From positions 214,020 through 278,019 of the forward strand of contig JAGXHI010000061.1 of assembly GCA_024636295.1 (NCBI GenBank): a stretch of DNA of 64,000 bases, read 5' to 3'. Under the pieces are notes generated by a model, which saw only the letters and a program-made list of their open reading frames with translations, was not told the origin of the DNA and ran no database searches. The stretch is from Desulfuromonadales bacterium. GTDB lineage: Bacteria > Desulfobacterota > Desulfuromonadia > Desulfuromonadales > JAGXHI01. A program made the translations under genes and the position numbers. Of the stretch, positions 1 through 64,000 are shown one piece after another; the first letter of the stretch is position 1; each line of letters opens with the position of its first letter.

Positions 1-759
1 ATCGGGCGAGGCAGAGCCAACCTCGAACTGGCCCTGGAGCTGGGGATCGTCGACCGCATCACCTCCAATCCGGGGGAAGGAGTCAGGGACGCCGATCTGG
101 TTTTTCTGGCGACTCCTGTTATGAGCCTCGAAGAGGTGACGGGACAGATTGCAGGACATCTGAAACCCGGCTCCGTCCTGACCGACGGCGGCAGCGTCAA
201 GGGGGAGGTCATCCGTCGCATCGAGCCGCTTCTGCCGGAAGGGGTTCATTTTGTCCCGGGACATCCTATCGCCGGAACCGAAAAAAGCGGCGCGGGCGCG
301 GCATTTTCCTCCTTGTACCGGAATCGAAGGTGCATTCTGACTCCCACCGCACGGACCGACAACAACGCACTGGATCTGGTGCGAAAGGTATGGGAGACCG
401 CCGGCAGCGAAGTCGTCGTTATGGATGTTGAAAAGCATGACCGTGTTCTGGCGGCCATCAGCCATCTTCCCCATATGGTGGCCTATGCCTTGGTAAACGC
501 CGTCGGATCGTATGATCGTTACGACGAAAATATCCTGGAGTATTCCGCCGGAGGATTCCGTGATTTTACCCGGATCGCTTCCTCCGACCCCACCATGTGG
601 CGTGATATCGCCATGACAAACAAGGTGGCACTGGTGGAGATGATGGAGCTTTTCGAGCGTTTTTTCGCCGAACTGAAGGAAGACGTCCGGCGGGGAGACG
701 GTGACAGCTTGTATGAATTTTTCTTCCGCTCCAAGAAGAACAGGGATGCCATTCTTTGA
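1..759 (+). CDS. tyrA: prephenate dehydrogenase, 5' truncated by window edge
   Basis: Frame is open from base 1 (IGRGRANLELALELGIVDRITS...VFLATPVMSLEEV) into the listed ORF; GHPIAGTEKSGAGAA and ISHLPHMVAYALV are TyrA-like motifs; directly upstream of aroA. Confidence 0.9.
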   Translation: MGRGRANLELALELGIVDRITSNPGEGVRDADLVFLATPVMSLEEVTGQIAGHLKPGSVLTDGGSVKGEVIRRIEPLLPEGVHFVPGHPIAGTEKSGAGAAFSSLYRNRRCILTPTARTDNNALDLVRKVWETAGSEVVVMDVEKHDRVLAAISHLPHMVAYALVNAVGSYDRYDENILEYSAGGFRDFTRIASSDPTMWRDIAMTNKVALVEMMELFERFFAELKEDVRRGDGDSLYEFFFRSKKNRDAIL

Positions 760-2087
760 AGAACCGAGGCATTAACCTAAAAACGGATTCCATGAATCAA
801 TTACAGACAAGCGTTGCTCCCGCCTCCAGGGTGGAGGGCGAAATCTCCGTTCCTGGAGATAAGTCCATTTCCCATCGCGCCGTGATGCTGGGATCCCTGG
901 CTGAAGGAATGACGGTGGTGCGGGGATTTCTTCACGGTGAGGACAACCGCGCCACTCTTGCGGCCTTCCGCAATATGGGCATTCCCATAGAGGAAAGCGC
1001 TGAGGGTGTTCTTAAAATTCACGGAAAGGGCCTGCACGGGCTTTCGGAGCCGGCAGACGTTATTGACTGCGGAAATTCAGGAACAACCATCCGGCTGATG
1101 ACCGGCCTGCTGGCGGGTCAGAAATTTTTTTCGGTTCTGACGGGCGATTCCTACTTGCGTAAGCGTCCCATGAAACGGGTGGTTCAACCTCTAGCCACCA
1201 TGGGCGCGCGAATCTGGGGAAGAAAGGATGGAGAATTCGCCCCTCTGGCGATCCGTGGCTGTGAGCTTGCATCTGCGGAGTACCACTCCCCCATTGCCAG
1301 TGCGCAGGTCAAATCCGCTCTTCTTTTTGCCGGACTGTACGCCGACGGCATAACGACGGTGCGGGAACCCCATCGCTCCCGAGATCACTCCGAGCGGATG
1401 CTGTCCTTGTTCGGAGCGGAGGTGCTCTCCTTCGAAGGCGGCGTCTCCCTTGCCGGGAATCCCCGCTTGCAGGGGCGGGAGGTGTTCGTGCCGGGGGATA
1501 TCTCCTCGGCGGCCTTTTTCATCGTCGCCGCACTGATCACACCCGGATCCGATCTGCGGATTCGCAATGTCGGGGTGAATCCGACCCGATGCGGAATTAT
1601 CGACCTCCTGCGAAGAATGGGTGCTTATATCGAGCTTGAAAATCTTCGGGAATTATCCGGAGAACCTGTGAGCGATCTGCATGTGAAGAGCAGCCCCCTT
1701 CGCGGAATCGAAATCGGCGGGGAAGACATCCCCAGGGCGATAGACGAACTTCCTGTCATCAGCGTTGCCGCCTCCCTTGCCGAAGGACGAACCGTCATCC
1801 GCGATGCCCGCGAACTGCGGGTGAAGGAAACCGACCGTATCGCTGCGATGAGCTCGGAACTGAACCGGATCGGTGGACGGGTGAAGGCTCTCGAGGACGG
1901 TATGATCATTGAGGGAGTTGAGCGTTTGAGCGGAGGCTCCGTCTCATCTCACGGCGACCATCGCATCGCCATGAGCCTTGCCGTGGCCGCATTGCGGGCA
2001 TCCTTGACCGTGTCCATTCAGGATACGGGATGCACAGCCACTTCCTTTCCGGATTTCTGGCATCTGCTGGAAAGAATCCGACAATAG
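756..2087 (+). CDS. aroA: 3-phosphoshikimate 1-carboxyvinyltransferase (EPSP synthase); true start may be the ATG at 792
   Basis: SRVEGEISVPGDKSISHRAVMLGSLAEG, DCGNSGTTIRLMTGLLAG, RVKETDRIAAM, DHRIAMSLAVAAL motifs. Confidence 0.97.
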   Translation: MKNRGINLKTDSMNQLQTSVAPASRVEGEISVPGDKSISHRAVMLGSLAEGMTVVRGFLHGEDNRATLAAFRNMGIPIEESAEGVLKIHGKGLHGLSEPADVIDCGNSGTTIRLMTGLLAGQKFFSVLTGDSYLRKRPMKRVVQPLATMGARIWGRKDGEFAPLAIRGCELASAEYHSPIASAQVKSALLFAGLYADGITTVREPHRSRDHSERMLSLFGAEVLSFEGGVSLAGNPRLQGREVFVPGDISSAAFFIVAALITPGSDLRIRNVGVNPTRCGIIDLLRRMGAYIELENLRELSGEPVSDLHVKSSPLRGIEIGGEDIPRAIDELPVISVAASLAEGRTVIRDARELRVKETDRIAAMSSELNRIGGRVKALEDGMIIEGVERLSGGSVSSHGDHRIAMSLAVAALRASLTVSIQDTGCTATSFPDFWHLLERIRQ

Positions 2088-2223
2088 ATCTTCCGTATGT
2101 TTGTCTTGAATTCTTGGTCCCATTTTGCAAATGCCTGAAATCCGATTGCATCTGCTGTTTTTCAGGTCGGGTTTATCGAAGGCCCATATGTAAACGGGTT
2201 ATTTTCCCGGAGGGTTTCACGTT

Positions 2224-2928
2224 GTGAATAATGAACCGATCATTGCCATAGACGGTCCTTCGGGAGCCGGTAAAAGCACCCTCAGTCGACGACTGGCCAG
2301 GGCTTTGTCTTATACATATATCGATACCGGGGCCATGTACAGATCTGTGGCGCTTGCCGCCCAGCGAGCCCGTATTGACCCGGATGATGATTCTTCTCTT
2401 GCAGAATTATGCGATACGATCCGTATCGAATTCGTACGCGGTGGTGAGAGCGATCGCGTGCTGCTCGATGGCGAAGACGTATCCTCCGAGATCCGTACAC
2501 CGGAAAACAGCCTTTTGACCTCCCGCATCTCCTCCCGTCTTCCAGTGCGTGAGGCCATGGTGCGCCTGCAGCGAGAGATGGGCGCCCGCGGAGCAGTCGT
2601 TCTCGAGGGAAGGGATATCGGGACGGTGGTTTTTCCCGAGGCCGATGTCAAATTTTTTCTCTCGGCCTCGGCGCGGGAAAGGGGCCGAAGGCGTTACGAG
2701 GAATTGAAGGCGAAGGGACTCGAGGTGGATCTGGATCAAACCATTGCCGAGGTCGAGGCCCGCGATGCAGCGGACAGCGCCCGCGAGCATGCCCCCCTCC
2801 TTATGGCTGCAGACGCTTTCGACATCGACACAACCCAGAAGAATATTGAAGAGGTTCTGGAAGAGATGCTGCACGTGGTGGAAGCGAAAAGGCTGTCGGC
2901 GGCGCAGTTCAAGAGGAATGGGCCTTGA
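2224..2928 (+). CDS. cmk: (d)CMP kinase
   Basis: IAIDGPSGAGKSTLSRRLA, YIDTGAMYR, EGRDIGTVVFPEADVKFFLSAS motifs. Confidence 0.96.
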   Translation: MNNEPIIAIDGPSGAGKSTLSRRLARALSYTYIDTGAMYRSVALAAQRARIDPDDDSSLAELCDTIRIEFVRGGESDRVLLDGEDVSSEIRTPENSLLTSRISSRLPVREAMVRLQREMGARGAVVLEGRDIGTVVFPEADVKFFLSASARERGRRRYEELKAKGLEVDLDQTIAEVEARDAADSAREHAPLLMAADAFDIDTTQKNIEEVLEEMLHVVEAKRLSAAQFKRNGP

Positions 2929-3764
2929 AAATCATTCGCGCCTCCAGTGCAGGATTCTGTTTCGGCGTAAGACGGGCCTTCAGCCTGGCCTTTGAGGCCG
3001 CAGATCGCTATTCGCCTGTTTATTCACTGGGTCCTCTGATCCATTCGCCTCAAGTGGTAAAACGGCTGCAGGAGAGGGGAGTAGAGGTGGTCGAGGATGT
3101 AGACGGCTTGTCCGAAGGGGTGGTCATTGTGAGATCCCATGGCGTAACGGCGGAGAAAATGGAGGAGATCCTTGCCAGCGCCATGGATGTTGTGGACGCC
3201 ACCTGCCCCTTTGTTAAGAAAGCACAGGAATATGCCGCAATGCTGAGAAATGAGGGTTATTCTGTGGTGCTGGTCGGAGAGAAGGATCATCCGGAGGTCC
3301 AGGGCATCATTTCCTATGCGGAGAACGGGAACGTCTATGTTGTTGCCGATTTTAAGGAAGCCAGTTCCCTGCCCCGAAAAAGAAAAATGGGAATTGTGGC
3401 ACAGACGACCCAGTCCTATGAAAATCTGCGTCAGATTGTCGATGTCTGCCTGGAGAAAAGCCTGGAGCTGAGAGTTTTCAATACCATCTGCGATGCCACA
3501 TCCATTAGGCAGGAAGAGGCCCGTAGCATAGCCAGAAGATCCGATATGGTTCTGATCGTCGGCGGCTTCAACAGCGCCAATACAACACGTCTTGCACAGA
3601 TCTGCAGGGAGATTCAGCCTCATTCCCAGCATGTGGAAACGGCCGATCAAATTGATCCGGAATGGTTTGAGGGAGTGGAGGTTCTCGGAATTACCGCCGG
3701 GGCTTCGACTCCCGCCTGGATCATCGATGAAATCCTGGAAAAGGTTGAGAAATTGAAAAAATAA
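2925..3764 (+). CDS. ispH: 4-hydroxy-3-methylbut-2-enyl diphosphate reductase
   Basis: AGFCFGVRRAFSLA, VRSHGV, DATCPFVKK, TAGASTPAWIIDEI motifs; 4-bp overlap with cmk. Confidence 0.96.
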   Translation: MKIIRASSAGFCFGVRRAFSLAFEAADRYSPVYSLGPLIHSPQVVKRLQERGVEVVEDVDGLSEGVVIVRSHGVTAEKMEEILASAMDVVDATCPFVKKAQEYAAMLRNEGYSVVLVGEKDHPEVQGIISYAENGNVYVVADFKEASSLPRKRKMGIVAQTTQSYENLRQIVDVCLEKSLELRVFNTICDATSIRQEEARSIARRSDMVLIVGGFNSANTTRLAQICREIQPHSQHVETADQIDPEWFEGVEVLGITAGASTPAWIIDEILEKVEKLKK

Positions 3765-3804
3765 AAATTTGTTTTTTTAATATCTTTATGATATCGTCCC
3801 CTTT

Positions 3805-3838
3805 CATGACTGCGAAGTCATGCTGTCGAAATCGACAG
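3805..3838 (+). promoter_or_regulatory. two consecutive hairpins in the rpsA leader
   Basis: CATGAC-tgcgaa-GTCATG (3805-3822) immediately followed by CTGTCG-aaat-CGACAG (3823-3838), 25 bp before the rpsA ATG. Confidence 0.6.
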
Positions 3839-3863
3839 GAAATCAGCTAGGGGGTAGTACTTA

Positions 3864-5624
3864 ATGGCAGAAGAGAGGAAACTCAACACCGAAGAGAATC
3901 AGGAGGAGACTAACGACTTCCTGGAAGATGAAGTAAGCTTCAGCGAACTCTTCGAAAGCAGTATCAAAGAACTGAACGTCGGTGATGTCGTAGAAGGCAC
4001 CATCGTTCAGGTCAATCCGGATTCGGTCATCGTTGATGTCGGATACAAATCGGAAGGGCAGATCCCTATCAGCGAATTCGACCACGAAGGTGGAAAGCCT
4101 CAGGTGAAGGTCGGTGATGTGATCGATGTTCTTTTCGAGGGGACGGAAAGTGATAACGGGTTGGTCGGCTTGTCCAAAGAGAAAGCCGACCGACAGAAGG
4201 TCTGGAATGCCCTGGAAGAGGATTCCGTGGTTGAGGGCCGTATTGTCTCCCGTATCAAGGGCGGTCTTTCAGTGGACATTGGCGTTACCGCCTTTCTCCC
4301 CGGATCTCAGGTGGATCTTCGGCCCGTCCGTAATCTGGACAAACTGATCGGAGAGACCCTCGAATTTCGGATTATCAAGCTGAACAAGAGGCGGGGCAAC
4401 ATCGTTCTCTCACGAAGGGTTCTCCTTGAAGATGAACGAGAGAATCTTCGTTCTGACACTCTCAAAACCATCGAAGAAGGTCAGGTCGCAGAGGGTGTGG
4501 TTAAAAATCTCACCGATTACGGCGCTTTTATCGATCTGGGCGGAATCGACGGACTTCTGCATATCACCGATATGTCCTGGGGACGCGTTAATCATCCATC
4601 GGACATCCTCGCTGTTGGGGACAAGGTGAATGTCAAGGTTCTTAAATTCGACCGCGAAAGAGAGCGGGTATCATTGGGTCTGAAGCAGATTACGCCCGAT
4701 CCTTGGCTCTCCGTGGAAGAAAAATTTCCAGTCGGATCTCGTGTCCAGGGGAAGATCGTCAGCCTCACCGATTATGGCGCTTTTGTGGAACTCGAAGAAG
4801 GGGTCGAAGGGCTCATTCATATTTCCGAAATGAGCTGGACCAAGCGAATCAAGCACCCCAACAAGATTCTCAATATTGGAGATGAGGTCGAGTCGGTCGT
4901 GCTGGCCCTGGACATTTCCAACCGACGCATTTCTCTGGGACTGAAGCAGATTGAAACCAACCCATGGGAAGTGATCGGCGAGAAATTCCCCGTAGGCACC
5001 ATCATTGAGGGACAGATAAAAAATATCACCGATTTCGGTGTTTTCGTCGGTGTTGACGAGGGGATAGACGGGTTGGTACATATATCTGATCTTTCCTGGA
5101 CCAAACGGGTAAAACATCCCTCTGAATTATACAAGAAGGGTGATACCGTCAGGGCTGTCGTTCTGAATATCGATCGTGAAAATGAGCGTTTCAGTCTCGG
5201 CATCAAGCAGCTGACTCCCGATCCCTGGCAAACGATTCCCGAACGCTATGCTCCCGGAACCATCGTCCGTGGGCCGGTTACTTCGGTTACGGATTTCGGT
5301 ATTTTTCTGGAAGTCGAGGAAGGAATCGAAGGGCTGATTCACGTTTCCGAGATCAGCAAGGAGAAGATCGATACACCGAAGAGTTTTGCCAAAGTCGGCG
5401 ATGAACTTGAAGCCGTGGTTCTGAGCGTAGATACCGCCGAGCGCAAGATCGCTCTTTCGATCAAGCACCTGGCCGACCAGAAGGATAAAGCAGAAGTGGA
5501 TGCTTTCCTTGGGGCGCAGAAGAAGGCAACCTCCAGCTTCGGCGATCTCCTTCAAGGAGCCTTGGGTAAAAAGGATTCCCGGGAAGAGTCGGAAAAAAGT
5601 GAAAGTGAAGAAGAAACCGACTGA
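3864..5624 (+). CDS. rpsA: 30S ribosomal protein S1
   Basis: 586 aa with repeated S1 domains (GxVxxITDYGAFVDLxxxxGLxHISDMSW); located after ispH. Confidence 0.97.
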   Translation: MAEERKLNTEENQEETNDFLEDEVSFSELFESSIKELNVGDVVEGTIVQVNPDSVIVDVGYKSEGQIPISEFDHEGGKPQVKVGDVIDVLFEGTESDNGLVGLSKEKADRQKVWNALEEDSVVEGRIVSRIKGGLSVDIGVTAFLPGSQVDLRPVRNLDKLIGETLEFRIIKLNKRRGNIVLSRRVLLEDERENLRSDTLKTIEEGQVAEGVVKNLTDYGAFIDLGGIDGLLHITDMSWGRVNHPSDILAVGDKVNVKVLKFDRERERVSLGLKQITPDPWLSVEEKFPVGSRVQGKIVSLTDYGAFVELEEGVEGLIHISEMSWTKRIKHPNKILNIGDEVESVVLALDISNRRISLGLKQIETNPWEVIGEKFPVGTIIEGQIKNITDFGVFVGVDEGIDGLVHISDLSWTKRVKHPSELYKKGDTVRAVVLNIDRENERFSLGIKQLTPDPWQTIPERYAPGTIVRGPVTSVTDFGIFLEVEEGIEGLIHVSEISKEKIDTPKSFAKVGDELEAVVLSVDTAERKIALSIKHLADQKDKAEVDAFLGAQKKATSSFGDLLQGALGKKDSREESEKSESEEETD

Positions 5625-5648
5625 ATTGTTCCATTTCGTTCAAGCTAA

Positions 5649-5679
5649 CGCCCTCGCGGAAGAATATTCCGCGGGGGCG
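5649..5679 (+). terminator. strong hairpin after rpsA (terminator or processing structure)
   Basis: CGCCCTCGCGGAA-gaata-TTCCGCGGGGGCG; only a weak T tract follows. Confidence 0.5.
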
Positions 5680-5687
5680 ATATTTGC

Positions 5688-6590
5688 ATGGGGCTCCCGA
5701 TGAAGAGAAGGCCATTTCTGATGGCGCTGCTCACCTTGGGAGCCATTTTTCTTGTCTTTGCAGGGCTGATCTGGATCGTGACGGCCTTTACGGGTAGGGG
5801 CTTGTTTCTCCCCTCGGGTGAGAAGGTCGGGATCATTGAGATCAACGGCGTTATCGCTTCGTCACGAAAGCCGATCGAGCAACTTCTCGAATTCCGCGAG
5901 GACTCTACCATTAAGGCTATTGTTCTTCGCGTCGATTCCCCAGGCGGAGGCGTCGGACCTTCGCAGGAAATCCACCGTGAGGTGATCAAAACGGCAGAAG
6001 TAAAACCTGTTGTGGCTTCCATGGGAGCTGTGGCCGCCTCTGGAGGGTATTACGTAATTGCGCCTGCTCAGCGTATCCTGGCCAATCCTGGCACCATCAC
6101 CGGAAGCATCGGCGTCATCATGGAATTCGCCAATGTTCGCGAACTCCTTCAAAAAATCGGTGTCGAGAGCGAAGTGATCAAGAGTGGAAAGCATAAGGAT
6201 ATAGGCTCTCCGATTCGCGCTTTGACCAAGGAGGATCGGAAGATATTGCAGGACCTGATTGAAGATGTTCACCTGCAGTTCGTAACCGCTGTCTCTGAAG
6301 GGCGGGGAATGAAGGTGGAGGAAGTCAAGACTTTTGCTGATGGAAGGATTTTCACCGGTCGTCAGGCACTGGAACTCGGATTGGTGGATGAGCTTGGCAA
6401 TTTACAGGATGCAGTGAAGGTCGGGGCGGACCTTGCCGGCATAAGAGGGGAACCCCAGGTGGTACGTCCCCGAGAGGAAAAACCTGGAATTCTTGAATAT
6501 CTGATTAGTGCAGCGGTCGGTCGATTGCCGTTCGGCCGCAGTGATCTATCATTGGGAGGTCTTCAATTTTTATGGTCTGGATTCGACTAG
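5688..6590 (+). CDS. sppA: signal peptide peptidase SppA (start may be 5700)
   Basis: N-terminal TM segment; LRVDSPGGGVGPSQEI and MGAVAASGGYYVIAPA serine peptidase motifs. Confidence 0.93.
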   Translation: MGLPMKRRPFLMALLTLGAIFLVFAGLIWIVTAFTGRGLFLPSGEKVGIIEINGVIASSRKPIEQLLEFREDSTIKAIVLRVDSPGGGVGPSQEIHREVIKTAEVKPVVASMGAVAASGGYYVIAPAQRILANPGTITGSIGVIMEFANVRELLQKIGVESEVIKSGKHKDIGSPIRALTKEDRKILQDLIEDVHLQFVTAVSEGRGMKVEEVKTFADGRIFTGRQALELGLVDELGNLQDAVKVGADLAGIRGEPQVVRPREEKPGILEYLISAAVGRLPFGRSDLSLGGLQFLWSGFD

Positions 6591-6596
6591 GAGGAC

Positions 6597-6887
6597 ATGG
6601 CTATGACCAAGAGTCAACTGATTGAGAGGCTGTCGTTTGAAAGCGGAACTCTGAACAAGAAAGAGGCGGAACTGATTGTCAATACCATTTTTGACAGCAT
6701 CGGCAGCGCACTCAAAGGTGGTGGAAGGGTAGAAATCCGAGGATTCGGGTCATTCAGTATTCGCAACCGGGACGGCCGCGAGGCCAGAAACCCCAAGAGT
6801 GGAGCACTGGTCAAAATCCCTTCCAAAAAGACACCTTTTTTCAAGACGGGAAAAGAGCTGCGGGAGCGCGTGAACAATGGCGGGTAG
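6597..6887 (+). CDS. ihfB: integration host factor beta / HU-family DNA-binding protein
   Basis: MTKSQLIERL...GRVEIRGFGSFSIRNRDGREARNPKSG; adjacent to rpsA/sppA. Confidence 0.88.
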   Translation: MAMTKSQLIERLSFESGTLNKKEAELIVNTIFDSIGSALKGGGRVEIRGFGSFSIRNRDGREARNPKSGALVKIPSKKTPFFKTGKELRERVNNGG

Positions 6888-6937
6888 TGGATTGTCGTCA
6901 ACTTTTTGATAATGTGGTGGCGGCGGTTTAATAAAGA

Positions 6938-6966
6938 AAAGGCTCCGGTTTCCCGGGGCCTTTAAT
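6938..6966 (+). terminator. rho-independent terminator after ihfB
   Basis: AAAGGCTCCGG-TTTC-CCGGGGCCTTT stem with one T:G pair. Confidence 0.7.
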
Positions 6967-7167
6967 CATGATGGGCTGGCATTGCGCTCCGCTTCCTGTC
7001 AATGTGGAACCCTACTCAAAAGCTCCCGGAGACTTTATTCATCGGTGTAGCGATCTTTCGGATTCCCTTCATGACCGAATCTCCCTGGGAGGGGATGCAT
7101 GTTTTTCAGGAGATGCGCGATGCCAGTTGCACCATATCCGGGATATCGACCGTTTTCTTGAAATTCT

Positions 7168-7350
7168 GGCCGTGAAACTTTAAATCGGCCTCTGAAATCC
7201 GTTTCAGGCGTCCCGTTCGAGGACGGGCAGGCACACCGCGAATTTGACCAAAGCCTTGTCGCATTAATGGTTGGCCGGATCTTCAAGGTACGCGTCGATA
7301 TCCCAGAAAAACTTTTCAAAGAACGTTAGTTGTCGTTAATGGTATGCTAC
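7168..7350 (-). pseudogene. possible decayed coding remnant
   Basis: Minus-strand frame reads VAYH*RQLTFFEKFFWDIDAYLEDPANH*CDKALVKFAVCLPVLERDA*, protein-like composition broken by several stops. Confidence 0.25.
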
Positions 7351-7478
7351 CATATCCTGACTCTCTGTCAAAGGCAAAAGAGACTTCCGGATATTTTTCA
7401 GGAAGGGCGATTTCCGTTCTGCGGTTTTTCCGGAACCTTTCTGATTTCTGTGCCGGAATGGGGCGCACCTGAAGGAAT

Positions 7479-8423
7479 ATGTCAGGAAAAGTAATTCGAC
7501 TCAAGGCAGGTCCGGAAGATTCGGGTTTACGCCTGGACCAGTATATCTCCTCCCGAACCGGGGAATTGTCGCGAACTCTTCTTCGCAAAATAATTGATAT
7601 CGGGGGAGTACATGTTGGAGGGAGGCGTGTTCGTCGCTGCTCCCAACATGTCCGTCCAGGGGAGTCGGTTGAAATTTACCTCGATGGACTTCCTCTTGAG
7701 CCCTTTGTACTCCACGAGTCCCGCATCGTTTATCGGGACAAATACCTTCTGGCGATCGACAAACCCTCGGGTGTCGAAACTCAGCCCACTCCCGCTCGAT
7801 ACAAAGGCACGGTGTACGATGCCGTTTTAAATTATCTGAAAGATCCCTTTCGTCCTCTTGATCGGCCTGCTCTTGGAATGGTCCAACGCCTTGACAGGGA
7901 GACGTCGGGCATCATGGTTTTTTCCATCCATCCCAAGTCTCACCGTGGCCTGTCAGACGCATTCTCCGATCGCGAGGTGATTAAATCATACCTCACCATG
8001 GTGCATGGCCGTCCGGCTGAGGTTCAGGGTGAAATCCGCTCTTTTCTCGCACGTCGCCGCGCTTCCAATCGGATGAAATCGGTTCTTCGCGGAGGAAAGG
8101 CGGCCGTTACGCGATATAGGGTTTTGGAATTCTTTGAGGCGGCTGCGCTGCTCGAGGTGGATATCCTTACGGGACGAACACATCAGATCCGGATTCATTT
8201 CGCAGAGCAGGGGCATCCGGTGCTGGGGGATGATAAGTATGGGGCCATCTCTCATCCAGCGCAGAATATTCATCGCCTGATGCTTCATGCATGTCGTTTG
8301 AGGTTAACTCACCCGGTCAGCGGTCGGGTTTTAGATCTGAAGGTTCCTCTTCCCCCGGATTTTTCCGCTGCTCTGGACATCTATCGTAAAAAATCCGAAT
8401 GCCACGGCGCCATTGCGGATTAA
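7479..8423 (+). CDS. RluA-family pseudouridine synthase with S4 domain
   Basis: GLRLDQYISSRTGELSRTLLRKII, GMVQRLDRETSGIMVFSI (HRLD-like), LTGRTHQIRIHFAEQGHPVLGD. Confidence 0.93.
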   Translation: MSGKVIRLKAGPEDSGLRLDQYISSRTGELSRTLLRKIIDIGGVHVGGRRVRRCSQHVRPGESVEIYLDGLPLEPFVLHESRIVYRDKYLLAIDKPSGVETQPTPARYKGTVYDAVLNYLKDPFRPLDRPALGMVQRLDRETSGIMVFSIHPKSHRGLSDAFSDREVIKSYLTMVHGRPAEVQGEIRSFLARRRASNRMKSVLRGGKAAVTRYRVLEFFEAAALLEVDILTGRTHQIRIHFAEQGHPVLGDDKYGAISHPAQNIHRLMLHACRLRLTHPVSGRVLDLKVPLPPDFSAALDIYRKKSECHGAIAD

Positions 8424-8456
8424 AAATTTCCTGTTCTTCTGCACTGAGGGCTTTCC

Positions 8457-9230
8457 ATGCTGACATATCCGCACATTGATCCTGTCATTTTTCGCATCGG
8501 ACCTCTGGCCGTTCGCTGGTACGGCCTTATGTATCTTCTTGGATTTGCCTGCGCTTATTTCATCATCCGCTACCTTGCAAAACTCCGGGATCTGCCGCTA
8601 AAGACCGAAGGCATCTCCGATCTGCTTTTCTATGGAATTATCGGCGTTGTTCTAGGGGGCCGGTTGGGGTATGTTCTTTTTTACAACCCTGCTTATTATA
8701 TTCGGCATCCTCTCCATGCATTCGCCGTCTGGGAAGGCGGAATGAGCTTTCATGGGGGGCTGCTCGGTGTAATTGTGGCAGCCCTGATTTTCTGTCTCAG
8801 GCGAAATCTTCCGATACTTCTCACGGGAGACATTCTTGTTACCTCGGCCACGGTGGGGCTTGGACTCGGCAGATTGGGTAATTTCCTCAATGCCGAGCTC
8901 TGGGGGAGAGTGACCGAGGTTCCCTGGGGCATTGTCTTTCCGGGTGCCGGTCCCGAACCCAGACATCCCAGCCAACTGTATGAGGCTTTTCTGGAAGGAC
9001 CTGTTCTCCTGGGCCTTTTATGGCTGCTGCATCGGCGAAGGGTAACTGCCGGGATTCCCTTTTTCGTTTTTTTTCTCGCGTACGGAATCTTCCGATTTTC
9101 CGTCGAATTTTTTCGCCAACCCGATGCACACCTCGGTTTTCTGTGGGGCGGAGCCACCATGGGTCAATTATTGTCCCTCCCCATGATTCTCTTCGGTCTG
9201 GTCGGTTTGTACATCAGGATTCGGAGTTGA
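8457..9230 (+). CDS. lgt: prolipoprotein diacylglyceryl transferase
   Basis: GPLAVRWYGLMYLLGF, GGRLGYVLFYNPAYY, GRLGNFLNAELWGRVTEVPWGIVFP, RHPSQLYEA motifs. Confidence 0.96.
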   Translation: MLTYPHIDPVIFRIGPLAVRWYGLMYLLGFACAYFIIRYLAKLRDLPLKTEGISDLLFYGIIGVVLGGRLGYVLFYNPAYYIRHPLHAFAVWEGGMSFHGGLLGVIVAALIFCLRRNLPILLTGDILVTSATVGLGLGRLGNFLNAELWGRVTEVPWGIVFPGAGPEPRHPSQLYEAFLEGPVLLGLLWLLHRRRVTAGIPFFVFFLAYGIFRFSVEFFRQPDAHLGFLWGGATMGQLLSLPMILFGLVGLYIRIRS

Positions 9231-9231
9231 T

Positions 9232-9849
9232 ATGAAGGATATTCGGGGGATTGTTTACGACTGCGACGGAGTTTTGTTTCAGAGCCAAAAGGCGAATCTT
9301 GCCTACTATAATGCCATTCTTGAACATTTTGGTGAGCCTGAGGTCCGGTCCCGAGACAAGGAAAAAGCCCTGCTGTGCCACACGGCGGCGAGCCCCCAGG
9401 TTTTGGCGACACTGATGGGCTCCGAACGGGTGAAAGAGGCGCTTACGTTTGCAGGAAATCTGGACTATCGCAGGTTTATCCCCTATATGTCGCCCGAACC
9501 GGGCCTCACCCAGGCGCTTGAACTCCTCTCCGCCCACTTCCCCCTGGCTATCGCTACCAACCGGGGAAACAGCATGTCGGAGATTTTGGCTCATTTTGGC
9601 ATTGAAGGCTACTTTCGTGCGGTGGTCACCAGCCGGGACGTAGTCCGTCCCAAACCATATCCGGACATGCTGCTGCTGGCAGCCGAAAAACTCGGGGTGG
9701 CGACTGAAAATCTGTTGTTCGTGGGAGATTCGGAGCTTGACCGAAGAGCCGCCCGGGCAGCGGGGATTCTCTTTGCAGCCTACGGGCGTGGCGTCAGGGG
9801 GGAGTTTGCAATCTACTCCCACCAGGAATTGACGGAATTCTTTTTTTGA
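9232..9849 (+). CDS. HAD-family phosphatase
   Basis: VYDCDGVLF, ATNRGNS, PKPYPDMLLLAAEKLG, FVGDSELDRRAARAAG motifs. Confidence 0.88.
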   Translation: MKDIRGIVYDCDGVLFQSQKANLAYYNAILEHFGEPEVRSRDKEKALLCHTAASPQVLATLMGSERVKEALTFAGNLDYRRFIPYMSPEPGLTQALELLSAHFPLAIATNRGNSMSEILAHFGIEGYFRAVVTSRDVVRPKPYPDMLLLAAEKLGVATENLLFVGDSELDRRAARAAGILFAAYGRGVRGEFAIYSHQELTEFFF

Positions 9850-9945
9850 AAAGGATAATGGCCGACTGTTCGGCATCTTCAAATTTTTTCACTTGGGATT
9901 GCAACCACTGTCTCCGCTTTTCACTATAAACAGAGGAATTGCACC

Positions 9946-10368
9946 TCAGGACAGAGTCTTGACCATCTCCAGGACGTGCCCTCCGTTATACTTCTTGTAG
10001 CTGACCCTGTCCATCAGGGACCGGATGATGTAGACTCCCCTGCCATGTTCATCCAGATCCTCGAAATCGGGGGCTGGAAGGGAGCTGATGTCGAATCCCT
10101 GACCTTCGTCGAATACCCTGATATGAAGGCATTTCTGCTTTATGGCGATTGTGATGTGCACTTCTTTTCGGGGATCGCCCTCGTTGGCATGTCTGATGGC
10201 ATTGGCCATAGCCTCGGTCAGGACAATATTGATGTGGTATGCCAATTCATTTCGATCACCCTTGTATTTTTTCAGGGTTCGGGCAATTTCTTCGCCGATT
10301 TTCCCGATCAGGCTCAGATAGCGGGTCTGGTTGGGGACCCTTATATCCACTTCAATCTTTTCTTTCAT
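9946..10368 (-). CDS. RsbW-type serine/threonine kinase / anti-sigma regulatory factor (GHKL ATPase)
   Basis: N-box LTEAMANAIRHAN, VFDEGQGFD, GRGVYIIRSLMD. Confidence 0.9.
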   Translation of the reverse strand: MKEKIEVDIRVPNQTRYLSLIGKIGEEIARTLKKYKGDRNELAYHINIVLTEAMANAIRHANEGDPRKEVHITIAIKQKCLHIRVFDEGQGFDISSLPAPDFEDLDEHGRGVYIIRSLMDRVSYKKYNGGHVLEMVKTLS

Positions 10369-10414
10369 AATACCCCCGGCAGGCTCTCCCCCATGGGGGA
10401 GGCTCCTGTCCTGT

Positions 10415-10750
10415 TTAGAAGCTGGCGAGAGCTTCCTGGGCGGTCGGGAAAATTTCGAAGACCCTGTGAAGGCGGGTCAGTTCGAACATGGATTTTACCT
10501 GAGGCTGAAGCCCCGAAAGCTTGAGGTTTCCGTTCCGGGCGCTGGCGTTTTTAAAACCGGAGACAAGCGCGCCCAAACCAGAGGAATCAACGAACCGGAC
10601 CTCCTGCAGATCGACCACGATACTGTTTTTCCCCTCCTCAAAAAGGTTAAGCATCTGGCTCTTGAGCTCTCCGCTGTTGTGGGCGTCCAGGCGCTCTTCT
10701 TTTACCTCGATCAGGACGACTGGTCCTGACTCCTCAATTTTGACAATCAT
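10415..10750 (-). CDS. STAS-domain anti-anti-sigma factor
   Basis: IVVDLQEVRFVDSSGLGALVSGFKNA; conserved phospho-acceptor Ser context DSSGLG. Confidence 0.93.
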   Translation of the reverse strand: MIVKIEESGPVVLIEVKEERLDAHNSGELKSQMLNLFEEGKNSIVVDLQEVRFVDSSGLGALVSGFKNASARNGNLKLSGLQPQVKSMFELTRLHRVFEIFPTAQEALASF

Positions 10751-10855
10751 TAGAATCTCCTTTCCATAAATCTCAGAGTGCTGATCTTCCAGGCATAGAA
10801 TTAAAATACCATATAAATCTCATCTCTGACACCGGAAGGTGTCTTCAGAAATTGT

Positions 10856-13800
10856 TCATTCGATTTTCATGACTACGAGCGAGACGTCATCCTGAAAATT
10901 CTGCGATCCCCTAAATAGCCTGACCTGCTTCAAAATATTGTCAATAATCTCATCCGGCCTATGATTGGCATTTTCCTTCACAAGAGTACACAATCTTTCG
11001 TCTCCGAAAAAGTTTCCCTCGTGGTCTTCGGCTTCAGTGACCCCGTCCGTGTAAAGTACCAGAATGTCTCCCGGGTTCAGATGGACCTTGTTTTCCTGAA
11101 ATTCCACCTTCTTCCGGACCCCGAGAATCAGCCCTTCAGCATCGAGGTGTTCGCAAGTACCTGTGTCTGCACGTCGGACGATCGGAAGACTGTGCCCGGC
11201 GCTGGCGAAGGAAAGTTCCCTGTGCTCTACATGATATCTCAGGTAAAACATGGTAATGAAAAGTTCGGCCCGGGTGAGATCGTTGTAGAAAAACTCATTG
11301 ATCGAGCTCATGATCTGACTGGGGCTGGGGTGTTCTATTGCCTTGGACTGAATAAATGTTCGAGTCTGGGCCATCAGAAGTGCGGCGCCGACATTGTGGC
11401 CTGAAACATCTGCGATGACTAGATCCAGGGCGTTTGTGCTGGGGAGAAAATCGTAATAATCACCCCCTACCTGACTTGCGGGAACACAAACTCCAGCCAG
11501 AGAGATTCCTTGAATTGCCGGGACTTTCGTGGGCAGGAGACTGATCTGAATGGTCTTTGCGATTTCCATCTCCTTTTCCTGCTCACGTGCCTGGATGATT
11601 CTCGCGGTCTGCTGTGCGTTGCGCCAGGCCACCCCGATCTGTCCGGCAAGACTCTTGAAGAGTTCTACAAACTCGTCGGTGAAAATTCCCTTGGCTGAGC
11701 GGGAAAACGCCGAAAGCACCCCCACGGGATCGCCCTCGATCGTAATGGGGGCATGGGCGAAGGATTTAATCCCCTCTTTATGTATGATCTGCGCCGAGAT
11801 TGGCTTTTCCATAAAGTCGGAGTCGTTCACCACCACAACGGAGTTGGTGAGAAAGGCTGTTCCGATGGCGGTATCCATGGTCAGTTCCCTTTCCGATTCA
11901 CCCAGGTGCTCTGTGCTCATACCCTTCTGACTGCGGACCTTCAATACCATCTCATCTTCATCCAGGATGCGGATGACACAAAGATCGAATTTGAACTGCT
12001 GTCGCAGGAAATCCAGTATATTGTCCAGGATGGTCTGGATGTCAGCGCCGCTCGCCACAACCCGGGCCGCCTCGTACAGGACTCCGAGTTGTTCGCGGCT
12101 TGAGGTCCGGCTCAGCGTGACCGAGCCGAAAATGTCGAAGACATCCTCCATCCGGCTCCCCCGGGTTGCAAGATAATTATCGATAATGATCCGGGCCGGA
12201 GCCGCTCCCACCGAACCGGCGAGGGTTCTCTCGGTAAAGCGCTTGAGGCTGGGCTGTTCGTACTCAGAGAGACTTCCCTTCTCGTCGATATTCCGGTCTC
12301 CCATGTACTGGGCGATGGCGGCGTGCGCCTGCTTTTCGCCGATGAATTTGCTCATCAGGTCTACAAACTCGATGATGCTCGGAGCTTTGCTGATGCGCTT
12401 GCGTTGTTCGATTTCCTGAGGGGGCGCCATGGCGTCGACAAATTTGATGGCCTGCTCCTCCTCCATTTCAGAAGGGGAGGCCAGCAGAGAGAATGTCAGG
12501 AAAGATCCAAGATTGAACAGAAGGGACCAGAACAGAGAATGGGTCCAGATATCGAACCCGGTGAGACCGAACATTTCCAGAGGGCGGAGAAGTGATATTC
12601 CGAACAGGCCCTCTTCCAGGATTTCGCTTCCAAGCCAGCCCGACCGGACGAAGGAGGGAACCAGAAGGGTATAGAACCAGATCACCAGGCCGAACAGGAG
12701 CCCGATCAGGGCGCCCTGCCTGTTGGCCCGCTTCCAATACAGGCCGCCAATGAACGCGGGAGCGAATTGCGAAGCGGCGAGAAAGGAAATCAGCCCCATG
12801 TTGGTGAGAGCGTAGGATTCTCCGATGATGCGATAATAGATGTATCCGAGGAAAATGACCCCGAAAATTCCCAGTCTTTTCAGGTTGATAAGGAGTCCTG
12901 ACATGTTGTCGGGCCCCATTCGGAGCTTTAGAATCACCGGAATGATCAGGTGATGGAGGATCATGGTGGAAAGGGCGACCGATTCAACCATGACCATTCC
13001 CGCCGATGCGGAGAACCCCCCGATGAAAACCAGCAAAGCAAGCCATAAATGTCCCGTCTGGAGCGGAATTTCCAATACGAAGTAATCGGCCTGTGCGGCA
13101 TCGCCTCCGCTGAGAATCAGCCCTCCCAGAGCAATGGGAATCACGAACAGGGTGATGAGAAACATGTATGCCGGGAAGCGCCACATGGCGTCCCGGATAT
13201 GTTCCTCCCGGGAGTTTTCAATGACCATGATATGGAACTGTCGCGGAAGAAACATCACCGCCATCATGGATACAAAGCTTAAAGTGAACCAGGTCGTATA
13301 AGGGATTTGTGGTGTATCCACAAGCAGAAGATGTCCCCGGTCGGGAAACTTCTCCAGGAACTGCCGGAATACGTCACCAAATCCATCGAAGAGGAAAAAA
13401 GTGACAAAGATCCCCACCGTGACGAAAGCGATGAGCTTGACCAGGGATTCGAGGGCGATAGCGGCCACCAGACCCTCGTGGCGCTCCGAGGCATCCAGGT
13501 GCCGGGCTCCGAAAAGGACGCTGAATAGACCAAGAATCAGGGCTGCAATAAAGGCTGTATCAAGAAGGGGCATGGCCGGAAGGATGTTTTGGACGCCGTG
13601 AGTCACGGGTATCGTTCTGCCGGAGAGAAGATTGAAAGTATGGGATATCGCCTTGAGCTGCAGGGCGATATAGGGCATGATTCCCAGAACCGCGAAAATT
13701 GTGACGACAGCACCAAGAAATGCCGATTTTCCATAACGGCTTGAGATGAAATCGGCGATGCTCACGATGTTCTGGTCCTTGCTGACGCGCACCATTTTGC

Positions 13801-14062
13801 GCAGGAGGAACCACCAGGAGAAGGCAATCAGGGTCGGCCCCAGATAGAGGGGAAGAAAATCCAGACCGGTCGTTGCCGCACGTCCGACGCTGCCGTAGAA
13901 AGTCCAGGAGGTGAAGTAAACCGCAAGGGATAGAGAGTAGATGTAGGAATTGGAGATGACGCTTCTGCCCGCTTCACGTCTTTTGTCCGCATAGTATGCA
14001 ACCGCGAAGAGAAGTCCCAGATAAGCCAGGGATATGACAGCGACCACGGTGACCGAAATCAT
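10856..14062 (-). CDS. sodium:solute symporter fused to linker, GAF and SpoIIE/PP2C serine phosphatase
   Basis: Multi-TM SSS region (about residues 1-500), GAF-like middle, C-terminal PP2C motifs ASQVGGDYYDFL, VIADVSGHNVGAALLMA, VLYTDGVTEA, QDDVSLVVMKIE. Confidence 0.88.
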   Translation of the reverse strand: MISVTVVAVISLAYLGLLFAVAYYADKRREAGRSVISNSYIYSLSLAVYFTSWTFYGSVGRAATTGLDFLPLYLGPTLIAFSWWFLLRKMVRVSKDQNIVSIADFISSRYGKSAFLGAVVTIFAVLGIMPYIALQLKAISHTFNLLSGRTIPVTHGVQNILPAMPLLDTAFIAALILGLFSVLFGARHLDASERHEGLVAAIALESLVKLIAFVTVGIFVTFFLFDGFGDVFRQFLEKFPDRGHLLLVDTPQIPYTTWFTLSFVSMMAVMFLPRQFHIMVIENSREEHIRDAMWRFPAYMFLITLFVIPIALGGLILSGGDAAQADYFVLEIPLQTGHLWLALLVFIGGFSASAGMVMVESVALSTMILHHLIIPVILKLRMGPDNMSGLLINLKRLGIFGVIFLGYIYYRIIGESYALTNMGLISFLAASQFAPAFIGGLYWKRANRQGALIGLLFGLVIWFYTLLVPSFVRSGWLGSEILEEGLFGISLLRPLEMFGLTGFDIWTHSLFWSLLFNLGSFLTFSLLASPSEMEEEQAIKFVDAMAPPQEIEQRKRISKAPSIIEFVDLMSKFIGEKQAHAAIAQYMGDRNIDEKGSLSEYEQPSLKRFTERTLAGSVGAAPARIIIDNYLATRGSRMEDVFDIFGSVTLSRTSSREQLGVLYEAARVVASGADIQTILDNILDFLRQQFKFDLCVIRILDEDEMVLKVRSQKGMSTEHLGESERELTMDTAIGTAFLTNSVVVVNDSDFMEKPISAQIIHKEGIKSFAHAPITIEGDPVGVLSAFSRSAKGIFTDEFVELFKSLAGQIGVAWRNAQQTARIIQAREQEKEMEIAKTIQISLLPTKVPAIQGISLAGVCVPASQVGGDYYDFLPSTNALDLVIADVSGHNVGAALLMAQTRTFIQSKAIEHPSPSQIMSSINEFFYNDLTRAELFITMFYLRYHVEHRELSFASAGHSLPIVRRADTGTCEHLDAEGLILGVRKKVEFQENKVHLNPGDILVLYTDGVTEAEDHEGNFFGDERLCTLVKENANHRPDEIIDNILKQVRLFRGSQNFQDDVSLVVMKIE

Positions 14063-14316
14063 TCTGAGCCAGGCCCTTTCCTCTTGTCGAATTGACTATG
14101 CGGTGGCCCATTATCACGTGTTGTTTTGGCGAACAGAAAAATGATAAAGATGGAAAAAGGCCATCCGATCATGAAATAGAGGACCAACATCGGAATGCCG
14201 AGAATGAGATATCCCTTGTTGAAAATATGCAGGAAAGGATAGTTGAGCATGACAACGCCAAGAAGAAAAAAGAGGACCCAGGCTTCTTTAACTCTTATGT
14301 GCCCATCTTTTTTCAT
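14059..14316 (-). CDS. small membrane protein translationally coupled to the symporter
   Basis: 85 aa, two hydrophobic segments; 4-bp overlaps with both neighbours. Confidence 0.75.
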   Translation of the reverse strand: MKKDGHIRVKEAWVLFFLLGVVMLNYPFLHIFNKGYLILGIPMLVLYFMIGWPFSIFIIFLFAKTTRDNGPPHSQFDKRKGPGSE

Positions 14317-15881
14317 GGCCGCACTCCGGATCTGTTAATCATCTCGGGAAGAATCCAATGCAGATTATATTCAAGATCTCTGGAGGTGTCGATGATTATA
14401 GTCCCTTCATTTTCGGAAGGAACATCGAAATGTTCTTTCTGGTCTCCCAGCAGTTCGCGGCGACCATCCGAAATCTCGCGGCCGAGGTTTTCCCTGCGAT
14501 CGAGACGATGGGCGAGGATATCGGGGTCGAGGGTCATCTGCAGGATGTAAAAAGGAACGCCCGCTTCCGCGGCCGCTCTTCGGAATGCCTCACGTCTGGG
14601 GCGATGAATGAATGAGGCGTCTGCAATGACAGTCTGCCCTGATTTCAGGGCCGAAACAGTACATTCCAGGAGACGATCGTAGGTGCGCTGGGTGAATTCC
14701 GGAGAGTAAATGCCCTGTTCATAGGAATCCAGAATCCGGGTGGACGCTTCCAGCCCTGCCAGTTCCTTGCGGATCTGATCCGAGCAGAAATATCTGGCAC
14801 CAATGAGTTCCGACAATTCACGGGCTACAGTGGTTTTGCCGGTCCCCATAAGGCCGCAGGTGATGATCAATGTCGGAGGAAAAAGATAGGCCAGTGCCTG
14901 ATTGAAATACCGGCGGGACAGGCGAGCCGCCTCTTGTCGGGTGTTTTCGCCTGCGGACCGATCTTCCGAGAGTATTCCCTCGACCTTCCCGCGGACGAAA
15001 GCACGATAGCTTTTATAGAAGGGCAGGAGGGAAAGCATTTCCCCATCGCCAGATAGCTCGAGATATCGATTCAGGAGGATGGCCGCCAGGTCCCTGCGTC
15101 GCCTGAACTCCAGATCCATCAGGAGAAATGCCAGGTCTGCAGCGGTATCCGCCACGCGGAATCGTCGGTTGAACTCGATGCAATCGTAAATGCAGACGGG
15201 TTCGGTCAGGCAAATGTGTTCTGCATGAAGGTCGCCGTGACCGTCGCGCACGAAACCTTCCGCCTCCCTGCGAAGAACGAGAGATTGATATTCCTCAAGA
15301 AAATCCCCGACGAACTCTCTGCAGGCCTTCAGGGCTTTTTCCGTCAGAATCCCTCCTGCAAAAGGAGCGCTCTGGCGGAAATTCTCTTCCCAGTTGATCC
15401 GCACCACTTCCAGATTGGACCGTCGATCATTTATTCTTACAATATCGGTCTCTTTGTGGAAGTGGACAAGTATGCGGGCGAGGGAGGACATGTGCCCCGG
15501 AAGGGTCGGATCCCCCGTTTCGATCAGGCGGTCCAGCATCCTTTCCTCTGGAAGACGATTCATCACCACGGCGTAATCCATGATTTCGCCCTTGTCGCCA
15601 ATATGAATCTGATCTCCCTTGCGGCGGATTTCTGCAACACCCAGGTAGGTCCCCGGACAAAGACGGCAATTCAGCCGAACCTCCTCACGGCAGAAGAAAA
15701 GTCGTGCTTCGAGGGTTGAGAAATCCAGGAACCCCAGATTTACGGGCTTTTTGATCTTGTACACATGTCTGTCGGTGAAATAAAGCCGCGAGACGTGGGT
15801 TTCACGATATTCGATCGGCCCGGTTGTTTCCGGAAAATTTTCTGCCTGCAGCAGGGCCTGATGTTGGGTCTGGATAGCCAT
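14313..15881 (-). CDS. bifunctional aminoglycoside phosphotransferase-like / P-loop kinase protein
   Basis: GFVRDGHGDLHAEHICL (APH catalytic) and LIITCGLMGTGKTTVARELSE (Walker A). Confidence 0.88.
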   Translation of the reverse strand: MAIQTQHQALLQAENFPETTGPIEYRETHVSRLYFTDRHVYKIKKPVNLGFLDFSTLEARLFFCREEVRLNCRLCPGTYLGVAEIRRKGDQIHIGDKGEIMDYAVVMNRLPEERMLDRLIETGDPTLPGHMSSLARILVHFHKETDIVRINDRRSNLEVVRINWEENFRQSAPFAGGILTEKALKACREFVGDFLEEYQSLVLRREAEGFVRDGHGDLHAEHICLTEPVCIYDCIEFNRRFRVADTAADLAFLLMDLEFRRRRDLAAILLNRYLELSGDGEMLSLLPFYKSYRAFVRGKVEGILSEDRSAGENTRQEAARLSRRYFNQALAYLFPPTLIITCGLMGTGKTTVARELSELIGARYFCSDQIRKELAGLEASTRILDSYEQGIYSPEFTQRTYDRLLECTVSALKSGQTVIADASFIHRPRREAFRRAAAEAGVPFYILQMTLDPDILAHRLDRRENLGREISDGRRELLGDQKEHFDVPSENEGTIIIDTSRDLEYNLHWILPEMINRSGVRP

Positions 15882-16016
15882 TGTATGGAAGACGTCTGGC
15901 CGGAGTCGAAGAACAGTTTCTTGAAAGCTGTATAAGGTCCTGATTTCCTTTAGACTTTATCACATGTCGCCGGAGTGTAAAGATTTTTTGGCCTTTGCAG
16001 GTGCTCGCGGTGGAAA

Positions 16017-16046
16017 TTGACCCATTCGAGACTCCTGTGGTAATCT
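16017..16046 (+). promoter_or_regulatory. candidate sigma70-like promoter of the TPR gene
   Basis: TTGACC - 18 bp - TAATCT, 65 bp before the ORF start. Confidence 0.3.
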
Positions 16047-16110
16047 GTTAAATTGCGAATCCCTGAAGGACGCCTTACAGGGCCACCTCTCTCTTTAATC
16101 AGGAGCCGGC

Positions 16111-17844
16111 ATGTTGCTTCGGCTGATGTTTTTACTGTTGCTCCCGGTATCGATTTCTGGATGCATGGGGCCGTTTCACTCCATTTCTTCTGGGGATGGC
16201 GAGGGAGGAAAATATGTTTATACTCCTAAGGACCAATCCCCGGCTTCTGAAGCCCTGTATTACTTCACGAAGGCACGCCTTCTCGCCCTGGATGGTGATC
16301 TGAAAGAGGCAGAAAAGTCCCTCTCCCGGGCAATTGAGCTGGATCCGGACGATCTTTTTCTCCGCACTTCGCTCGTTCAGCTCTATGTCCAACTCGACCG
16401 GGAGGAACTGGCGGTAAAAACAGCGCGCGAATTGGTGGACAGGCACCCGGAAAATGTCGAAATACGGCATCTGCTTGCCGATCTCCATTTCAACCGGGAA
16501 GAGAATTCCGAGGCCATCGAGCATTACCAGCGGATCATCGAACTGGATCCCGATCAGGAAAGCGCCTATCTCCATCTGGCGTTGGCACTGGCTCGTTCCG
16601 GAGATCCCGGTAGGGCTATTGAAACGGCGAAGGAATTGCGGAAAAGAAATCCCGGGTCCCTGCAGGCGAATCTCATCCTGGGTGGTCTCTATCGGGAAAC
16701 GGGCCTGGATGGTCTTGCCGAAGAAATTTATCTTGAGCTGCTCGAAAGCAATCCGGGTCTGGAGCCGGCCTATCTGGAACTCGGGGGGATTTACGAGAGC
16801 AGAGATGAGATTGGAAAGGCTATTGGCATCTATGAAGCCGCCGTTCGCGAAAGCCCCAGGGATCTGGCCCTTCGCCAGCACCTTGTCCGGCTTTACATTC
16901 TACACAAAGACCTCGACCGCGCACTGGCGGAATTGCAAAGCATTCTGGAGATTGAGCCCGAAAATCTTGAAGCGTTGCGCAAGACGGGTCTGATTTACAT
17001 GGAGCAGAGTCAATGGAATAAGGCGGTGCAGGTTTTTTCCGGGATTCTGGACCTCAACTCCGATATGGATCCCATTCAGTTTTATCTGGGGAGTTCGCTG
17101 GAACACCTCGAGGACTGGGACGGGGCATTAAAAGCTTTCCTGGCTATTTCACCAGAACCCCATCGCGATCTGTACGTCGATGCGGTCACCCATGTGGGTT
17201 TCCTGTATCATCGGCTCGGACGGGTGGACGAAGCGGTTTCCATCCTTGACAAAATGCTTCAGGACGTTCGAGGACGATCGGAACACTACATTTTCCTTGC
17301 CTCACTCCTGGAGGAGCAAGGAAAGTTCGAAGAAGCCCTGAGGGCGGTTGACAGGGGAAAAGCTGTATTCCCGGACAACATGGAACTGAGCTATCACCGT
17401 GGAATCATCCTGGAGAAGAAAGGCGACCGGCAAAGGGCCCAGGAGGAAATGCGCAATGTACTCGACTCGAATCCGGATCACGTGGAAGCGCTCAATTTCC
17501 TCGCTTACGCCTATGCCGAAAAAGGGGAAAACCTTCAGGATGCGCTTCAGATGGCGCGCCATGCGTTATCCCTCAAAAATGAGCCGCATATCATGGATAC
17601 CCTGGGATGGATCTATTATAAGCTCGGCCGTTACGAGGACGCCCGACAGGAGCTTGAAAAGGCATCCGAAGCCCTTTCCGCGGATCCCGTGGTTCTTGAG
17701 CATCTGGGGGATGTTTACAGGGCGCTGGAACTCCATGAGAAATCCCGATCCACATACGAACGCGCGCTGGAGCGGGATCCCGACAATGAAAGTCTGCGGC
17801 GGAAGTCTGGGCAATCAGATTCGGATGGCCATGCGCCCCGTTAG
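16111..17844 (+). CDS. TPR-repeat (lipo)protein
   Basis: Signal/lipobox-like MLLRLMFLLLLPVSISGCMG; many TPR units (AIELDPDDLFLRTSLVQLYVQL, ALERDPDNESL). Confidence 0.9.
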   Translation: MLLRLMFLLLLPVSISGCMGPFHSISSGDGEGGKYVYTPKDQSPASEALYYFTKARLLALDGDLKEAEKSLSRAIELDPDDLFLRTSLVQLYVQLDREELAVKTARELVDRHPENVEIRHLLADLHFNREENSEAIEHYQRIIELDPDQESAYLHLALALARSGDPGRAIETAKELRKRNPGSLQANLILGGLYRETGLDGLAEEIYLELLESNPGLEPAYLELGGIYESRDEIGKAIGIYEAAVRESPRDLALRQHLVRLYILHKDLDRALAELQSILEIEPENLEALRKTGLIYMEQSQWNKAVQVFSGILDLNSDMDPIQFYLGSSLEHLEDWDGALKAFLAISPEPHRDLYVDAVTHVGFLYHRLGRVDEAVSILDKMLQDVRGRSEHYIFLASLLEEQGKFEEALRAVDRGKAVFPDNMELSYHRGIILEKKGDRQRAQEEMRNVLDSNPDHVEALNFLAYAYAEKGENLQDALQMARHALSLKNEPHIMDTLGWIYYKLGRYEDARQELEKASEALSADPVVLEHLGDVYRALELHEKSRSTYERALERDPDNESLRRKSGQSDSDGHAPR

Positions 17845-18679
17845 ACTCCTCGCTGTCGACTCTGCCGCTTTACCTAAACGCCTGTTTTACCTGGCCGTCA
17901 TGGGGTGCCTCGCATTGAGCGCCTGCGCTAGGCCGATGGCGCCTCCGGCTGAAAAAATTCCTCCCGACATGGGGGAGATTCTCCTGCAAAAGCTCAAAGA
18001 TCATGCTGCGGATTTTGATTCCCTCAGCGCTCTGGCCAGAGTCAGGATGTCCTCCGAGAGCAGAACGATGGGAGGAAGGCAGGTCCTGCTTGCGGAGAAG
18101 CCGAATCGTTTGCGTGCCGAGGTGTTGAGTCCTTTCGGGCAGCCGTTGCTGATCCTGGCCACAGATGGAAGTGAAGTGTACGTCTGGGACATCTCTGAAG
18201 GGAAACTCTATCGTGGGAACGCTTCCTCGGGAACGATTCAGCGCCTCCTGGGGCTGCCTATCAAGTTAATGGATCTGATCGGAATCCTGCTTTACGATCC
18301 GCCTCTTATTTCCCATGAACAGCCGGTCGTTTTTCCTGCGGAGGGGGGTGGTTATCTGATGATTCTGCGGGGAGAGGATGAATGGGAACAGCGGATGCTC
18401 TTTGATCGGGACCTCAACCTGACTAAAGCGGATTTTTATCATCATGAAAATCCGGTTGTTCTTACAGAGTATGCCGATTTCGATTCGGAACATTCCTTCC
18501 CACTTAAAATTTCGGTGGGGATGCCGGAGAGGAGTGCAGAGGCCTCTCTTTCCTTCTCCGAATTAAAACTGAATCCCCATCTGCCCCGGGAGCGCTTTAC
18601 GCTGGAACCACCACAGGGGGTGCGAATCCTGCCTCTTCAGGAAGAGGAGAAGACCCTGGAATCTCTCGACCTTCATTAA
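17825..18679 (+). CDS. LolB/DUF4292-like lipoprotein
   Basis: The ORF listed from 17399 should start near 17825; LAVMGCLALSACARP lipobox; LLAEKPNRLRAEVLSPFGQPLLILATDGSEVYVWD. Confidence 0.75.
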   Translation: MAMRPVRLLAVDSAALPKRLFYLAVMGCLALSACARPMAPPAEKIPPDMGEILLQKLKDHAADFDSLSALARVRMSSESRTMGGRQVLLAEKPNRLRAEVLSPFGQPLLILATDGSEVYVWDISEGKLYRGNASSGTIQRLLGLPIKLMDLIGILLYDPPLISHEQPVVFPAEGGGYLMILRGEDEWEQRMLFDRDLNLTKADFYHHENPVVLTEYADFDSEHSFPLKISVGMPERSAEASLSFSELKLNPHLPRERFTLEPPQGVRILPLQEEEKTLESLDLH

Positions 18680-18699
18680 ATACACGTCAAAGGAAGACG

Positions 18700-20322
18700 A
18701 TGCACAAATTTCATATATCAGCAATGTTGATTCTCCTGCTCGGTCTGATCGGTTGCGATCGGCGGGAGCCGGTTATTCCAGCCGAAGGGGCGGAAGCTGC
18801 TCCGGCCTACGGTGATACCATCATAATGGGATCGATCGGTGATGCCAGCAACCTGCTGCCAGTTCTGGCTTCCGATTCGGCCTCTTCGGATATTGCCGGA
18901 ATGGTCTACAACGGTCTGGTTCGTTACGACAAGAACCTTCAGATCGAGGGGGATCTGGCCGAATCATGGGAAATTTCAGAAGATAACCTGACCATCACCT
19001 TTCACCTTCGCGACGGGGTGACCTGGCATGACGGCGCCCCTTTCACCTCGGAAGATGTTCTATTCACTTATCGACTCTACATCGATCCGAAAACCCCCAC
19101 CGCCTATGCCGAACGATACAGGCAGGTGGAGTCCGCGGAGGCTCCCGACCCCCACACATTTCGGGTGACCTATCGAAAGCCTCTGGCCACGGCTCTCATC
19201 AGCTGGGGGATGCCGGTCCTTCCCAAGCATCTTCTCGAGGGACAGGAGATCACCGAGAGTCCACTCTCCAGAGCACCCATCGGCACGGGACCCTACCGGT
19301 TTGTGGAATGGAAGCCCGGAGAGAAAATCGTACTGGAGGCGAATTCCGATTATTACGAGGGCAAACCCTATATCAAGCGGATGGTCTATCGGATCATTCC
19401 GGATCTTTCCACCATGTTCCTGGAATTGCAGTCCGGGGGGCTCGATTATATGGGGCTGACCCCTCTTCAGTACGACAAGCAGACCGACACTCCGGCTTTC
19501 AAACGGCGCTACAATAAATTTCGCTATGCAGCATCATCCTACACGTACATGGGCTATAATCTCAAAAGGCCCATGTTTCAGGATAAACGGATCAGGCAGG
19601 CGCTGGCCTATGCCCTGAACAAGGAAGAAATTATCGAGGGCGTCCTTCTGGGGCTGGGACAGGTCGCTACCGGTCCCTACAAACCGGAGACATGGGTCTA
19701 CAATCCGGACGTGCGCCGCTATCCCTATTCCCCCGAAAAAGCAAAAGCCCTTCTTTCCGAGGCAGGATGGATCGACAGCGATGGGAACGGTTTTCTGGAT
19801 AAGGACGGAGAACCCCTCTCCTTTACAATCATTACCAACCAGGGGAATGATCAGCGGATCAAAACGGCTGAAATCATTCAGCGACGCCTCCGGGAGATCG
19901 GTGTCGACGTCAACCTCCGGGTGGTGGAATGGGCTTCGTTCCTCAAAGAATTCGTGAATCCCGGGAATTTTGATGCCATTATTCTCGGCTGGACCATTCC
20001 CCCGGATCCGGATGCCTACAATGTCTGGCATTCAAGTAAAACCGGACCTCAGGAGCTGAACTTCATAAATTTCAAGAATGAAGAGGTGGATGAACTCCTC
20101 GAAAAGGGACGCAGAACACTGGATCAATCCGAGCGGCAGAAAATCTATTATCGTTTTCAGGAGATTCTGGCGGAAGAGCAGCCTTACACGTTCCTCTACG
20201 TTCCCGATGCGCTGCCGGTGGTCGCCGCCCGATTCCGGGGGATCGATCCCGCTCCGAACGGAATCATGTACAATTTCATCAAGTGGTATGTTCCTGAAAA
20301 GGAGCAAAGATTCAAGCGCTGA
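18700..20322 (+). CDS. peptide/solute ABC transporter substrate-binding protein (SBP family 5), lipoprotein
   Basis: Lipobox LLGLIGCD; GDLAESWEISEDNLTITFHLRDGVTWHDGAPFTSEDV; RIRQALAYALNKEEI. Confidence 0.95.
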   Translation: MHKFHISAMLILLLGLIGCDRREPVIPAEGAEAAPAYGDTIIMGSIGDASNLLPVLASDSASSDIAGMVYNGLVRYDKNLQIEGDLAESWEISEDNLTITFHLRDGVTWHDGAPFTSEDVLFTYRLYIDPKTPTAYAERYRQVESAEAPDPHTFRVTYRKPLATALISWGMPVLPKHLLEGQEITESPLSRAPIGTGPYRFVEWKPGEKIVLEANSDYYEGKPYIKRMVYRIIPDLSTMFLELQSGGLDYMGLTPLQYDKQTDTPAFKRRYNKFRYAASSYTYMGYNLKRPMFQDKRIRQALAYALNKEEIIEGVLLGLGQVATGPYKPETWVYNPDVRRYPYSPEKAKALLSEAGWIDSDGNGFLDKDGEPLSFTIITNQGNDQRIKTAEIIQRRLREIGVDVNLRVVEWASFLKEFVNPGNFDAIILGWTIPPDPDAYNVWHSSKTGPQELNFINFKNEEVDELLEKGRRTLDQSERQKIYYRFQEILAEEQPYTFLYVPDALPVVAARFRGIDPAPNGIMYNFIKWYVPEKEQRFKR

Positions 20323-20494
20323 TTTGTGCCGGGAGTCTGCATGATCCCATTGCATCGATCGGATGAATACTCCGGATTCATCCGATCGACCGTAAAAAGC
20401 AGGGCAATGCTCTTCTTTTTTCTTGAAGTGATACCATTCTCCGGTATAAACGAAGAAGAAACGGGTCATCCGAATTTCCTGCGATTAACGCACA

Positions 20495-21478
20495 GTGAAT
20501 GAAATGGTTAAATATCTTTCCAAGCGCCTGCTCATGATGATTCCTCTTCTTCTGGGAATCACGCTGATTTCCTTCATCGTCATCCATTTGGCGCCTGGGG
20601 AACCCACGGATATTCAAACGGAACTCAATCCGGAGGCAAGCACCGAACTTAAGGAGCGACTGCGGGCACAGTATAATCTGGACAAACCGCTGATGGTTCA
20701 GTACGGAATCTGGCTTGGTCGGATTGCCCGCCTGGATTTCGGCAACTCCTTTTCCCAGGATCGGAGGCCCGTCGCGGCAAAAATCGCCGAGCGACTTCCG
20801 ATTACGATTCTGATAAACATTCTTTCAATAGTATTGATTCTTCTGGTGGCGGTCCCAATCGGCATATTATCGGCGATCAGAAGGAATTCTCTTTTCGATC
20901 GTTCCACGACCATTTTCGTTTTTCTCGGTTTTGCCACACCCTCATTCTGGCTTGCCCTGCTGCTCATGGATTTTTTAGGCGTGAGGCTTGGAATTTTTCC
21001 GGTAGCGGGTTTGAAATCTCTCGGGTACGATTATCTGGGATGGGGAGGGAAATTTCTGGACATCGCCCACCATCTGGTCCTTCCTGTCTTTGTGTCCGCT
21101 TTCGGCGGGTTGGCGGGCTTCTCTCGTTACATGCGCTCCAACATGCTGGAAGTCATACGCCAGGATTACGTCCTGACCGCCCGTGCAAAGGGCCTTCCTG
21201 AGAGGTTGGTCATTTACAAGCACGCTCTGCGAAATGCGCTTCTTCCGGTCATTACCATACTCGGACTCTCCGTTCCGGGACTGATCGGAGGAAGCGTCAT
21301 CTTCGAAACCATCTTCGCCATTCCCGGGATGGGAAAACTTTTTTATGACGGTGTCATGATGCGCGATTATCCCCTGATCATGGGAGTTCTGGTGATCGGG
21401 GCCATTCTCACCCTGGTCGGAAATCTCATTGCGGATCTCAGTTACGCACTGACCGACCCCCGCATTCGTAAGGCCTGA
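20495..21478 (+). CDS. ABC transporter permease (DppB/OppB type)
   Basis: GTG start; [52 protein letters not shown] loop. Confidence 0.95.
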
Positions 21479-21630
21479 CGTCTCTTCGTTTTTATCCCGC
21501 AAGGTGGACAAGTATTCGATTTTTAAATAAAAATAATCAAGGGACGTCGAAATTGCCCTTGAACTGAGCCCGTTTTTCCGGTATACCGAAAATCTATTTT
21601 TAAGTTTTGTCTTTTGGTCTGGAGAAAGAA

Positions 21631-21756
21631 ATGAATTATTATCTGATTTTTACCTCGCTCTATTTATTCGGAGTTGGATCGGGTCTTGTTCTTGCCTTCA
21701 TGCTGAGCAACCGCGGTGTGCACAGTACACGGAGGAAAAGCCCCTGGGAATTTTAA
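21631..21756 (+). CDS. 41-aa single-TM small protein (below the ORF-track length cutoff)
   Basis: GGAGAAAG ribosome-binding site, ATG at 21631: MNYYLIFTSLYLFGVGSGLVLAFMLSNRGVHSTRRKSPWEF*. Confidence 0.45.
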   Translation: MNYYLIFTSLYLFGVGSGLVLAFMLSNRGVHSTRRKSPWEF

Positions 21757-21945
21757 CCTCTCCATCTGGAAAAATAAAAACCCGCAATTTCCCTTTTCCC
21801 TGCGCTTTTTACGGTCATTTATTCTTCTGAAGTCTGTCCGCGTTCTTCGAGAAATGAATAACGTCGACCCTTTTTTATTGAAAATATTCGCCTTTATGGT
21901 AAGTTCTCGTGGTTTTTGGCCTCTAGGTAGCGGGAAGGATTGGAT

Positions 21946-24293
<2,348 letters not shown>

Positions 24294-24416
24294 ATTTTTG
24301 ATTTCTTTTGGAGGCAAATGCCCCAGCAGGTGTATCTGCACCTTGGCTTCCTGGCTGAAAAGTGCACGATAGACTCTCTTCAACAGCCTCTGAAATGAAT
24401 TTTTTAATGGAGTCCT

Positions 24417-25124
24417 GTGATGAAAGGGAGGACGCGGTTTTTAGCTTTAGCGGTTTTTTTCGTTGCAGGTCCATATCTGTCCGAAGGGACCGCTTCCTCC
24501 ATTATGATTGATGGTGGCCTGTCCGAACCAAAATCCGCCGAAGAAACCGTTGCACCGCATTCTCTCGTGGCCATCGGGGCGGAAACGCCGGTTCTTCAGG
24601 ATGGGGACGGCGACGGCGTGCCTGATGAACTGGATAAATGCCCCAATACTCACTGGGGGGCGGTGAATGAACTCGGTTGTCCCACCGACAGCGACGGGGA
24701 CGGCGTGGCGGATGAACTGGACAATTGCCACGGAACCTCCCTTGGCGTCAAAGTTGGTCCATATGGCTGTCCGGAGGAAAAATCCTATCAGCTTATCGTC
24801 GAATTTCTCCCCGGTGAGGTGGAAATTCTTCCGAAATATCACGAAGAACTGAAAAGAGCGGCGGAATTCATCTCCGATATGCCTGCAGGAGTCTTTCGGA
24901 TCGAAGGGCATACCGACAGCGTGGGTACGGTTGATGCTAACCGCAGAATCTCCTCACTTCGGGCGGAGAGTGTCCGAAAATACCTGCTTAAACAGTTCGA
25001 TATCTCCTCCAATCGGGTCGAAGTGAAAGCCTATGGGGAATCTCGCCCCGTTGCCGACAATGGAACCCAGGAGGGGCGCCAACAGAACAGAAGAGTGGTC
25101 ATCGTCTATCATCCGGGGGAATGA
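24417..25124 (+). CDS. OmpA-family protein with thrombospondin type 3 calcium-binding repeats
   Basis: DGDGDGVPDELDKCPNT, DSDGDGVADELDNC; C-terminal IEGHTDSVGTVDANRRISSLRAESVRKYL ... YGESRPVADN. Confidence 0.92.
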   Translation: MMKGRTRFLALAVFFVAGPYLSEGTASSIMIDGGLSEPKSAEETVAPHSLVAIGAETPVLQDGDGDGVPDELDKCPNTHWGAVNELGCPTDSDGDGVADELDNCHGTSLGVKVGPYGCPEEKSYQLIVEFLPGEVEILPKYHEELKRAAEFISDMPAGVFRIEGHTDSVGTVDANRRISSLRAESVRKYLLKQFDISSNRVEVKAYGESRPVADNGTQEGRQQNRRVVIVYHPGE

Positions 25125-25300
25125 ATCGCAGCCTGGCGAATTTCGGAAAATCAGATGACCAGAATCCCATCCTCTTTTTCGCTCTTCGGGAGAAATTCCT
25201 GCCCGATTCTATCACAACCTTTGAATTGGCCAGAAAAAAGAGTATTCTGTTCATCAGGTGCTTTCAGTGAACCCGCTTTCCAGGTTTTTCAATTCGACTC

Positions 25301-26155
25301 ATGGTTCAATCCTCTCCCACATCCTTCCGGAAAATCATCTGGCAGCGATTGATTCGCAATCGCATGGCCATGGCTGGCGCAGCCATTGTCCTTACCATGT
25401 TCCTCCTCGCTTTTTTTTCGACCTTCGTGCCACGCGACCCGGGCGCCATTGATATCGCGCACCGGTTGGAGCCACCCAGCTGGCAGTATCCTCTCGGTAC
25501 GGACGATCTGGGCAGGGATGTGTTAACGCGTATACTGTATGGCGCCCGAATTTCGCTGCTGGTTGGTTTCGTCGCTGTAGGGATTGCCACAATGATCGGC
25601 ATTGTCGTCGGGGCTCTGGCGGGATACTATGGCCGGTGGATTGATGCCGTTATGATGCGGTTCGTGGATATCATGCTCTGTTTTCCGACATTTTTCCTCA
25701 TTCTTGCCGTTATCGCATTTCTTGAGCCATCCATCTGGAACATCATGATTATCATCGGTCTGACAAGCTGGATGGGCGTGGCACGCCTGGTACGAGCGGA
25801 GTTTCTCTCGCTTCGGGAAAGAGACTTCGTGCAGGCGGCCAGGACACTCGGCGCCTCGGACTCACGGATTATTTTCCGTCACGTTCTGCCAAATGCTCTT
25901 TCTCCCGTTCTTGTATCGGCCACCCTCGGGGTCGCGGGGGCAATCCTGACTGAAAGTGCTCTTTCGTTTCTGGGGATAGGCGTGCAGCCTCCAACTCCTT
26001 CCTGGGGAAACATGCTGATTACAGGAAAACAGACTCTGGGCACTGCCTGGTGGATGTCTGCTTTTCCAGGTCTCGCCATTTTGATAACGGTGCTGGGCTA
26101 CAACCTGCTCGGGGAAGGAATCCGGGATGCCCTCGATCCCCGGCTTAAGGAATGA
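25301..26155 (+). CDS. ABC transporter permease (DppC/OppC type)
   Basis: IAHRLEPPSWQYPLGTDDLGRDVLTRILYGARISLLVG; QAARTLGASDSRIIFRHVLPNALSP. Confidence 0.95.
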   Translation: MVQSSPTSFRKIIWQRLIRNRMAMAGAAIVLTMFLLAFFSTFVPRDPGAIDIAHRLEPPSWQYPLGTDDLGRDVLTRILYGARISLLVGFVAVGIATMIGIVVGALAGYYGRWIDAVMMRFVDIMLCFPTFFLILAVIAFLEPSIWNIMIIIGLTSWMGVARLVRAEFLSLRERDFVQAARTLGASDSRIIFRHVLPNALSPVLVSATLGVAGAILTESALSFLGIGVQPPTPSWGNMLITGKQTLGTAWWMSAFPGLAILITVLGYNLLGEGIRDALDPRLKE

Positions 26156-26188
26156 CTGTAGAACCCGCCCTGAACCAGCCGGCCGACA

Positions 26189-26602
26189 ATGAAATTTCAA
26201 GAACCTTCCGAACTGATTCTCGCTCGCTGCCGTGCTTTTGTTGGTGGTGATTTCAAGTTTATATACGAAAGCTACCATCCCGAGTCCAGTTTCCGCCGCA
26301 TCTTCCCGTCCCAGGATGATTACATCCGCTACGGATGCAGCAATCTCATCCACAATTTCCGGATCCGGGAATGTCGGATTCTACGGGAGGAGATCGCTGG
26401 AGATGCGGCGCGTGTTATCTGGTACATGGACATGAGCTTTCAGGGTGGGCAAAGCCGGACCCTGGAGCTGTCCATTCTGCGGAGAATGGAAGGGGAATGG
26501 CGCTATCTGGGCGGGCGAAAACGGGATCGCCATGAATTTCCGAGCGAAATCGAAGATGTTGGTTGGGATGATTTCAGAGGGGAGGGGGAGATCCTCCTCT
26601 GA
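26189..26602 (+). CDS. YchJ-like / NTF2-fold protein
   Basis: Length and pattern YESYHPESSFRRIFPSQDDYIRYG...; family assignment from memory. Confidence 0.5.
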   Translation: MKFQEPSELILARCRAFVGGDFKFIYESYHPESSFRRIFPSQDDYIRYGCSNLIHNFRIRECRILREEIAGDAARVIWYMDMSFQGGQSRTLELSILRRMEGEWRYLGGRKRDRHEFPSEIEDVGWDDFRGEGEILL

Positions 26603-26702
26603 ACGGGCCGATACAAATGGAAAAATATATTCAGATAATTGACCGCCGGTTTCTCGACAGCATGTCCTCGGCCGCAGAGGAAAGCGAAAATTATTTAGTT
26701 TT

Positions 26703-26868
26703 CGTCCGGAAACGGCCCTTTTCCGCAATCTCTGCGTCAACCCGCGGATTTGATTGTGCGGCGTAAAGTGCTACGCCTCCGCTCAAATCCTTGGTTTCCT
26801 TGATCTTACGAAAAATGACTCGTTTCCAGATCGAAAACTGCATTTGTGCTTCCTGGGGTTTCCGGACG
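26703..26868. repeat. MITE-like dispersed repeat copy 1 with terminal inverted repeats
   Basis: 124-bp core (26704-26827) matches 49527-49650 with 6 mismatches and no gaps; CGTCCGGAAAC (26703-26713) pairs with GTTTCCGGACG (26858-26868); internal palindrome 26746-26790. Confidence 0.8.
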
Positions 26869-26917
26869 GACACTATTTAAGTGCAAGCACATATTAGAAT
26901 ATTAGAGTATTCTCCGG

Positions 26918-27610
26918 TTGCCAGAGGTCATCACTGTTATCAGGGAGGGAGAGAGATCGTTGAACATCTCGATTGGAAGGCGAATCTGGGTTTCATTTGT
27001 TGCTTATGGCATCGGTTTTTACGCATCGGGAATAAACCGCTTCCGGATTGAGGGCGCCGAGCATATCCCACATCAGGGAGGCGCCATGCTGGCATCCAAT
27101 CACATCTCGGGATACGAGACCGTCCTGCTGCCCTGGGCCGTATTGCGGTATTACCCTCTCCAGATGGTCTGGGCGCCGGCCAAGGAAGAACTCTTTCAGA
27201 AAACTTTTCTCGGGTGGTTTTTTCGTTCCCTGGGCGCCTTTCCGGTGAGGCGCAGGAGGGATGTCAAAGCCGGACGTATTCTGGAGGATCTGCTCCAAAC
27301 GGAGAAGGTCATGATCTTCCCGGAAGGTACGCGCAATAGAGAGGGGGTGCTGGGAAAAGGCAACCGTGGGGTGGGAAAACTGATCTATGATGCACGGCCC
27401 ATTGTCATTCCCACTGCGCTGTGGGGACTCAACCGCTGGAAATTTCCGGGCCTTGGGCAGAAGGGAAGGGTAAGGTTTGGCGCGCCTCTTGATTTTTCAG
27501 ACCTTTTCGAGAGAGAAAATAACAAGGAAACCCAAATCCTTATTACCGAGCGGCTGATGGCGGCCATTGCCGACCTGCTCGAAGAAATTCGAAGCGACAC
27601 GGAAAAATAA
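26918..27610 (+). CDS. 1-acyl-sn-glycerol-3-phosphate acyltransferase family (start uncertain, TTG 26960 possible)
   Basis: ASNHISGYETVLLPW (HX4D variant HISGYE), FPEGTRNREG, VIPTALWGL. Confidence 0.85.
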   Translation: MPEVITVIREGERSLNISIGRRIWVSFVAYGIGFYASGINRFRIEGAEHIPHQGGAMLASNHISGYETVLLPWAVLRYYPLQMVWAPAKEELFQKTFLGWFFRSLGAFPVRRRRDVKAGRILEDLLQTEKVMIFPEGTRNREGVLGKGNRGVGKLIYDARPIVIPTALWGLNRWKFPGLGQKGRVRFGAPLDFSDLFERENNKETQILITERLMAAIADLLEEIRSDTEK

Positions 27611-27681
27611 TTCCATGTCTTCAGGAGATTCTTTCCGCTCTTCCATTCAATTTCAGTGGAAAAGGAGAGAAAAATCTCTTG

Positions 27682-27708
27682 AAAAAAAGAAGGGCCAAAC
27701 TGGCCCTT
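27682..27708 (-). terminator. rho-independent terminator of the minus-strand ABC operon
   Basis: Minus strand AAGGGCCA-GTT-TGGCCCTT followed by CTTTTTTT. Confidence 0.85.
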
Positions 27709-27793
27709 CCTGAACTTTAACAGGTTGTTTCCTCCTTCAGCACTCTCAATTCCTCAAGTCATCCGGATGAACCCGGAAAACAATCAACAACGA

Positions 27794-28786
27794 TCACCCT
27801 GGATGATGACAGGACACGGTATGTTCCGGAGCCAACTCCCGCAAGGTCGGCGATTCTTTTGAACAGATTGAGGTGGCTTGGGGACATCTCGGGTGGAAAC
27901 TGCACCCGGACGGAGGATTGAGAGGGCTGGGGATTTCCCCTTGCAGGATGATATGCTCCCTCGTTGCCTCCAATTTAGGATTCGCGAAGGGAATGGCTGA
28001 AAGAAGAGCTTTTGTATACGGGTGCAGGGGAGAGCGATACAGGTCGTTTCTCGATGCGACTTCGACTATTTCACCTAGATACATGACAGCTATCCGGTCA
28101 CTTATGTGTCGAACGACCGCCAGATCGTGGGCGATAAAGAGATATGTAAGGTTGAATTGCTCCTGGAGATCTTCCAGAAGATTGATGATCTGCGCCTGGA
28201 TCGAGACGTCGAGGGCGGAAACAGGTTCATCGCAAACTATGAAAGACGGTTTGACAGCCAATGCCCTGGCGATTCCGATACGCTGCCTCTGTCCACCGCT
28301 GAACTCGTGGGGATACCGTTCACCCATGGCGGGATTGAGCCCTACCACGTTTAACAGTTCAGCCACCTGATTACGGTAATCGGCGGCATTCTCCGTCAAT
28401 TCATGTACGATCAGCGGTTCCCCGATGATGTCTCGAACTTTCATACGGGGATTGAGAGAACTGAACGGATCCTGAAATATCATCTGCATCCGCCCGCGCA
28501 GGGATCTGATTTCTTTTTTGGTTTTTCCAGTGACCTCGTTTCCCTCGAAGAAGATCTTGCCTCCCGTCGGCGCCTCCAAGTGAAGGATGGCCGATCCCGC
28601 CGTGGTCTTGCCGCTTCCGCTCTCGCCTACAAGACCCAAGGTCTTTCCCTTGGAGATCTGGAAGGAAACTCCGTCGACGGCCTTGACGTCACCGACTTTT
28701 CTCCGCAGAATGTTTTTTGAATATACGGGAAAATAAACGGATAAATCCTGAATATCGACCAAAGTATCGTGAGTGTTATTTAACAT
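27794..28786 (-). CDS. oligopeptide ABC transporter ATP-binding protein (DppF/OppF type)
   Basis: [42 protein letters not shown]; start set to 28786, giving a short overlap with the upstream ATPase gene. Confidence 0.94.
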
Positions 28787-29747
28787 CGATCCAACACGCT
28801 TTCTCATGATTTCCGCTGACGGTTTCCAGTACCGGTGATTCCTTCCGGCACCTTTCGGTCGCAAAATCGCATCGAGGGTAAAAGGCACAACCCTCAGGCA
28901 CCTTCGAAAGATCTGGCGGCTGGCCCCTGACGGGAACCAATCTTGTTTTTACATCCTGGTCCAACTGGGGAACCGATTTCAGAAGACCAATCGTATAGGG
29001 GTGCCTGGGGTCATCGTAGATTTCGTGAGCCGTGCCTTTTTCGACGATGCGTCCGGCGTACATCACATTCACCCGGTCCGCGTAGCGGGCGACCACTCCC
29101 AGATTATGAGTAATAAGAATCAGAGCCGTGCCATATTCACGGGTAAGATTCTTCATTAGTTCCAAAAGTTGAGCCTGCACGGTCACATCCAGAGCAGTCG
29201 TCGGTTCATCGGCGATAATGAGCTTTGGATTGCAGCCAAGACCCATGGCGATCATGGCGCGCTGTCTCATTCCACCGCTGAATTGGTGCGGATAATCGTG
29301 AATCCTGCGTTCCGGGGCCGCAATATTGACTTTCCCGAGAAGATCCTTCGCTCTAAGAAGTCCCTTTTTCAGGGTTATGCCCTTGTGAACCTCCATGGGC
29401 TCGGAAATCTGACGCCCGATGGTAAGAGACGGGTTGAGAGAGGTCATCGGCTCCTGAAAAACCATGGCGATATCGTTCCCACGAATATCCCGGACCTCAT
29501 CTTCACTGATTTTCAAAAGATCCCGTCCTTGAAAAAAAATCTCACCACCGACGATTTTCCCCGGCGGATTCGGGATGAGCCTGAGAATGGACATGGCGGT
29601 TACGCTTTTCCCGCACCCGCTTTCGCCCACCAAGGCGAGGGTTTCCCCTTCATTCAGATCGAAAGAGACCCCGTCGACGGCTTTCACGATACTGTCGCGG
29701 GCAAAAAACTGGGTTTGTAGATTTCGTACTTTCAATAACTGCGGCAT
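28776..29747 (-). CDS. oligopeptide ABC transporter ATP-binding protein (DppD/OppD type)
   Basis: [60 protein letters not shown]. Confidence 0.95.
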
Positions 29748-29783
29748 CGATGCAGCCTCTCATAATCAGAAAATATTGGGATT

Positions 29784-29814
29784 ACAGGGGGCGGCGGGAA
29801 GCGCCGCCCCCTGT
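29784..29814 (-). promoter_or_regulatory. very stable intercistronic hairpin after the substrate-binding protein gene
   Basis: ACAGGGGGCGGCG-GGAAG-CGCCGCCCCCTGT, 13-bp perfect stem, 6 bp from the SBP stop. Confidence 0.75.
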
Positions 29815-29819
29815 AGTGT

Positions 29820-31523
29820 TTAATGGCCCATCTTTTTCTTCATTTCCTGATCAATCCAGATGTTTTTAATGACGCCCGCGGGGCGATGGGCGCCCGTGCG
29901 AATCTCGCCATGGTAGTTCTTGACCCAGGGCCACCATCCAACGTAGTAGTACGCCCCCGGGAGCCAGATCGCCGGCGCTTTAGCCATGGCGTAAACCGCA
30001 AGTTTTTTCATCTCGGCGAACCCTTCCTCCTGGCTCAGACTGGTGTCGCTGACCGTTTTGAAGAAGGTTTCATCGATGTGCTTGTCCGACATCATGTACG
30101 GATTCCAGGTCTGCCCGGTGACGAAGTTCTTCCGGATTGTGGCAAAGGGATTGCCGTGGTCATTGGAAAAGAAGTATCCGGGCCCATGGGTTTTTTTGAA
30201 CATCATACTCATATGGGAGGGATATTCCAGGGGTTCGAGTTCGAGAGTCACACCAATCTGGGCCAGATAGGCCACGACCATCGATTCCACATCCATGGTG
30301 CTCGTATTCGCCACCTGAGCCTTGAACGTGAAGCCGTTCGGGTATCCCGCCTCAGCAAGAAGCTTTTTCGCTTTTTCCGGATTATAGGAGAAGAGTTCCT
30401 GTGCCACCGGGGGAAGTTCATTGTAGGGGGTGTAAACTTCCTTGAAGGTGACGGGATAGGGATAATTAACCAGTTCCGCCTCTCCTTCAAACACGGAATC
30501 GATGATCTCCTGCTGATTTACGGCCAGATTCAGTGCGCGCCTCACCCGGACGTCGTCAAAGGGCTTTGTATCCATTCGCAACACCAGCATGTAGCCGTTG
30601 GTGTCAAGACGTTTCTTCCATTTGATATCGGGGGCGGATTTCTTTATGGATTCCATATCCGCCTTGGAGATGGTCATTGCAAGATCGACCTTGCCGGTGG
30701 TCAGCGCGGATGACCGGGTCTGGGGATCCTTGATGATCATCGCCTGCACCTTGTCGACGAAAGGAAGCTGATATTCCTTGCCGTCGATGGTTGCCTTGCC
30801 CCAATAATCCTTGTTTCTTTCATACGTGGTCGAATGTCCGGTTTTGTAATCGGTGAGCATGAAGGGGCCTGTCCCCGCCACGTTCTTCCAGTCCTGCGCT
30901 CCGGCTTTTTCCACTTCCGGAGGCTGGATGCCGTCGTAATAGCCCCAGCCGATACGGTACGCCCAATTGGCGTTCCATTCCTTTAGATGGGCAACGACGG
31001 TATGCTTGTCCTTTGCTTCCCACTTCTCGACAAAGGTGACGTAGGTCGGAATGGCTTTTCGGGCGTTGGTGATGCGGTTCATACTGTAAACCACGTCGTC
31101 CGCCACGAATTCACGCTTTTCCATGACCCCCGGTTTTTCCTGCCAGTATACGCCTTTTCGGAGGTGGAAAATCAGGGCGAGAGGATCCTTTTGCACCTCA
31201 TAACTTTCAACCAGTTCGCCCTTCATGACGCTCGGGGGAATCCATGCGCTGGCATGGAAAGGGTATTCATTCGTGCCCCGGGGGCCCTTGTCGAGATCGC
31301 CCTCGAAAAGGTGTTCATAAAAAAGGCCGGTATCGTTACCGTGTTTCCACACCCAGGCCTCGTTATCCCAGGAAATAGGGTTCAACATGGCGACCACGTC
31401 CAGAATGGTCAATGTTCCGCCGTACTGCGGTTCTTCCGCTGTGGAAAAGGTTGCGCTGCCGAACAACAGTGAGAACATCATGATGAATGAAAGCATTGTC
31501 AGACCAACTGATTTTCTTGCCAT
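29820..31523 (-). CDS. ABC transporter substrate-binding protein (SBP family 5)
   Basis: Signal peptide; EEPQYGGTLTILD; LIFHLRKGVYWQEKPG; RVRRALNLAVNQQEIID. Confidence 0.95.
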   Translation of the reverse strand: MARKSVGLTMLSFIMMFSLLFGSATFSTAEEPQYGGTLTILDVVAMLNPISWDNEAWVWKHGNDTGLFYEHLFEGDLDKGPRGTNEYPFHASAWIPPSVMKGELVESYEVQKDPLALIFHLRKGVYWQEKPGVMEKREFVADDVVYSMNRITNARKAIPTYVTFVEKWEAKDKHTVVAHLKEWNANWAYRIGWGYYDGIQPPEVEKAGAQDWKNVAGTGPFMLTDYKTGHSTTYERNKDYWGKATIDGKEYQLPFVDKVQAMIIKDPQTRSSALTTGKVDLAMTISKADMESIKKSAPDIKWKKRLDTNGYMLVLRMDTKPFDDVRVRRALNLAVNQQEIIDSVFEGEAELVNYPYPVTFKEVYTPYNELPPVAQELFSYNPEKAKKLLAEAGYPNGFTFKAQVANTSTMDVESMVVAYLAQIGVTLELEPLEYPSHMSMMFKKTHGPGYFFSNDHGNPFATIRKNFVTGQTWNPYMMSDKHIDETFFKTVSDTSLSQEEGFAEMKKLAVYAMAKAPAIWLPGAYYYVGWWPWVKNYHGEIRTGAHRPAGVIKNIWIDQEMKKKMGH

Positions 31524-31676
31524 TTCTGTTCTCCTTCGCTTGATGTGGAATGTCTTCGAAATAAGGCATTATCGGTAGTTCTCCGCAAACCCCCTTTCTA
31601 AAGGTATTGTGCCGATAGCCGCTCATTCGAAAGCGGTTTCTGAGCTTTTAGTGGAAGCCGGGTAAGGTTTGGTCGT

Positions 31677-32702
31677 TTATTTTTTTCCGGAATAACTTCC
31701 AAGACCTCCCCTGAGCCTCGGATCGAGGAGGTCTCGTGCCGCGTCCCCGAAAATGTTGACGCCATAAACCACAATTGTCAGGGCGAGGCCGGGGAAAAGG
31801 GCCAGATGAGGGGCCTTTAGCATGAATGCTCGACCGGCGCCGCTGAGCATCCCTCCCCAGCTTGGAGCGGGTGCGGGAATGCCTAGCCCGAGAAAGCTCA
31901 AAGTGGCTTCGGAGAGAATTACCGCCGCGATGCGTGTCGTGAATATGACAATAATGGGCGCCATGATGTTCGGCAGGATGTGCCGGACGAGAATTCTGGG
32001 AACGGAAGCCCCGATCGAATCCGCCGCCCGTATGTACATGTTCTCCTTGGTGGACATGGTCGCCCCCCGGATGATTCGGGAGCCGCCGATGCCGTACTGG
32101 ATTCCGAGGATAATGATGATTGTCCACATCCCCGGGCCGAAAACGGAAACGAAAACGATCAGCATCACCAGCGCAGGAAAAATCATCCATGCATCCACGA
32201 GCCTCTGGATGTACATGTCGAATTTGCCGCCGATAAATCCCGATGTGACTCCGATGAAAACAGAGATTATAGTGGAAAGTGTCGTGGCAGCCAGTCCGAC
32301 GATGACGGAAAGACGCGCGCCGTAAATGATACGGCTGAGCATGTCGCGACCCAGCTGATCCGTCCCCATGAGGTGCTCCAGGGACGGCATCTTCAGTCGG
32401 TTCAAGGGGCTCATCTCATTGAAGCCGAAAGGCGCCAGAACATCTGCAAATATGCCGGTCAGAAGGAGGATCAGAACAATAATCCCGCCGAAGGCCCCGA
32501 GGGGTTTCTCCCGGAAGAGACGTATGAAGAAATCAGCAGTAAACCCTCGGGCTTTGGGCACGACTGTATTGTTGGGTCCTTCCTCTGTCTGGAGGGAAGA
32601 GGCTGCTGCCGCATCTCGACTGTGAGTCGCACTTGTTGTACCGTCCGTCATAAAAGATCCCTTGTCGCTGTTGTGGTCTACCGTTACGAAATTCTCCCGC
32701 AT
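31677..32702 (-). CDS. ABC transporter permease (DppC type)
   Basis: LEHLMGTDQLGRDMLSRIIYGARLSVIVG; RAADSIGASVPRILVRHILPNIMAPI. Confidence 0.95.
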   Translation of the reverse strand: MRENFVTVDHNSDKGSFMTDGTTSATHSRDAAAASSLQTEEGPNNTVVPKARGFTADFFIRLFREKPLGAFGGIIVLILLLTGIFADVLAPFGFNEMSPLNRLKMPSLEHLMGTDQLGRDMLSRIIYGARLSVIVGLAATTLSTIISVFIGVTSGFIGGKFDMYIQRLVDAWMIFPALVMLIVFVSVFGPGMWTIIIILGIQYGIGGSRIIRGATMSTKENMYIRAADSIGASVPRILVRHILPNIMAPIIVIFTTRIAAVILSEATLSFLGLGIPAPAPSWGGMLSGAGRAFMLKAPHLALFPGLALTIVVYGVNIFGDAARDLLDPRLRGGLGSYSGKK

Positions 32703-32755
32703 TGTTTCGCCAGTGAAATTTCACTTATGTTGCGGAAAAGACGTTAAAGCCGAGT

Positions 32756-33712
32756 TTATTTGTGCCGAACCTTGGGATCGAGCCATCCGTAGCTCATATC
32801 GACCATCAAATTGACGAACAACACCACCAATCCGATGAATAGCATGACTCCGGCAATAATGGGATAATCCCGCTGGTTTACAGCTTCCAGCATGAGAAGT
32901 CCCATGCCCGGCAGAACAAAAATCTGCTCAATCACAATCGTGCCACCCACCAGGATCGGGACCTGAAGGCCGATCAGAGTGACTACCGGAATAAGTGAGT
33001 TTTTCAAAGCATGTCGCAGGATGACCACTTTTTCCTTCAGACCCTTGGCCCACGCGGTCCGAATATAATCCTGCCTGAGGACTTCGAGCATCATGGCCCG
33101 GGTCATTCTCATCGTCACCCCGGCCAGGGCGAATCCCAGAACTGTTCCGGGAACGAGAAATGTCTTCAGGTTCCCGATAGGATCTTCGCTGAAAGGGACC
33201 AGCTTGATGGAGGGAGACCATCCCCACCAGGATGCCGGATAGACCATGATCATGGTGCCGAGCCAGAAGGCGGGAATGGCCATCCCCAGAATGGCCACGG
33301 TCCGGCCGATGTAGTCTCCGATTGTGTCCTGGCGAATGGCCGAATAAATACCAATGGGCAGGGCCAGAAGGAGCCCTATGGTGAGGGCGATCAGCCCGAG
33401 TTCGAAAGTGACCGGCGCCCTGGCCAGAATTTCGTCCGCGACGGCCGTGCCTTTCCAGAGGGAATCACCAAAATCGCCATGGAGAGCTATTTTCCCCAAC
33501 CAGGCGCCGAACTGAATATAAATAGGCTTGTCGAGGCCCATGGCCTTTTCCAGGGTGGCTCGGGTGACTTCCGCGTCACCGATATCATGTTGAGACACCA
33601 TCATGTCGATGACGTCCCCGGGGACGAGCCGGATCAGGGAGAAAACGATAAAAGAGGCGATGATCAGGGTGGGGATAATGGTCAGAAGTCGTCGAAGGAT
33701 ATACGCATACAT
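32756..33712 (-). CDS. ABC transporter permease (DppB type)
   Basis: MYAYILRRLLTIIPTLIIASFIVFSLIRLVPGDV; RQDYIRTAWAKGLKEKVVILRHALKNSLIPVVTLIG. Confidence 0.95.
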   Translation of the reverse strand: MYAYILRRLLTIIPTLIIASFIVFSLIRLVPGDVIDMMVSQHDIGDAEVTRATLEKAMGLDKPIYIQFGAWLGKIALHGDFGDSLWKGTAVADEILARAPVTFELGLIALTIGLLLALPIGIYSAIRQDTIGDYIGRTVAILGMAIPAFWLGTMIMVYPASWWGWSPSIKLVPFSEDPIGNLKTFLVPGTVLGFALAGVTMRMTRAMMLEVLRQDYIRTAWAKGLKEKVVILRHALKNSLIPVVTLIGLQVPILVGGTIVIEQIFVLPGMGLLMLEAVNQRDYPIIAGVMLFIGLVVLFVNLMVDMSYGWLDPKVRHK

Positions 33713-34438
33713 AAACCCGCTCCGTTCATTAAATCTGTTGCGGAAGTAATTTGGCCTTCACGGTGAAGTGCATTCAGTGTTGAGCTGATCCCATTTATAT
33801 TTATTTTAGGGACTGGCTGCATGGAAAGTCAAGCTAAATAAAACAGGGTTATGCGATTTGTATCATGTATGGGATTTGTGTTAAGTTTTTGTTTCTGAAA
33901 AGAAATCATTGTCAAATAGGACAAGCGCTTGTTGTGGTAGCTGCCATGTGTTTGGTCAGAAATCAAAAATATATAAATAAAACAGTAATTTGCTGCGATT
34001 CAAAGATGGCTCAAGGTGACTCTGTCGCTGATCGGGTTGAGGGAAAGGTTTGTGGCCATCGAAAACGGCAGGCACTTTAATTGGATATTTTTAGCCGGTG
34101 AACACCCGATATCCCGTGATATCGATATATGGTAAAATAATTTAATACGATGTTTGTGTTTCGCCTGGCGATATATGATGGTGGGATTACGCGTGACAAA
34201 GCACTGGATGGCTGGAGCGAATTTTACCGGTGATCAGTTTCGGTCCTGCTGAAGAGCCCTGGAGTCAAACTTTTTGAAATTGACAGAAGACGAGAGGCTG
34301 GTGTAACAGTGTTTGCAGCAACATCATTCAGGCCTCGTCTTGTTGAGAATTGAACCCCATGATGTCTTTTGAGTCATTCCCCGCATTTGCCGGATGACAT
34401 GGAAGGTGTCCGAGAACGTTCATCGGAGGTAAATAATT

Positions 34439-35671
34439 ATGCGCATCAGTCTGCCCCGGCGGCTTTGGTATGGAAATTCGACACTCGAAATCGATTTGCC
34501 CGAGTCCTGGAATGTGGAAATCGGCAAAATGAAAGGAGCGGACGCTCAAGCACTGAGCATCGAACAGATGCGAAAAGCCATCCTGAACCCCATCGGCTCG
34601 GCCCGTCTTCGGGATCTTGCGGAAGGAAAAAAGACGGCTGTTATAGTGTTCGACGATATGACCCGTCCCACCCGCCCCTATGAAATAGCTCCTCTAATTA
34701 TCGAGGAACTCCATGCAGGGGGGATCCGTGATGAAGACATTACCTTCGTCTGCGCATTGGGAACGCATGGGGCACTTACGCAGAATGAGTTTCGCAAGAA
34801 GCTCGGCCCCCTGGTTGAATCTTACAGGGTATTCAATCACAACATTTATGAAAACTGCGTCGAGATGGGAACGACGAGTCGCGGAACCCGAGTGATGATC
34901 AACCGGGAGGTGGCCGAGGCCGACCTCAAGATCGGGATCTCCTGCGTAACGGCCCACCCCCAGACAGGTTTCTCCGGTGGGGGCAAGCTGGTTCTGCCCG
35001 GAATTTCCCACATCGACAGCGTCACCAATTATCATCTGAATGTCGCGGCCATGGAACCCAAATCTCTCGGAATGGGCAAATTCCACAACAACATCATGCG
35101 CAAGGAAATATCGGAGGCGGCGGAGCTCGTGGGGATGAGCTTTATGGTAAACGTTCTGTTCAACGGCAGGGGCGATGCCGCGGCTGTCTTTGCGGGGGAC
35201 CTGGAGGCATCCCATGCCTCGGCGGTGGAAATGGCCATCGACCATTACGACACCGAGCCCGCTCCCTCCAACAAGGATCTGGCCATCGCCAATACCTTCG
35301 TCAAAGCCAACGAAATGACGATCGGCGTCTACAGCGCCATTCTTGCCCTGAAGGAATTCCAGGGCACGGCGGTGGTCATCGCCGATTCTCCCGAGGGACA
35401 GGCGATTCATTACCTCCTCGGCAGGTGGGGGCGGAATTACGGAGGAAGGCAGTATCCGGTGACCCAGGTGCCCGACTCTTTGAACCTTATTGTCCTGGCT
35501 CCCCATTATGACAAGACGTTTGGCGATTGGTTCGCGAATCCCGAACGAATCACCTGGACACGGTCCTGGGAGGAAACCCTGGAGCTTCTGGAACGTGATT
35601 TCGGACCCGGCAGCGAAGTTGCCGTGATTCCTAACGCCTCTATGCAGTACCGCAGGCCGAAATCCGGCTGA
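34439..35671 (+). CDS. LarA-family (lactate racemase-like) nickel-pincer enzyme
   Basis: FDDMTRPTRPYE, ALGTHGALTQNEF, AHPQTGFSGGGKLVLPGISHIDSVTNYH; GGAGG-type RBS (ATCGGAGGT). Confidence 0.85.
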   Translation: MRISLPRRLWYGNSTLEIDLPESWNVEIGKMKGADAQALSIEQMRKAILNPIGSARLRDLAEGKKTAVIVFDDMTRPTRPYEIAPLIIEELHAGGIRDEDITFVCALGTHGALTQNEFRKKLGPLVESYRVFNHNIYENCVEMGTTSRGTRVMINREVAEADLKIGISCVTAHPQTGFSGGGKLVLPGISHIDSVTNYHLNVAAMEPKSLGMGKFHNNIMRKEISEAAELVGMSFMVNVLFNGRGDAAAVFAGDLEASHASAVEMAIDHYDTEPAPSNKDLAIANTFVKANEMTIGVYSAILALKEFQGTAVVIADSPEGQAIHYLLGRWGRNYGGRQYPVTQVPDSLNLIVLAPHYDKTFGDWFANPERITWTRSWEETLELLERDFGPGSEVAVIPNASMQYRRPKSG

Positions 35672-36061
35672 GACAGACAAATCAGCGGATGTCCGCCCGA
35701 TTTAAATGTGATAAATATTGTTTTGTATGAACCAGAAAAAAAATCATAGGGCTTCTCTCGGGAGCATTGACATTCAGGCAAGAAGAATGATAACAATGTT
35801 CGGAAATTTGAGGATTCCCAAAACAAGGATTCTCAAGAGCCAGTTTTTTTCCGAAATCAACGCCTGATAAGGGTAACGATTTTGCCGCGAAAATGGCTCC
35901 GCCGCACCGAAAACATCAGGCGCACCCGCCTTTTAAAAACGTAAAATCGACAATCAGCGTAAGGAAGGGGGGTCCGGATCGTCAGAGAATTCGTTTCAGT
36001 GCCGGATTTTGCTCGCAGGAATGAAAGGCTGCACCAATATGAAAGCAAGGAGGAATGTTTT

Positions 36062-36604
36062 GTGGAATTTCTAAAGCGGCTTACAAGGTTAATCGATGTG
36101 ATCAACGAATGGGTGGGAAAATCTCTCGCATATCTGATACTGCCCATTTTCGTTCTGATGATGGTGGAGGTCTTCCGGCGCTACGTCCTCAATTCACCCA
36201 CTGTTTGGGGAACTGAACTGACCCAGATGATGTTTGCCGTTTATGTCATCCTTTCCGGCGGATATATCCTGTCGGTAGGAGGGCACGTCAACGTCGATAT
36301 CATCACCTCCAGGGCCTCTGCCCGGACTCGTGCCATACTCGACATCTTCACCTCCAGTCTGTTTTTCCTTTTCGTCGGCTTTCTGTTTTATTACGGTGGT
36401 TCGCTGGCAATGGAATCCGTCCGAATAATGGAAACTTCCCAGTCCGCGTGGGATGTGCCTATTTATCCTATTAAATTGATGATTCCGGTCGGCGCCGGGC
36501 TCCTCCTGCTGCAGGGATTTGCAAAGCTTTTGCGTGATATTCTTCTGGCCGTCACGGGCGAGGATGTACTGGGCGGCCATGTTCAGGAAAGGGAGACGGT
36601 ATGA
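36062..36604 (+). CDS. TRAP transporter small permease (DctQ type)
   Basis: GTG start after AAGGAGG; VEVFRRYVLNSPTVWGTELTQMMFAVYVILSGGYILSVGGHVNVDI. Confidence 0.92.
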   Translation: MEFLKRLTRLIDVINEWVGKSLAYLILPIFVLMMVEVFRRYVLNSPTVWGTELTQMMFAVYVILSGGYILSVGGHVNVDIITSRASARTRAILDIFTSSLFFLFVGFLFYYGGSLAMESVRIMETSQSAWDVPIYPIKLMIPVGAGLLLLQGFAKLLRDILLAVTGEDVLGGHVQERETV

Positions 36605-37911
36605 GCATCGAGCTTTTGACTTTTTTGTTTTTCGGAGCTCTGCTCCTTTTCCTGGTCATGGGCCTTCCGCTGGCTTTTGTCCTTGGCGGAGTGTCGCTGG
36701 TTTTCATCTACTTCACCTGGGGACCGGCGGCTTTCTATATGGTAGCGGCCCAGACCTGGGGGGCCATGGAAAAGTTCACACTGGTGGCTATTCCATTGTT
36801 TATTCTCATGGCCATGATTCTGGAACGATCGGGGGTCGCCAACGATCTTTACGAGATGATGTACGTCTGGTTCGGTGGTCTGCGCGGCGGGCTGGCCATC
36901 GGGACGGTTGTTCTCTGCGCCATCTTCGCCGCCATGTGCGGAATAAGCGGGGCTGCCGTGGTCAGCATGGGAACCATCGCCTTGCCCTCGATGCTGAAAC
37001 GCGGTTATTCCAAGGATATTGCGCTTGGATGCATCAACTCCGGGGGGGGCTGGGGAATTCTGATCCCACCCAGCATCATCATGATCCTCTACTCTCTCAT
37101 TTCAGGAGAATCGGTAGGACGGCTTTTTGCCGGCGGAGTCATTCCGGGCCTGATGCTCATGGTTCTTGTTTCGCTTTACATCGGCATCCGGTGTTACTTT
37201 CAACCCGAACAGGGTCCTGCGCTCCCCAAGGAGGAGCGGGGGGACTGGGGACGAAAACTCAGATCGCTCAAGGCGGTTTTCCTGCCTATGGTGATTGTTT
37301 TCATGGTCCTGGGCTCCATTATCGGAGGCGTTACCACACCCACGGAAGCGGCGGCTATGGGAGTCCTCGGCGCTATTATTTCCGGACTGGTCTATAGAAC
37401 CCTTACATGGGGCATCGTCAAGGAAGCCAGCGTTCGGACCCTGAAACTGACGGGCATGATCATGTGGATCCTGATCGGCGCCTACTCCTTCACCGCTGCG
37501 TACCATGGAATGGGGGCTCCGGAGCTGGTGACGGATTTGATGGCCTACATTCCAGGGGGGAAATGGGGTACGATCATCTTCATGCAGGTTCTGATTTTCC
37601 TGCTGGCCATGGTGCTCGATCCCCTGGGAATCATGATGCTGACCGTTCCGGTTTTCCTTCCGGTGGTCACCAGTCTCGGTTTTGATCCTTTGTGGTTTGG
37701 TATACTGTTTGTCATCAACATGGAGATCGGCTACATGACTCCGCCTTTTGGGTTCAATCTTTTCTACCTGAAAGGGATTGTACCCAAGGAAATCTCCATG
37801 GGGGATATCTACCATTCGGTTCTGCCCTTCGTGGTTGTTGAAACGACCGGGCTGGCTCTGATCATGATATTCCCTCAGATTGCTCTTTGGCTGCCTAATT
37901 TGTTCTTTTAG
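36601..37911 (+). CDS. dctM: TRAP transporter large permease (DctM type)
   Basis: 12-TM pattern; SGVANDLYEMMYVWFGGLRGGLAIGTVVLCAIFAAMCGISGAAVVSMG; IPPSIIMILYSLIS; 4-bp overlap. Confidence 0.95.
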   Translation: MSIELLTFLFFGALLLFLVMGLPLAFVLGGVSLVFIYFTWGPAAFYMVAAQTWGAMEKFTLVAIPLFILMAMILERSGVANDLYEMMYVWFGGLRGGLAIGTVVLCAIFAAMCGISGAAVVSMGTIALPSMLKRGYSKDIALGCINSGGGWGILIPPSIIMILYSLISGESVGRLFAGGVIPGLMLMVLVSLYIGIRCYFQPEQGPALPKEERGDWGRKLRSLKAVFLPMVIVFMVLGSIIGGVTTPTEAAAMGVLGAIISGLVYRTLTWGIVKEASVRTLKLTGMIMWILIGAYSFTAAYHGMGAPELVTDLMAYIPGGKWGTIIFMQVLIFLLAMVLDPLGIMMLTVPVFLPVVTSLGFDPLWFGILFVINMEIGYMTPPFGFNLFYLKGIVPKEISMGDIYHSVLPFVVVETTGLALIMIFPQIALWLPNLFF

Positions 37912-38078
37912 GTTCTCGGCGCTTGCAAGGGTTAGACGGTGCTTTGCCGATCTCGCGTATAGTGTTAAAGTAAAGGAAGTCTTTTTTAGTAAAACACTAA
38001 AACAAAGGAGGTCATTTGGAGTAAAACCTGCAGTTTTTTAAGGCATTCATTCTTTCCATCTCTTAGAAAGGTAGGATT

Positions 38079-39113
38079 ATGAGACAATTTTTAAGAAGTG
38101 CTCTGACGTTCTCGTTGTTCCTGGGTCTTCTTTTTTCGATGGCCGCATCACCGGCTCTTTCAGCCGAAAAAGTAACCAAGTGGAAGCTTCAGGCGCATTT
38201 CCCCGCCGCCAGCCCCTCCTGGACGGACAGCGTCCTTGTCGTGGTCGACACGATCAAGGAAAGGACCAACGGCCGCCTGGTTATCGAGCCTTTTACGGCC
38301 TCTGCCCTCATGCCTTCCAAGGAGATTTACAATGGCGTGCAAAGAGGCATGGTGCAGATGGGCATGACGGCGGCGCCCTACTTCCGCGCGCAGATCCCCA
38401 TGGTAGCTATCGCCGCGGGTCTCCCCTATACCTTCAAGAACGCTGCCCAGGCTTCCTATTTTTTCAAGCACCTCGGGTATGAAAAAATGGTGCAGGATGC
38501 CGCCGCAAAAGAAGGTCTGCTTTTCTTTATGGACCGTGCATACCCCACCGAACTGGTCACCAAGAATCCCATCAATTCCATCGAGGACTTCAAGGGCCTG
38601 AAGCTCCGCTCCTCCGGGGTTATTCAGAAATTCCTGACGGAACTCGGCGCAGCGGCCAGCTATATTTCCGGCGGCGAAGTGTACACCTCCCTGTCCACCG
38701 GAGTTATTGACGGCGCACACTGGGGAGCGGCCCAGGGCGCGGACAAGATGGGCTTCTACGACATGTGCAAGGCTCACCTGAAGCCGCCCCTTACAGTGGC
38801 AGGTACCGACGTATGGCTGATCAATAAGAAAGCCTTCGACGATCTGCCCGCGGACGTTCAGAAAATCGTCAAGGACACGATCGAAGAACATTACTGGAGA
38901 CGTACCAACCAGTACATTTATCAGGAGTCCGTGACTCTGGCGAAGGCTCAAAGGGAAAAAGGCGTAACGGTGACCAACCTCCCGCCGGAAGAACAGAAGA
39001 AAATGACCCAGGTGGCCCAGAAAATCTGGGACGAGGAAGCAAAGCTGGACGAGGATTACGCCAAGGCCATTCAGATGCTGAAAGATTATCTGAAGGACAT
39101 CGGCGAACTCTAA
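38079..39113 (+). CDS. dctP: TRAP transporter substrate-binding protein (DctP type)
   Basis: Signal peptide ending SPALSAEK; FKGLKLRSSGVIQKFLTELGAAASYISGGEVYTSLSTGVIDGAHWG. Confidence 0.95.
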   Translation: MRQFLRSALTFSLFLGLLFSMAASPALSAEKVTKWKLQAHFPAASPSWTDSVLVVVDTIKERTNGRLVIEPFTASALMPSKEIYNGVQRGMVQMGMTAAPYFRAQIPMVAIAAGLPYTFKNAAQASYFFKHLGYEKMVQDAAAKEGLLFFMDRAYPTELVTKNPINSIEDFKGLKLRSSGVIQKFLTELGAAASYISGGEVYTSLSTGVIDGAHWGAAQGADKMGFYDMCKAHLKPPLTVAGTDVWLINKKAFDDLPADVQKIVKDTIEEHYWRRTNQYIYQESVTLAKAQREKGVTVTNLPPEEQKKMTQVAQKIWDEEAKLDEDYAKAIQMLKDYLKDIGEL

Positions 39114-39142
39114 AGCACTTCGGCTTGACGGATTGAAATGAT

Positions 39143-39172
39143 AAGGGCGGAGCTTTTGCTCCGCCCTTTTTT
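39143..39172 (+). terminator. rho-independent terminator after dctP
   Basis: AAGGGCGGAGC-TTTT-GCTCCGCCCTTTTTT. Confidence 0.92.
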
Positions 39173-39194
39173 ATGTGAGGCCGCCAACTGGCTG

Positions 39195-40259
39195 CTAAAG
39201 AATGATTCGTCCCTTCCCGATCTCCGGGTTGATATTCACCTCGGTGAACAAACGGGCTGCCGGCGTATGTTCCGTAAGCGCATCCGCAGCCAGCAGGATG
39301 GCGGCCGCTGTCCAGGTCGTTCTTTCTTCAGGCCAGATGGCTCGATCCGGAAACATGTATCCCGTCCAGTAGGAGCCGTTATCGGAGCGGAACTGGTGAA
39401 GCCAGCTGAAGAGGGTCACAGCCCGTGCATGGTCCCCGGCGGCCAGCAGCGCCATGGCAAGTTCGCAGGATTCTGCGATCGTCACCCAGGGACGGTCCGA
39501 AACGCATCGGCACCCCAGACCGTCTTCCACAAAAATATCCCACCGGGCGCGAAGGCGCTGCCGGGCCGCGGATTTCATCAGAACGCCCGAAAGGACCGGA
39601 TAGAACCAGTCCATGGAAAAACGGGTTTTGCTCTCCCAGGTCCGGTCGAAAAATTCGGGATGATGCCGCAGCGCCCTCCCCAGTCGTTCCCGGGCCAGAT
39701 ACCAGCGGGGAATATCCTCCCCCAGTTCAGCAGCGATATTGAGAGCGCATTCCAGACTCTTGTAAATCGAACTGCACCCGGTGACCAGGGAATCTCGCCT
39801 GGGTGTGCCATTGGCATCCACGGCCCAGAAGATTTCCCCCGTGTCGTTCTGGAGCTGGAGAACGAATTCGACCGCTTTCTCCACAACAGGATAGAAACGT
39901 CTTAAAAAATCGGAATCACGGGTGATCAGGTAATGATGCCATATTCCTGTGGCGACATAGGCGACAAAATTGCTTTCCCGCCGATCCCCTTCCTCCACAG
40001 CGCCATTGCGGTAAGCCGCCCACCAGCTTCCGTCCTCGAGCTGGGTATCCTTCAGCCAGGCATAGGCATTTTCCGCCGCTTTGAATTCGCCTCCGATGCT
40101 TAGGCCCATGGCGGCCTCCACATGGTCCCAGGGATCGGTTTTTCCTCCCTCAAACCAGGGAATCGAGCCGTCCTGCTGTTGGATTTCGAGTATATAATCG
40201 ACGGTAGAGGCAAAATAGCGTTCGGGAAAAATTCCCTTGGAGAGAAAAAGTCCTTTCAA
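39195..40259 (-). CDS. alpha/alpha-toroid (prenyltransferase/squalene-cyclase-repeat-like) protein
   Basis: ILEIQQQDGSIPWFEGG, LKDTQLEDGSWWAAYRNG repeats; TTG start at 40259 overlaps the upstream stop codon (TTGA). Confidence 0.7.
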   Translation of the reverse strand: MKGLFLSKGIFPERYFASTVDYILEIQQQDGSIPWFEGGKTDPWDHVEAAMGLSIGGEFKAAENAYAWLKDTQLEDGSWWAAYRNGAVEEGDRRESNFVAYVATGIWHHYLITRDSDFLRRFYPVVEKAVEFVLQLQNDTGEIFWAVDANGTPRRDSLVTGCSSIYKSLECALNIAAELGEDIPRWYLARERLGRALRHHPEFFDRTWESKTRFSMDWFYPVLSGVLMKSAARQRLRARWDIFVEDGLGCRCVSDRPWVTIAESCELAMALLAAGDHARAVTLFSWLHQFRSDNGSYWTGYMFPDRAIWPEERTTWTAAAILLAADALTEHTPAARLFTEVNINPEIGKGRIIL

Positions 40260-40972
40260 TATTCTGATCCCTTCCGAAAATAGATAACAACACTCTTGCC
40301 CATCAGTGGGTTCAGCATTTTTTCCAGAAAGCGTGTTACCCTTGGTTTTTTCATCAGGTCCCATACCAGAAATTCATGATAAAGCCTGATCAGCCTCGAT
40401 TCCTCCCTTTTCTTCCAGAACAGACATTTCATCCACCAGAAAGGAACGTGCAGCGCATGGGCAAAGTGGGTGGCGTATCGGGACATTCCCAGTTTTTCGA
40501 TATTTCGGCGCAGTGTGCCTGCCCTGAATATGTGCACGTGCCCCCCTTCCGCGGAGTGATATTCATCACTCAATTTCCAGCACACCCATTCGGGAACGAA
40601 GCGAGGCACGCTGACGGACAGAACGCCGCCGGGTTTCAAAACGCGGTGAATTTCGCGCAAAGCGCTTTCGTAATCGGGGATATGCTCCAGGACTTCGGAG
40701 CAGATGATTGTGTCGAAAGTGTGGTCGGCAAAAGGAAGATGCAGGGCATCCGCCGCAGCGAGACCAAAGTGCCCGGCTATTTTCTGTGAAAAGTGATGCT
40801 GGTGGAATTTTTCCCTGGCGGCGAGCAGGTCCCGTAGTTGAAGATCGACACCTACGGAAATCACCTTTTCGGACGTGCAAAGGCTCAGGACATGACGGCC
40901 TTCGCCGCAGCCCAGGTCCAGGACGCGATTGCCCTCGATCAGCCCCAGGCGTCCAAATTCAATGGTCCGCAT
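40256..40972 (-). CDS. class I SAM-dependent methyltransferase
   Basis: NRVLDLGCGEGRHVLSL, FDTIICSEVLEHIPDYESALREIHRVLKPGGVLSVSVP; ATG at 40972 overlaps the GT4 end. Confidence 0.93.
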   Translation of the reverse strand: MRTIEFGRLGLIEGNRVLDLGCGEGRHVLSLCTSEKVISVGVDLQLRDLLAAREKFHQHHFSQKIAGHFGLAAADALHLPFADHTFDTIICSEVLEHIPDYESALREIHRVLKPGGVLSVSVPRFVPEWVCWKLSDEYHSAEGGHVHIFRAGTLRRNIEKLGMSRYATHFAHALHVPFWWMKCLFWKKREESRLIRLYHEFLVWDLMKKPRVTRFLEKMLNPLMGKSVVIYFRKGSEY

Positions 40973-42272
40973 GGCCGAGAATCCGCAGGTAAAATTCGGA
41001 CATCTGTCGCGCGGCCGCCTCCCAGCTGAACTTCTCCAGAATGCGTTTCCGGCCGGCAACGCCAAGCCGAAGACGTTTTTCCGGATCCTCCAGGAGATCG
41101 GCGATAGCGCATGAAAGTGCCTTGGAATCGCCTGCGGGAACCACGATTCCTGCGTTTCCCACGACTTCCGGAAGAGCGCCTCCGTCGGTGGAAATGACCG
41201 GAACTCCGCAGGCCATTGCTTCTCCGGCCGGCAGACCGAAACCTTCGTACAGTGATGGGACCACAGCCAAAGCCGCTTCGGCGTAATATTCGACGATCTT
41301 GCGAGTTTCGACGCCGGAAACGAACCTCACCGAGTTAGTGAGCTGCAGCTGTTCGATCATCCGTTCCGTAGAGCCGCCCGCCTTTATCTGGCCGATGACC
41401 AGCAGATCCAGATCAGGATAGCAGGGTTTCAGGGCGGCAAGGGACTCCAGCAGGTATTTAAGACCCTTCAGCGGCTGGTCCGCCGAAGCCGTAGTCATAA
41501 GGCGAAAAGGTCTGCGCCGGCCCCCCGGGAGTGGGGAAAATTCGTTGGTGTCGATGCCGTTATATACGAGGCTGATTTTCTTTTCGGGTATGGCAAAGGC
41601 ATCGGAGATATCACGACGGGAGAATTCGGATACCGTCACCAGGTGGCGGAGATTCCGGGCGACCTTTTTCTGCATCCATAAAAAACAATGCCAGCGCCGG
41701 ATCAGAAGCCGGTGTCCCCAATTCGAAGCCGCCGCGAGGGCAATCTGAAGATCGCGGGTTATAGGATGATGAATGGTGGCCACTACCGGAAATCCTTGGG
41801 ACTGCAGATCCAGAAGGCCGAAGCAGAGACTCTGGTTGTCGTGAATCAAATCGTAGCCGCGTCCGTTCTGGAGCAGATACCGAAAGGCACGACGACCGAA
41901 TGTGTAGGGTTCCGGAAATCCCCCGGTGATCATGCTGAACCACTCGAAGAGATTTGTGACGGATTTGATATCCGATGCGCGCAGGGCCGTAAAGCGGTTG
42001 GGGACTTCGAAGAGGTTGAGTCCGGGTAGTTTGATGAGACGCACTCTCGGATCGAGTTGGGGGTAAGGCTGGCCGGAGATGACGTCTACCGCATGACCGG
42101 CCTCGACCAGCGCCTTGCTCAAATATTTGATATAGATTCCCTGGCCTCCACAGAAAGGATGACTGCGGTACCCAAGGAGGCACACCCGGAGAGGTTTTCT
42201 GGTAGCTTTCCCCGCCAGGGGCAGCTTTTCTTCCCTGTCGTCGGATCTCAAGAGTGCTTCAGCGGTTTGCAC
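40959..42272 (-). CDS. glycosyltransferase family 4
   Basis: GGQGIYIKYLSKALVEAGHAVDVISG; ALAVVPSLYEGFGLPAGEAMACGVPVISTDGGALPEVVG. Confidence 0.95.
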   Translation of the reverse strand: MQTAEALLRSDDREEKLPLAGKATRKPLRVCLLGYRSHPFCGGQGIYIKYLSKALVEAGHAVDVISGQPYPQLDPRVRLIKLPGLNLFEVPNRFTALRASDIKSVTNLFEWFSMITGGFPEPYTFGRRAFRYLLQNGRGYDLIHDNQSLCFGLLDLQSQGFPVVATIHHPITRDLQIALAAASNWGHRLLIRRWHCFLWMQKKVARNLRHLVTVSEFSRRDISDAFAIPEKKISLVYNGIDTNEFSPLPGGRRRPFRLMTTASADQPLKGLKYLLESLAALKPCYPDLDLLVIGQIKAGGSTERMIEQLQLTNSVRFVSGVETRKIVEYYAEAALAVVPSLYEGFGLPAGEAMACGVPVISTDGGALPEVVGNAGIVVPAGDSKALSCAIADLLEDPEKRLRLGVAGRKRILEKFSWEAAARQMSEFYLRILGHADH

Positions 42273-42284
42273 GATGTTCTCTCC

Positions 42285-42920
42285 TCAGAGGCGACGCAGT
42301 ATCCCCAGGGCGCCTACCATGGGCCTTTTTTCGAACAAGCCTGAAGCCATTGCCATTTTGTAAATTTCAAAGGGAGCCTGCCCGCCATCGGCAGGGTCGG
42401 GGAAAATATCGTGGATCGCCAGAATCCCGCCCGGGACAAGATGTCCTGTCCAACTCAGGTAATCGGCGAGGGCGGCCTCCGAGCTGTGGCCGCCGTCGAT
42501 GAATAACATGCCAAGGGGAGTGGCCCATCTTTTTGCGGCCACGATGGAAGACGAGACGATGGGCACCACGTGTTCTTCAAGTCCAGATTTTCGTAAGTTT
42601 TTGCGAAAGGTTTTGAAGCTGTCCATCTGCTCGGCTTCGGAATCATACAGGTCGGGATCGTGGTATTCCTCGCCAGGCTGATGTTCTTCGGAGCCACGAT
42701 GATGATCGAGAGCGAAAAGGATGTTGCCGGATCTGCGGCATGCCGTACCGATGTAGATAGTTGATTTTCCGCAGTAGCTGCCAATTTCAAGGCATGGGCC
42801 AAGCATTGCGGTATCCAGTGCCAGCCGAAATAATGCCTCCCCTTCTTGGGGAGGCAGGAAACCCTTTATTTCTGCGACATCGATGGGAAGTGAAATCATA
42901 AACTTTTCCGAAATTATCAT
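42285..42920 (-). CDS. class I SAM methyltransferase (Methyltransf_24/CmcI-like)
   Basis: LGPCLEIGSYCGKSTIYIGTA, LFIDGGHSSEAALADYLSW. Confidence 0.8.
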   Translation of the reverse strand: MIISEKFMISLPIDVAEIKGFLPPQEGEALFRLALDTAMLGPCLEIGSYCGKSTIYIGTACRRSGNILFALDHHRGSEEHQPGEEYHDPDLYDSEAEQMDSFKTFRKNLRKSGLEEHVVPIVSSSIVAAKRWATPLGMLFIDGGHSSEAALADYLSWTGHLVPGGILAIHDIFPDPADGGQAPFEIYKMAMASGLFEKRPMVGALGILRRL

Positions 42921-43306
42921 GCTTGGAGGAAATCACGTTTTCTTCAAAAGATATTAATTCTTTACGACATTTTCAGGTCGCGATCAAGTCTTTTTTAAGT
43001 ATTGTAAAATGGGAAAACTCTGAATCCGGTTTCAGGTATAAGTAAATCCAGGATGAAAATCATTGTTTTTAAGCTGGCCCCATCATTGAGCATAGATCAC
43101 TGGAGCTTATGGGAAAAATCGAATAACCCGGAGGTTGGGTGGAGTCCCGCTTGAGAATACCTCCATACATAAAAGATCCTTCATTTATAGGAAAAAAAGT
43201 TTTTTCGTTATAAAAGACCAATTGACAACCCGTGTTCAATTGTTGTACTCCATTTTTAGAAGCCTTTAGTTGCCAATATTTCATTTTTTACCGGGAGGAG
43301 AATCCG

Positions 43307-44662
43307 ATGATCAGAAAAGGAGTTCTGCTTTTGCTTTTTCTGGGAGTATCCGGTCCCTCGTTCGGAGGATGGCTCAGTGATGCGGTATCAGGCGCCGTCA
43401 AGAAGGTGGGAGAGAAGGCCATAGAGGAAACCACTGGAGGCGCCTATGAGGGACTGAAGCGAAAGGCCGGAGAGACAATTGAATCATCTCCCGACACATC
43501 CTCGAAAATGAAGAATCAAGTTGCGCCGGCGCCCGATACATCTGCCAAAAATGAGGCCAGCATACCTCCTTCTCCCCGATTCACCTCCGAAATAGCGAGC
43601 ATTCCGAAGAAGAAAAAAGTATCCGCTTCCACGGTAAATTTCCCTCATTTCTCAGCCCGACTTCTGTCTTATGATCCCGAGGAAGAGGAGGAAACAGTAA
43701 CCAGGATGTACGCGGGAGGGTCCAGGATGCGCATGGAACCGGTTTCTGGAGGGGAGGACCAGGGAATCAGCATCATCGATTTTGCCGGGGAAATGTTGTA
43801 CATGCTTTCGACCGAGGAAAAGACATATCTTGAATTTCCCTATGGTGATGAGGACGAAAATCAAATGGATTACGGATTTCTTGTTGGGAAAAATCCCTGC
43901 ACCGAATACCGGGTATCCAAAAAGGAGGGGAGCGAAACTCTCCATGGCCGCAGGACAGTCAAATGGGTCTGCTCGGAGCCTGAGGATGAATTTGAAGCGG
44001 AAACGACGACCATCTGGATGGATCAGGAATTGAACCTGCCACTGCGTACAGAGGACAGCGACGGGTTTATCTCTGAAATCTCAGAAATCAAAACAGAATC
44101 GCAACCGGCGCACCTGTTCGAGATTCCAGCAGGTTATGAAAAGGTCTCCATGCCTTTTCCTCTCTTCGGCGCCGCACCCCGAGCCCAAACCGGAGAGCCT
44201 TATGCTCCTAAACCTGAAATTCCCGGCAACCCGCCCGAAGATGCAACTAAAAAAGCGGAATATGATCTTGAAATCCTGATGCTGCGCTCTCTCCAGGTGC
44301 CTCCGAAGAATGAAGTGGGGATCCCTGCCTATCCTGGCGCCAAAGCACTCAAATACATGCCCGCAAGCAAGGGTAGCATCAACGACGAACCTTTCGTAAG
44401 TCTGCCGGTTATTGAGATTATTACCGTCGATGATCCGGAAACCGTTGCCGCCTGGTATCGAAATAACCTTCCCGGATGGTCGGAAAAGGAATTTCTCCAG
44501 AATACCTATTTCTGGGGAGGGGGGAACTTTCATCCCCTCAAGGTTTCAGGTATGGAGACGCCCCATGTTGGGGTATTGGAGATCCCGAGAAGGGTGCTGA
44601 CCTACTTCAGCATGCCTGAAGCGAAAACCACAATACAGATACGGTACCGGCCCCGGAACTGA
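43307..44662 (+). CDS. secreted hypothetical protein
   Basis: GGGAGGAG RBS, ATG at 43307, signal peptide MIRKGVLLLLFLGVSGPSFG; remainder not recognised. Confidence 0.75.
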   Translation: MIRKGVLLLLFLGVSGPSFGGWLSDAVSGAVKKVGEKAIEETTGGAYEGLKRKAGETIESSPDTSSKMKNQVAPAPDTSAKNEASIPPSPRFTSEIASIPKKKKVSASTVNFPHFSARLLSYDPEEEEETVTRMYAGGSRMRMEPVSGGEDQGISIIDFAGEMLYMLSTEEKTYLEFPYGDEDENQMDYGFLVGKNPCTEYRVSKKEGSETLHGRRTVKWVCSEPEDEFEAETTTIWMDQELNLPLRTEDSDGFISEISEIKTESQPAHLFEIPAGYEKVSMPFPLFGAAPRAQTGEPYAPKPEIPGNPPEDATKKAEYDLEILMLRSLQVPPKNEVGIPAYPGAKALKYMPASKGSINDEPFVSLPVIEIITVDDPETVAAWYRNNLPGWSEKEFLQNTYFWGGGNFHPLKVSGMETPHVGVLEIPRRVLTYFSMPEAKTTIQIRYRPRN

Positions 44663-44680
44663 AATCGGGTATTCAGCCAG

Positions 44681-44720
44681 GAAACCCCCGGTTCGCGCAA
44701 AACCGGGGGTTTCTCGCTTT
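44681..44720 (+). terminator. rho-independent terminator
   Basis: GAAACCCCCGGTT-cgcgcaa-AACCGGGGGTTTC then CTCGCTTTT. Confidence 0.85.
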
Positions 44721-45073
44721 TGTGGAGAGAGCATTGTCCCTCTGAACCGTACCAAAATCATCATTTCGTCCCCCTCGCGAGAAATTCTTCCGCTTCATTC
44801 TCGGAAACAGAACATCTTACTGAAAACATGGTTTTAAAAATTTGACAGGTCTGGAATAATCATGTAGACAGAAAGGCAGGAACGATCCATTCCCATTTAT
44901 TCAATCGCCATTCACGACCGCTTCCCAGCGTCATAGAAGAGGCAAATGCGAAGTAGCCGGACCGTAGCGGATTCGCGGATCTCGGACCCGGATTCAAATC
45001 ACCCGCGCTCCCCTTGTGGACGTGCCTTGAGCAGGAGGAGAATCGATGAAAAAGCATAAAAGCGCCCCGATCG

Positions 45074-46006
45074 TTGATGATCGGGATTCGTTATGAAGAG
45101 CCGATGGGAGGCCTGGGAATGCCTGAAACCCTTTTTCCGGAATCCCGACGGGAGGAATCCTTGAATATCGAAAAAGTGGCCGAGAACATCTATGCCAACG
45201 TCACTTACGATGGCGCTAATGTGGCCTGCATCAATACCCGGGATGGAATGATACTCATCGATACACCGATGCTTCCCCCGCATATTTCGGAATGGAAAAG
45301 CTTCGTATCCGCTCTGAACCCCAAGGGAGTCCGATACATCATCAATACCCATATTCATTTTGATCATGTTATCGGCAACCGGAGATTTGGAGCTCCGGTT
45401 ATCGCCCATGAACTGTTGGCAAAGAGACTTTTTGAAAAGAACGCCACCCTTCGGGAATCTTTCGTCCCCGCCATGACCGGACGGACGAAAGAGGAGGTGG
45501 CATTCATTCTCTCAGAGCCTCTGGTCGCGCCAGAAATAACCCTGAGCAGAGACCTTGAGATACATCTCGGGGGGGTTACGGTAAAAATTGAGCACCTGGG
45601 CGGTCATACGGAAGACAGCGTCATCGTCTACGAGAAGGAATCCAGAACACTTTTTACCGGCGACCTGCTTACGGCGTATCTTCACCCCTACAAAGGAGAT
45701 GCCATTTTCGAGGATTGGCTGAACGCTCTTCGACGCATGAGGAATTACGATATCCGGAAGGTGGTTCCAGGGCATGGAAAGATCTGTGATATGGAGGCGC
45801 TCGATCGGATGACGGATTATTTTCAAAAACTGGAAGAGTCGACCCGAGAACTGGTCGAAGTTGGGACGTCCAGAGAGGATGTCATACGAAGGGTCCGGGA
45901 AAGGATGTTTGAATATTTCGAAGTCGCTTCAGAAGCCAGGGAGGGCGCCGCAAAAATGTTCGACCTGGGAACGTCGCGGCTGTACCGGGAAATCGCCAAG
46001 AACTGA
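45074..46006 (+). CDS. MBL-fold metallo-hydrolase (start uncertain)
   Basis: NTHIHFDHVIGN, LGGHTEDSVIVYEKESRTLFTGDLL, VPGHG. Confidence 0.92.
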   Translation: MMIGIRYEEPMGGLGMPETLFPESRREESLNIEKVAENIYANVTYDGANVACINTRDGMILIDTPMLPPHISEWKSFVSALNPKGVRYIINTHIHFDHVIGNRRFGAPVIAHELLAKRLFEKNATLRESFVPAMTGRTKEEVAFILSEPLVAPEITLSRDLEIHLGGVTVKIEHLGGHTEDSVIVYEKESRTLFTGDLLTAYLHPYKGDAIFEDWLNALRRMRNYDIRKVVPGHGKICDMEALDRMTDYFQKLEESTRELVEVGTSREDVIRRVRERMFEYFEVASEAREGAAKMFDLGTSRLYREIAKN

Positions 46007-46024
46007 ATATTTGGAGAAAACAAC

Positions 46025-46600
46025 ATGCATATTATGGCATTCAATGGAAGTCCAAGAAAAAACGGGAATACCTCGACTATCATCCGGGCAATTCTTGAGG
46101 GGGCGAAATCGGCCGGTGCTGAAACGACCGAGGTGGTGCTTGATGAAATCGAAATGAAAGGCTGTATGGGGTGCCTGAGCTGCCGGAAGAATCACGGCGT
46201 TTGCGCCAGGCAGGATGCGCTGAGTCCTTACCTGGAGGATATCAAGGAAAGCGCCGGCATTATCGTCGGATGTCCGATCTATATGTACCGGATGGGAGGG
46301 CAGATCAAGCTGCTGGTGGATCGGATGTACTCTCTTTATCCTCCCGGCAGGGAAGGGGGCTACGGTACGGCGGTGCCGGCAGGAAAAACTTACGGTCTGG
46401 TCGTCTCCCAGGGGGCGCCCGATCCGGATCAGTACAAGCGTTCCATCCGGTGGCTGGCGGGTATGACGGGGACGGGCCTTGGAATGGAGGAGGTCGGTCG
46501 AATTATCCATGCGGACAGCTATGAGCGTCCAGCCAAGGACCATCCGGAACTTCTGGCGGAAGCGCACAGACTCGGCCGCCGGATGCTGCGGGTGGAGTGA
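46025..46600 (+). CDS. flavodoxin-fold NAD(P)H-dependent/iron-sulfur flavoprotein
   Basis: [55 protein letters not shown]. Confidence 0.9.
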
Positions 46601-46604
46601 GCTT

Positions 46605-47381
46605 ATGTCCCGGCGTTTTGTCGACCTCTCTATTCCCATCGAGAACGATGTCCCCGCGGATCCCCCAGGGTTCGGCCCTAAGATCGAATACCGAACCCAT
46701 GAGGAAACCGTCGGAGCGCTTGCGGCGGTGTTCAAGGGCCTGAGGAAGGAAGATCTGCCCGACGGGGAGGGATGGGCCGTGGAGAGGGTGGCTCTTTCGA
46801 CCCATAACGGCACCCACATGGACGCACCCTGGCATTTCCATTCCACGACGGATCGGGGAAAGTCCCGGGCGCCGACCATTGACGAAATGCCGCTCGACCT
46901 CTGTTTCCGCCCGGGCGTAAAGCTCGATTTTCGTCATTTCCCTGATGGTTATGTGGTTCGGCCCGAAGATATAGAAACCGAACTCGCCCGGATCGGTTGC
47001 GATCTGCAGCCTCTCGATATTGTTCTGCTGAACACCCGGGCCGGGGCGATTTACGGCCATGAGGGATATGTCGATGCAGGATGCGGAATGGGACGGGATG
47101 CCACTCTTTACCTTACCGGGCGCGGGGTGCGGGTGGTCGGAACGGACGCCTGGTCATGGGATGCGCCGTTCAGTCATACCGCCCGTCGATGGGAGGCCGA
47201 AGGCAACCCGGAAATCATCTGGGAGGGGCACAAGGCCGGACGGGAGGTCCCCTACTGGCAGATGGAAAAGCTGCACAATCTCGAAACACTGCCGCCGTAT
47301 GGCTTCACGGTCGCCTGCTTTCCCGTGAAGATCCGAAAAGCCTCCGGGGGCTGGACGCGGGCGGTGGCGATTATAGATTAA
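46605..47381 (+). CDS. cyclase-family (kynurenine formamidase-like) hydrolase
   Basis: [15 protein letters not shown] metal-binding motif; true start [12 protein letters not shown] at 46605. Confidence 0.9.
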
Positions 47382-47393
47382 GATCGAAATCTC

Positions 47394-47464
47394 ACCACGG
47401 AGACGCGGGGAAAAAAATGAATTATTGCTTCTTGTCGCATGTTTCTCCTTCGTGACTCCATGGT
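47394..47464. repeat. imperfect inverted repeat of a CCACGGAGACNCGGGGAAA type
   Basis: Left arm ACCACGGAGACGCGGGGAAA (47394-47413), right arm TTTCTCCTTCGTGACTCCATGGT (47442-47464). Confidence 0.45.
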
Positions 47465-47510
47465 AAATTTTTTAAACTCTTAAAGTATCAATTTCCGCAT
47501 TGGAGAGAAT

Positions 47511-48449
47511 ATGAGCGAGACACCCTCATGGTTCCAGCAGGCGCTTGACGCGCCGGGTGAATCAAAATATCTGCAGGTCAAGGGCGTACGGATCCATTAT
47601 CGTGTGTGGGGCGAGGCCGGAAAGCCCGGCATCGTTCTGATTCACGGCAGTAATGCTCATCTCGAATGGTGGCGCTTCGTCGCTCCTTTTCTGGCGGATC
47701 AGTTCCGCGTCGCAGCCCTCGATCTCTCTGGAAACGGGGACTCCGGGCATCGCGAGCGTTATGATGGGGAAACTCTTGCGGAGGAAGTCTGGGCCGTCTG
47801 CCGAGCGGCGCAACTTGGAGAGCGCCCCTTCGTTGTCGGTCACAGCTTCGGGGGCTTTATCGCCCTGGAAACCGCTCATCGTTTCGGAGAGGAGATGGCC
47901 GGGGTGATCTTCAACGATTTCACCGTGCGGCCGCCGGAGAATTATTCCGAATGGGGCCTGCGGGCAAAAATGGAGGGACGCACCGGACCGCGAAAACTGC
48001 GGGTCTATGAGGACCTGGAAACGGCTGTCGGGCGCTTCCGGCTGCTGCCGGACCAACCGGTGCGCTATCCCGAGGTTCATCGCTACATCGCCGAACAATC
48101 GCTGAAACAGGTGGAGGGGGGCTGGACCTGGAAATTCGATCCGGCGCTCTTCGATTATCTGGAGATGGGTCCAAGCCAGAGCGATAAATTCATCGGACTC
48201 GCCTGCCGCTCCGCCCTTGTCATTGGGGAGAAAAGCGAGGATGACGGGGTTTACGGGGCGCCATACATGAGCGAGATCACCCGGGGGCTTCTGCCGGTCA
48301 TCTCCATTCCCGACACCCACCATCATATGATGTTCGAAGAACCCATCGCACTTACGATGGCGATCAAGGGCGTATTGCTGAGTTGGATTCTCGAAGACGG
48401 TCGCTGCAAGCTGAATGAGGCTTTATCGGCAATCGCCAGAAGCGCCTGA
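47511..48449 (+). CDS. alpha/beta hydrolase
   Basis: IVLIHGSNAHLEWWRFVAPFL, VVGHSFGGFIALE, catalytic His region PDTHHHMMFEEP. Confidence 0.92.
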   Translation: MSETPSWFQQALDAPGESKYLQVKGVRIHYRVWGEAGKPGIVLIHGSNAHLEWWRFVAPFLADQFRVAALDLSGNGDSGHRERYDGETLAEEVWAVCRAAQLGERPFVVGHSFGGFIALETAHRFGEEMAGVIFNDFTVRPPENYSEWGLRAKMEGRTGPRKLRVYEDLETAVGRFRLLPDQPVRYPEVHRYIAEQSLKQVEGGWTWKFDPALFDYLEMGPSQSDKFIGLACRSALVIGEKSEDDGVYGAPYMSEITRGLLPVISIPDTHHHMMFEEPIALTMAIKGVLLSWILEDGRCKLNEALSAIARSA

Positions 48450-48492
48450 AAAGATTAAAAAACACAATTTCAGTCGACGGAGGAATTCGATC

Positions 48493-49521
48493 ATGAGCGT
48501 AAGACAGAACACCCGCATCACCCTGGCCTCCCGTCCCATTGGGATTCCCAAGGAATCGGATTTCGGGATCGAGACCGTTCCGGCGCCTCTTCCAGGACCC
48601 GGGGAGATGTTGCTGAAAACCTTGTGGCTTTCCCTGGATCCCTATATGCGAGGCCGCATGAGCGAGCGGAAATCCTATGCCAAGCCCCTGGAAATTGGCG
48701 ATGTTATTACCGGGGGAGTCGTCGGCCAGGTAATCGAATCCAATATCCCCGACTTCAAGCCCGGCGAGATCGTATCGGGCATGTACGGATGGCAGCAGTA
48801 CGCGATTGCCAGGCCTGGAGACTTTCGTCTCTTCAAGGTCGATCCGGACCTCGCGCCCATTTCGACGGCAGTCGGCGTCACCGGAATGCCTGGTCAGACC
48901 GCTTATTTCGGTTTGCTGCGTGTGGGCAAGCCAAAGCCCGGCGAAACGGTTGTGGTCTCCGCCGCTTCGGGTGCGGTGGGTTCCGTTGTTGGTCAGATTG
49001 CGAAAATTCATGGCTGTCGTGTGGTCGGAATCGCCGGAGGGGCGGAGAAGTGCGCCTATGTCGCCGACGAACTCGGCTTTGACGCCTGCGTCGATTACAA
49101 GGGCGGAAATCTCAAGGAGGATCTCGCGGCCGCCTGCCCGAAAGGCATCGACGTCTATTTCGAAAATGTCGGCGGTGAAGTGCTCCAGGCGGTCATCCCC
49201 CTGCTCAATCCCGGCGCCCGAGTGCCGGTATGCGGCTACATTTCCGCTTATAATGCGAAACCGGGAGAGGAGGTTAAATCCCCCGATCAGATTCTTCAGG
49301 ATCTTCCAGATCCGCCGGAAACCCGATTTTTCCTGGTTACGGAATGGATCGAGGAATTTCCCGAAGCGAGCCGCCAACTCGCCGACTGGATCCGGAAAGG
49401 AAAATTGAAGTACCGGGAAACGGTTGTCGAGGGTATCGAAAATGCGCCCAAGGCTTTCTCCATGCTGTTCCGAGGAGAGAATTTCGGCAAGCTCATGGTA
49501 AAGGTTGCCGACCCGGAGTGA
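48493..49521 (+). CDS. NADP-dependent medium-chain oxidoreductase (zinc-independent MDR)
   Basis: SLDPYMRGRM, VVSAASGAVGSVVGQIAKIHGCRVVGIAGGAEKC, VDVYFENVGGE-like IDVYFENVGGEVLQAV; start MSVRQNTRITLAS at 48493. Confidence 0.93.
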   Translation: MSVRQNTRITLASRPIGIPKESDFGIETVPAPLPGPGEMLLKTLWLSLDPYMRGRMSERKSYAKPLEIGDVITGGVVGQVIESNIPDFKPGEIVSGMYGWQQYAIARPGDFRLFKVDPDLAPISTAVGVTGMPGQTAYFGLLRVGKPKPGETVVVSAASGAVGSVVGQIAKIHGCRVVGIAGGAEKCAYVADELGFDACVDYKGGNLKEDLAAACPKGIDVYFENVGGEVLQAVIPLLNPGARVPVCGYISAYNAKPGEEVKSPDQILQDLPDPPETRFFLVTEWIEEFPEASRQLADWIRKGKLKYRETVVEGIENAPKAFSMLFRGENFGKLMVKVADPE

Positions 49522-49526
49522 TTTCT

Positions 49527-49651
49527 GTCCGGAAACGGCCCTTTTCCGCAATCTCTGCGTCAATCCGCGGATTTGATTGTGCGGCGTAAAGTACTACGCC
49601 TCCGCTCAAATCCGTGATTTCCTTGATCTTACGAAAAATTGCTCGTTTCCG
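49527..49651. repeat. MITE-like dispersed repeat copy 2
   Basis: Matches 26704-26827 over 124 bp with 6 mismatches; CGGAAACG (49530-49537) pairs with CGTTTCCG (49644-49651); internal palindrome 49569-49613. Confidence 0.8.
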
Positions 49652-49747
49652 AATCAGAAATCGGATTGGATGGAGCGTAGCGAACGGGTGGTGAAAGGAT
49701 TTTGGGTAAAAAAATAAGTTCACAATTTATTCAAGGAGAATTCTGCA

Positions 49748-50344
49748 ATGGATGTTCTGGAAGCTATCAAAAAGCGCCGCTCGGTGCGCAGCTTTTCCCA
49801 GGAGCCTGTCGATCGGGATCTTCTGATCCAGATGATTGATGCCGCGCGGGTGGGCCCAAGCGCGGCCAACCGCCAGTGTCTGAAGTACGTGGTGGTCACC
49901 GAACCTGAGCTTTGCGCTGAGGTTTTCAAAAACCTTAAATGGGCTGCATATACCGCTCCCGTAGGCACTCCTGCTCCTGGTTTCACCCCCACCGCTTACG
50001 TAGCAGTGTGTGTCTTGCAGAAACTCGCACTCCCGACAATGGCCAAATATGACGCAGGGGCCGCGATCCAGACGATCATGCTGCTGGGAACAGCTCGCGG
50101 CGTGGATTCCTGCTGGCTGAAAGCGGTCAATTACCCGGAAGTGTCAAAACTTCTGAACCTTCCCGAAGGCGTGGAACTCGATTCCGTCGTGGCGCTTGGA
50201 AAGCCAGCGGAGGAGCCGACACAGGTGGATCTGGAAGAGGGCAAAGAAGGGGTCGAGGTCATCAAATACTGGCGGGATGAAAACAGCCGGCAATTCGTAC
50301 CCAAGCGGGCGCTGGGGGATGTGCTGGTCTGGGAAAAATTCTGA
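49748..50344 (+). CDS. nitroreductase-family protein
   Basis: VLEAIKKRRSVRSFSQEPVDRDLLIQMIDAARVGPSAANRQ; GAAIQTIMLLGTARGVDSCW. Confidence 0.92.
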   Translation: MDVLEAIKKRRSVRSFSQEPVDRDLLIQMIDAARVGPSAANRQCLKYVVVTEPELCAEVFKNLKWAAYTAPVGTPAPGFTPTAYVAVCVLQKLALPTMAKYDAGAAIQTIMLLGTARGVDSCWLKAVNYPEVSKLLNLPEGVELDSVVALGKPAEEPTQVDLEEGKEGVEVIKYWRDENSRQFVPKRALGDVLVWEKF

Positions 50345-50352
50345 AGAATAGT

Positions 50353-50378
50353 CAGGGGCGGGGTTAAACCCGCCCCTG
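50353..50378. terminator. bidirectional hairpin between convergent genes
   Basis: CAGGGGCGGG-GTTAAA-CCCGCCCCTG. Confidence 0.55.
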
Positions 50379-50390
50379 CGGCGATTTGTA

Positions 50391-50924
50391 TCAGGTCTTC
50401 GACATGGTGATATCCACATGCAGTTCGTCGGCGACCCCAAGGAGATCCTCCTGAACCTGATCCGGCGTTTTCCCTTCGGGAACCTGGATATGGATGTCCA
50501 TCAGGTAAATGGCTGTTCCGCTTTCCGGCGATGGCCTCACCGTCGATTTCAAGTCGATGATATTTACTTTTCTCTCGGCAAGGTGGCGGCTGATCTGATA
50601 AACGATCCCCGTCTGGTCCATTCCCTCCACATGAAGAACGCAGTCTCTCATGCCGTTCTCCCCCGCGGCGCGACGAGCCTCCAGGGGCCGCATGAAAGCG
50701 GAAATCCCCTTCTCCCTCTCCAGTCGCCGGCATTCCCTGTTCAGGTGTTCCTCAATATTCTGCGCTGAGGAAGTAAAAAGCAGAATGAGGGTGAATTCGT
50801 CCGCAAGCCGCGTCATGGAGGTGTCTTCCAGGTTGCAGCCGTTTTCGTAAAGGATTCCGGTCACGTCGGCAACGATGCCCTCTCGGTCCTTGCCAAAGGC
50901 GGTCAGTATGAAACGGTTTTCCAT
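50391..50924 (-). CDS. tandem ACT-domain protein (GcvR-like)
   Basis: FILTAFGKDREGIVADVTGILYENGCNLEDTSMTRLADEFTLILLF; second ACT VEGMDQTGIVYQISRHLAERKVNIIDL. Confidence 0.88.
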   Translation of the reverse strand: MENRFILTAFGKDREGIVADVTGILYENGCNLEDTSMTRLADEFTLILLFTSSAQNIEEHLNRECRRLEREKGISAFMRPLEARRAAGENGMRDCVLHVEGMDQTGIVYQISRHLAERKVNIIDLKSTVRPSPESGTAIYLMDIHIQVPEGKTPDQVQEDLLGVADELHVDITMSKT

Positions 50925-51030
50925 AAATCCTCCTTTTTCCCTTGGTTATTAGTCAAAAATCCGCCTTTATCTGTGTTCGAGTGCCTTTCTGGTTTTCCTT
51001 CGCGCCTTGATGAACACCTTAAATATCGGA

Positions 51031-52401
51031 TCAGGCGGCTGTCCGGAGGATATCCCCGATTATGCGCTCCAGGTGGACAAGTGTCGAGCAGGCCTCCACC
51101 CGATGACAGTGGGGAGCGATCCGATTCATCTCCGAGTCTCCGTAAGACCAGAGGGCGCGAGGCTCCGGATTCAACCAGATCACCTGCCTGGCCCGTTCGA
51201 AAATCTGTCTCAGGATCTCGACCCGGGGATTTCCATAATTGCTTCGGCCATCCCCCAGAATAATAACCGTGGACCGGTGGTCGAGTCGGTCATAGCATAA
51301 CCTCCGGAAATCCACAAAAGCCTGCCCATAGTCGGTCGATCCCGATCCGCAGGCGGAGAGAATCCGGGGAATGGCCTCTTCCACGGGCGCACCTTCAAAA
51401 TAATCCGTGACCTCCTCGAGACGGGAAGAAAACGCAAAGGAGCGGACCTTGGGCAGAATCTCATTCAGACTGTAAAGGAACATCAGAAGGAAGCGAGCTG
51501 CAGTCTGAACGGATCCGCTGACGTCGCAGACCGCAAAAATCCTGGGGCGCTCTCTTTTTTTCATTTTCCACCGGGGCTTGAGCAGAAGACCCTGATAGGC
51601 AAGATTCTCTCTGAGCGTCCGTCGGACATCGAGCTTTCCTCGATTATGGATTTTTCGACGCCTCGAATGGAGGGCGGTGAGGCGCCTGGCCATTTTCCCC
51701 ACCAGAAGCTGCATCTGTTGAAAATCCCTGTGCTCGGCTCTCGACAGGTCGATTCTTCGAAGGGACTTCTCGCGTATTCGCCTGGTCGGTTCGACGGAAT
51801 AAAGTTCCAGTTGCTGATCGACAAAAGCTCGAACTTCCTCCAGGAGATAATCCCTTTCCTCTTCCAATTTCGCGGCAAGAGTTTTTCCTTCAGGAGCGTC
51901 CGAAAATTCAAGATTGGTGATCTCCTCCTCCAGTTCGATCCATCCCATGTACTCCAGAATCCGCCGGGTAAAAAGAGCCGTCTGCGTGAAAAGGACTATT
52001 TCGCTTACGCCTGCCGAACGAGCAGCCTCGGCCATTGATACGGCCAATCCCTGATGGTCTCCTTCCAGGAGCATTCGGCCCAGAATGGATTGGATCAGGG
52101 GATTCTGGTTCTCCGAGGGCGGGATCGGGGGATATGTCTTTTCGCTCTCTTCAGGAGAGTCTGTCTCCTTTTTCAGCCCGGAAAAGGAATCGAAGGAGAA
52201 GAACCGCTCGAAGCACTCGGCGTAGACCGCCTTTTCCCTGGCGGTCTTTGCCAGCACCTGTCCCAGGGATGCCTTCAGTATCTGACGGTCACGATAGCCG
52301 ACAAGGTGAAGGGCCCGAACTGCATCGAGGGCTTCGGGAATCGAGATGCGAACGTCGGAACCGCGCAGGATCTTGATGAACTGGGCGAGGGTTCGATCCA
52401 T
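51031..52401 (-). CDS. VWA-domain protein (CoxE-like)
   Basis: IFAVCDVSGSVQTAARFLLMFLYSL MIDAS-like; STDYGQAFVDF; downstream of MoxR gene. Confidence 0.9.
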   Translation of the reverse strand: MDRTLAQFIKILRGSDVRISIPEALDAVRALHLVGYRDRQILKASLGQVLAKTAREKAVYAECFERFFSFDSFSGLKKETDSPEESEKTYPPIPPSENQNPLIQSILGRMLLEGDHQGLAVSMAEAARSAGVSEIVLFTQTALFTRRILEYMGWIELEEEITNLEFSDAPEGKTLAAKLEEERDYLLEEVRAFVDQQLELYSVEPTRRIREKSLRRIDLSRAEHRDFQQMQLLVGKMARRLTALHSRRRKIHNRGKLDVRRTLRENLAYQGLLLKPRWKMKKRERPRIFAVCDVSGSVQTAARFLLMFLYSLNEILPKVRSFAFSSRLEEVTDYFEGAPVEEAIPRILSACGSGSTDYGQAFVDFRRLCYDRLDHRSTVIILGDGRSNYGNPRVEILRQIFERARQVIWLNPEPRALWSYGDSEMNRIAPHCHRVEACSTLVHLERIIGDILRTAA

Positions 52402-52403
52402 GA

Positions 52404-53357
52404 TCAGCTTTCGATGACGGCCCTGGCCGTAATGCGGCTCAACTGGGGCGCGGCTGTTTCGATGTCCTCCCGGAATTTCAGAACAACATTCAGCGTATTG
52501 CGGACAACTTCGATATCGAGGGATTCCGTATGCAGAAGCACCAGTGTTCGGGCCCAGTCAATTGTCTCGCTGATCGCGGGGATTTTTTTCAGGTCCAGGG
52601 TCCTGAGTTGCTGCAGGAAGGAGACGAGTTGACGACGGAGTTTCTCGGGGACTTCGGGGACGCGGGATTGTACGATTTGCCGCTCCTGCTTTTCATCCGG
52701 ATAGGGGATATGCAGGTGAAGGCATCGCCGCCGCATGGCATCTCCCAGTTCACGGGTATTATTGCTGGTCAGGAAAACCATCGGGGTGGATTCGGCCCGG
52801 ATGGTGCCGATCTCCGGAATTGAAACCTGATAATCCGACAGCATTTCGAGCAGAAAGGCCTCGAACTCCTGGTCCGATTTGTCGATTTCATCGATCAGCA
52901 GCACAACCCCCTCTTTATGTTTCAGTGCCTGCAGAAGGGGGCGAGGCTCCAGGAATTGTTCGGAAAAGAAAAGGTCTTCGAAATTGTTCAGCCGCTTCAT
53001 GGATTCATCGAGTCCCCGCGCACCTTCAAGAAGATCATTGATCTTTTCCTTGAGAACCTGGGTATAAAGAAGCTGTTTGCCGTATTTCCATTCATAAAGT
53101 GACCGCGATTCATCCAACCCTTCGTAGCACTGAAGGCGGATAAGGGGGCGGCCGAGATATTCGGCTGCCGTTTTGGCAAGCTCCGTCTTTCCGACTCCCG
53201 GAGGGCCTTCCACCAGGACGGGTTTTCCCAGATGGTGGGACAGGTAGGCCGCCGATGCAATCGTCTTATCGCAGATATAGCCCAGATCTTCCATGCCTTG
53301 CCGGGTGGCTTCGATCGAGGAAAATTTGTCCGATATCTCCCTGCACAATTCAGTCAT
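52404..53357 (-). CDS. MoxR-family AAA ATPase
   Basis: PVLVEGPPGVGKTELAKTAAEYLG, VVLLIDEIDKSDQEFEAFLLEML; start MTELCREISDKF at 53357, because the longer N-terminus runs into a repeat-like element. Confidence 0.92.
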   Translation of the reverse strand: MTELCREISDKFSSIEATRQGMEDLGYICDKTIASAAYLSHHLGKPVLVEGPPGVGKTELAKTAAEYLGRPLIRLQCYEGLDESRSLYEWKYGKQLLYTQVLKEKINDLLEGARGLDESMKRLNNFEDLFFSEQFLEPRPLLQALKHKEGVVLLIDEIDKSDQEFEAFLLEMLSDYQVSIPEIGTIRAESTPMVFLTSNNTRELGDAMRRRCLHLHIPYPDEKQERQIVQSRVPEVPEKLRRQLVSFLQQLRTLDLKKIPAISETIDWARTLVLLHTESLDIEVVRNTLNVVLKFREDIETAAPQLSRITARAVIES

Positions 53358-53440
53358 TCTCAAGTCTGCTCCATTTAATTTTCGAACAGGTCGTGCGCCG
53401 AATCGATTTGCTGGCGCAATGGTCCGAATCCGGTTAAGTT

Positions 53441-53605
53441 TGATGGCGTCGCAAAAACTCACCAACTGCTGCGTTGCTGCAATTGCTCTCGCTGTTTCGA
53501 CGTACGTAAGTACGCCTCATTGCTCGACAATCGCGCGCCTTGCATTTGGCGCTTCTTGCTTAGCCATCGACTATTTTGCTTTCTTGCGAAAGTGTCAAGT
53601 TTAAA
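53441..53605. repeat. structured intergenic repeat-like element with CGTAC-GTAA-GTACG core
   Basis: TGATGGCGTCGCAAAAACTC ... CGTAC(GTAA)GTACG (53501-53514) ... ATTTTGCTTTCTTGCGA; single copy in this window. Confidence 0.45.
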
Positions 53606-53735
53606 TTGATTCTTAGCAGTTTATCCGGTGATTTTCCATGTTTTTCTGGATGAGATTTTATGGATGTTCCGAGGCAGTTCGCAACCGGATCCCGCAGAAT
53701 TGGTGGGAGTGGGACGACTCTGGGTGGTCGGGTCA

Positions 53736-54974
53736 TCAGATGGAGGGATTTAATTGCTTCCTTTCCCGGAAAACCCTCAGGAAAGAGAATCGGGCCGGAA
53801 TCAGAAACAAAACGAGGAAAAGGGCGATAATCAGGAACGCCGGGCGAAGACCAGCGCGATCGGCGAGGATTCCGACAAGGGGCCCGCTGCAGACGAACAG
53901 AAGTCGGAAAGCCAGGGATTTCAGGGAGAGAATGGCGGCTCGATTTTCCGATCCGCTCGCCTGCTGAAGACAGTTTCTCAATAGAGGGCCCTGGAGGCCG
54001 CGCATGGCCGTGAGCAGATAGTAAAAAAGAAATCCGAATAATCCCGGGGTCAGCCCCAGGCCGAGATAGCCGGCAACGATCAAGACCAGAAAAAGAGCGG
54101 ACATTCCGCGCAGCCCCAGGTGGAAGTGCACGCGGTGACTGAGCAGGGAGAAGAGGGCGACCGTCAGGTTGGCGCCGGCCCAGATGGGTCCGAACCAATG
54201 CAGGGGGACTCCCGCCTGCTGCATATAAGGCTGGATCAGCCACACAGGATAGAAGGAGGAGATGCCGAGAAAAGTGGCGAAGATTATCGTCAGCCGGATG
54301 GGGCGATCTTCCAGGAAAACCCGACGGCAGATCCCGACGGCTTCGGCCAGATGAGAGCGCGTGCGGATGCGGATTTCCCTTGTCGGTTCCACCAGGAATC
54401 GGGTAACGACCAGTGCAAGAATCCAGACTCCCACCTGGATGATAAAGGGAAGCAGAGGGGCGACGGCATAAAGAGTCCCCGCAAAAACCGCCCCGGCCGC
54501 TTCTCCCGCTTGTGCGCTGCCGGTCATGCGGCCGTCGAAACGTGTATATTCATCTTCACGCCCCATGCCCTTCAGGGTCTCGAAAAGCAGAGCGCTGTCG
54601 CTTCCGCTGACGAACGCGAAAGATATCCCGAGAAGGATTTCTGCTATCATGACTTCGAAAAAAGTGGCGGCTACCGTGTATAGCCCCCATCCAACAATTC
54701 CCAGAAGAGAAGCCAGTGATAGAGCAAAACGGTACCCCAGTCGATCGCTTACGTAGCCTGAAGGATATTCCATCAATAATGTGGCGAAGGAGAAGATCCC
54801 CTGCAGCAGCATGATCTCCGCAAGGCTCAGGCCAATATGGTCCTTCCAGAAAAGAGTGATGATGGCCATGGGCAGCAAGGCCATTTTGAGGAAGGAGAAG
54901 GCGTATATCCAACGGATATTCGCCGGAAGGGCGCGCAGGGAAAGTGATGAATTCTCGGAACCGGAAGGAGTCAC
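53736..54974 (-). CDS. MFS transporter
   Basis: 12-TM pattern; LMEYPSGYVSDRLGYRFALSLASLLG (MFS loop 2-3 motif). Confidence 0.88.
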   Translation of the reverse strand: MTPSGSENSSLSLRALPANIRWIYAFSFLKMALLPMAIITLFWKDHIGLSLAEIMLLQGIFSFATLLMEYPSGYVSDRLGYRFALSLASLLGIVGWGLYTVAATFFEVMIAEILLGISFAFVSGSDSALLFETLKGMGREDEYTRFDGRMTGSAQAGEAAGAVFAGTLYAVAPLLPFIIQVGVWILALVVTRFLVEPTREIRIRTRSHLAEAVGICRRVFLEDRPIRLTIIFATFLGISSFYPVWLIQPYMQQAGVPLHWFGPIWAGANLTVALFSLLSHRVHFHLGLRGMSALFLVLIVAGYLGLGLTPGLFGFLFYYLLTAMRGLQGPLLRNCLQQASGSENRAAILSLKSLAFRLLFVCSGPLVGILADRAGLRPAFLIIALFLVLFLIPARFSFLRVFRERKQLNPSI

Positions 54975-55336
54975 GTTCGCTTATTTCAGAGAAATGCGCC
55001 CGGGCCGGGCGCCGTGATTTGATTTTTTTCCACGGATGAGAACCTATTTCGTCATCCGACGGCCTAAAAGTCAAGTTCGAGCAGAATTTTTCTGTTTTTC
55101 AAGGAGAGGTTGGAAGAGGGCGGGCAGAAACGGAAGAAGGAAAGGAGAGAGGGAAAACTCTCGAGTTATCCCTCTCTCCTTTGCAAGTGTTTCCGGGTGC
55201 GATTTTCAGTCTCTTTTGACGAATTCCGCCCCACCCGGGGTTGCGAGAAATAACGGAGTTCATATGAAAACATAAATTGGCAAATCGCCTGTGCGTTTTC
55301 ACAAGACTGTACATTCCTTCCCACGTCATTGTCTGG

Positions 55337-56680
55337 TCATGTGGGATTAATGCATCTTTTTCCATCCTCAATCTCTTTGCACATCATTTTGTGCATCGCT
55401 TCGTTTATCGGATATAGCTGAAGGATTCCCGCTCCGATAAAACAGAAAGCTGCAGGGACCAGAGTCATAAGGAGCCTTATTCCAAGAAGAGAGGATTCCG
55501 TCTGGGGGACGTTGGCGACATATCCGCATAAATCCAGCATGAGTCCGGCGAAGAGTGCGGCAATGGCCCCGGAGAGTTTCATGGACATGCCAAAAATGCC
55601 GTATTGAGCACCTTCGGTTCTTACCCCATGCTTCCATTCTGTATACTCTACGGTATCAGGTAAAAGAGATAGACAGCTTAAACTTACGCCCGAAAAATGG
55701 ATTCCTGAAATGATGAAGATTGTAAGGAGGATAGGGAGGCTGTTTGAGTGTACAAAAAAGAGCGCCACCAATGATAGCCCGTATCCAAGCAGACAGATTG
55801 TGAAAACAGATCTTTTGCCGACCTTGCTGGAAAGCCATATCCATAAAGGTATCGCTATTGCTCCAACCAAGAACAGGCAGGTTAATGCAATGGGAATGAA
55901 CGCTTCAAAATCAATGTTGTACTTGAAGAAGTAATTCACCATCATGCCTGTCGTTGTAAAGACAATGAACACACATCCAAGCACCGTCATCAAAATCAGA
56001 AAGGGTTCATTCTTTCTGATGAGGCCCGCGATTTCTTTAATTTTATACCTGGTTGTATTTTCGGTGTGAACCCTTTCTTTGATCAACAGGAAACAGAGAA
56101 TCAAAAAACCCGCAATCAGTATGCCGTAGATTAGACCCAGCCTGCTGAAGCCGATGCTCTCAGGGCCGAAGGCCAGCGATAAGGGCTTTGTCGCACCGCC
56201 AATAACAATCAGAGCTACAAGAACAAAAAACCTGCTGTATCCAGCGAGGCTGGCGCGCTCCTGGCTGTCCGTGGTGATATTGGGCAAAATTGCATTAAAC
56301 GGAACGCTGGTGATTGTAAAGCTCATCCACACCCCCAGCATCAGCAGAAAGTAATACCAGAATTTTGCCTCCGCAGAGAGGTCGGGAACCTGCCATAAGA
56401 AATAGAAGAATATCGGGAGGGCAATACCGCCAAAAAGAAGAAAGGGTCGCCTGGCCTTGGTATGGTCCGAAATATATCCCATGACAGGGTCTGCAATCGC
56501 ACTGCAGAGATGAGTTGCCATGAGAATCAGGCCGGCTGCCGCTGCTCCGATCATTGCGACATCAGTCAAAAAGTACAGGATGAAGATACTGATGGTACTG
56601 GAGACGAACTCAAGCCCGAAGGATCCCATGCCATAACCGAGCTTTTCATTGACTGGCACTCTGGCGTTGCTGGCAGGCAT
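55337..56680 (-). CDS. MFS transporter, glycoside-pentoside-hexuronide:cation symporter family
   Basis: KLGYGMGSFGLEFVSSTISIFILYFLTDV; DPVMGYISDHTKARRPFLLFGGI. Confidence 0.9.
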   Translation of the reverse strand: MPASNARVPVNEKLGYGMGSFGLEFVSSTISIFILYFLTDVAMIGAAAAGLILMATHLCSAIADPVMGYISDHTKARRPFLLFGGIALPIFFYFLWQVPDLSAEAKFWYYFLLMLGVWMSFTITSVPFNAILPNITTDSQERASLAGYSRFFVLVALIVIGGATKPLSLAFGPESIGFSRLGLIYGILIAGFLILCFLLIKERVHTENTTRYKIKEIAGLIRKNEPFLILMTVLGCVFIVFTTTGMMVNYFFKYNIDFEAFIPIALTCLFLVGAIAIPLWIWLSSKVGKRSVFTICLLGYGLSLVALFFVHSNSLPILLTIFIISGIHFSGVSLSCLSLLPDTVEYTEWKHGVRTEGAQYGIFGMSMKLSGAIAALFAGLMLDLCGYVANVPQTESSLLGIRLLMTLVPAAFCFIGAGILQLYPINEAMHKMMCKEIEDGKRCINPT

Positions 56681-56708
56681 TGAGGCTCCTTATCGAAGAG
56701 AAGAAACT

Positions 56709-57734
56709 CTAGTCGCTGGCAGTCGTCCCCCGGATGGCGATTCCGCTCTCGAAGGACTGCAGCGGTATCTGCACAGCAAGCATGCCGAAGGAGGTCACCG
56801 CCAGCAGCGCCAGAAAGGCGGCTCCCATGACAATCCTCTTGCGCGGGCTCACCGTGTAGTAGCGCGCCTTTTCGACTTTGTCCTTTTTGGCCGAGGACCA
56901 GATTTGCAGACTTCCCATGATGACGATTAGAGCGATGATGGGGGACCAGGTCAGGTAGAAAAGTCCGACCGCCCCCGCCAGCCCGACGATCCACAATCTG
57001 GGGCTGATGACGCCGATGATCCGTCCGCCGTCCAGGGGAGAGATGGGGAGCAGGTTGAAGAGATTGAGAAGGAAACCGGCCGAAGCGAGGGCGTACCAGA
57101 AGGGGTTGCCGGTGGCCAGCCCCGCACCGGCGCAGCCGACCGCCCCAAGGGTGCCCAGGAGAGGTCCGCCGTACGCGGCCACCGCCTCGGAGAAGGCGTT
57201 GTCGGGAAGCTGTTTCATGCCGATGAAGGCACCCATGAAGGGGATGAACATCGGGGCGGTCGCCTTGATTCCCAGCATCCGCAAGGCCGCCACGTGCCCC
57301 ATTTCATGAATGAAGATGAGGACGACGAATCCGGCGGCAAAGGACCACCCCCAGAACAGAGCATAGGCCCAGATGCTGATCAGCATAGTGAGGAAGGTTT
57401 TGAATTTGCCGACCTGCAGCAGCATCGGAACGTATTTGAGCTTGCTGAAGAGAAAGAAAAGGAGGAGCCCCAGCGGTCCGAACCGGCGGAGGAATCCCTT
57501 TTTCTGCGGCCCGCTGCCTGTATATTCGATGGTACCGCTGGAGTCGAAGATCGGCGTCTCCCCGTATGAGATGGCGGTCTGACCGCCAAAGGGTCGGTTT
57601 TCCGGGATCGGGGGGATGGATGTTGCTGACGTCTCTGGGCCGGACGGAGTATCGGGTCTGCTTTCCTGTATGGTTTCTCGCATGGATTCCCTGGAAAAGG
57701 TAAAAAATTTTAGGGGATGATGGGTCACCAACAC
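56709..57734 (-). CDS. site-2 protease, M50-family metalloprotease
   Basis: VLIFIHEMGHVAAL (HEXXH), NLLPISPLDGGRI (NPxPxDGG-like). Confidence 0.92.
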   Translation of the reverse strand: MLVTHHPLKFFTFSRESMRETIQESRPDTPSGPETSATSIPPIPENRPFGGQTAISYGETPIFDSSGTIEYTGSGPQKKGFLRRFGPLGLLLFFLFSKLKYVPMLLQVGKFKTFLTMLISIWAYALFWGWSFAAGFVVLIFIHEMGHVAALRMLGIKATAPMFIPFMGAFIGMKQLPDNAFSEAVAAYGGPLLGTLGAVGCAGAGLATGNPFWYALASAGFLLNLFNLLPISPLDGGRIIGVISPRLWIVGLAGAVGLFYLTWSPIIALIVIMGSLQIWSSAKKDKVEKARYYTVSPRKRIVMGAAFLALLAVTSFGMLAVQIPLQSFESGIAIRGTTASD

Positions 57735-57742
57735 TCAGTTGA

Positions 57743-58201
57743 TCAATCAGAATTCCGCAGCATGCGGGTGAGCGTGCGGTCGAGGGCGGAGGCGAAGCGC
57801 TGACGATCGGAATGACCGAACGGCGCCGGGCCGCCTTGAATGAGTCCTTCATCGCGGAGGCCCTGCAACAGATCCCGCTGAGACAGTCGCTCCCCCACGT
57901 TATCCCCGGTGTAGAGATCCCCCCGGGGGTCGAGGGCCACGCCGCCCTTTTCGACGATTTTCGCCGCCAGGGGGATATCGGCGGTGAGGACGAGATCCGT
58001 CCCCGTGGCGTGCTCGGCGATATACTTATCCGCCTCGTCGGCGCCGCCCGGGACGATCACCGAGGAAATGAGGCGGGCATGGTGTTTCGAAAGCCCCTTG
58101 TTGGCGACCAGACAGACTTCCACCTCCAGGCGATCTGCGGCCCGGAAGACGATTTCCTTGACCACCCGCGGGCAGGCGTCGGCATCGATCCAGATTTTCA
58201 T
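57743..58201 (-). CDS. YaiI/YqxD (DUF188) family protein
   Basis: [37 protein letters not shown]-like [32 protein letters not shown]. Confidence 0.93.
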
Positions 58202-58499
58202 GTTTTCCTTTACTCTCCGAGGCCCGGAAAATTAGTAGACGGACCGGTTCCTGCGGACCGGCCTGCAACCTCGAGGGTAACCGCTGGAGCGCTTTCGGCG
58301 CAACCATATTCTTATAATCCGGTTTTAAATGATGGAGATCGGCGAGACAAGGAAAAATCTTCTGTTAAACAGAGTGCCTGCCGATAAGGTCAGGCAGTTC
58401 CAGCCTACTGTCGAAGGCGATCTGGTTCGGGATTCTTTCCGAGTCGAGAAGGCCGCCGTCACAGTCGAAAATGCCCCAGCATTCTCTTGCGCTCTATAC

Positions 58500-58934
58500 T
58501 TATCTTTCCGCGCCGCGTCGGAAGGGGCGACATCCGAGTGAAAAACCACCCGTAGCAAACAATCCCGCCGCCGCTCCACCAACGGAAACCAACCCCAGAG
58601 CAGCGCCCCCCATAGCGATGAGCCCGACAGAGAGCCCGCCCATGGTCAGACCCCCGACCGCCACCCCGCCCATGGCCACGGCTCCGCGTGCAATGCCGCC
58701 CATGGCAAGGATGCCTCGACTTCGGGCGCCCATGGCCACAATTCCCGAAGCGTCGCCGCCGAGAGCAAGGACCCCTTCGGCGGAGTCGCCGAGAGCAATT
58801 ATGCCTCTGGCCTTGCCCAATTTTTCTCCGGAACCGGGGTCCGGACCAAAAGCGACCGATATCAGCGGTCTTCCAGCCCATTGAAGTGAAGATTCGTGTC
58901 TCACCGTTTTTTTCTTCACGCTGTGCTCCTCCAA
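58500..58934 (-). CDS. hypothetical protein with nine tandem 10-residue Gly-rich repeats
   Basis: IIALGDSAEG/VLALGGDASG/IVAMGARSRG/ILAMGGIARG/AVAMGGVAVG/GLTMGGLSVG/LIAMGGAALG/LVSVGGAAAG/LFATGGFSLG. Confidence 0.75.
   Translation of the reverse strand: MEEHSVKKKTVRHESSLQWAGRPLISVAFGPDPGSGEKLGKARGIIALGDSAEGVLALGGDASGIVAMGARSRGILAMGGIARGAVAMGGVAVGGLTMGGLSVGLIAMGGAALGLVSVGGAAAGLFATGGFSLGCRPFRRGAER
58533..58802 (-). repeat. coding repeat array, 9 x 30 bp
   Basis: Exact 10-codon period (residues 45-134). Confidence 0.85.
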
Positions 58935-59053
58935 TTGTTCGATTCAATCATTTTTTGAAAGAATACCATCTTATCCGTTCAAAGGCTGTTCTGCATGGAG
59001 TCTCAAAAGAGTCAGATACCTGAACCGCAGGTGAAAGCGGAGCCGGTTTCTGT

Positions 59054-59075
59054 CATCTGCGTAATCCGCGGCTAA
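59054..59075 (-). repeat. short dispersed repeat, left of recQ
   Basis: Reverse complement TTAGCCGCGGATTACGCAGATG; 20/22 identical to 61085-61106. Confidence 0.65.
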
Positions 59076-59115
59076 TTTCATCCACGTTTTTGCAGTCCCT
59101 TGTACTGCAGGGCAT

Positions 59116-61059
59116 TTAGAATTCCGTTCTTGCTCCAAAAACACTTTTTTCAACCATCCCCAGGACTTTCCGGAACGGAAGGTCTCCAAGCGCACCGAAA
59201 CCGGAATGGCGATTCAGCTTGGCGCGGGTGGCCGCGGGGCTGGTGATGCCGCAAAGGAAGCGCGCCAGCTGGCGTGGATGGGAGAGGGAAGGATGTTCTT
59301 CGGCATGGATTCGACGCGCGATTTCGGCTTCCTCCGCACCCGGTTCGAGCGGAGCGGTGCGTGCAAGGCGCTGTCCCTCTCCCTGTCGGCATCTGCTGCA
59401 GTCATTGCAATCGGAAAGGTTTTTTTCTCCGAAATATTCCAGCAGGTGGCGAGTAAGACAGCTTTTTTGCTCCGCGTAAGCGAGGACTTTCCGCAGACGG
59501 ACGATATCCCTCGCCTCCCGTTCAAAAAAGGTTTTTTGCAGATGGGCGACGAGTTGCCGGGAGTGGGGATTGGATCCTTCCAGGCGATAGCCGTGCCGAA
59601 GCCCGGCAGCCTGAACCGTCAGGTCCCCCTTTTCCTCCAGGAAGCCGACAGCGGCGGTGATCCGTCCGCGGGGCTCGTTCAGAGCAACGGCGCTTTCGGC
59701 GGGGTTGAGATGGGACCAGACCCGCCCAGGCCGCGCGGTGGCGAAGAGATCCTCCAGGAAAGCGGCGCGCGGCGGATCGAATTCGGCGCGGATCGCCTCA
59801 AACGGTCTATTGAATCTGACCTTGTAACTGTCGTAGAAAGGTCCCGTGGCCCGAAGAACTCCATTCAGTTCAAGATACGTGAAGACGGTGGCGATCACCA
59901 GAGGGCGTATGTCGAAGATTCCAGAGAGTTCGAAGTGGGAGACATCGAAAATTTCCCCCTGGCTGAGCAGGTGCTCCACAAGCGCTCCGAGGTCTTCGGG
60001 AACAGGGGTGTCGCCGTAGGTGAAGTTGGCCAGCACCGTCAGGTCGTCGGCGCAGGCCAGAATTTCGCAATGGGCGTCTTTCCCGTCGCGGCCGGCACGG
60101 CCGATCTCCTGCATATAATTCTCGATGGTTTTGGGCAGATTGTAATGGTAGATAGCGCGGATGTCGGCCTTGTCGATCCCCATGCCGAAGGCGATGGTGG
60201 CGACGACCACCTTTAAGTCGCCGGCCATGAAGGCATCCTGCACGGCGGTGCGGTCTTCGTTTTTCATCCCCGCGTGGTAAGCCCGTGCGGCAACCCCTTC
60301 GGCATCGAGAAAAGCGGCTATCTCTTCGGCGGTCTTCTGCAGGGTGACGTACGCGATGGTCGGTTCGGGAGGCCGTTCGCGAAGGCGTTGGAGGAGCAGT
60401 TCGCGACGCTCCGGAGCGGGGCAGGGGGTGACCTCCAGATGCAGGTTAGGACGATGAAAACTCGTGCGGGTCTGGTCGCTCTCGGGGATATGGAAGGCGC
60501 TGCGGATATCGGCGGCGACCTCCGGGGTTGCGGTGGCGGTCAGGGCCAGAACCCTGTCGACCTTCAGCTCTTCGGCCAGACGAGCGATCTTCAGATATTC
60601 GGGGCGGAAATTATGTCCCCACTCGGAGATGCAATGAGCCTCGTCGATGGCCAGTAAAGCGATACGCCGCCCGCGCAGGCGATTCAGAAAACGCTCGTTG
60701 GCCAGCCTCTCCGGGGCGATGTAGAGAATCCTGAGGCTGCCGTCGTCCAACTGGCGATAGATCGTCTGCGCCTCGGCGGGACCGATGCTGGAGTCGAGAC
60801 GGGCGGCCATGATGCCGCGCCCCCGCAGCACGTCGACCTGGTCCTTCATCAGGGCGATAAGGGGCGAGATGACCAGGGTCAGGCCGTCCAGCAGCAGGGC
60901 GGGCAATTGATAGCAGAGACTCTTGCCGCCCCCGGTGGGAAAGATCGCCAGGGCCGAACGCCCGGCCAGCAGGCACTTTATGACCTCCTCCTGCCCCGGA
61001 AGAAATGTGGTGAAGGTGAAATTTTCACGCAGACGCCGGTTGATGGATTCCATGGACAT
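59116..61059 (-). CDS. recQ: RecQ-family ATP-dependent DNA helicase
   Basis: ALAIFPTGGGKSLCYQLPAL, AIDEAHCISEWGHNFRPEYL, ATIAFGMGIDKADIRAIYHYNLPKTIENYMQEIGRAGRDG; start MSMESINRRLRENF at 61059. Confidence 0.94.
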   Translation of the reverse strand: MSMESINRRLRENFTFTTFLPGQEEVIKCLLAGRSALAIFPTGGGKSLCYQLPALLLDGLTLVISPLIALMKDQVDVLRGRGIMAARLDSSIGPAEAQTIYRQLDDGSLRILYIAPERLANERFLNRLRGRRIALLAIDEAHCISEWGHNFRPEYLKIARLAEELKVDRVLALTATATPEVAADIRSAFHIPESDQTRTSFHRPNLHLEVTPCPAPERRELLLQRLRERPPEPTIAYVTLQKTAEEIAAFLDAEGVAARAYHAGMKNEDRTAVQDAFMAGDLKVVVATIAFGMGIDKADIRAIYHYNLPKTIENYMQEIGRAGRDGKDAHCEILACADDLTVLANFTYGDTPVPEDLGALVEHLLSQGEIFDVSHFELSGIFDIRPLVIATVFTYLELNGVLRATGPFYDSYKVRFNRPFEAIRAEFDPPRAAFLEDLFATARPGRVWSHLNPAESAVALNEPRGRITAAVGFLEEKGDLTVQAAGLRHGYRLEGSNPHSRQLVAHLQKTFFEREARDIVRLRKVLAYAEQKSCLTRHLLEYFGEKNLSDCNDCSRCRQGEGQRLARTAPLEPGAEEAEIARRIHAEEHPSLSHPRQLARFLCGITSPAATRAKLNRHSGFGALGDLPFRKVLGMVEKSVFGARTEF

Positions 61060-61084
61060 TTTCCCTCCAATGAAAAAACTTTTT

Positions 61085-61106
61085 TTAGCCGCAGATGACG
61101 CAGATG
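61085..61106 (+). repeat. short dispersed repeat, right of recQ, inverted relative to 59054-59075
   Basis: TTAGCCGCAGATGACGCAGATG. Confidence 0.65.
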
Positions 61107-61226
61107 TCCGCGGATTTGACCAAGCCAAACCCGTGTTGTTCCATGTTCGGAGAATCTGTATGCATCCGTGGCCGAATATGTTTGCCGGATTTCTTCGGTC
61201 GCAAACCAGATCCGGTCCCGCGGGCA

Positions 61227-62105
61227 TCAAAGATCCGGAACGGGTCTGATGCGCAGAAAGGACGGGAATCTGGGGATGCCGGACACGTAAGTGCCATGAT
61301 ATTTGAAGGTAATCACCGCGCCGAGCGGCGGCGGATCTCTTCTTTCTTCGTCACTGAAGCCTGTACCGATTTTAAATTGCGTGCCGTCCGGCAGCTCAAC
61401 CAGCAAGGATCCCATGCGCCCGTGATTCCTGCCAAGACCTGAAAGCTGCTCGAGAACCACCGCCTCGGCATCCTGCCAGGATTTGAATTTGAGAATATCC
61501 GAAGTGCGTCCGCCGACGTAGGGAGCATCCGGCCGTCTGACGATCAGCCCCTCCCCCCCGAGTTTTTCCACCCGTTCCAGTTCATGCTGCAACTCTTCCC
61601 TGTCTCTGACCGGACGCTGCGGGATGACGAAAGCATAGTCCGAAGGATGGGCGGCAAACCACTCCATGGCCTTGGCGATGCGCGGGATAAATCCGCCGTC
61701 GGCATCGGGTACGTCGAAAATCGCAAACTGAAGATTCAGCCATCCCTTATGAGGCGTCTGTTTCAGAACGGTCGATAACGTGCGTTCGAAGCTGCCGCGT
61801 CCGCCCCACAGTTCTCCTTCCAGGGGAAAAGGAGGCAGACCACGGACGAATTCCTCGGGCGGGGTGAAAATCCGGCCGCTTTTGGACCACAATTGCCTTC
61901 CATCCCAATAGCCCCGCACCCCGTCGAGTTTTTCGCTCATGAGCCAGCCGTTGATATCGGCCTGCTCCGTATATACCTCCGGAAGCATCAATTCCGAGGG
62001 TGCGGCATCTGCGAGCGGCAATTGCCAGCAGGTGAGCAACAGGAAACAGAGGAAGTGAAAAATCGGTTTTGGGTGCTTGGAGACACTCCTTCGAAAGACC
62101 GTCAT
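61227..62105 (-). CDS. exported ATP-dependent DNA ligase (Lig E-like)
   Basis: N-terminal signal-like FHFLCFLLLTCWQLPLADAAPS; nucleotidyl motif SEKLDGVRGYWDG; EGELWGG; GGEGLIVRRPDAPY; DILKFKSW. Confidence 0.88.
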   Translation of the reverse strand: MTVFRRSVSKHPKPIFHFLCFLLLTCWQLPLADAAPSELMLPEVYTEQADINGWLMSEKLDGVRGYWDGRQLWSKSGRIFTPPEEFVRGLPPFPLEGELWGGRGSFERTLSTVLKQTPHKGWLNLQFAIFDVPDADGGFIPRIAKAMEWFAAHPSDYAFVIPQRPVRDREELQHELERVEKLGGEGLIVRRPDAPYVGGRTSDILKFKSWQDAEAVVLEQLSGLGRNHGRMGSLLVELPDGTQFKIGTGFSDEERRDPPPLGAVITFKYHGTYVSGIPRFPSFLRIRPVPDL

Positions 62106-62164
62106 GTTCCCCCCTTTGGTCGGCGTGAGTCGGAGGGACCTGTTTTACCGCATGGCAGGAAACA

Positions 62165-62201
62165 AAACCGCCCCGGCAGCAGATAGCTGCAGGGGCGGTT
62201 T
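62165..62201 (-). terminator. terminator downstream of nrdJ (minus strand)
   Basis: AAACCGCCCC...GGGGCGGTTT with inner GCAGC-agata-GCTGC; T-rich on the minus-strand downstream side. Confidence 0.7.
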
Positions 62202-62302
62202 GATTTCATGTTTATGGCTTGAAAACATCCCCCCCCGGGAAAATCCTCAAATACTTACAACCTTGTACCTGTTTTCATGTTGGGGTTCAAGGTTAATCTG
62301 AC

Positions 62303-64000
62303 TTACGCACATTCACTGTATCCGCATGCATGACAGACGGAGCATCCCCCTTCGTGCTCGACCGGGCCGCCGCATTCGGGGCATGCGCCGCCATTTTTGG
62401 ATTCGTCATCTTCGCTGAAGTCGCTCATGTGCATCTGAATGGCTTTGGAAACCGCATCGGCGCAGGAGAGGATTTTGTTTTCCCCGAAGCCCGAAGGCTT
62501 ATGGCAGGTGATCCCGATGAGCTGTTTCACTGTCTGACGGGCCTGGACACCGCTTCGCCAGGCGAGGGAGACCAGGCGTCCGATCGCTTCGCACTGGCTG
62601 GCCGCGCACCCCCCGGCCTTGCCCATGGTAGTGAAGAGCTCGAAGAGCCCGTCATTGTCCTCGTTGATGGTCACGTACAAGGGCCCGCATCCGGTTTCCA
62701 TCTGGTAGGTGGCCCCGCGCAGGGAGCGAGGGCGGTCCCGTTTGCGTCCCGGCTTGCGGGATTCCAGTGGAAGGCCTTTTTCGGAAGGCTTCTCGTCGGC
62801 CTTTCTGACCGACAGGACCTGCATGTCGCGCGATCCGTCGCGGTAGATGGTCACCCCTTTGCAGCCCATGGTGTACGCCATCCGGTAGACCGACGCCACA
62901 TCTTCCAGAGTGGCTTCGCTTGTGAAGTTCACCGTTTTGGAAACTGCATTGTCCGTGTATTTCTGAAAGGCCGCCTGCATGCGGATGTGGTCCTCGGGAT
63001 TGATGTCATGGGCGGTGAGAAAGACCCGCCGCACATCCTCGGGCACCTCTGGGATATCGACTACCGTTCCGTGCTCGGCAATCTTCTTCATCAGATCTTC
63101 CGAGTAAAAGCCGCGCTCCCTGGCGATCTTTTCAAAAAGCGGATTCACCTCCACCAGAATGTCGTTGTCCAGGACCTGCCGGACATAGGAGACTGCAAAG
63201 AGAGGCTCGATGCCGCTGGAGGCTCCGGCGATGATGGAGATGGTGCCTGTGGGCGCGATGGTTGTGCTGGTGGCGTTTCGAACGGGCTTTGCTCCCTTTC
63301 CGTCGAAGGCGCTCCCTTTGAAGTTGGGGAAGGGACCCCGCTCCGCGGCCAGGTCCTCGGAGGCTTTGCGAGCCTCTTCGGTGATGAACTTCATCACCTT
63401 CTCGCCCAGTGCGACCGCTTCTTCGCTGTTGTAGGGGATGTCCAGCAGGATGAGCATATCCGACCAGCCCATCACCCCGAGGCCGACCTTGCGGTTGGCG
63501 CGGGTCATCTCACTGATCTGGGGGATGGGATATTTGTTCATCTCGATGACGTTATCGAGGAAGCGGGCGGCCAACTGCACCGTTTTTCCGAGATGTTCCC
63601 AGTCGATCTCCCCTTGCTCCGTCACCATCCTTGCAAGATTGATGGAACCCAGATTGCAGGATTCATAGGGCAGTAAGGGCTGCTCGCCACAGGGGTTCGT
63701 GGCTTCGATCTCCCCGACCTGTGGAGTGGGGTTGTCGCGGTTCAGGCGGTCGAGGAAAATGATCCCCGGTTCCCCATTGGTCCATGCCAGTTCGACAATG
63801 TGTTCGAATACCTTCCGGGCGGACAACCTTTTTGCTACTTCGCTGTTGCGGGGGTTGATGATGTCGTAATCACCATCCTTCTCCACCGCCTCCATGAAAG
63901 CTTCCGTGAGCCCCACCGAGATATTGAAGTTGGTCAATACGGAGGGGTCGCGCTTTGACATGATGAAGTCCATGATATCGGGATGGTCCACCCGCAGGAT
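62303..64000 (-). CDS. nrdJ: vitamin B12-dependent (class II) ribonucleotide reductase, N-terminus beyond window
   Basis: ILRVDHPDIMDFI frame open to the edge; NPCGEQPLLPYESCNLGSINLARMV; TGTISIIAGASSGIEPLFA; C-terminal CPECGG...CHACGYSECA zinc ribbon. Confidence 0.94.
   Translation of the reverse strand: MLRVDHPDIMDFIMSKRDPSVLTNFNISVGLTEAFMEAVEKDGDYDIINPRNSEVAKRLSARKVFEHIVELAWTNGEPGIIFLDRLNRDNPTPQVGEIEATNPCGEQPLLPYESCNLGSINLARMVTEQGEIDWEHLGKTVQLAARFLDNVIEMNKYPIPQISEMTRANRKVGLGVMGWSDMLILLDIPYNSEEAVALGEKVMKFITEEARKASEDLAAERGPFPNFKGSAFDGKGAKPVRNATSTTIAPTGTISIIAGASSGIEPLFAVSYVRQVLDNDILVEVNPLFEKIARERGFYSEDLMKKIAEHGTVVDIPEVPEDVRRVFLTAHDINPEDHIRMQAAFQKYTDNAVSKTVNFTSEATLEDVASVYRMAYTMGCKGVTIYRDGSRDMQVLSVRKADEKPSEKGLPLESRKPGRKRDRPRSLRGATYQMETGCGPLYVTINEDNDGLFELFTTMGKAGGCAASQCEAIGRLVSLAWRSGVQARQTVKQLIGITCHKPSGFGENKILSCADAVSKAIQMHMSDFSEDDESKNGGACPECGGPVEHEGGCSVCHACGYSECA

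Follow-up and report, generated by a model that had tools for sequence, protein, structure and literature searches.

Few transceptors, i.e., transporter-derived nutrient sensors, are known, and little is understood of how they signal. CbrA/CbrX of Pseudomonas combines an SLC5-STAC-PAS-histidine kinase with a small subunit (PDB 10ed, PMC13022988), and its STAC domain packs against the transporter base (PMC13022988), although CbrA does not require its SSS domain to function as a kinase, and deleting STAC gives a mild phenotype or none (PMC7918813). CrbS/R (acetate) and RpuS/R (pyruvate) are, by their descriptions, likewise transporter-derived SLC5-STAC sensors (PMC5715377, PMC9100948), and like CbrA they act through a histidine kinase and a response regulator. 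Partner switches such as RsbU/RsbV/RsbW and SpoIIE/SpoIIAA/SpoIIAB employ instead a PP2C phosphatase, a STAS protein and a GHKL kinase. The sole earlier notice of a union of transporter and phosphatase concerns domain architecture in a different phylum, where a single paragraph with a figure describes actinobacterial proteins in which SSS and HATPase_c occur together with GAF and PP2C_SIG (PMC7918813). In the literature on Geobacter nothing was found on SpoIIE with a symporter or SSS with PP2C, and symporters go unmentioned in the main text of a survey from 2025 that covers PP2C domains in bacteria.

The locus described here lies within a 64,000-nucleotide stretch of Desulfuromonadales DNA (the window), and is likely to encode a transceptor that signals through a partner switch. 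Four genes, all on the minus strand, occupy positions 9946-14316 in the list of open reading frames, preceded by a further gene of the apparent operon:

14313-15881, minus: APH-like + AAA_33 kinase of 522 aa, which opens the apparent operon (open reading frame, Pfam)
14059-14316, minus: small membrane protein of 85 aa with two predicted helices, placed as CbrX is in the CbrA system (open reading frame)
10856-14062, minus: transceptor-phosphatase fusion, 1068 aa, SLC5/SSF - STAC - GAF - signalling helix - PP2C
12485-14053, minus: SLC5/SSF transporter-like membrane domain, aa 4-526 (CbrA 10ed, Foldseek, conserved pocket residues)
12161-12421, minus: STAC four-helix domain, aa 548-634 (alignment to CbrA STAC, AF2 model)
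11627-12046, minus: GAF domain, aa 673-812 (Pfam GAF, 2qyb match)
11537-11677, minus: long helix linking GAF to PP2C, aa 796-842 (AF2 model)
10859-11530, minus: SpoIIE/RsbU-type PP2C domain, aa 845-1068, metal-site motifs complete (Pfam, fold matches)
10415-10750, minus: STAS antagonist of 111 aa, whose phospho-acceptor loop (D55-S56-S57-G58-L59-G60) lies at 10571-10588
9946-10368, minus: RsbW-type GHKL serine kinase/anti-factor, 140 aa, N-box E52-N56 at 10201-10215

Overlaps of 4 bp join the APH-like/AAA_33 gene to the small membrane gene, and the latter to the start of the fusion; the APH-like/AAA_33 gene is a frequent, yet not constant, member of orthologous loci. The small two-helix protein is the one gene of the four that the earlier note had left unnamed. 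No sigma factor gene lies within the cassette.

The membrane half of the fusion scores barely over the Pfam cut-off for SSF (3.4e-6, 26.6 bits), but this weak score is backed up by the match of residues 3-634 to the SLC5-STAC portion of CbrA (10ed, E 1.8e-71), and by Foldseek matches of the membrane domain to the SSF-fold proteins SGLT, NIS and SMCT1. The STAC domains of the two proteins agree at 21 of 81 positions, the AF2 model places four helices at 563-633, and the STAC profile of the fusion matches most of its histidine-kinase relatives as well. In common with CbrA, the fusion has an Na2-site lysine (conserved K209, aligned to CbrA K196) and several residues of the histidine pocket (Y49, W53, F69, Y73), and it retains the gating Tyr/Trp. 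Conservation in the core copies (Y49 in 78/81, Y73 in 80/81, P76 in 81/81, K209 in 80/81) indicates strong constraint upon the pocket and proton-switch residues. By analogy with CbrA the SLC5 domain is probably proton-coupled via K209; sodium coupling is doubtful, since the lysine conserved here is that of the Na2 site in proton-coupled CbrA. The two pockets differ at S53, A56, C74, F248, S251 and H257, so that the ligand of the fusion need not be histidine, a candidate left unsupported by these six differing contact positions.

As in CbrA/CbrX, an overlapping small membrane gene lies upstream, a candidate counterpart of CbrX. It is conserved, preceding the fusion at almost every orthologous core locus and lying 5' of 14 of the 22 histidine-kinase relatives with room upstream, and is absent wherever the transporter has been lost; the small gene thus goes with the transporter. 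Its product has no Pfam match, and its sequence matches neither CbrX nor any solved chain, so that homology to CbrX is unrecognisable by sequence.

Beyond STAC the fusion departs from CbrA, with GAF in place of PAS and a PP2C, accompanied by STAS and RsbW-type proteins, in place of HisKA/HATPase and the response regulator CbrB. The GAF domain (Pfam, 5e-16) matches 2qyb (E 6e-35), a GAF domain from a membrane protein of Geobacter sulfurreducens, and the long helix that follows is similar to the regulatory helix of 45 residues in SpoIIE (PMC5468089). The PP2C domain (Pfam SpoIIE, 5e-55) retains metal residues D868, D885, D1006, D1058 and D1059 in 92 of 92 fusion proteins compared, and its Foldseek matches are the RssB, RsbU (Rv1364c), SiaA and SpoIIE folds. 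HisKA and HATPase_c are absent from the fusion by Pfam search; it shares the input family of the SLC5/STAC histidine kinases but is not one of them. CrbS/R and RpuS/R differ from it in the same manner. The actinobacterial proteins, compared by description only, share with it the presence of SSS with GAF and PP2C in signalling proteins, but turned up when HATPase_c was sought within one chain, and PMC7918813 gives for them no STAC, neighbours, mechanism or function.

Downstream, the STAS protein (Pfam STAS, 1e-21) is near TM1442 and SpoIIAA, to which it was aligned, and the kinase (HATPase_c_2, 6e-25) has RsbW (6m36) as its closest solved structure, followed by SpoIIAB. At least 95% conservation was found for the DSSGLG motif among 62 STAS orthologues, and for the N-box (E52/N56) and G-boxes (D87xG89xG91 and G109RG111) among 60 kinase orthologues. 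In families and intact motifs the locus thus resembles the RsbU/RsbV/RsbW and SpoIIE systems, differing in its transporter-derived input and in having no adjacent sigma gene. The genome of the window (87% complete) holds one intact SpoIIE-type PP2C, one RsbW-type HATPase and one stand-alone STAS, and because each is single the three are almost certainly cognate. A second PP2C is a 100-aa remnant without the later motifs, and a second STAS, named from sequence, is part of an MlaE-like permease. Very probably, then, it is the fusion phosphatase that throws the neighbouring switch. These findings bear out the earlier note's description of a 1068-aa frame carrying an SSS-type half, a GAF-like domain and intact SpoIIE/PP2C motifs, upstream of a same-strand STAS protein with DSSGLG and a GHKL kinase with N and G boxes; the linker that it reported is indeed present, but is a STAC domain. 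Pfam matched the SSF, GAF and SpoIIE domains, as that note had suggested checking, and structure prediction (AF2, Foldseek) recovered the SSF fold, the STAC helices and the PP2C fold.

The same four genes occupy one syntenic slot across the class Desulfuromonadia, including Geobacteraceae. Of the 93 unique loci with a PP2C fusion and enough downstream sequence, 82 have the STAS/kinase pair behind it, the neighbourhood count that the earlier note had called for, so that the presence of the pair beside the fusion is not chance. Outside the class, homologous inputs carry histidine kinases or GGDEF-EAL outputs without STAS/RsbW neighbours; the histidine-kinase relatives are 44-53% identical, and the pair adjoins 0 of 23. 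In a tree built on the input half alone, with the output domain excluded, all PP2C-output proteins are split off together by a branch with SH-aLRT 99, pointing to a single exchange of output. The modules also come apart through natural deletion: genus g64 has in this slot a soluble PP2C with STAS and kinase, devoid of transporter and GAF, while family f4, which lacks the fusion, retains STAS and kinase alone, so that the pair can work without the fusion. At this slot the pair is accompanied by the whole fusion, by just the PP2C domain thereof, or by no phosphatase. The earlier note had seen here a CbrA-type input whose histidine kinase was replaced by a PP2C serving its own pair. Apart from the sodium coupling it assumed, rendered doubtful by K209, this reading is supported by CbrA homology, histidine-kinase relatives of about 50% identity, gene order, module losses and single switch parts. 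Of the findings it named as contrary, none emerged: the membrane half is SSF, the metal-binding Asp residues are present, and no unrelated phosphatase accompanies the pair at this slot.

The mechanism proposed begins with a small solute that would bind in, or pass through, the SLC5 domain, which would be packed with the small two-helix subunit. The resulting conformation would be relayed via STAC, GAF (which may add an input of its own) and the long helix until it reached the switch helices in PP2C, which would then remove phosphate from the DSSG serine of STAS. Unphosphorylated STAS would bind the RsbW-type kinase, which would free its target, possibly an alternative sigma factor; with PP2C idle, the kinase would rephosphorylate STAS. 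The sequences themselves establish the architecture, the CbrA homology, the intact catalytic residues, the conserved gene order and the single switch parts in the genome; the coupling from SLC5 to PP2C, drawn by analogy, and its sign, ligand and target we infer.

Dispensability of the SSS domain in CbrA and the mild or absent phenotype of STAC deletion (PMC7918813) imply that the transporter half may only modulate, and the GAF domain could be the main input. Taken further, GAF would be the real sensor and SLC5-STAC a mere anchor or an independent transporter, reducing the system to an ordinary GAF-RsbU phosphatase switch. Transporter-less GAF-PP2C phosphatases are indeed common, and genus g64 keeps PP2C without transporter and GAF. 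However, the pocket and proton-switch residues of SLC5 are constrained in the core copies and it is in extra copies, specifically, that the pocket varies, the STAC domain, which in CbrA contacts the transporter (PMC13022988), is retained, and GAF is conserved less than SSF or STAC (core-core 0.56 vs 0.66 and 0.64), making this reading unlikely. A reverse flow, in which the PP2C/STAS part acts on the SLC5 domain to control transport, would account for transporter and phosphatase sharing one chain, and SLC26 transporters do contain STAS domains (PMC8256260); yet g64 and f4 preserve their switch components without a transporter, and the histidine-kinase relatives lack a STAS neighbour, so that this direction appears very improbable. 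It is hardly to be expected, finally, that PP2C serves another phosphoprotein while the pair answers to a different phosphatase: the pair does occur without the fusion in f4, but the genome of the window has no intact SpoIIE-type PP2C besides the fusion and no second pair of this kind, gene order is class-wide, and even the bare g64 PP2C adjoins the pair.

As to the target of the kinase, RpoS-like sigma genes are present in 96 of 96 genomes, whether or not the fusion is. They fail to track the fusion because they also occur in fusion-less family f4, and RpoS as an obligate target is unsupported. A Rosetta-stone search on the kinase, with matches in 228 of 244 genomes of the class, gave no evident fusion to a target as judged by open-frame length among the matches listed.

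Geobacter and its relatives are important for metal respiration and electricity-producing cultures, and the transceptor-phosphatase is a candidate for what acts upstream of a partner switch conserved among them. The same SLC5-STAC input is joined to kinase, cyclic-di-GMP or phosphatase outputs in different proteins, making the transport-to-signal step testable by a simple phosphatase readout.

Some genomes harbour extra transceptor phosphatases without STAS/kinase neighbours, and the core STAS was found in 10 of 10 checked genomes carrying them. In these copies PP2C and its helix are preserved (identity ratio 0.98), whereas SSF, STAC and GAF diverge (0.91), most of all at pocket contacts (p 0.0018). 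Because the pocket varies and the phosphatase does not, their sequences suggest several nutrient sensors feeding one common switch. More tentatively, and somewhat short of an even prospect, Desulfuromonadia may possess a hub made up of several phosphatases derived from transporters, each with a different pocket, that all dephosphorylate one shared STAS; if so, many nutrient-occupancy signals would be summed in one partner switch setting a global growth/respiration programme. Several extra copies adjoin TRAP, BCCT, MFS or aldehyde-oxidoreductase genes.

The five minus-strand genes at 9946–15881 of the window are transcribed in the order APH/AAA_33 kinase gene, small membrane gene, transceptor phosphatase fusion, STAS antagonist and RsbW-type kinase, with 4-bp overlaps at the first two junctions.

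Genes of the cassette and a phosphatase remnant elsewhere in the same genome
14313–15881, minus strand: APH-like and AAA_33 kinase gene, with a 4-bp overlap into the small membrane gene
14059–14316, minus strand: 85-aa two-helix membrane protein (small gene), overlapping the fusion
10856–14062, minus strand: 1068-aa fusion
10415–10750, minus strand: 111-aa STAS protein
9946–10368, minus strand: 140-aa RsbW-type GHKL kinase
L002 1474–1776, minus strand: remnant of a second SpoIIE-type phosphatase, about 100 aa, first motifs only

At many orthologous loci, though not at every one, the apparent operon starts with the APH-like/AAA_33 gene, and this holds for some loci from which the fusion has been lost.

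Pfam assigns SSF, GAF and SpoIIE domains to the fusion, STAS to the 111-aa protein and HATPase_c_2 to the 140-aa protein. An AF2 model of the fusion (mean pLDDT 83) contains SSF, a four-helix STAC, GAF, a 47-residue helix and PP2C; Foldseek backs the SSF, GAF and PP2C folds, and the GAF domain matches 2qyb of Geobacter sulfurreducens. Residues 3–634 match the SLC5-STAC chain (PDB 10ed) of CbrA, the Pseudomonas SLC5-STAC-PAS-histidine kinase (HK) sensor, with E 1.8e-71 and 33% identity over 588 aligned positions in a single-sequence query, and this homology marks the membrane half as an input of the CbrA type. The earlier note's description of a transporter half joined to GAF and PP2C is thus upheld. 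In the alignment Y49, W53, F69 and Y73 correspond to CbrA pocket residues Y51, W55, F71 and Y75; other CbrA ligand-contact positions differ, so that the ligand of the fusion may differ from that of CbrA. K209, invariant across 50 aligned orthologues, aligns with K196, a lysine occupying the Na2 site of the proton-coupled CbrA (PMC13022988). From the original label of 'sodium/solute symporter', the SSF membrane half stands (Pfam, 10ed, Foldseek), while sodium coupling of the SLC5 domain appears unlikely in view of K209.

The switch motifs initially noticed also hold up: all 92 fusion proteins compared have the PP2C metal residues, STAS orthologues keep DSSGLG and long conserved stretches, and kinase orthologues keep the N and G boxes. 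Among solved structures, the kinase is nearest to RsbW and SpoIIAB, and the STAS protein to TM1442 and SpoIIAA. Within the 3.55-Mb draft genome, whose nearest named relatives are Desulfuromonadales, the fusion is the sole intact SpoIIE-type phosphatase, the other match being the L002 remnant. The cassette kinase is the single RsbW-type match well over the cut-off (87.9 bits; others, in longer frames, reach at most 30.6 bits), and the only other STAS domain lies within an MlaE-like permease. In CbrA, STAC packs on the transporter base (PMC13022988), and in SpoIIE a 45-residue helix touches the PP2C switch helices and makes the active dimer (PMC5468089). By analogy, STAC, GAF and helix would relay the substrate state of SLC5 to PP2C. 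PP2C would release STAS for binding to the kinase, and the STAS-bound kinase would let go of its target. RpoS-like sigma genes occur generally across the order and do not point to this target in particular.

Of the 244 genomes in the class Desulfuromonadia, 220 have a match at E <= 1e-60, a count that can take in HK-output relatives and fragments, full-length matches dominating the list. Desulfuromonadales and other families of the class share the gene order small gene, fusion, STAS, kinase, followed downstream by a convergent lgt gene. In the phylum sample outside the class no match ran from SSF into PP2C; matches stop near residue 840 or 650 and give way to other outputs, histidine kinases in the relatives examined. 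Among unique loci with room downstream, STAS and kinase genes follow 82 of 93 PP2C fusions versus 0 of 23 HK versions, so that the neighbourhood first seen in the window is a recurrent one. In a quick-method tree of SSF-STAC-GAF only, whose relatives are not independent, all PP2C versions fall on one side of one branch (SH-aLRT 99) and HK versions outside it. Given this branch, the HK outputs beyond the class and the differing neighbours, the simplest reading of the sequences is a single output swap, probably from HK to PP2C, which together with the CbrA match supports the suggestion that a phosphatase had replaced the kinase output. An Azoarcus sp. KH32C plasmid (L193 2290–5680) encodes SLC5-STAC with GGDEF-EAL, by sequence a third output type on the same input, with a 64-aa gene just upstream. 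One orthologous fusion (L014, G019:C1) matches completely save for one in-frame TAG (pseudogene, sequencing error or readthrough).

Natural deletions separate the modules. In one genus (g64) a bare PP2C of 254–276 aa, 41–43% identical to that of the fusion, occupies the slot of the fusion and is followed by STAS and kinase; in one family (f4) the slot contains STAS and kinase alone. These contents indicate that STAS and kinase track PP2C. The small gene is absent from the slot in both, and of the 22 HK-output relatives that have room upstream 14 carry it, indicating that the small protein tracks the transporter. An f4 genome (L161, G070:C185) also has a separate cluster that encodes several STAS proteins together with an 801-aa PP2C-HATPase protein and is a different partner switch.

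Eleven unique fusions lack STAS/kinase neighbours. These extra copies nest within the core group (fusions beside STAS and kinase) on the SSF-STAC-GAF tree, and hence probably arose by duplication; the core STAS is found elsewhere in the genome in 10 of 10 genomes checked. At CbrA histidine-contact positions 28% of their cells depart from the core, as against 10.5% in SSF columns of equal conservation (permutation p 0.0018), whereas their similarity to the core, relative to core–core, is 0.98 for helix and PP2C versus 0.91 for SSF, STAC and GAF. A divergent pocket with a constant PP2C is the pattern expected of ligand-diversified sensors sharing one substrate, and we hypothesize that the extra copies, 11 sequences from few duplications, may act in this way. 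A 2021 review notes actinobacterial proteins in which SSS and HATPase_c occur together with GAF and PP2C domains (PMC7918813), and the best-ranked 15 of 54 literature matches included no further recognised report that links SpoIIE or PP2C to STAC or SLC5; as far as these searches show, the class-wide transceptor–partner-switch cassette, the module-loss series and the putative multi-sensor hub have not been described.

Extra copies and an associated membrane protein
L131 (G011:C16) 6086–9307 and 13997–17203: a pair of extra copies of the transceptor phosphatase, separated by about 4.7 kb
L124 5085–5759 and L128 9478–10179: 224–233 aa membrane protein, divergent beside two extra fusion copies, the two versions 74% identical to each other

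In several cases extra copies adjoin TRAP (L042, L070), BCCT (L068), MFS or aldehyde-oxidoreductase genes, the first L131 copy lying beside aldehyde ferredoxin oxidoreductase and MFS genes. The L128 copy of the 224–233 aa membrane protein matches the MCP-type 40H sensor domain.
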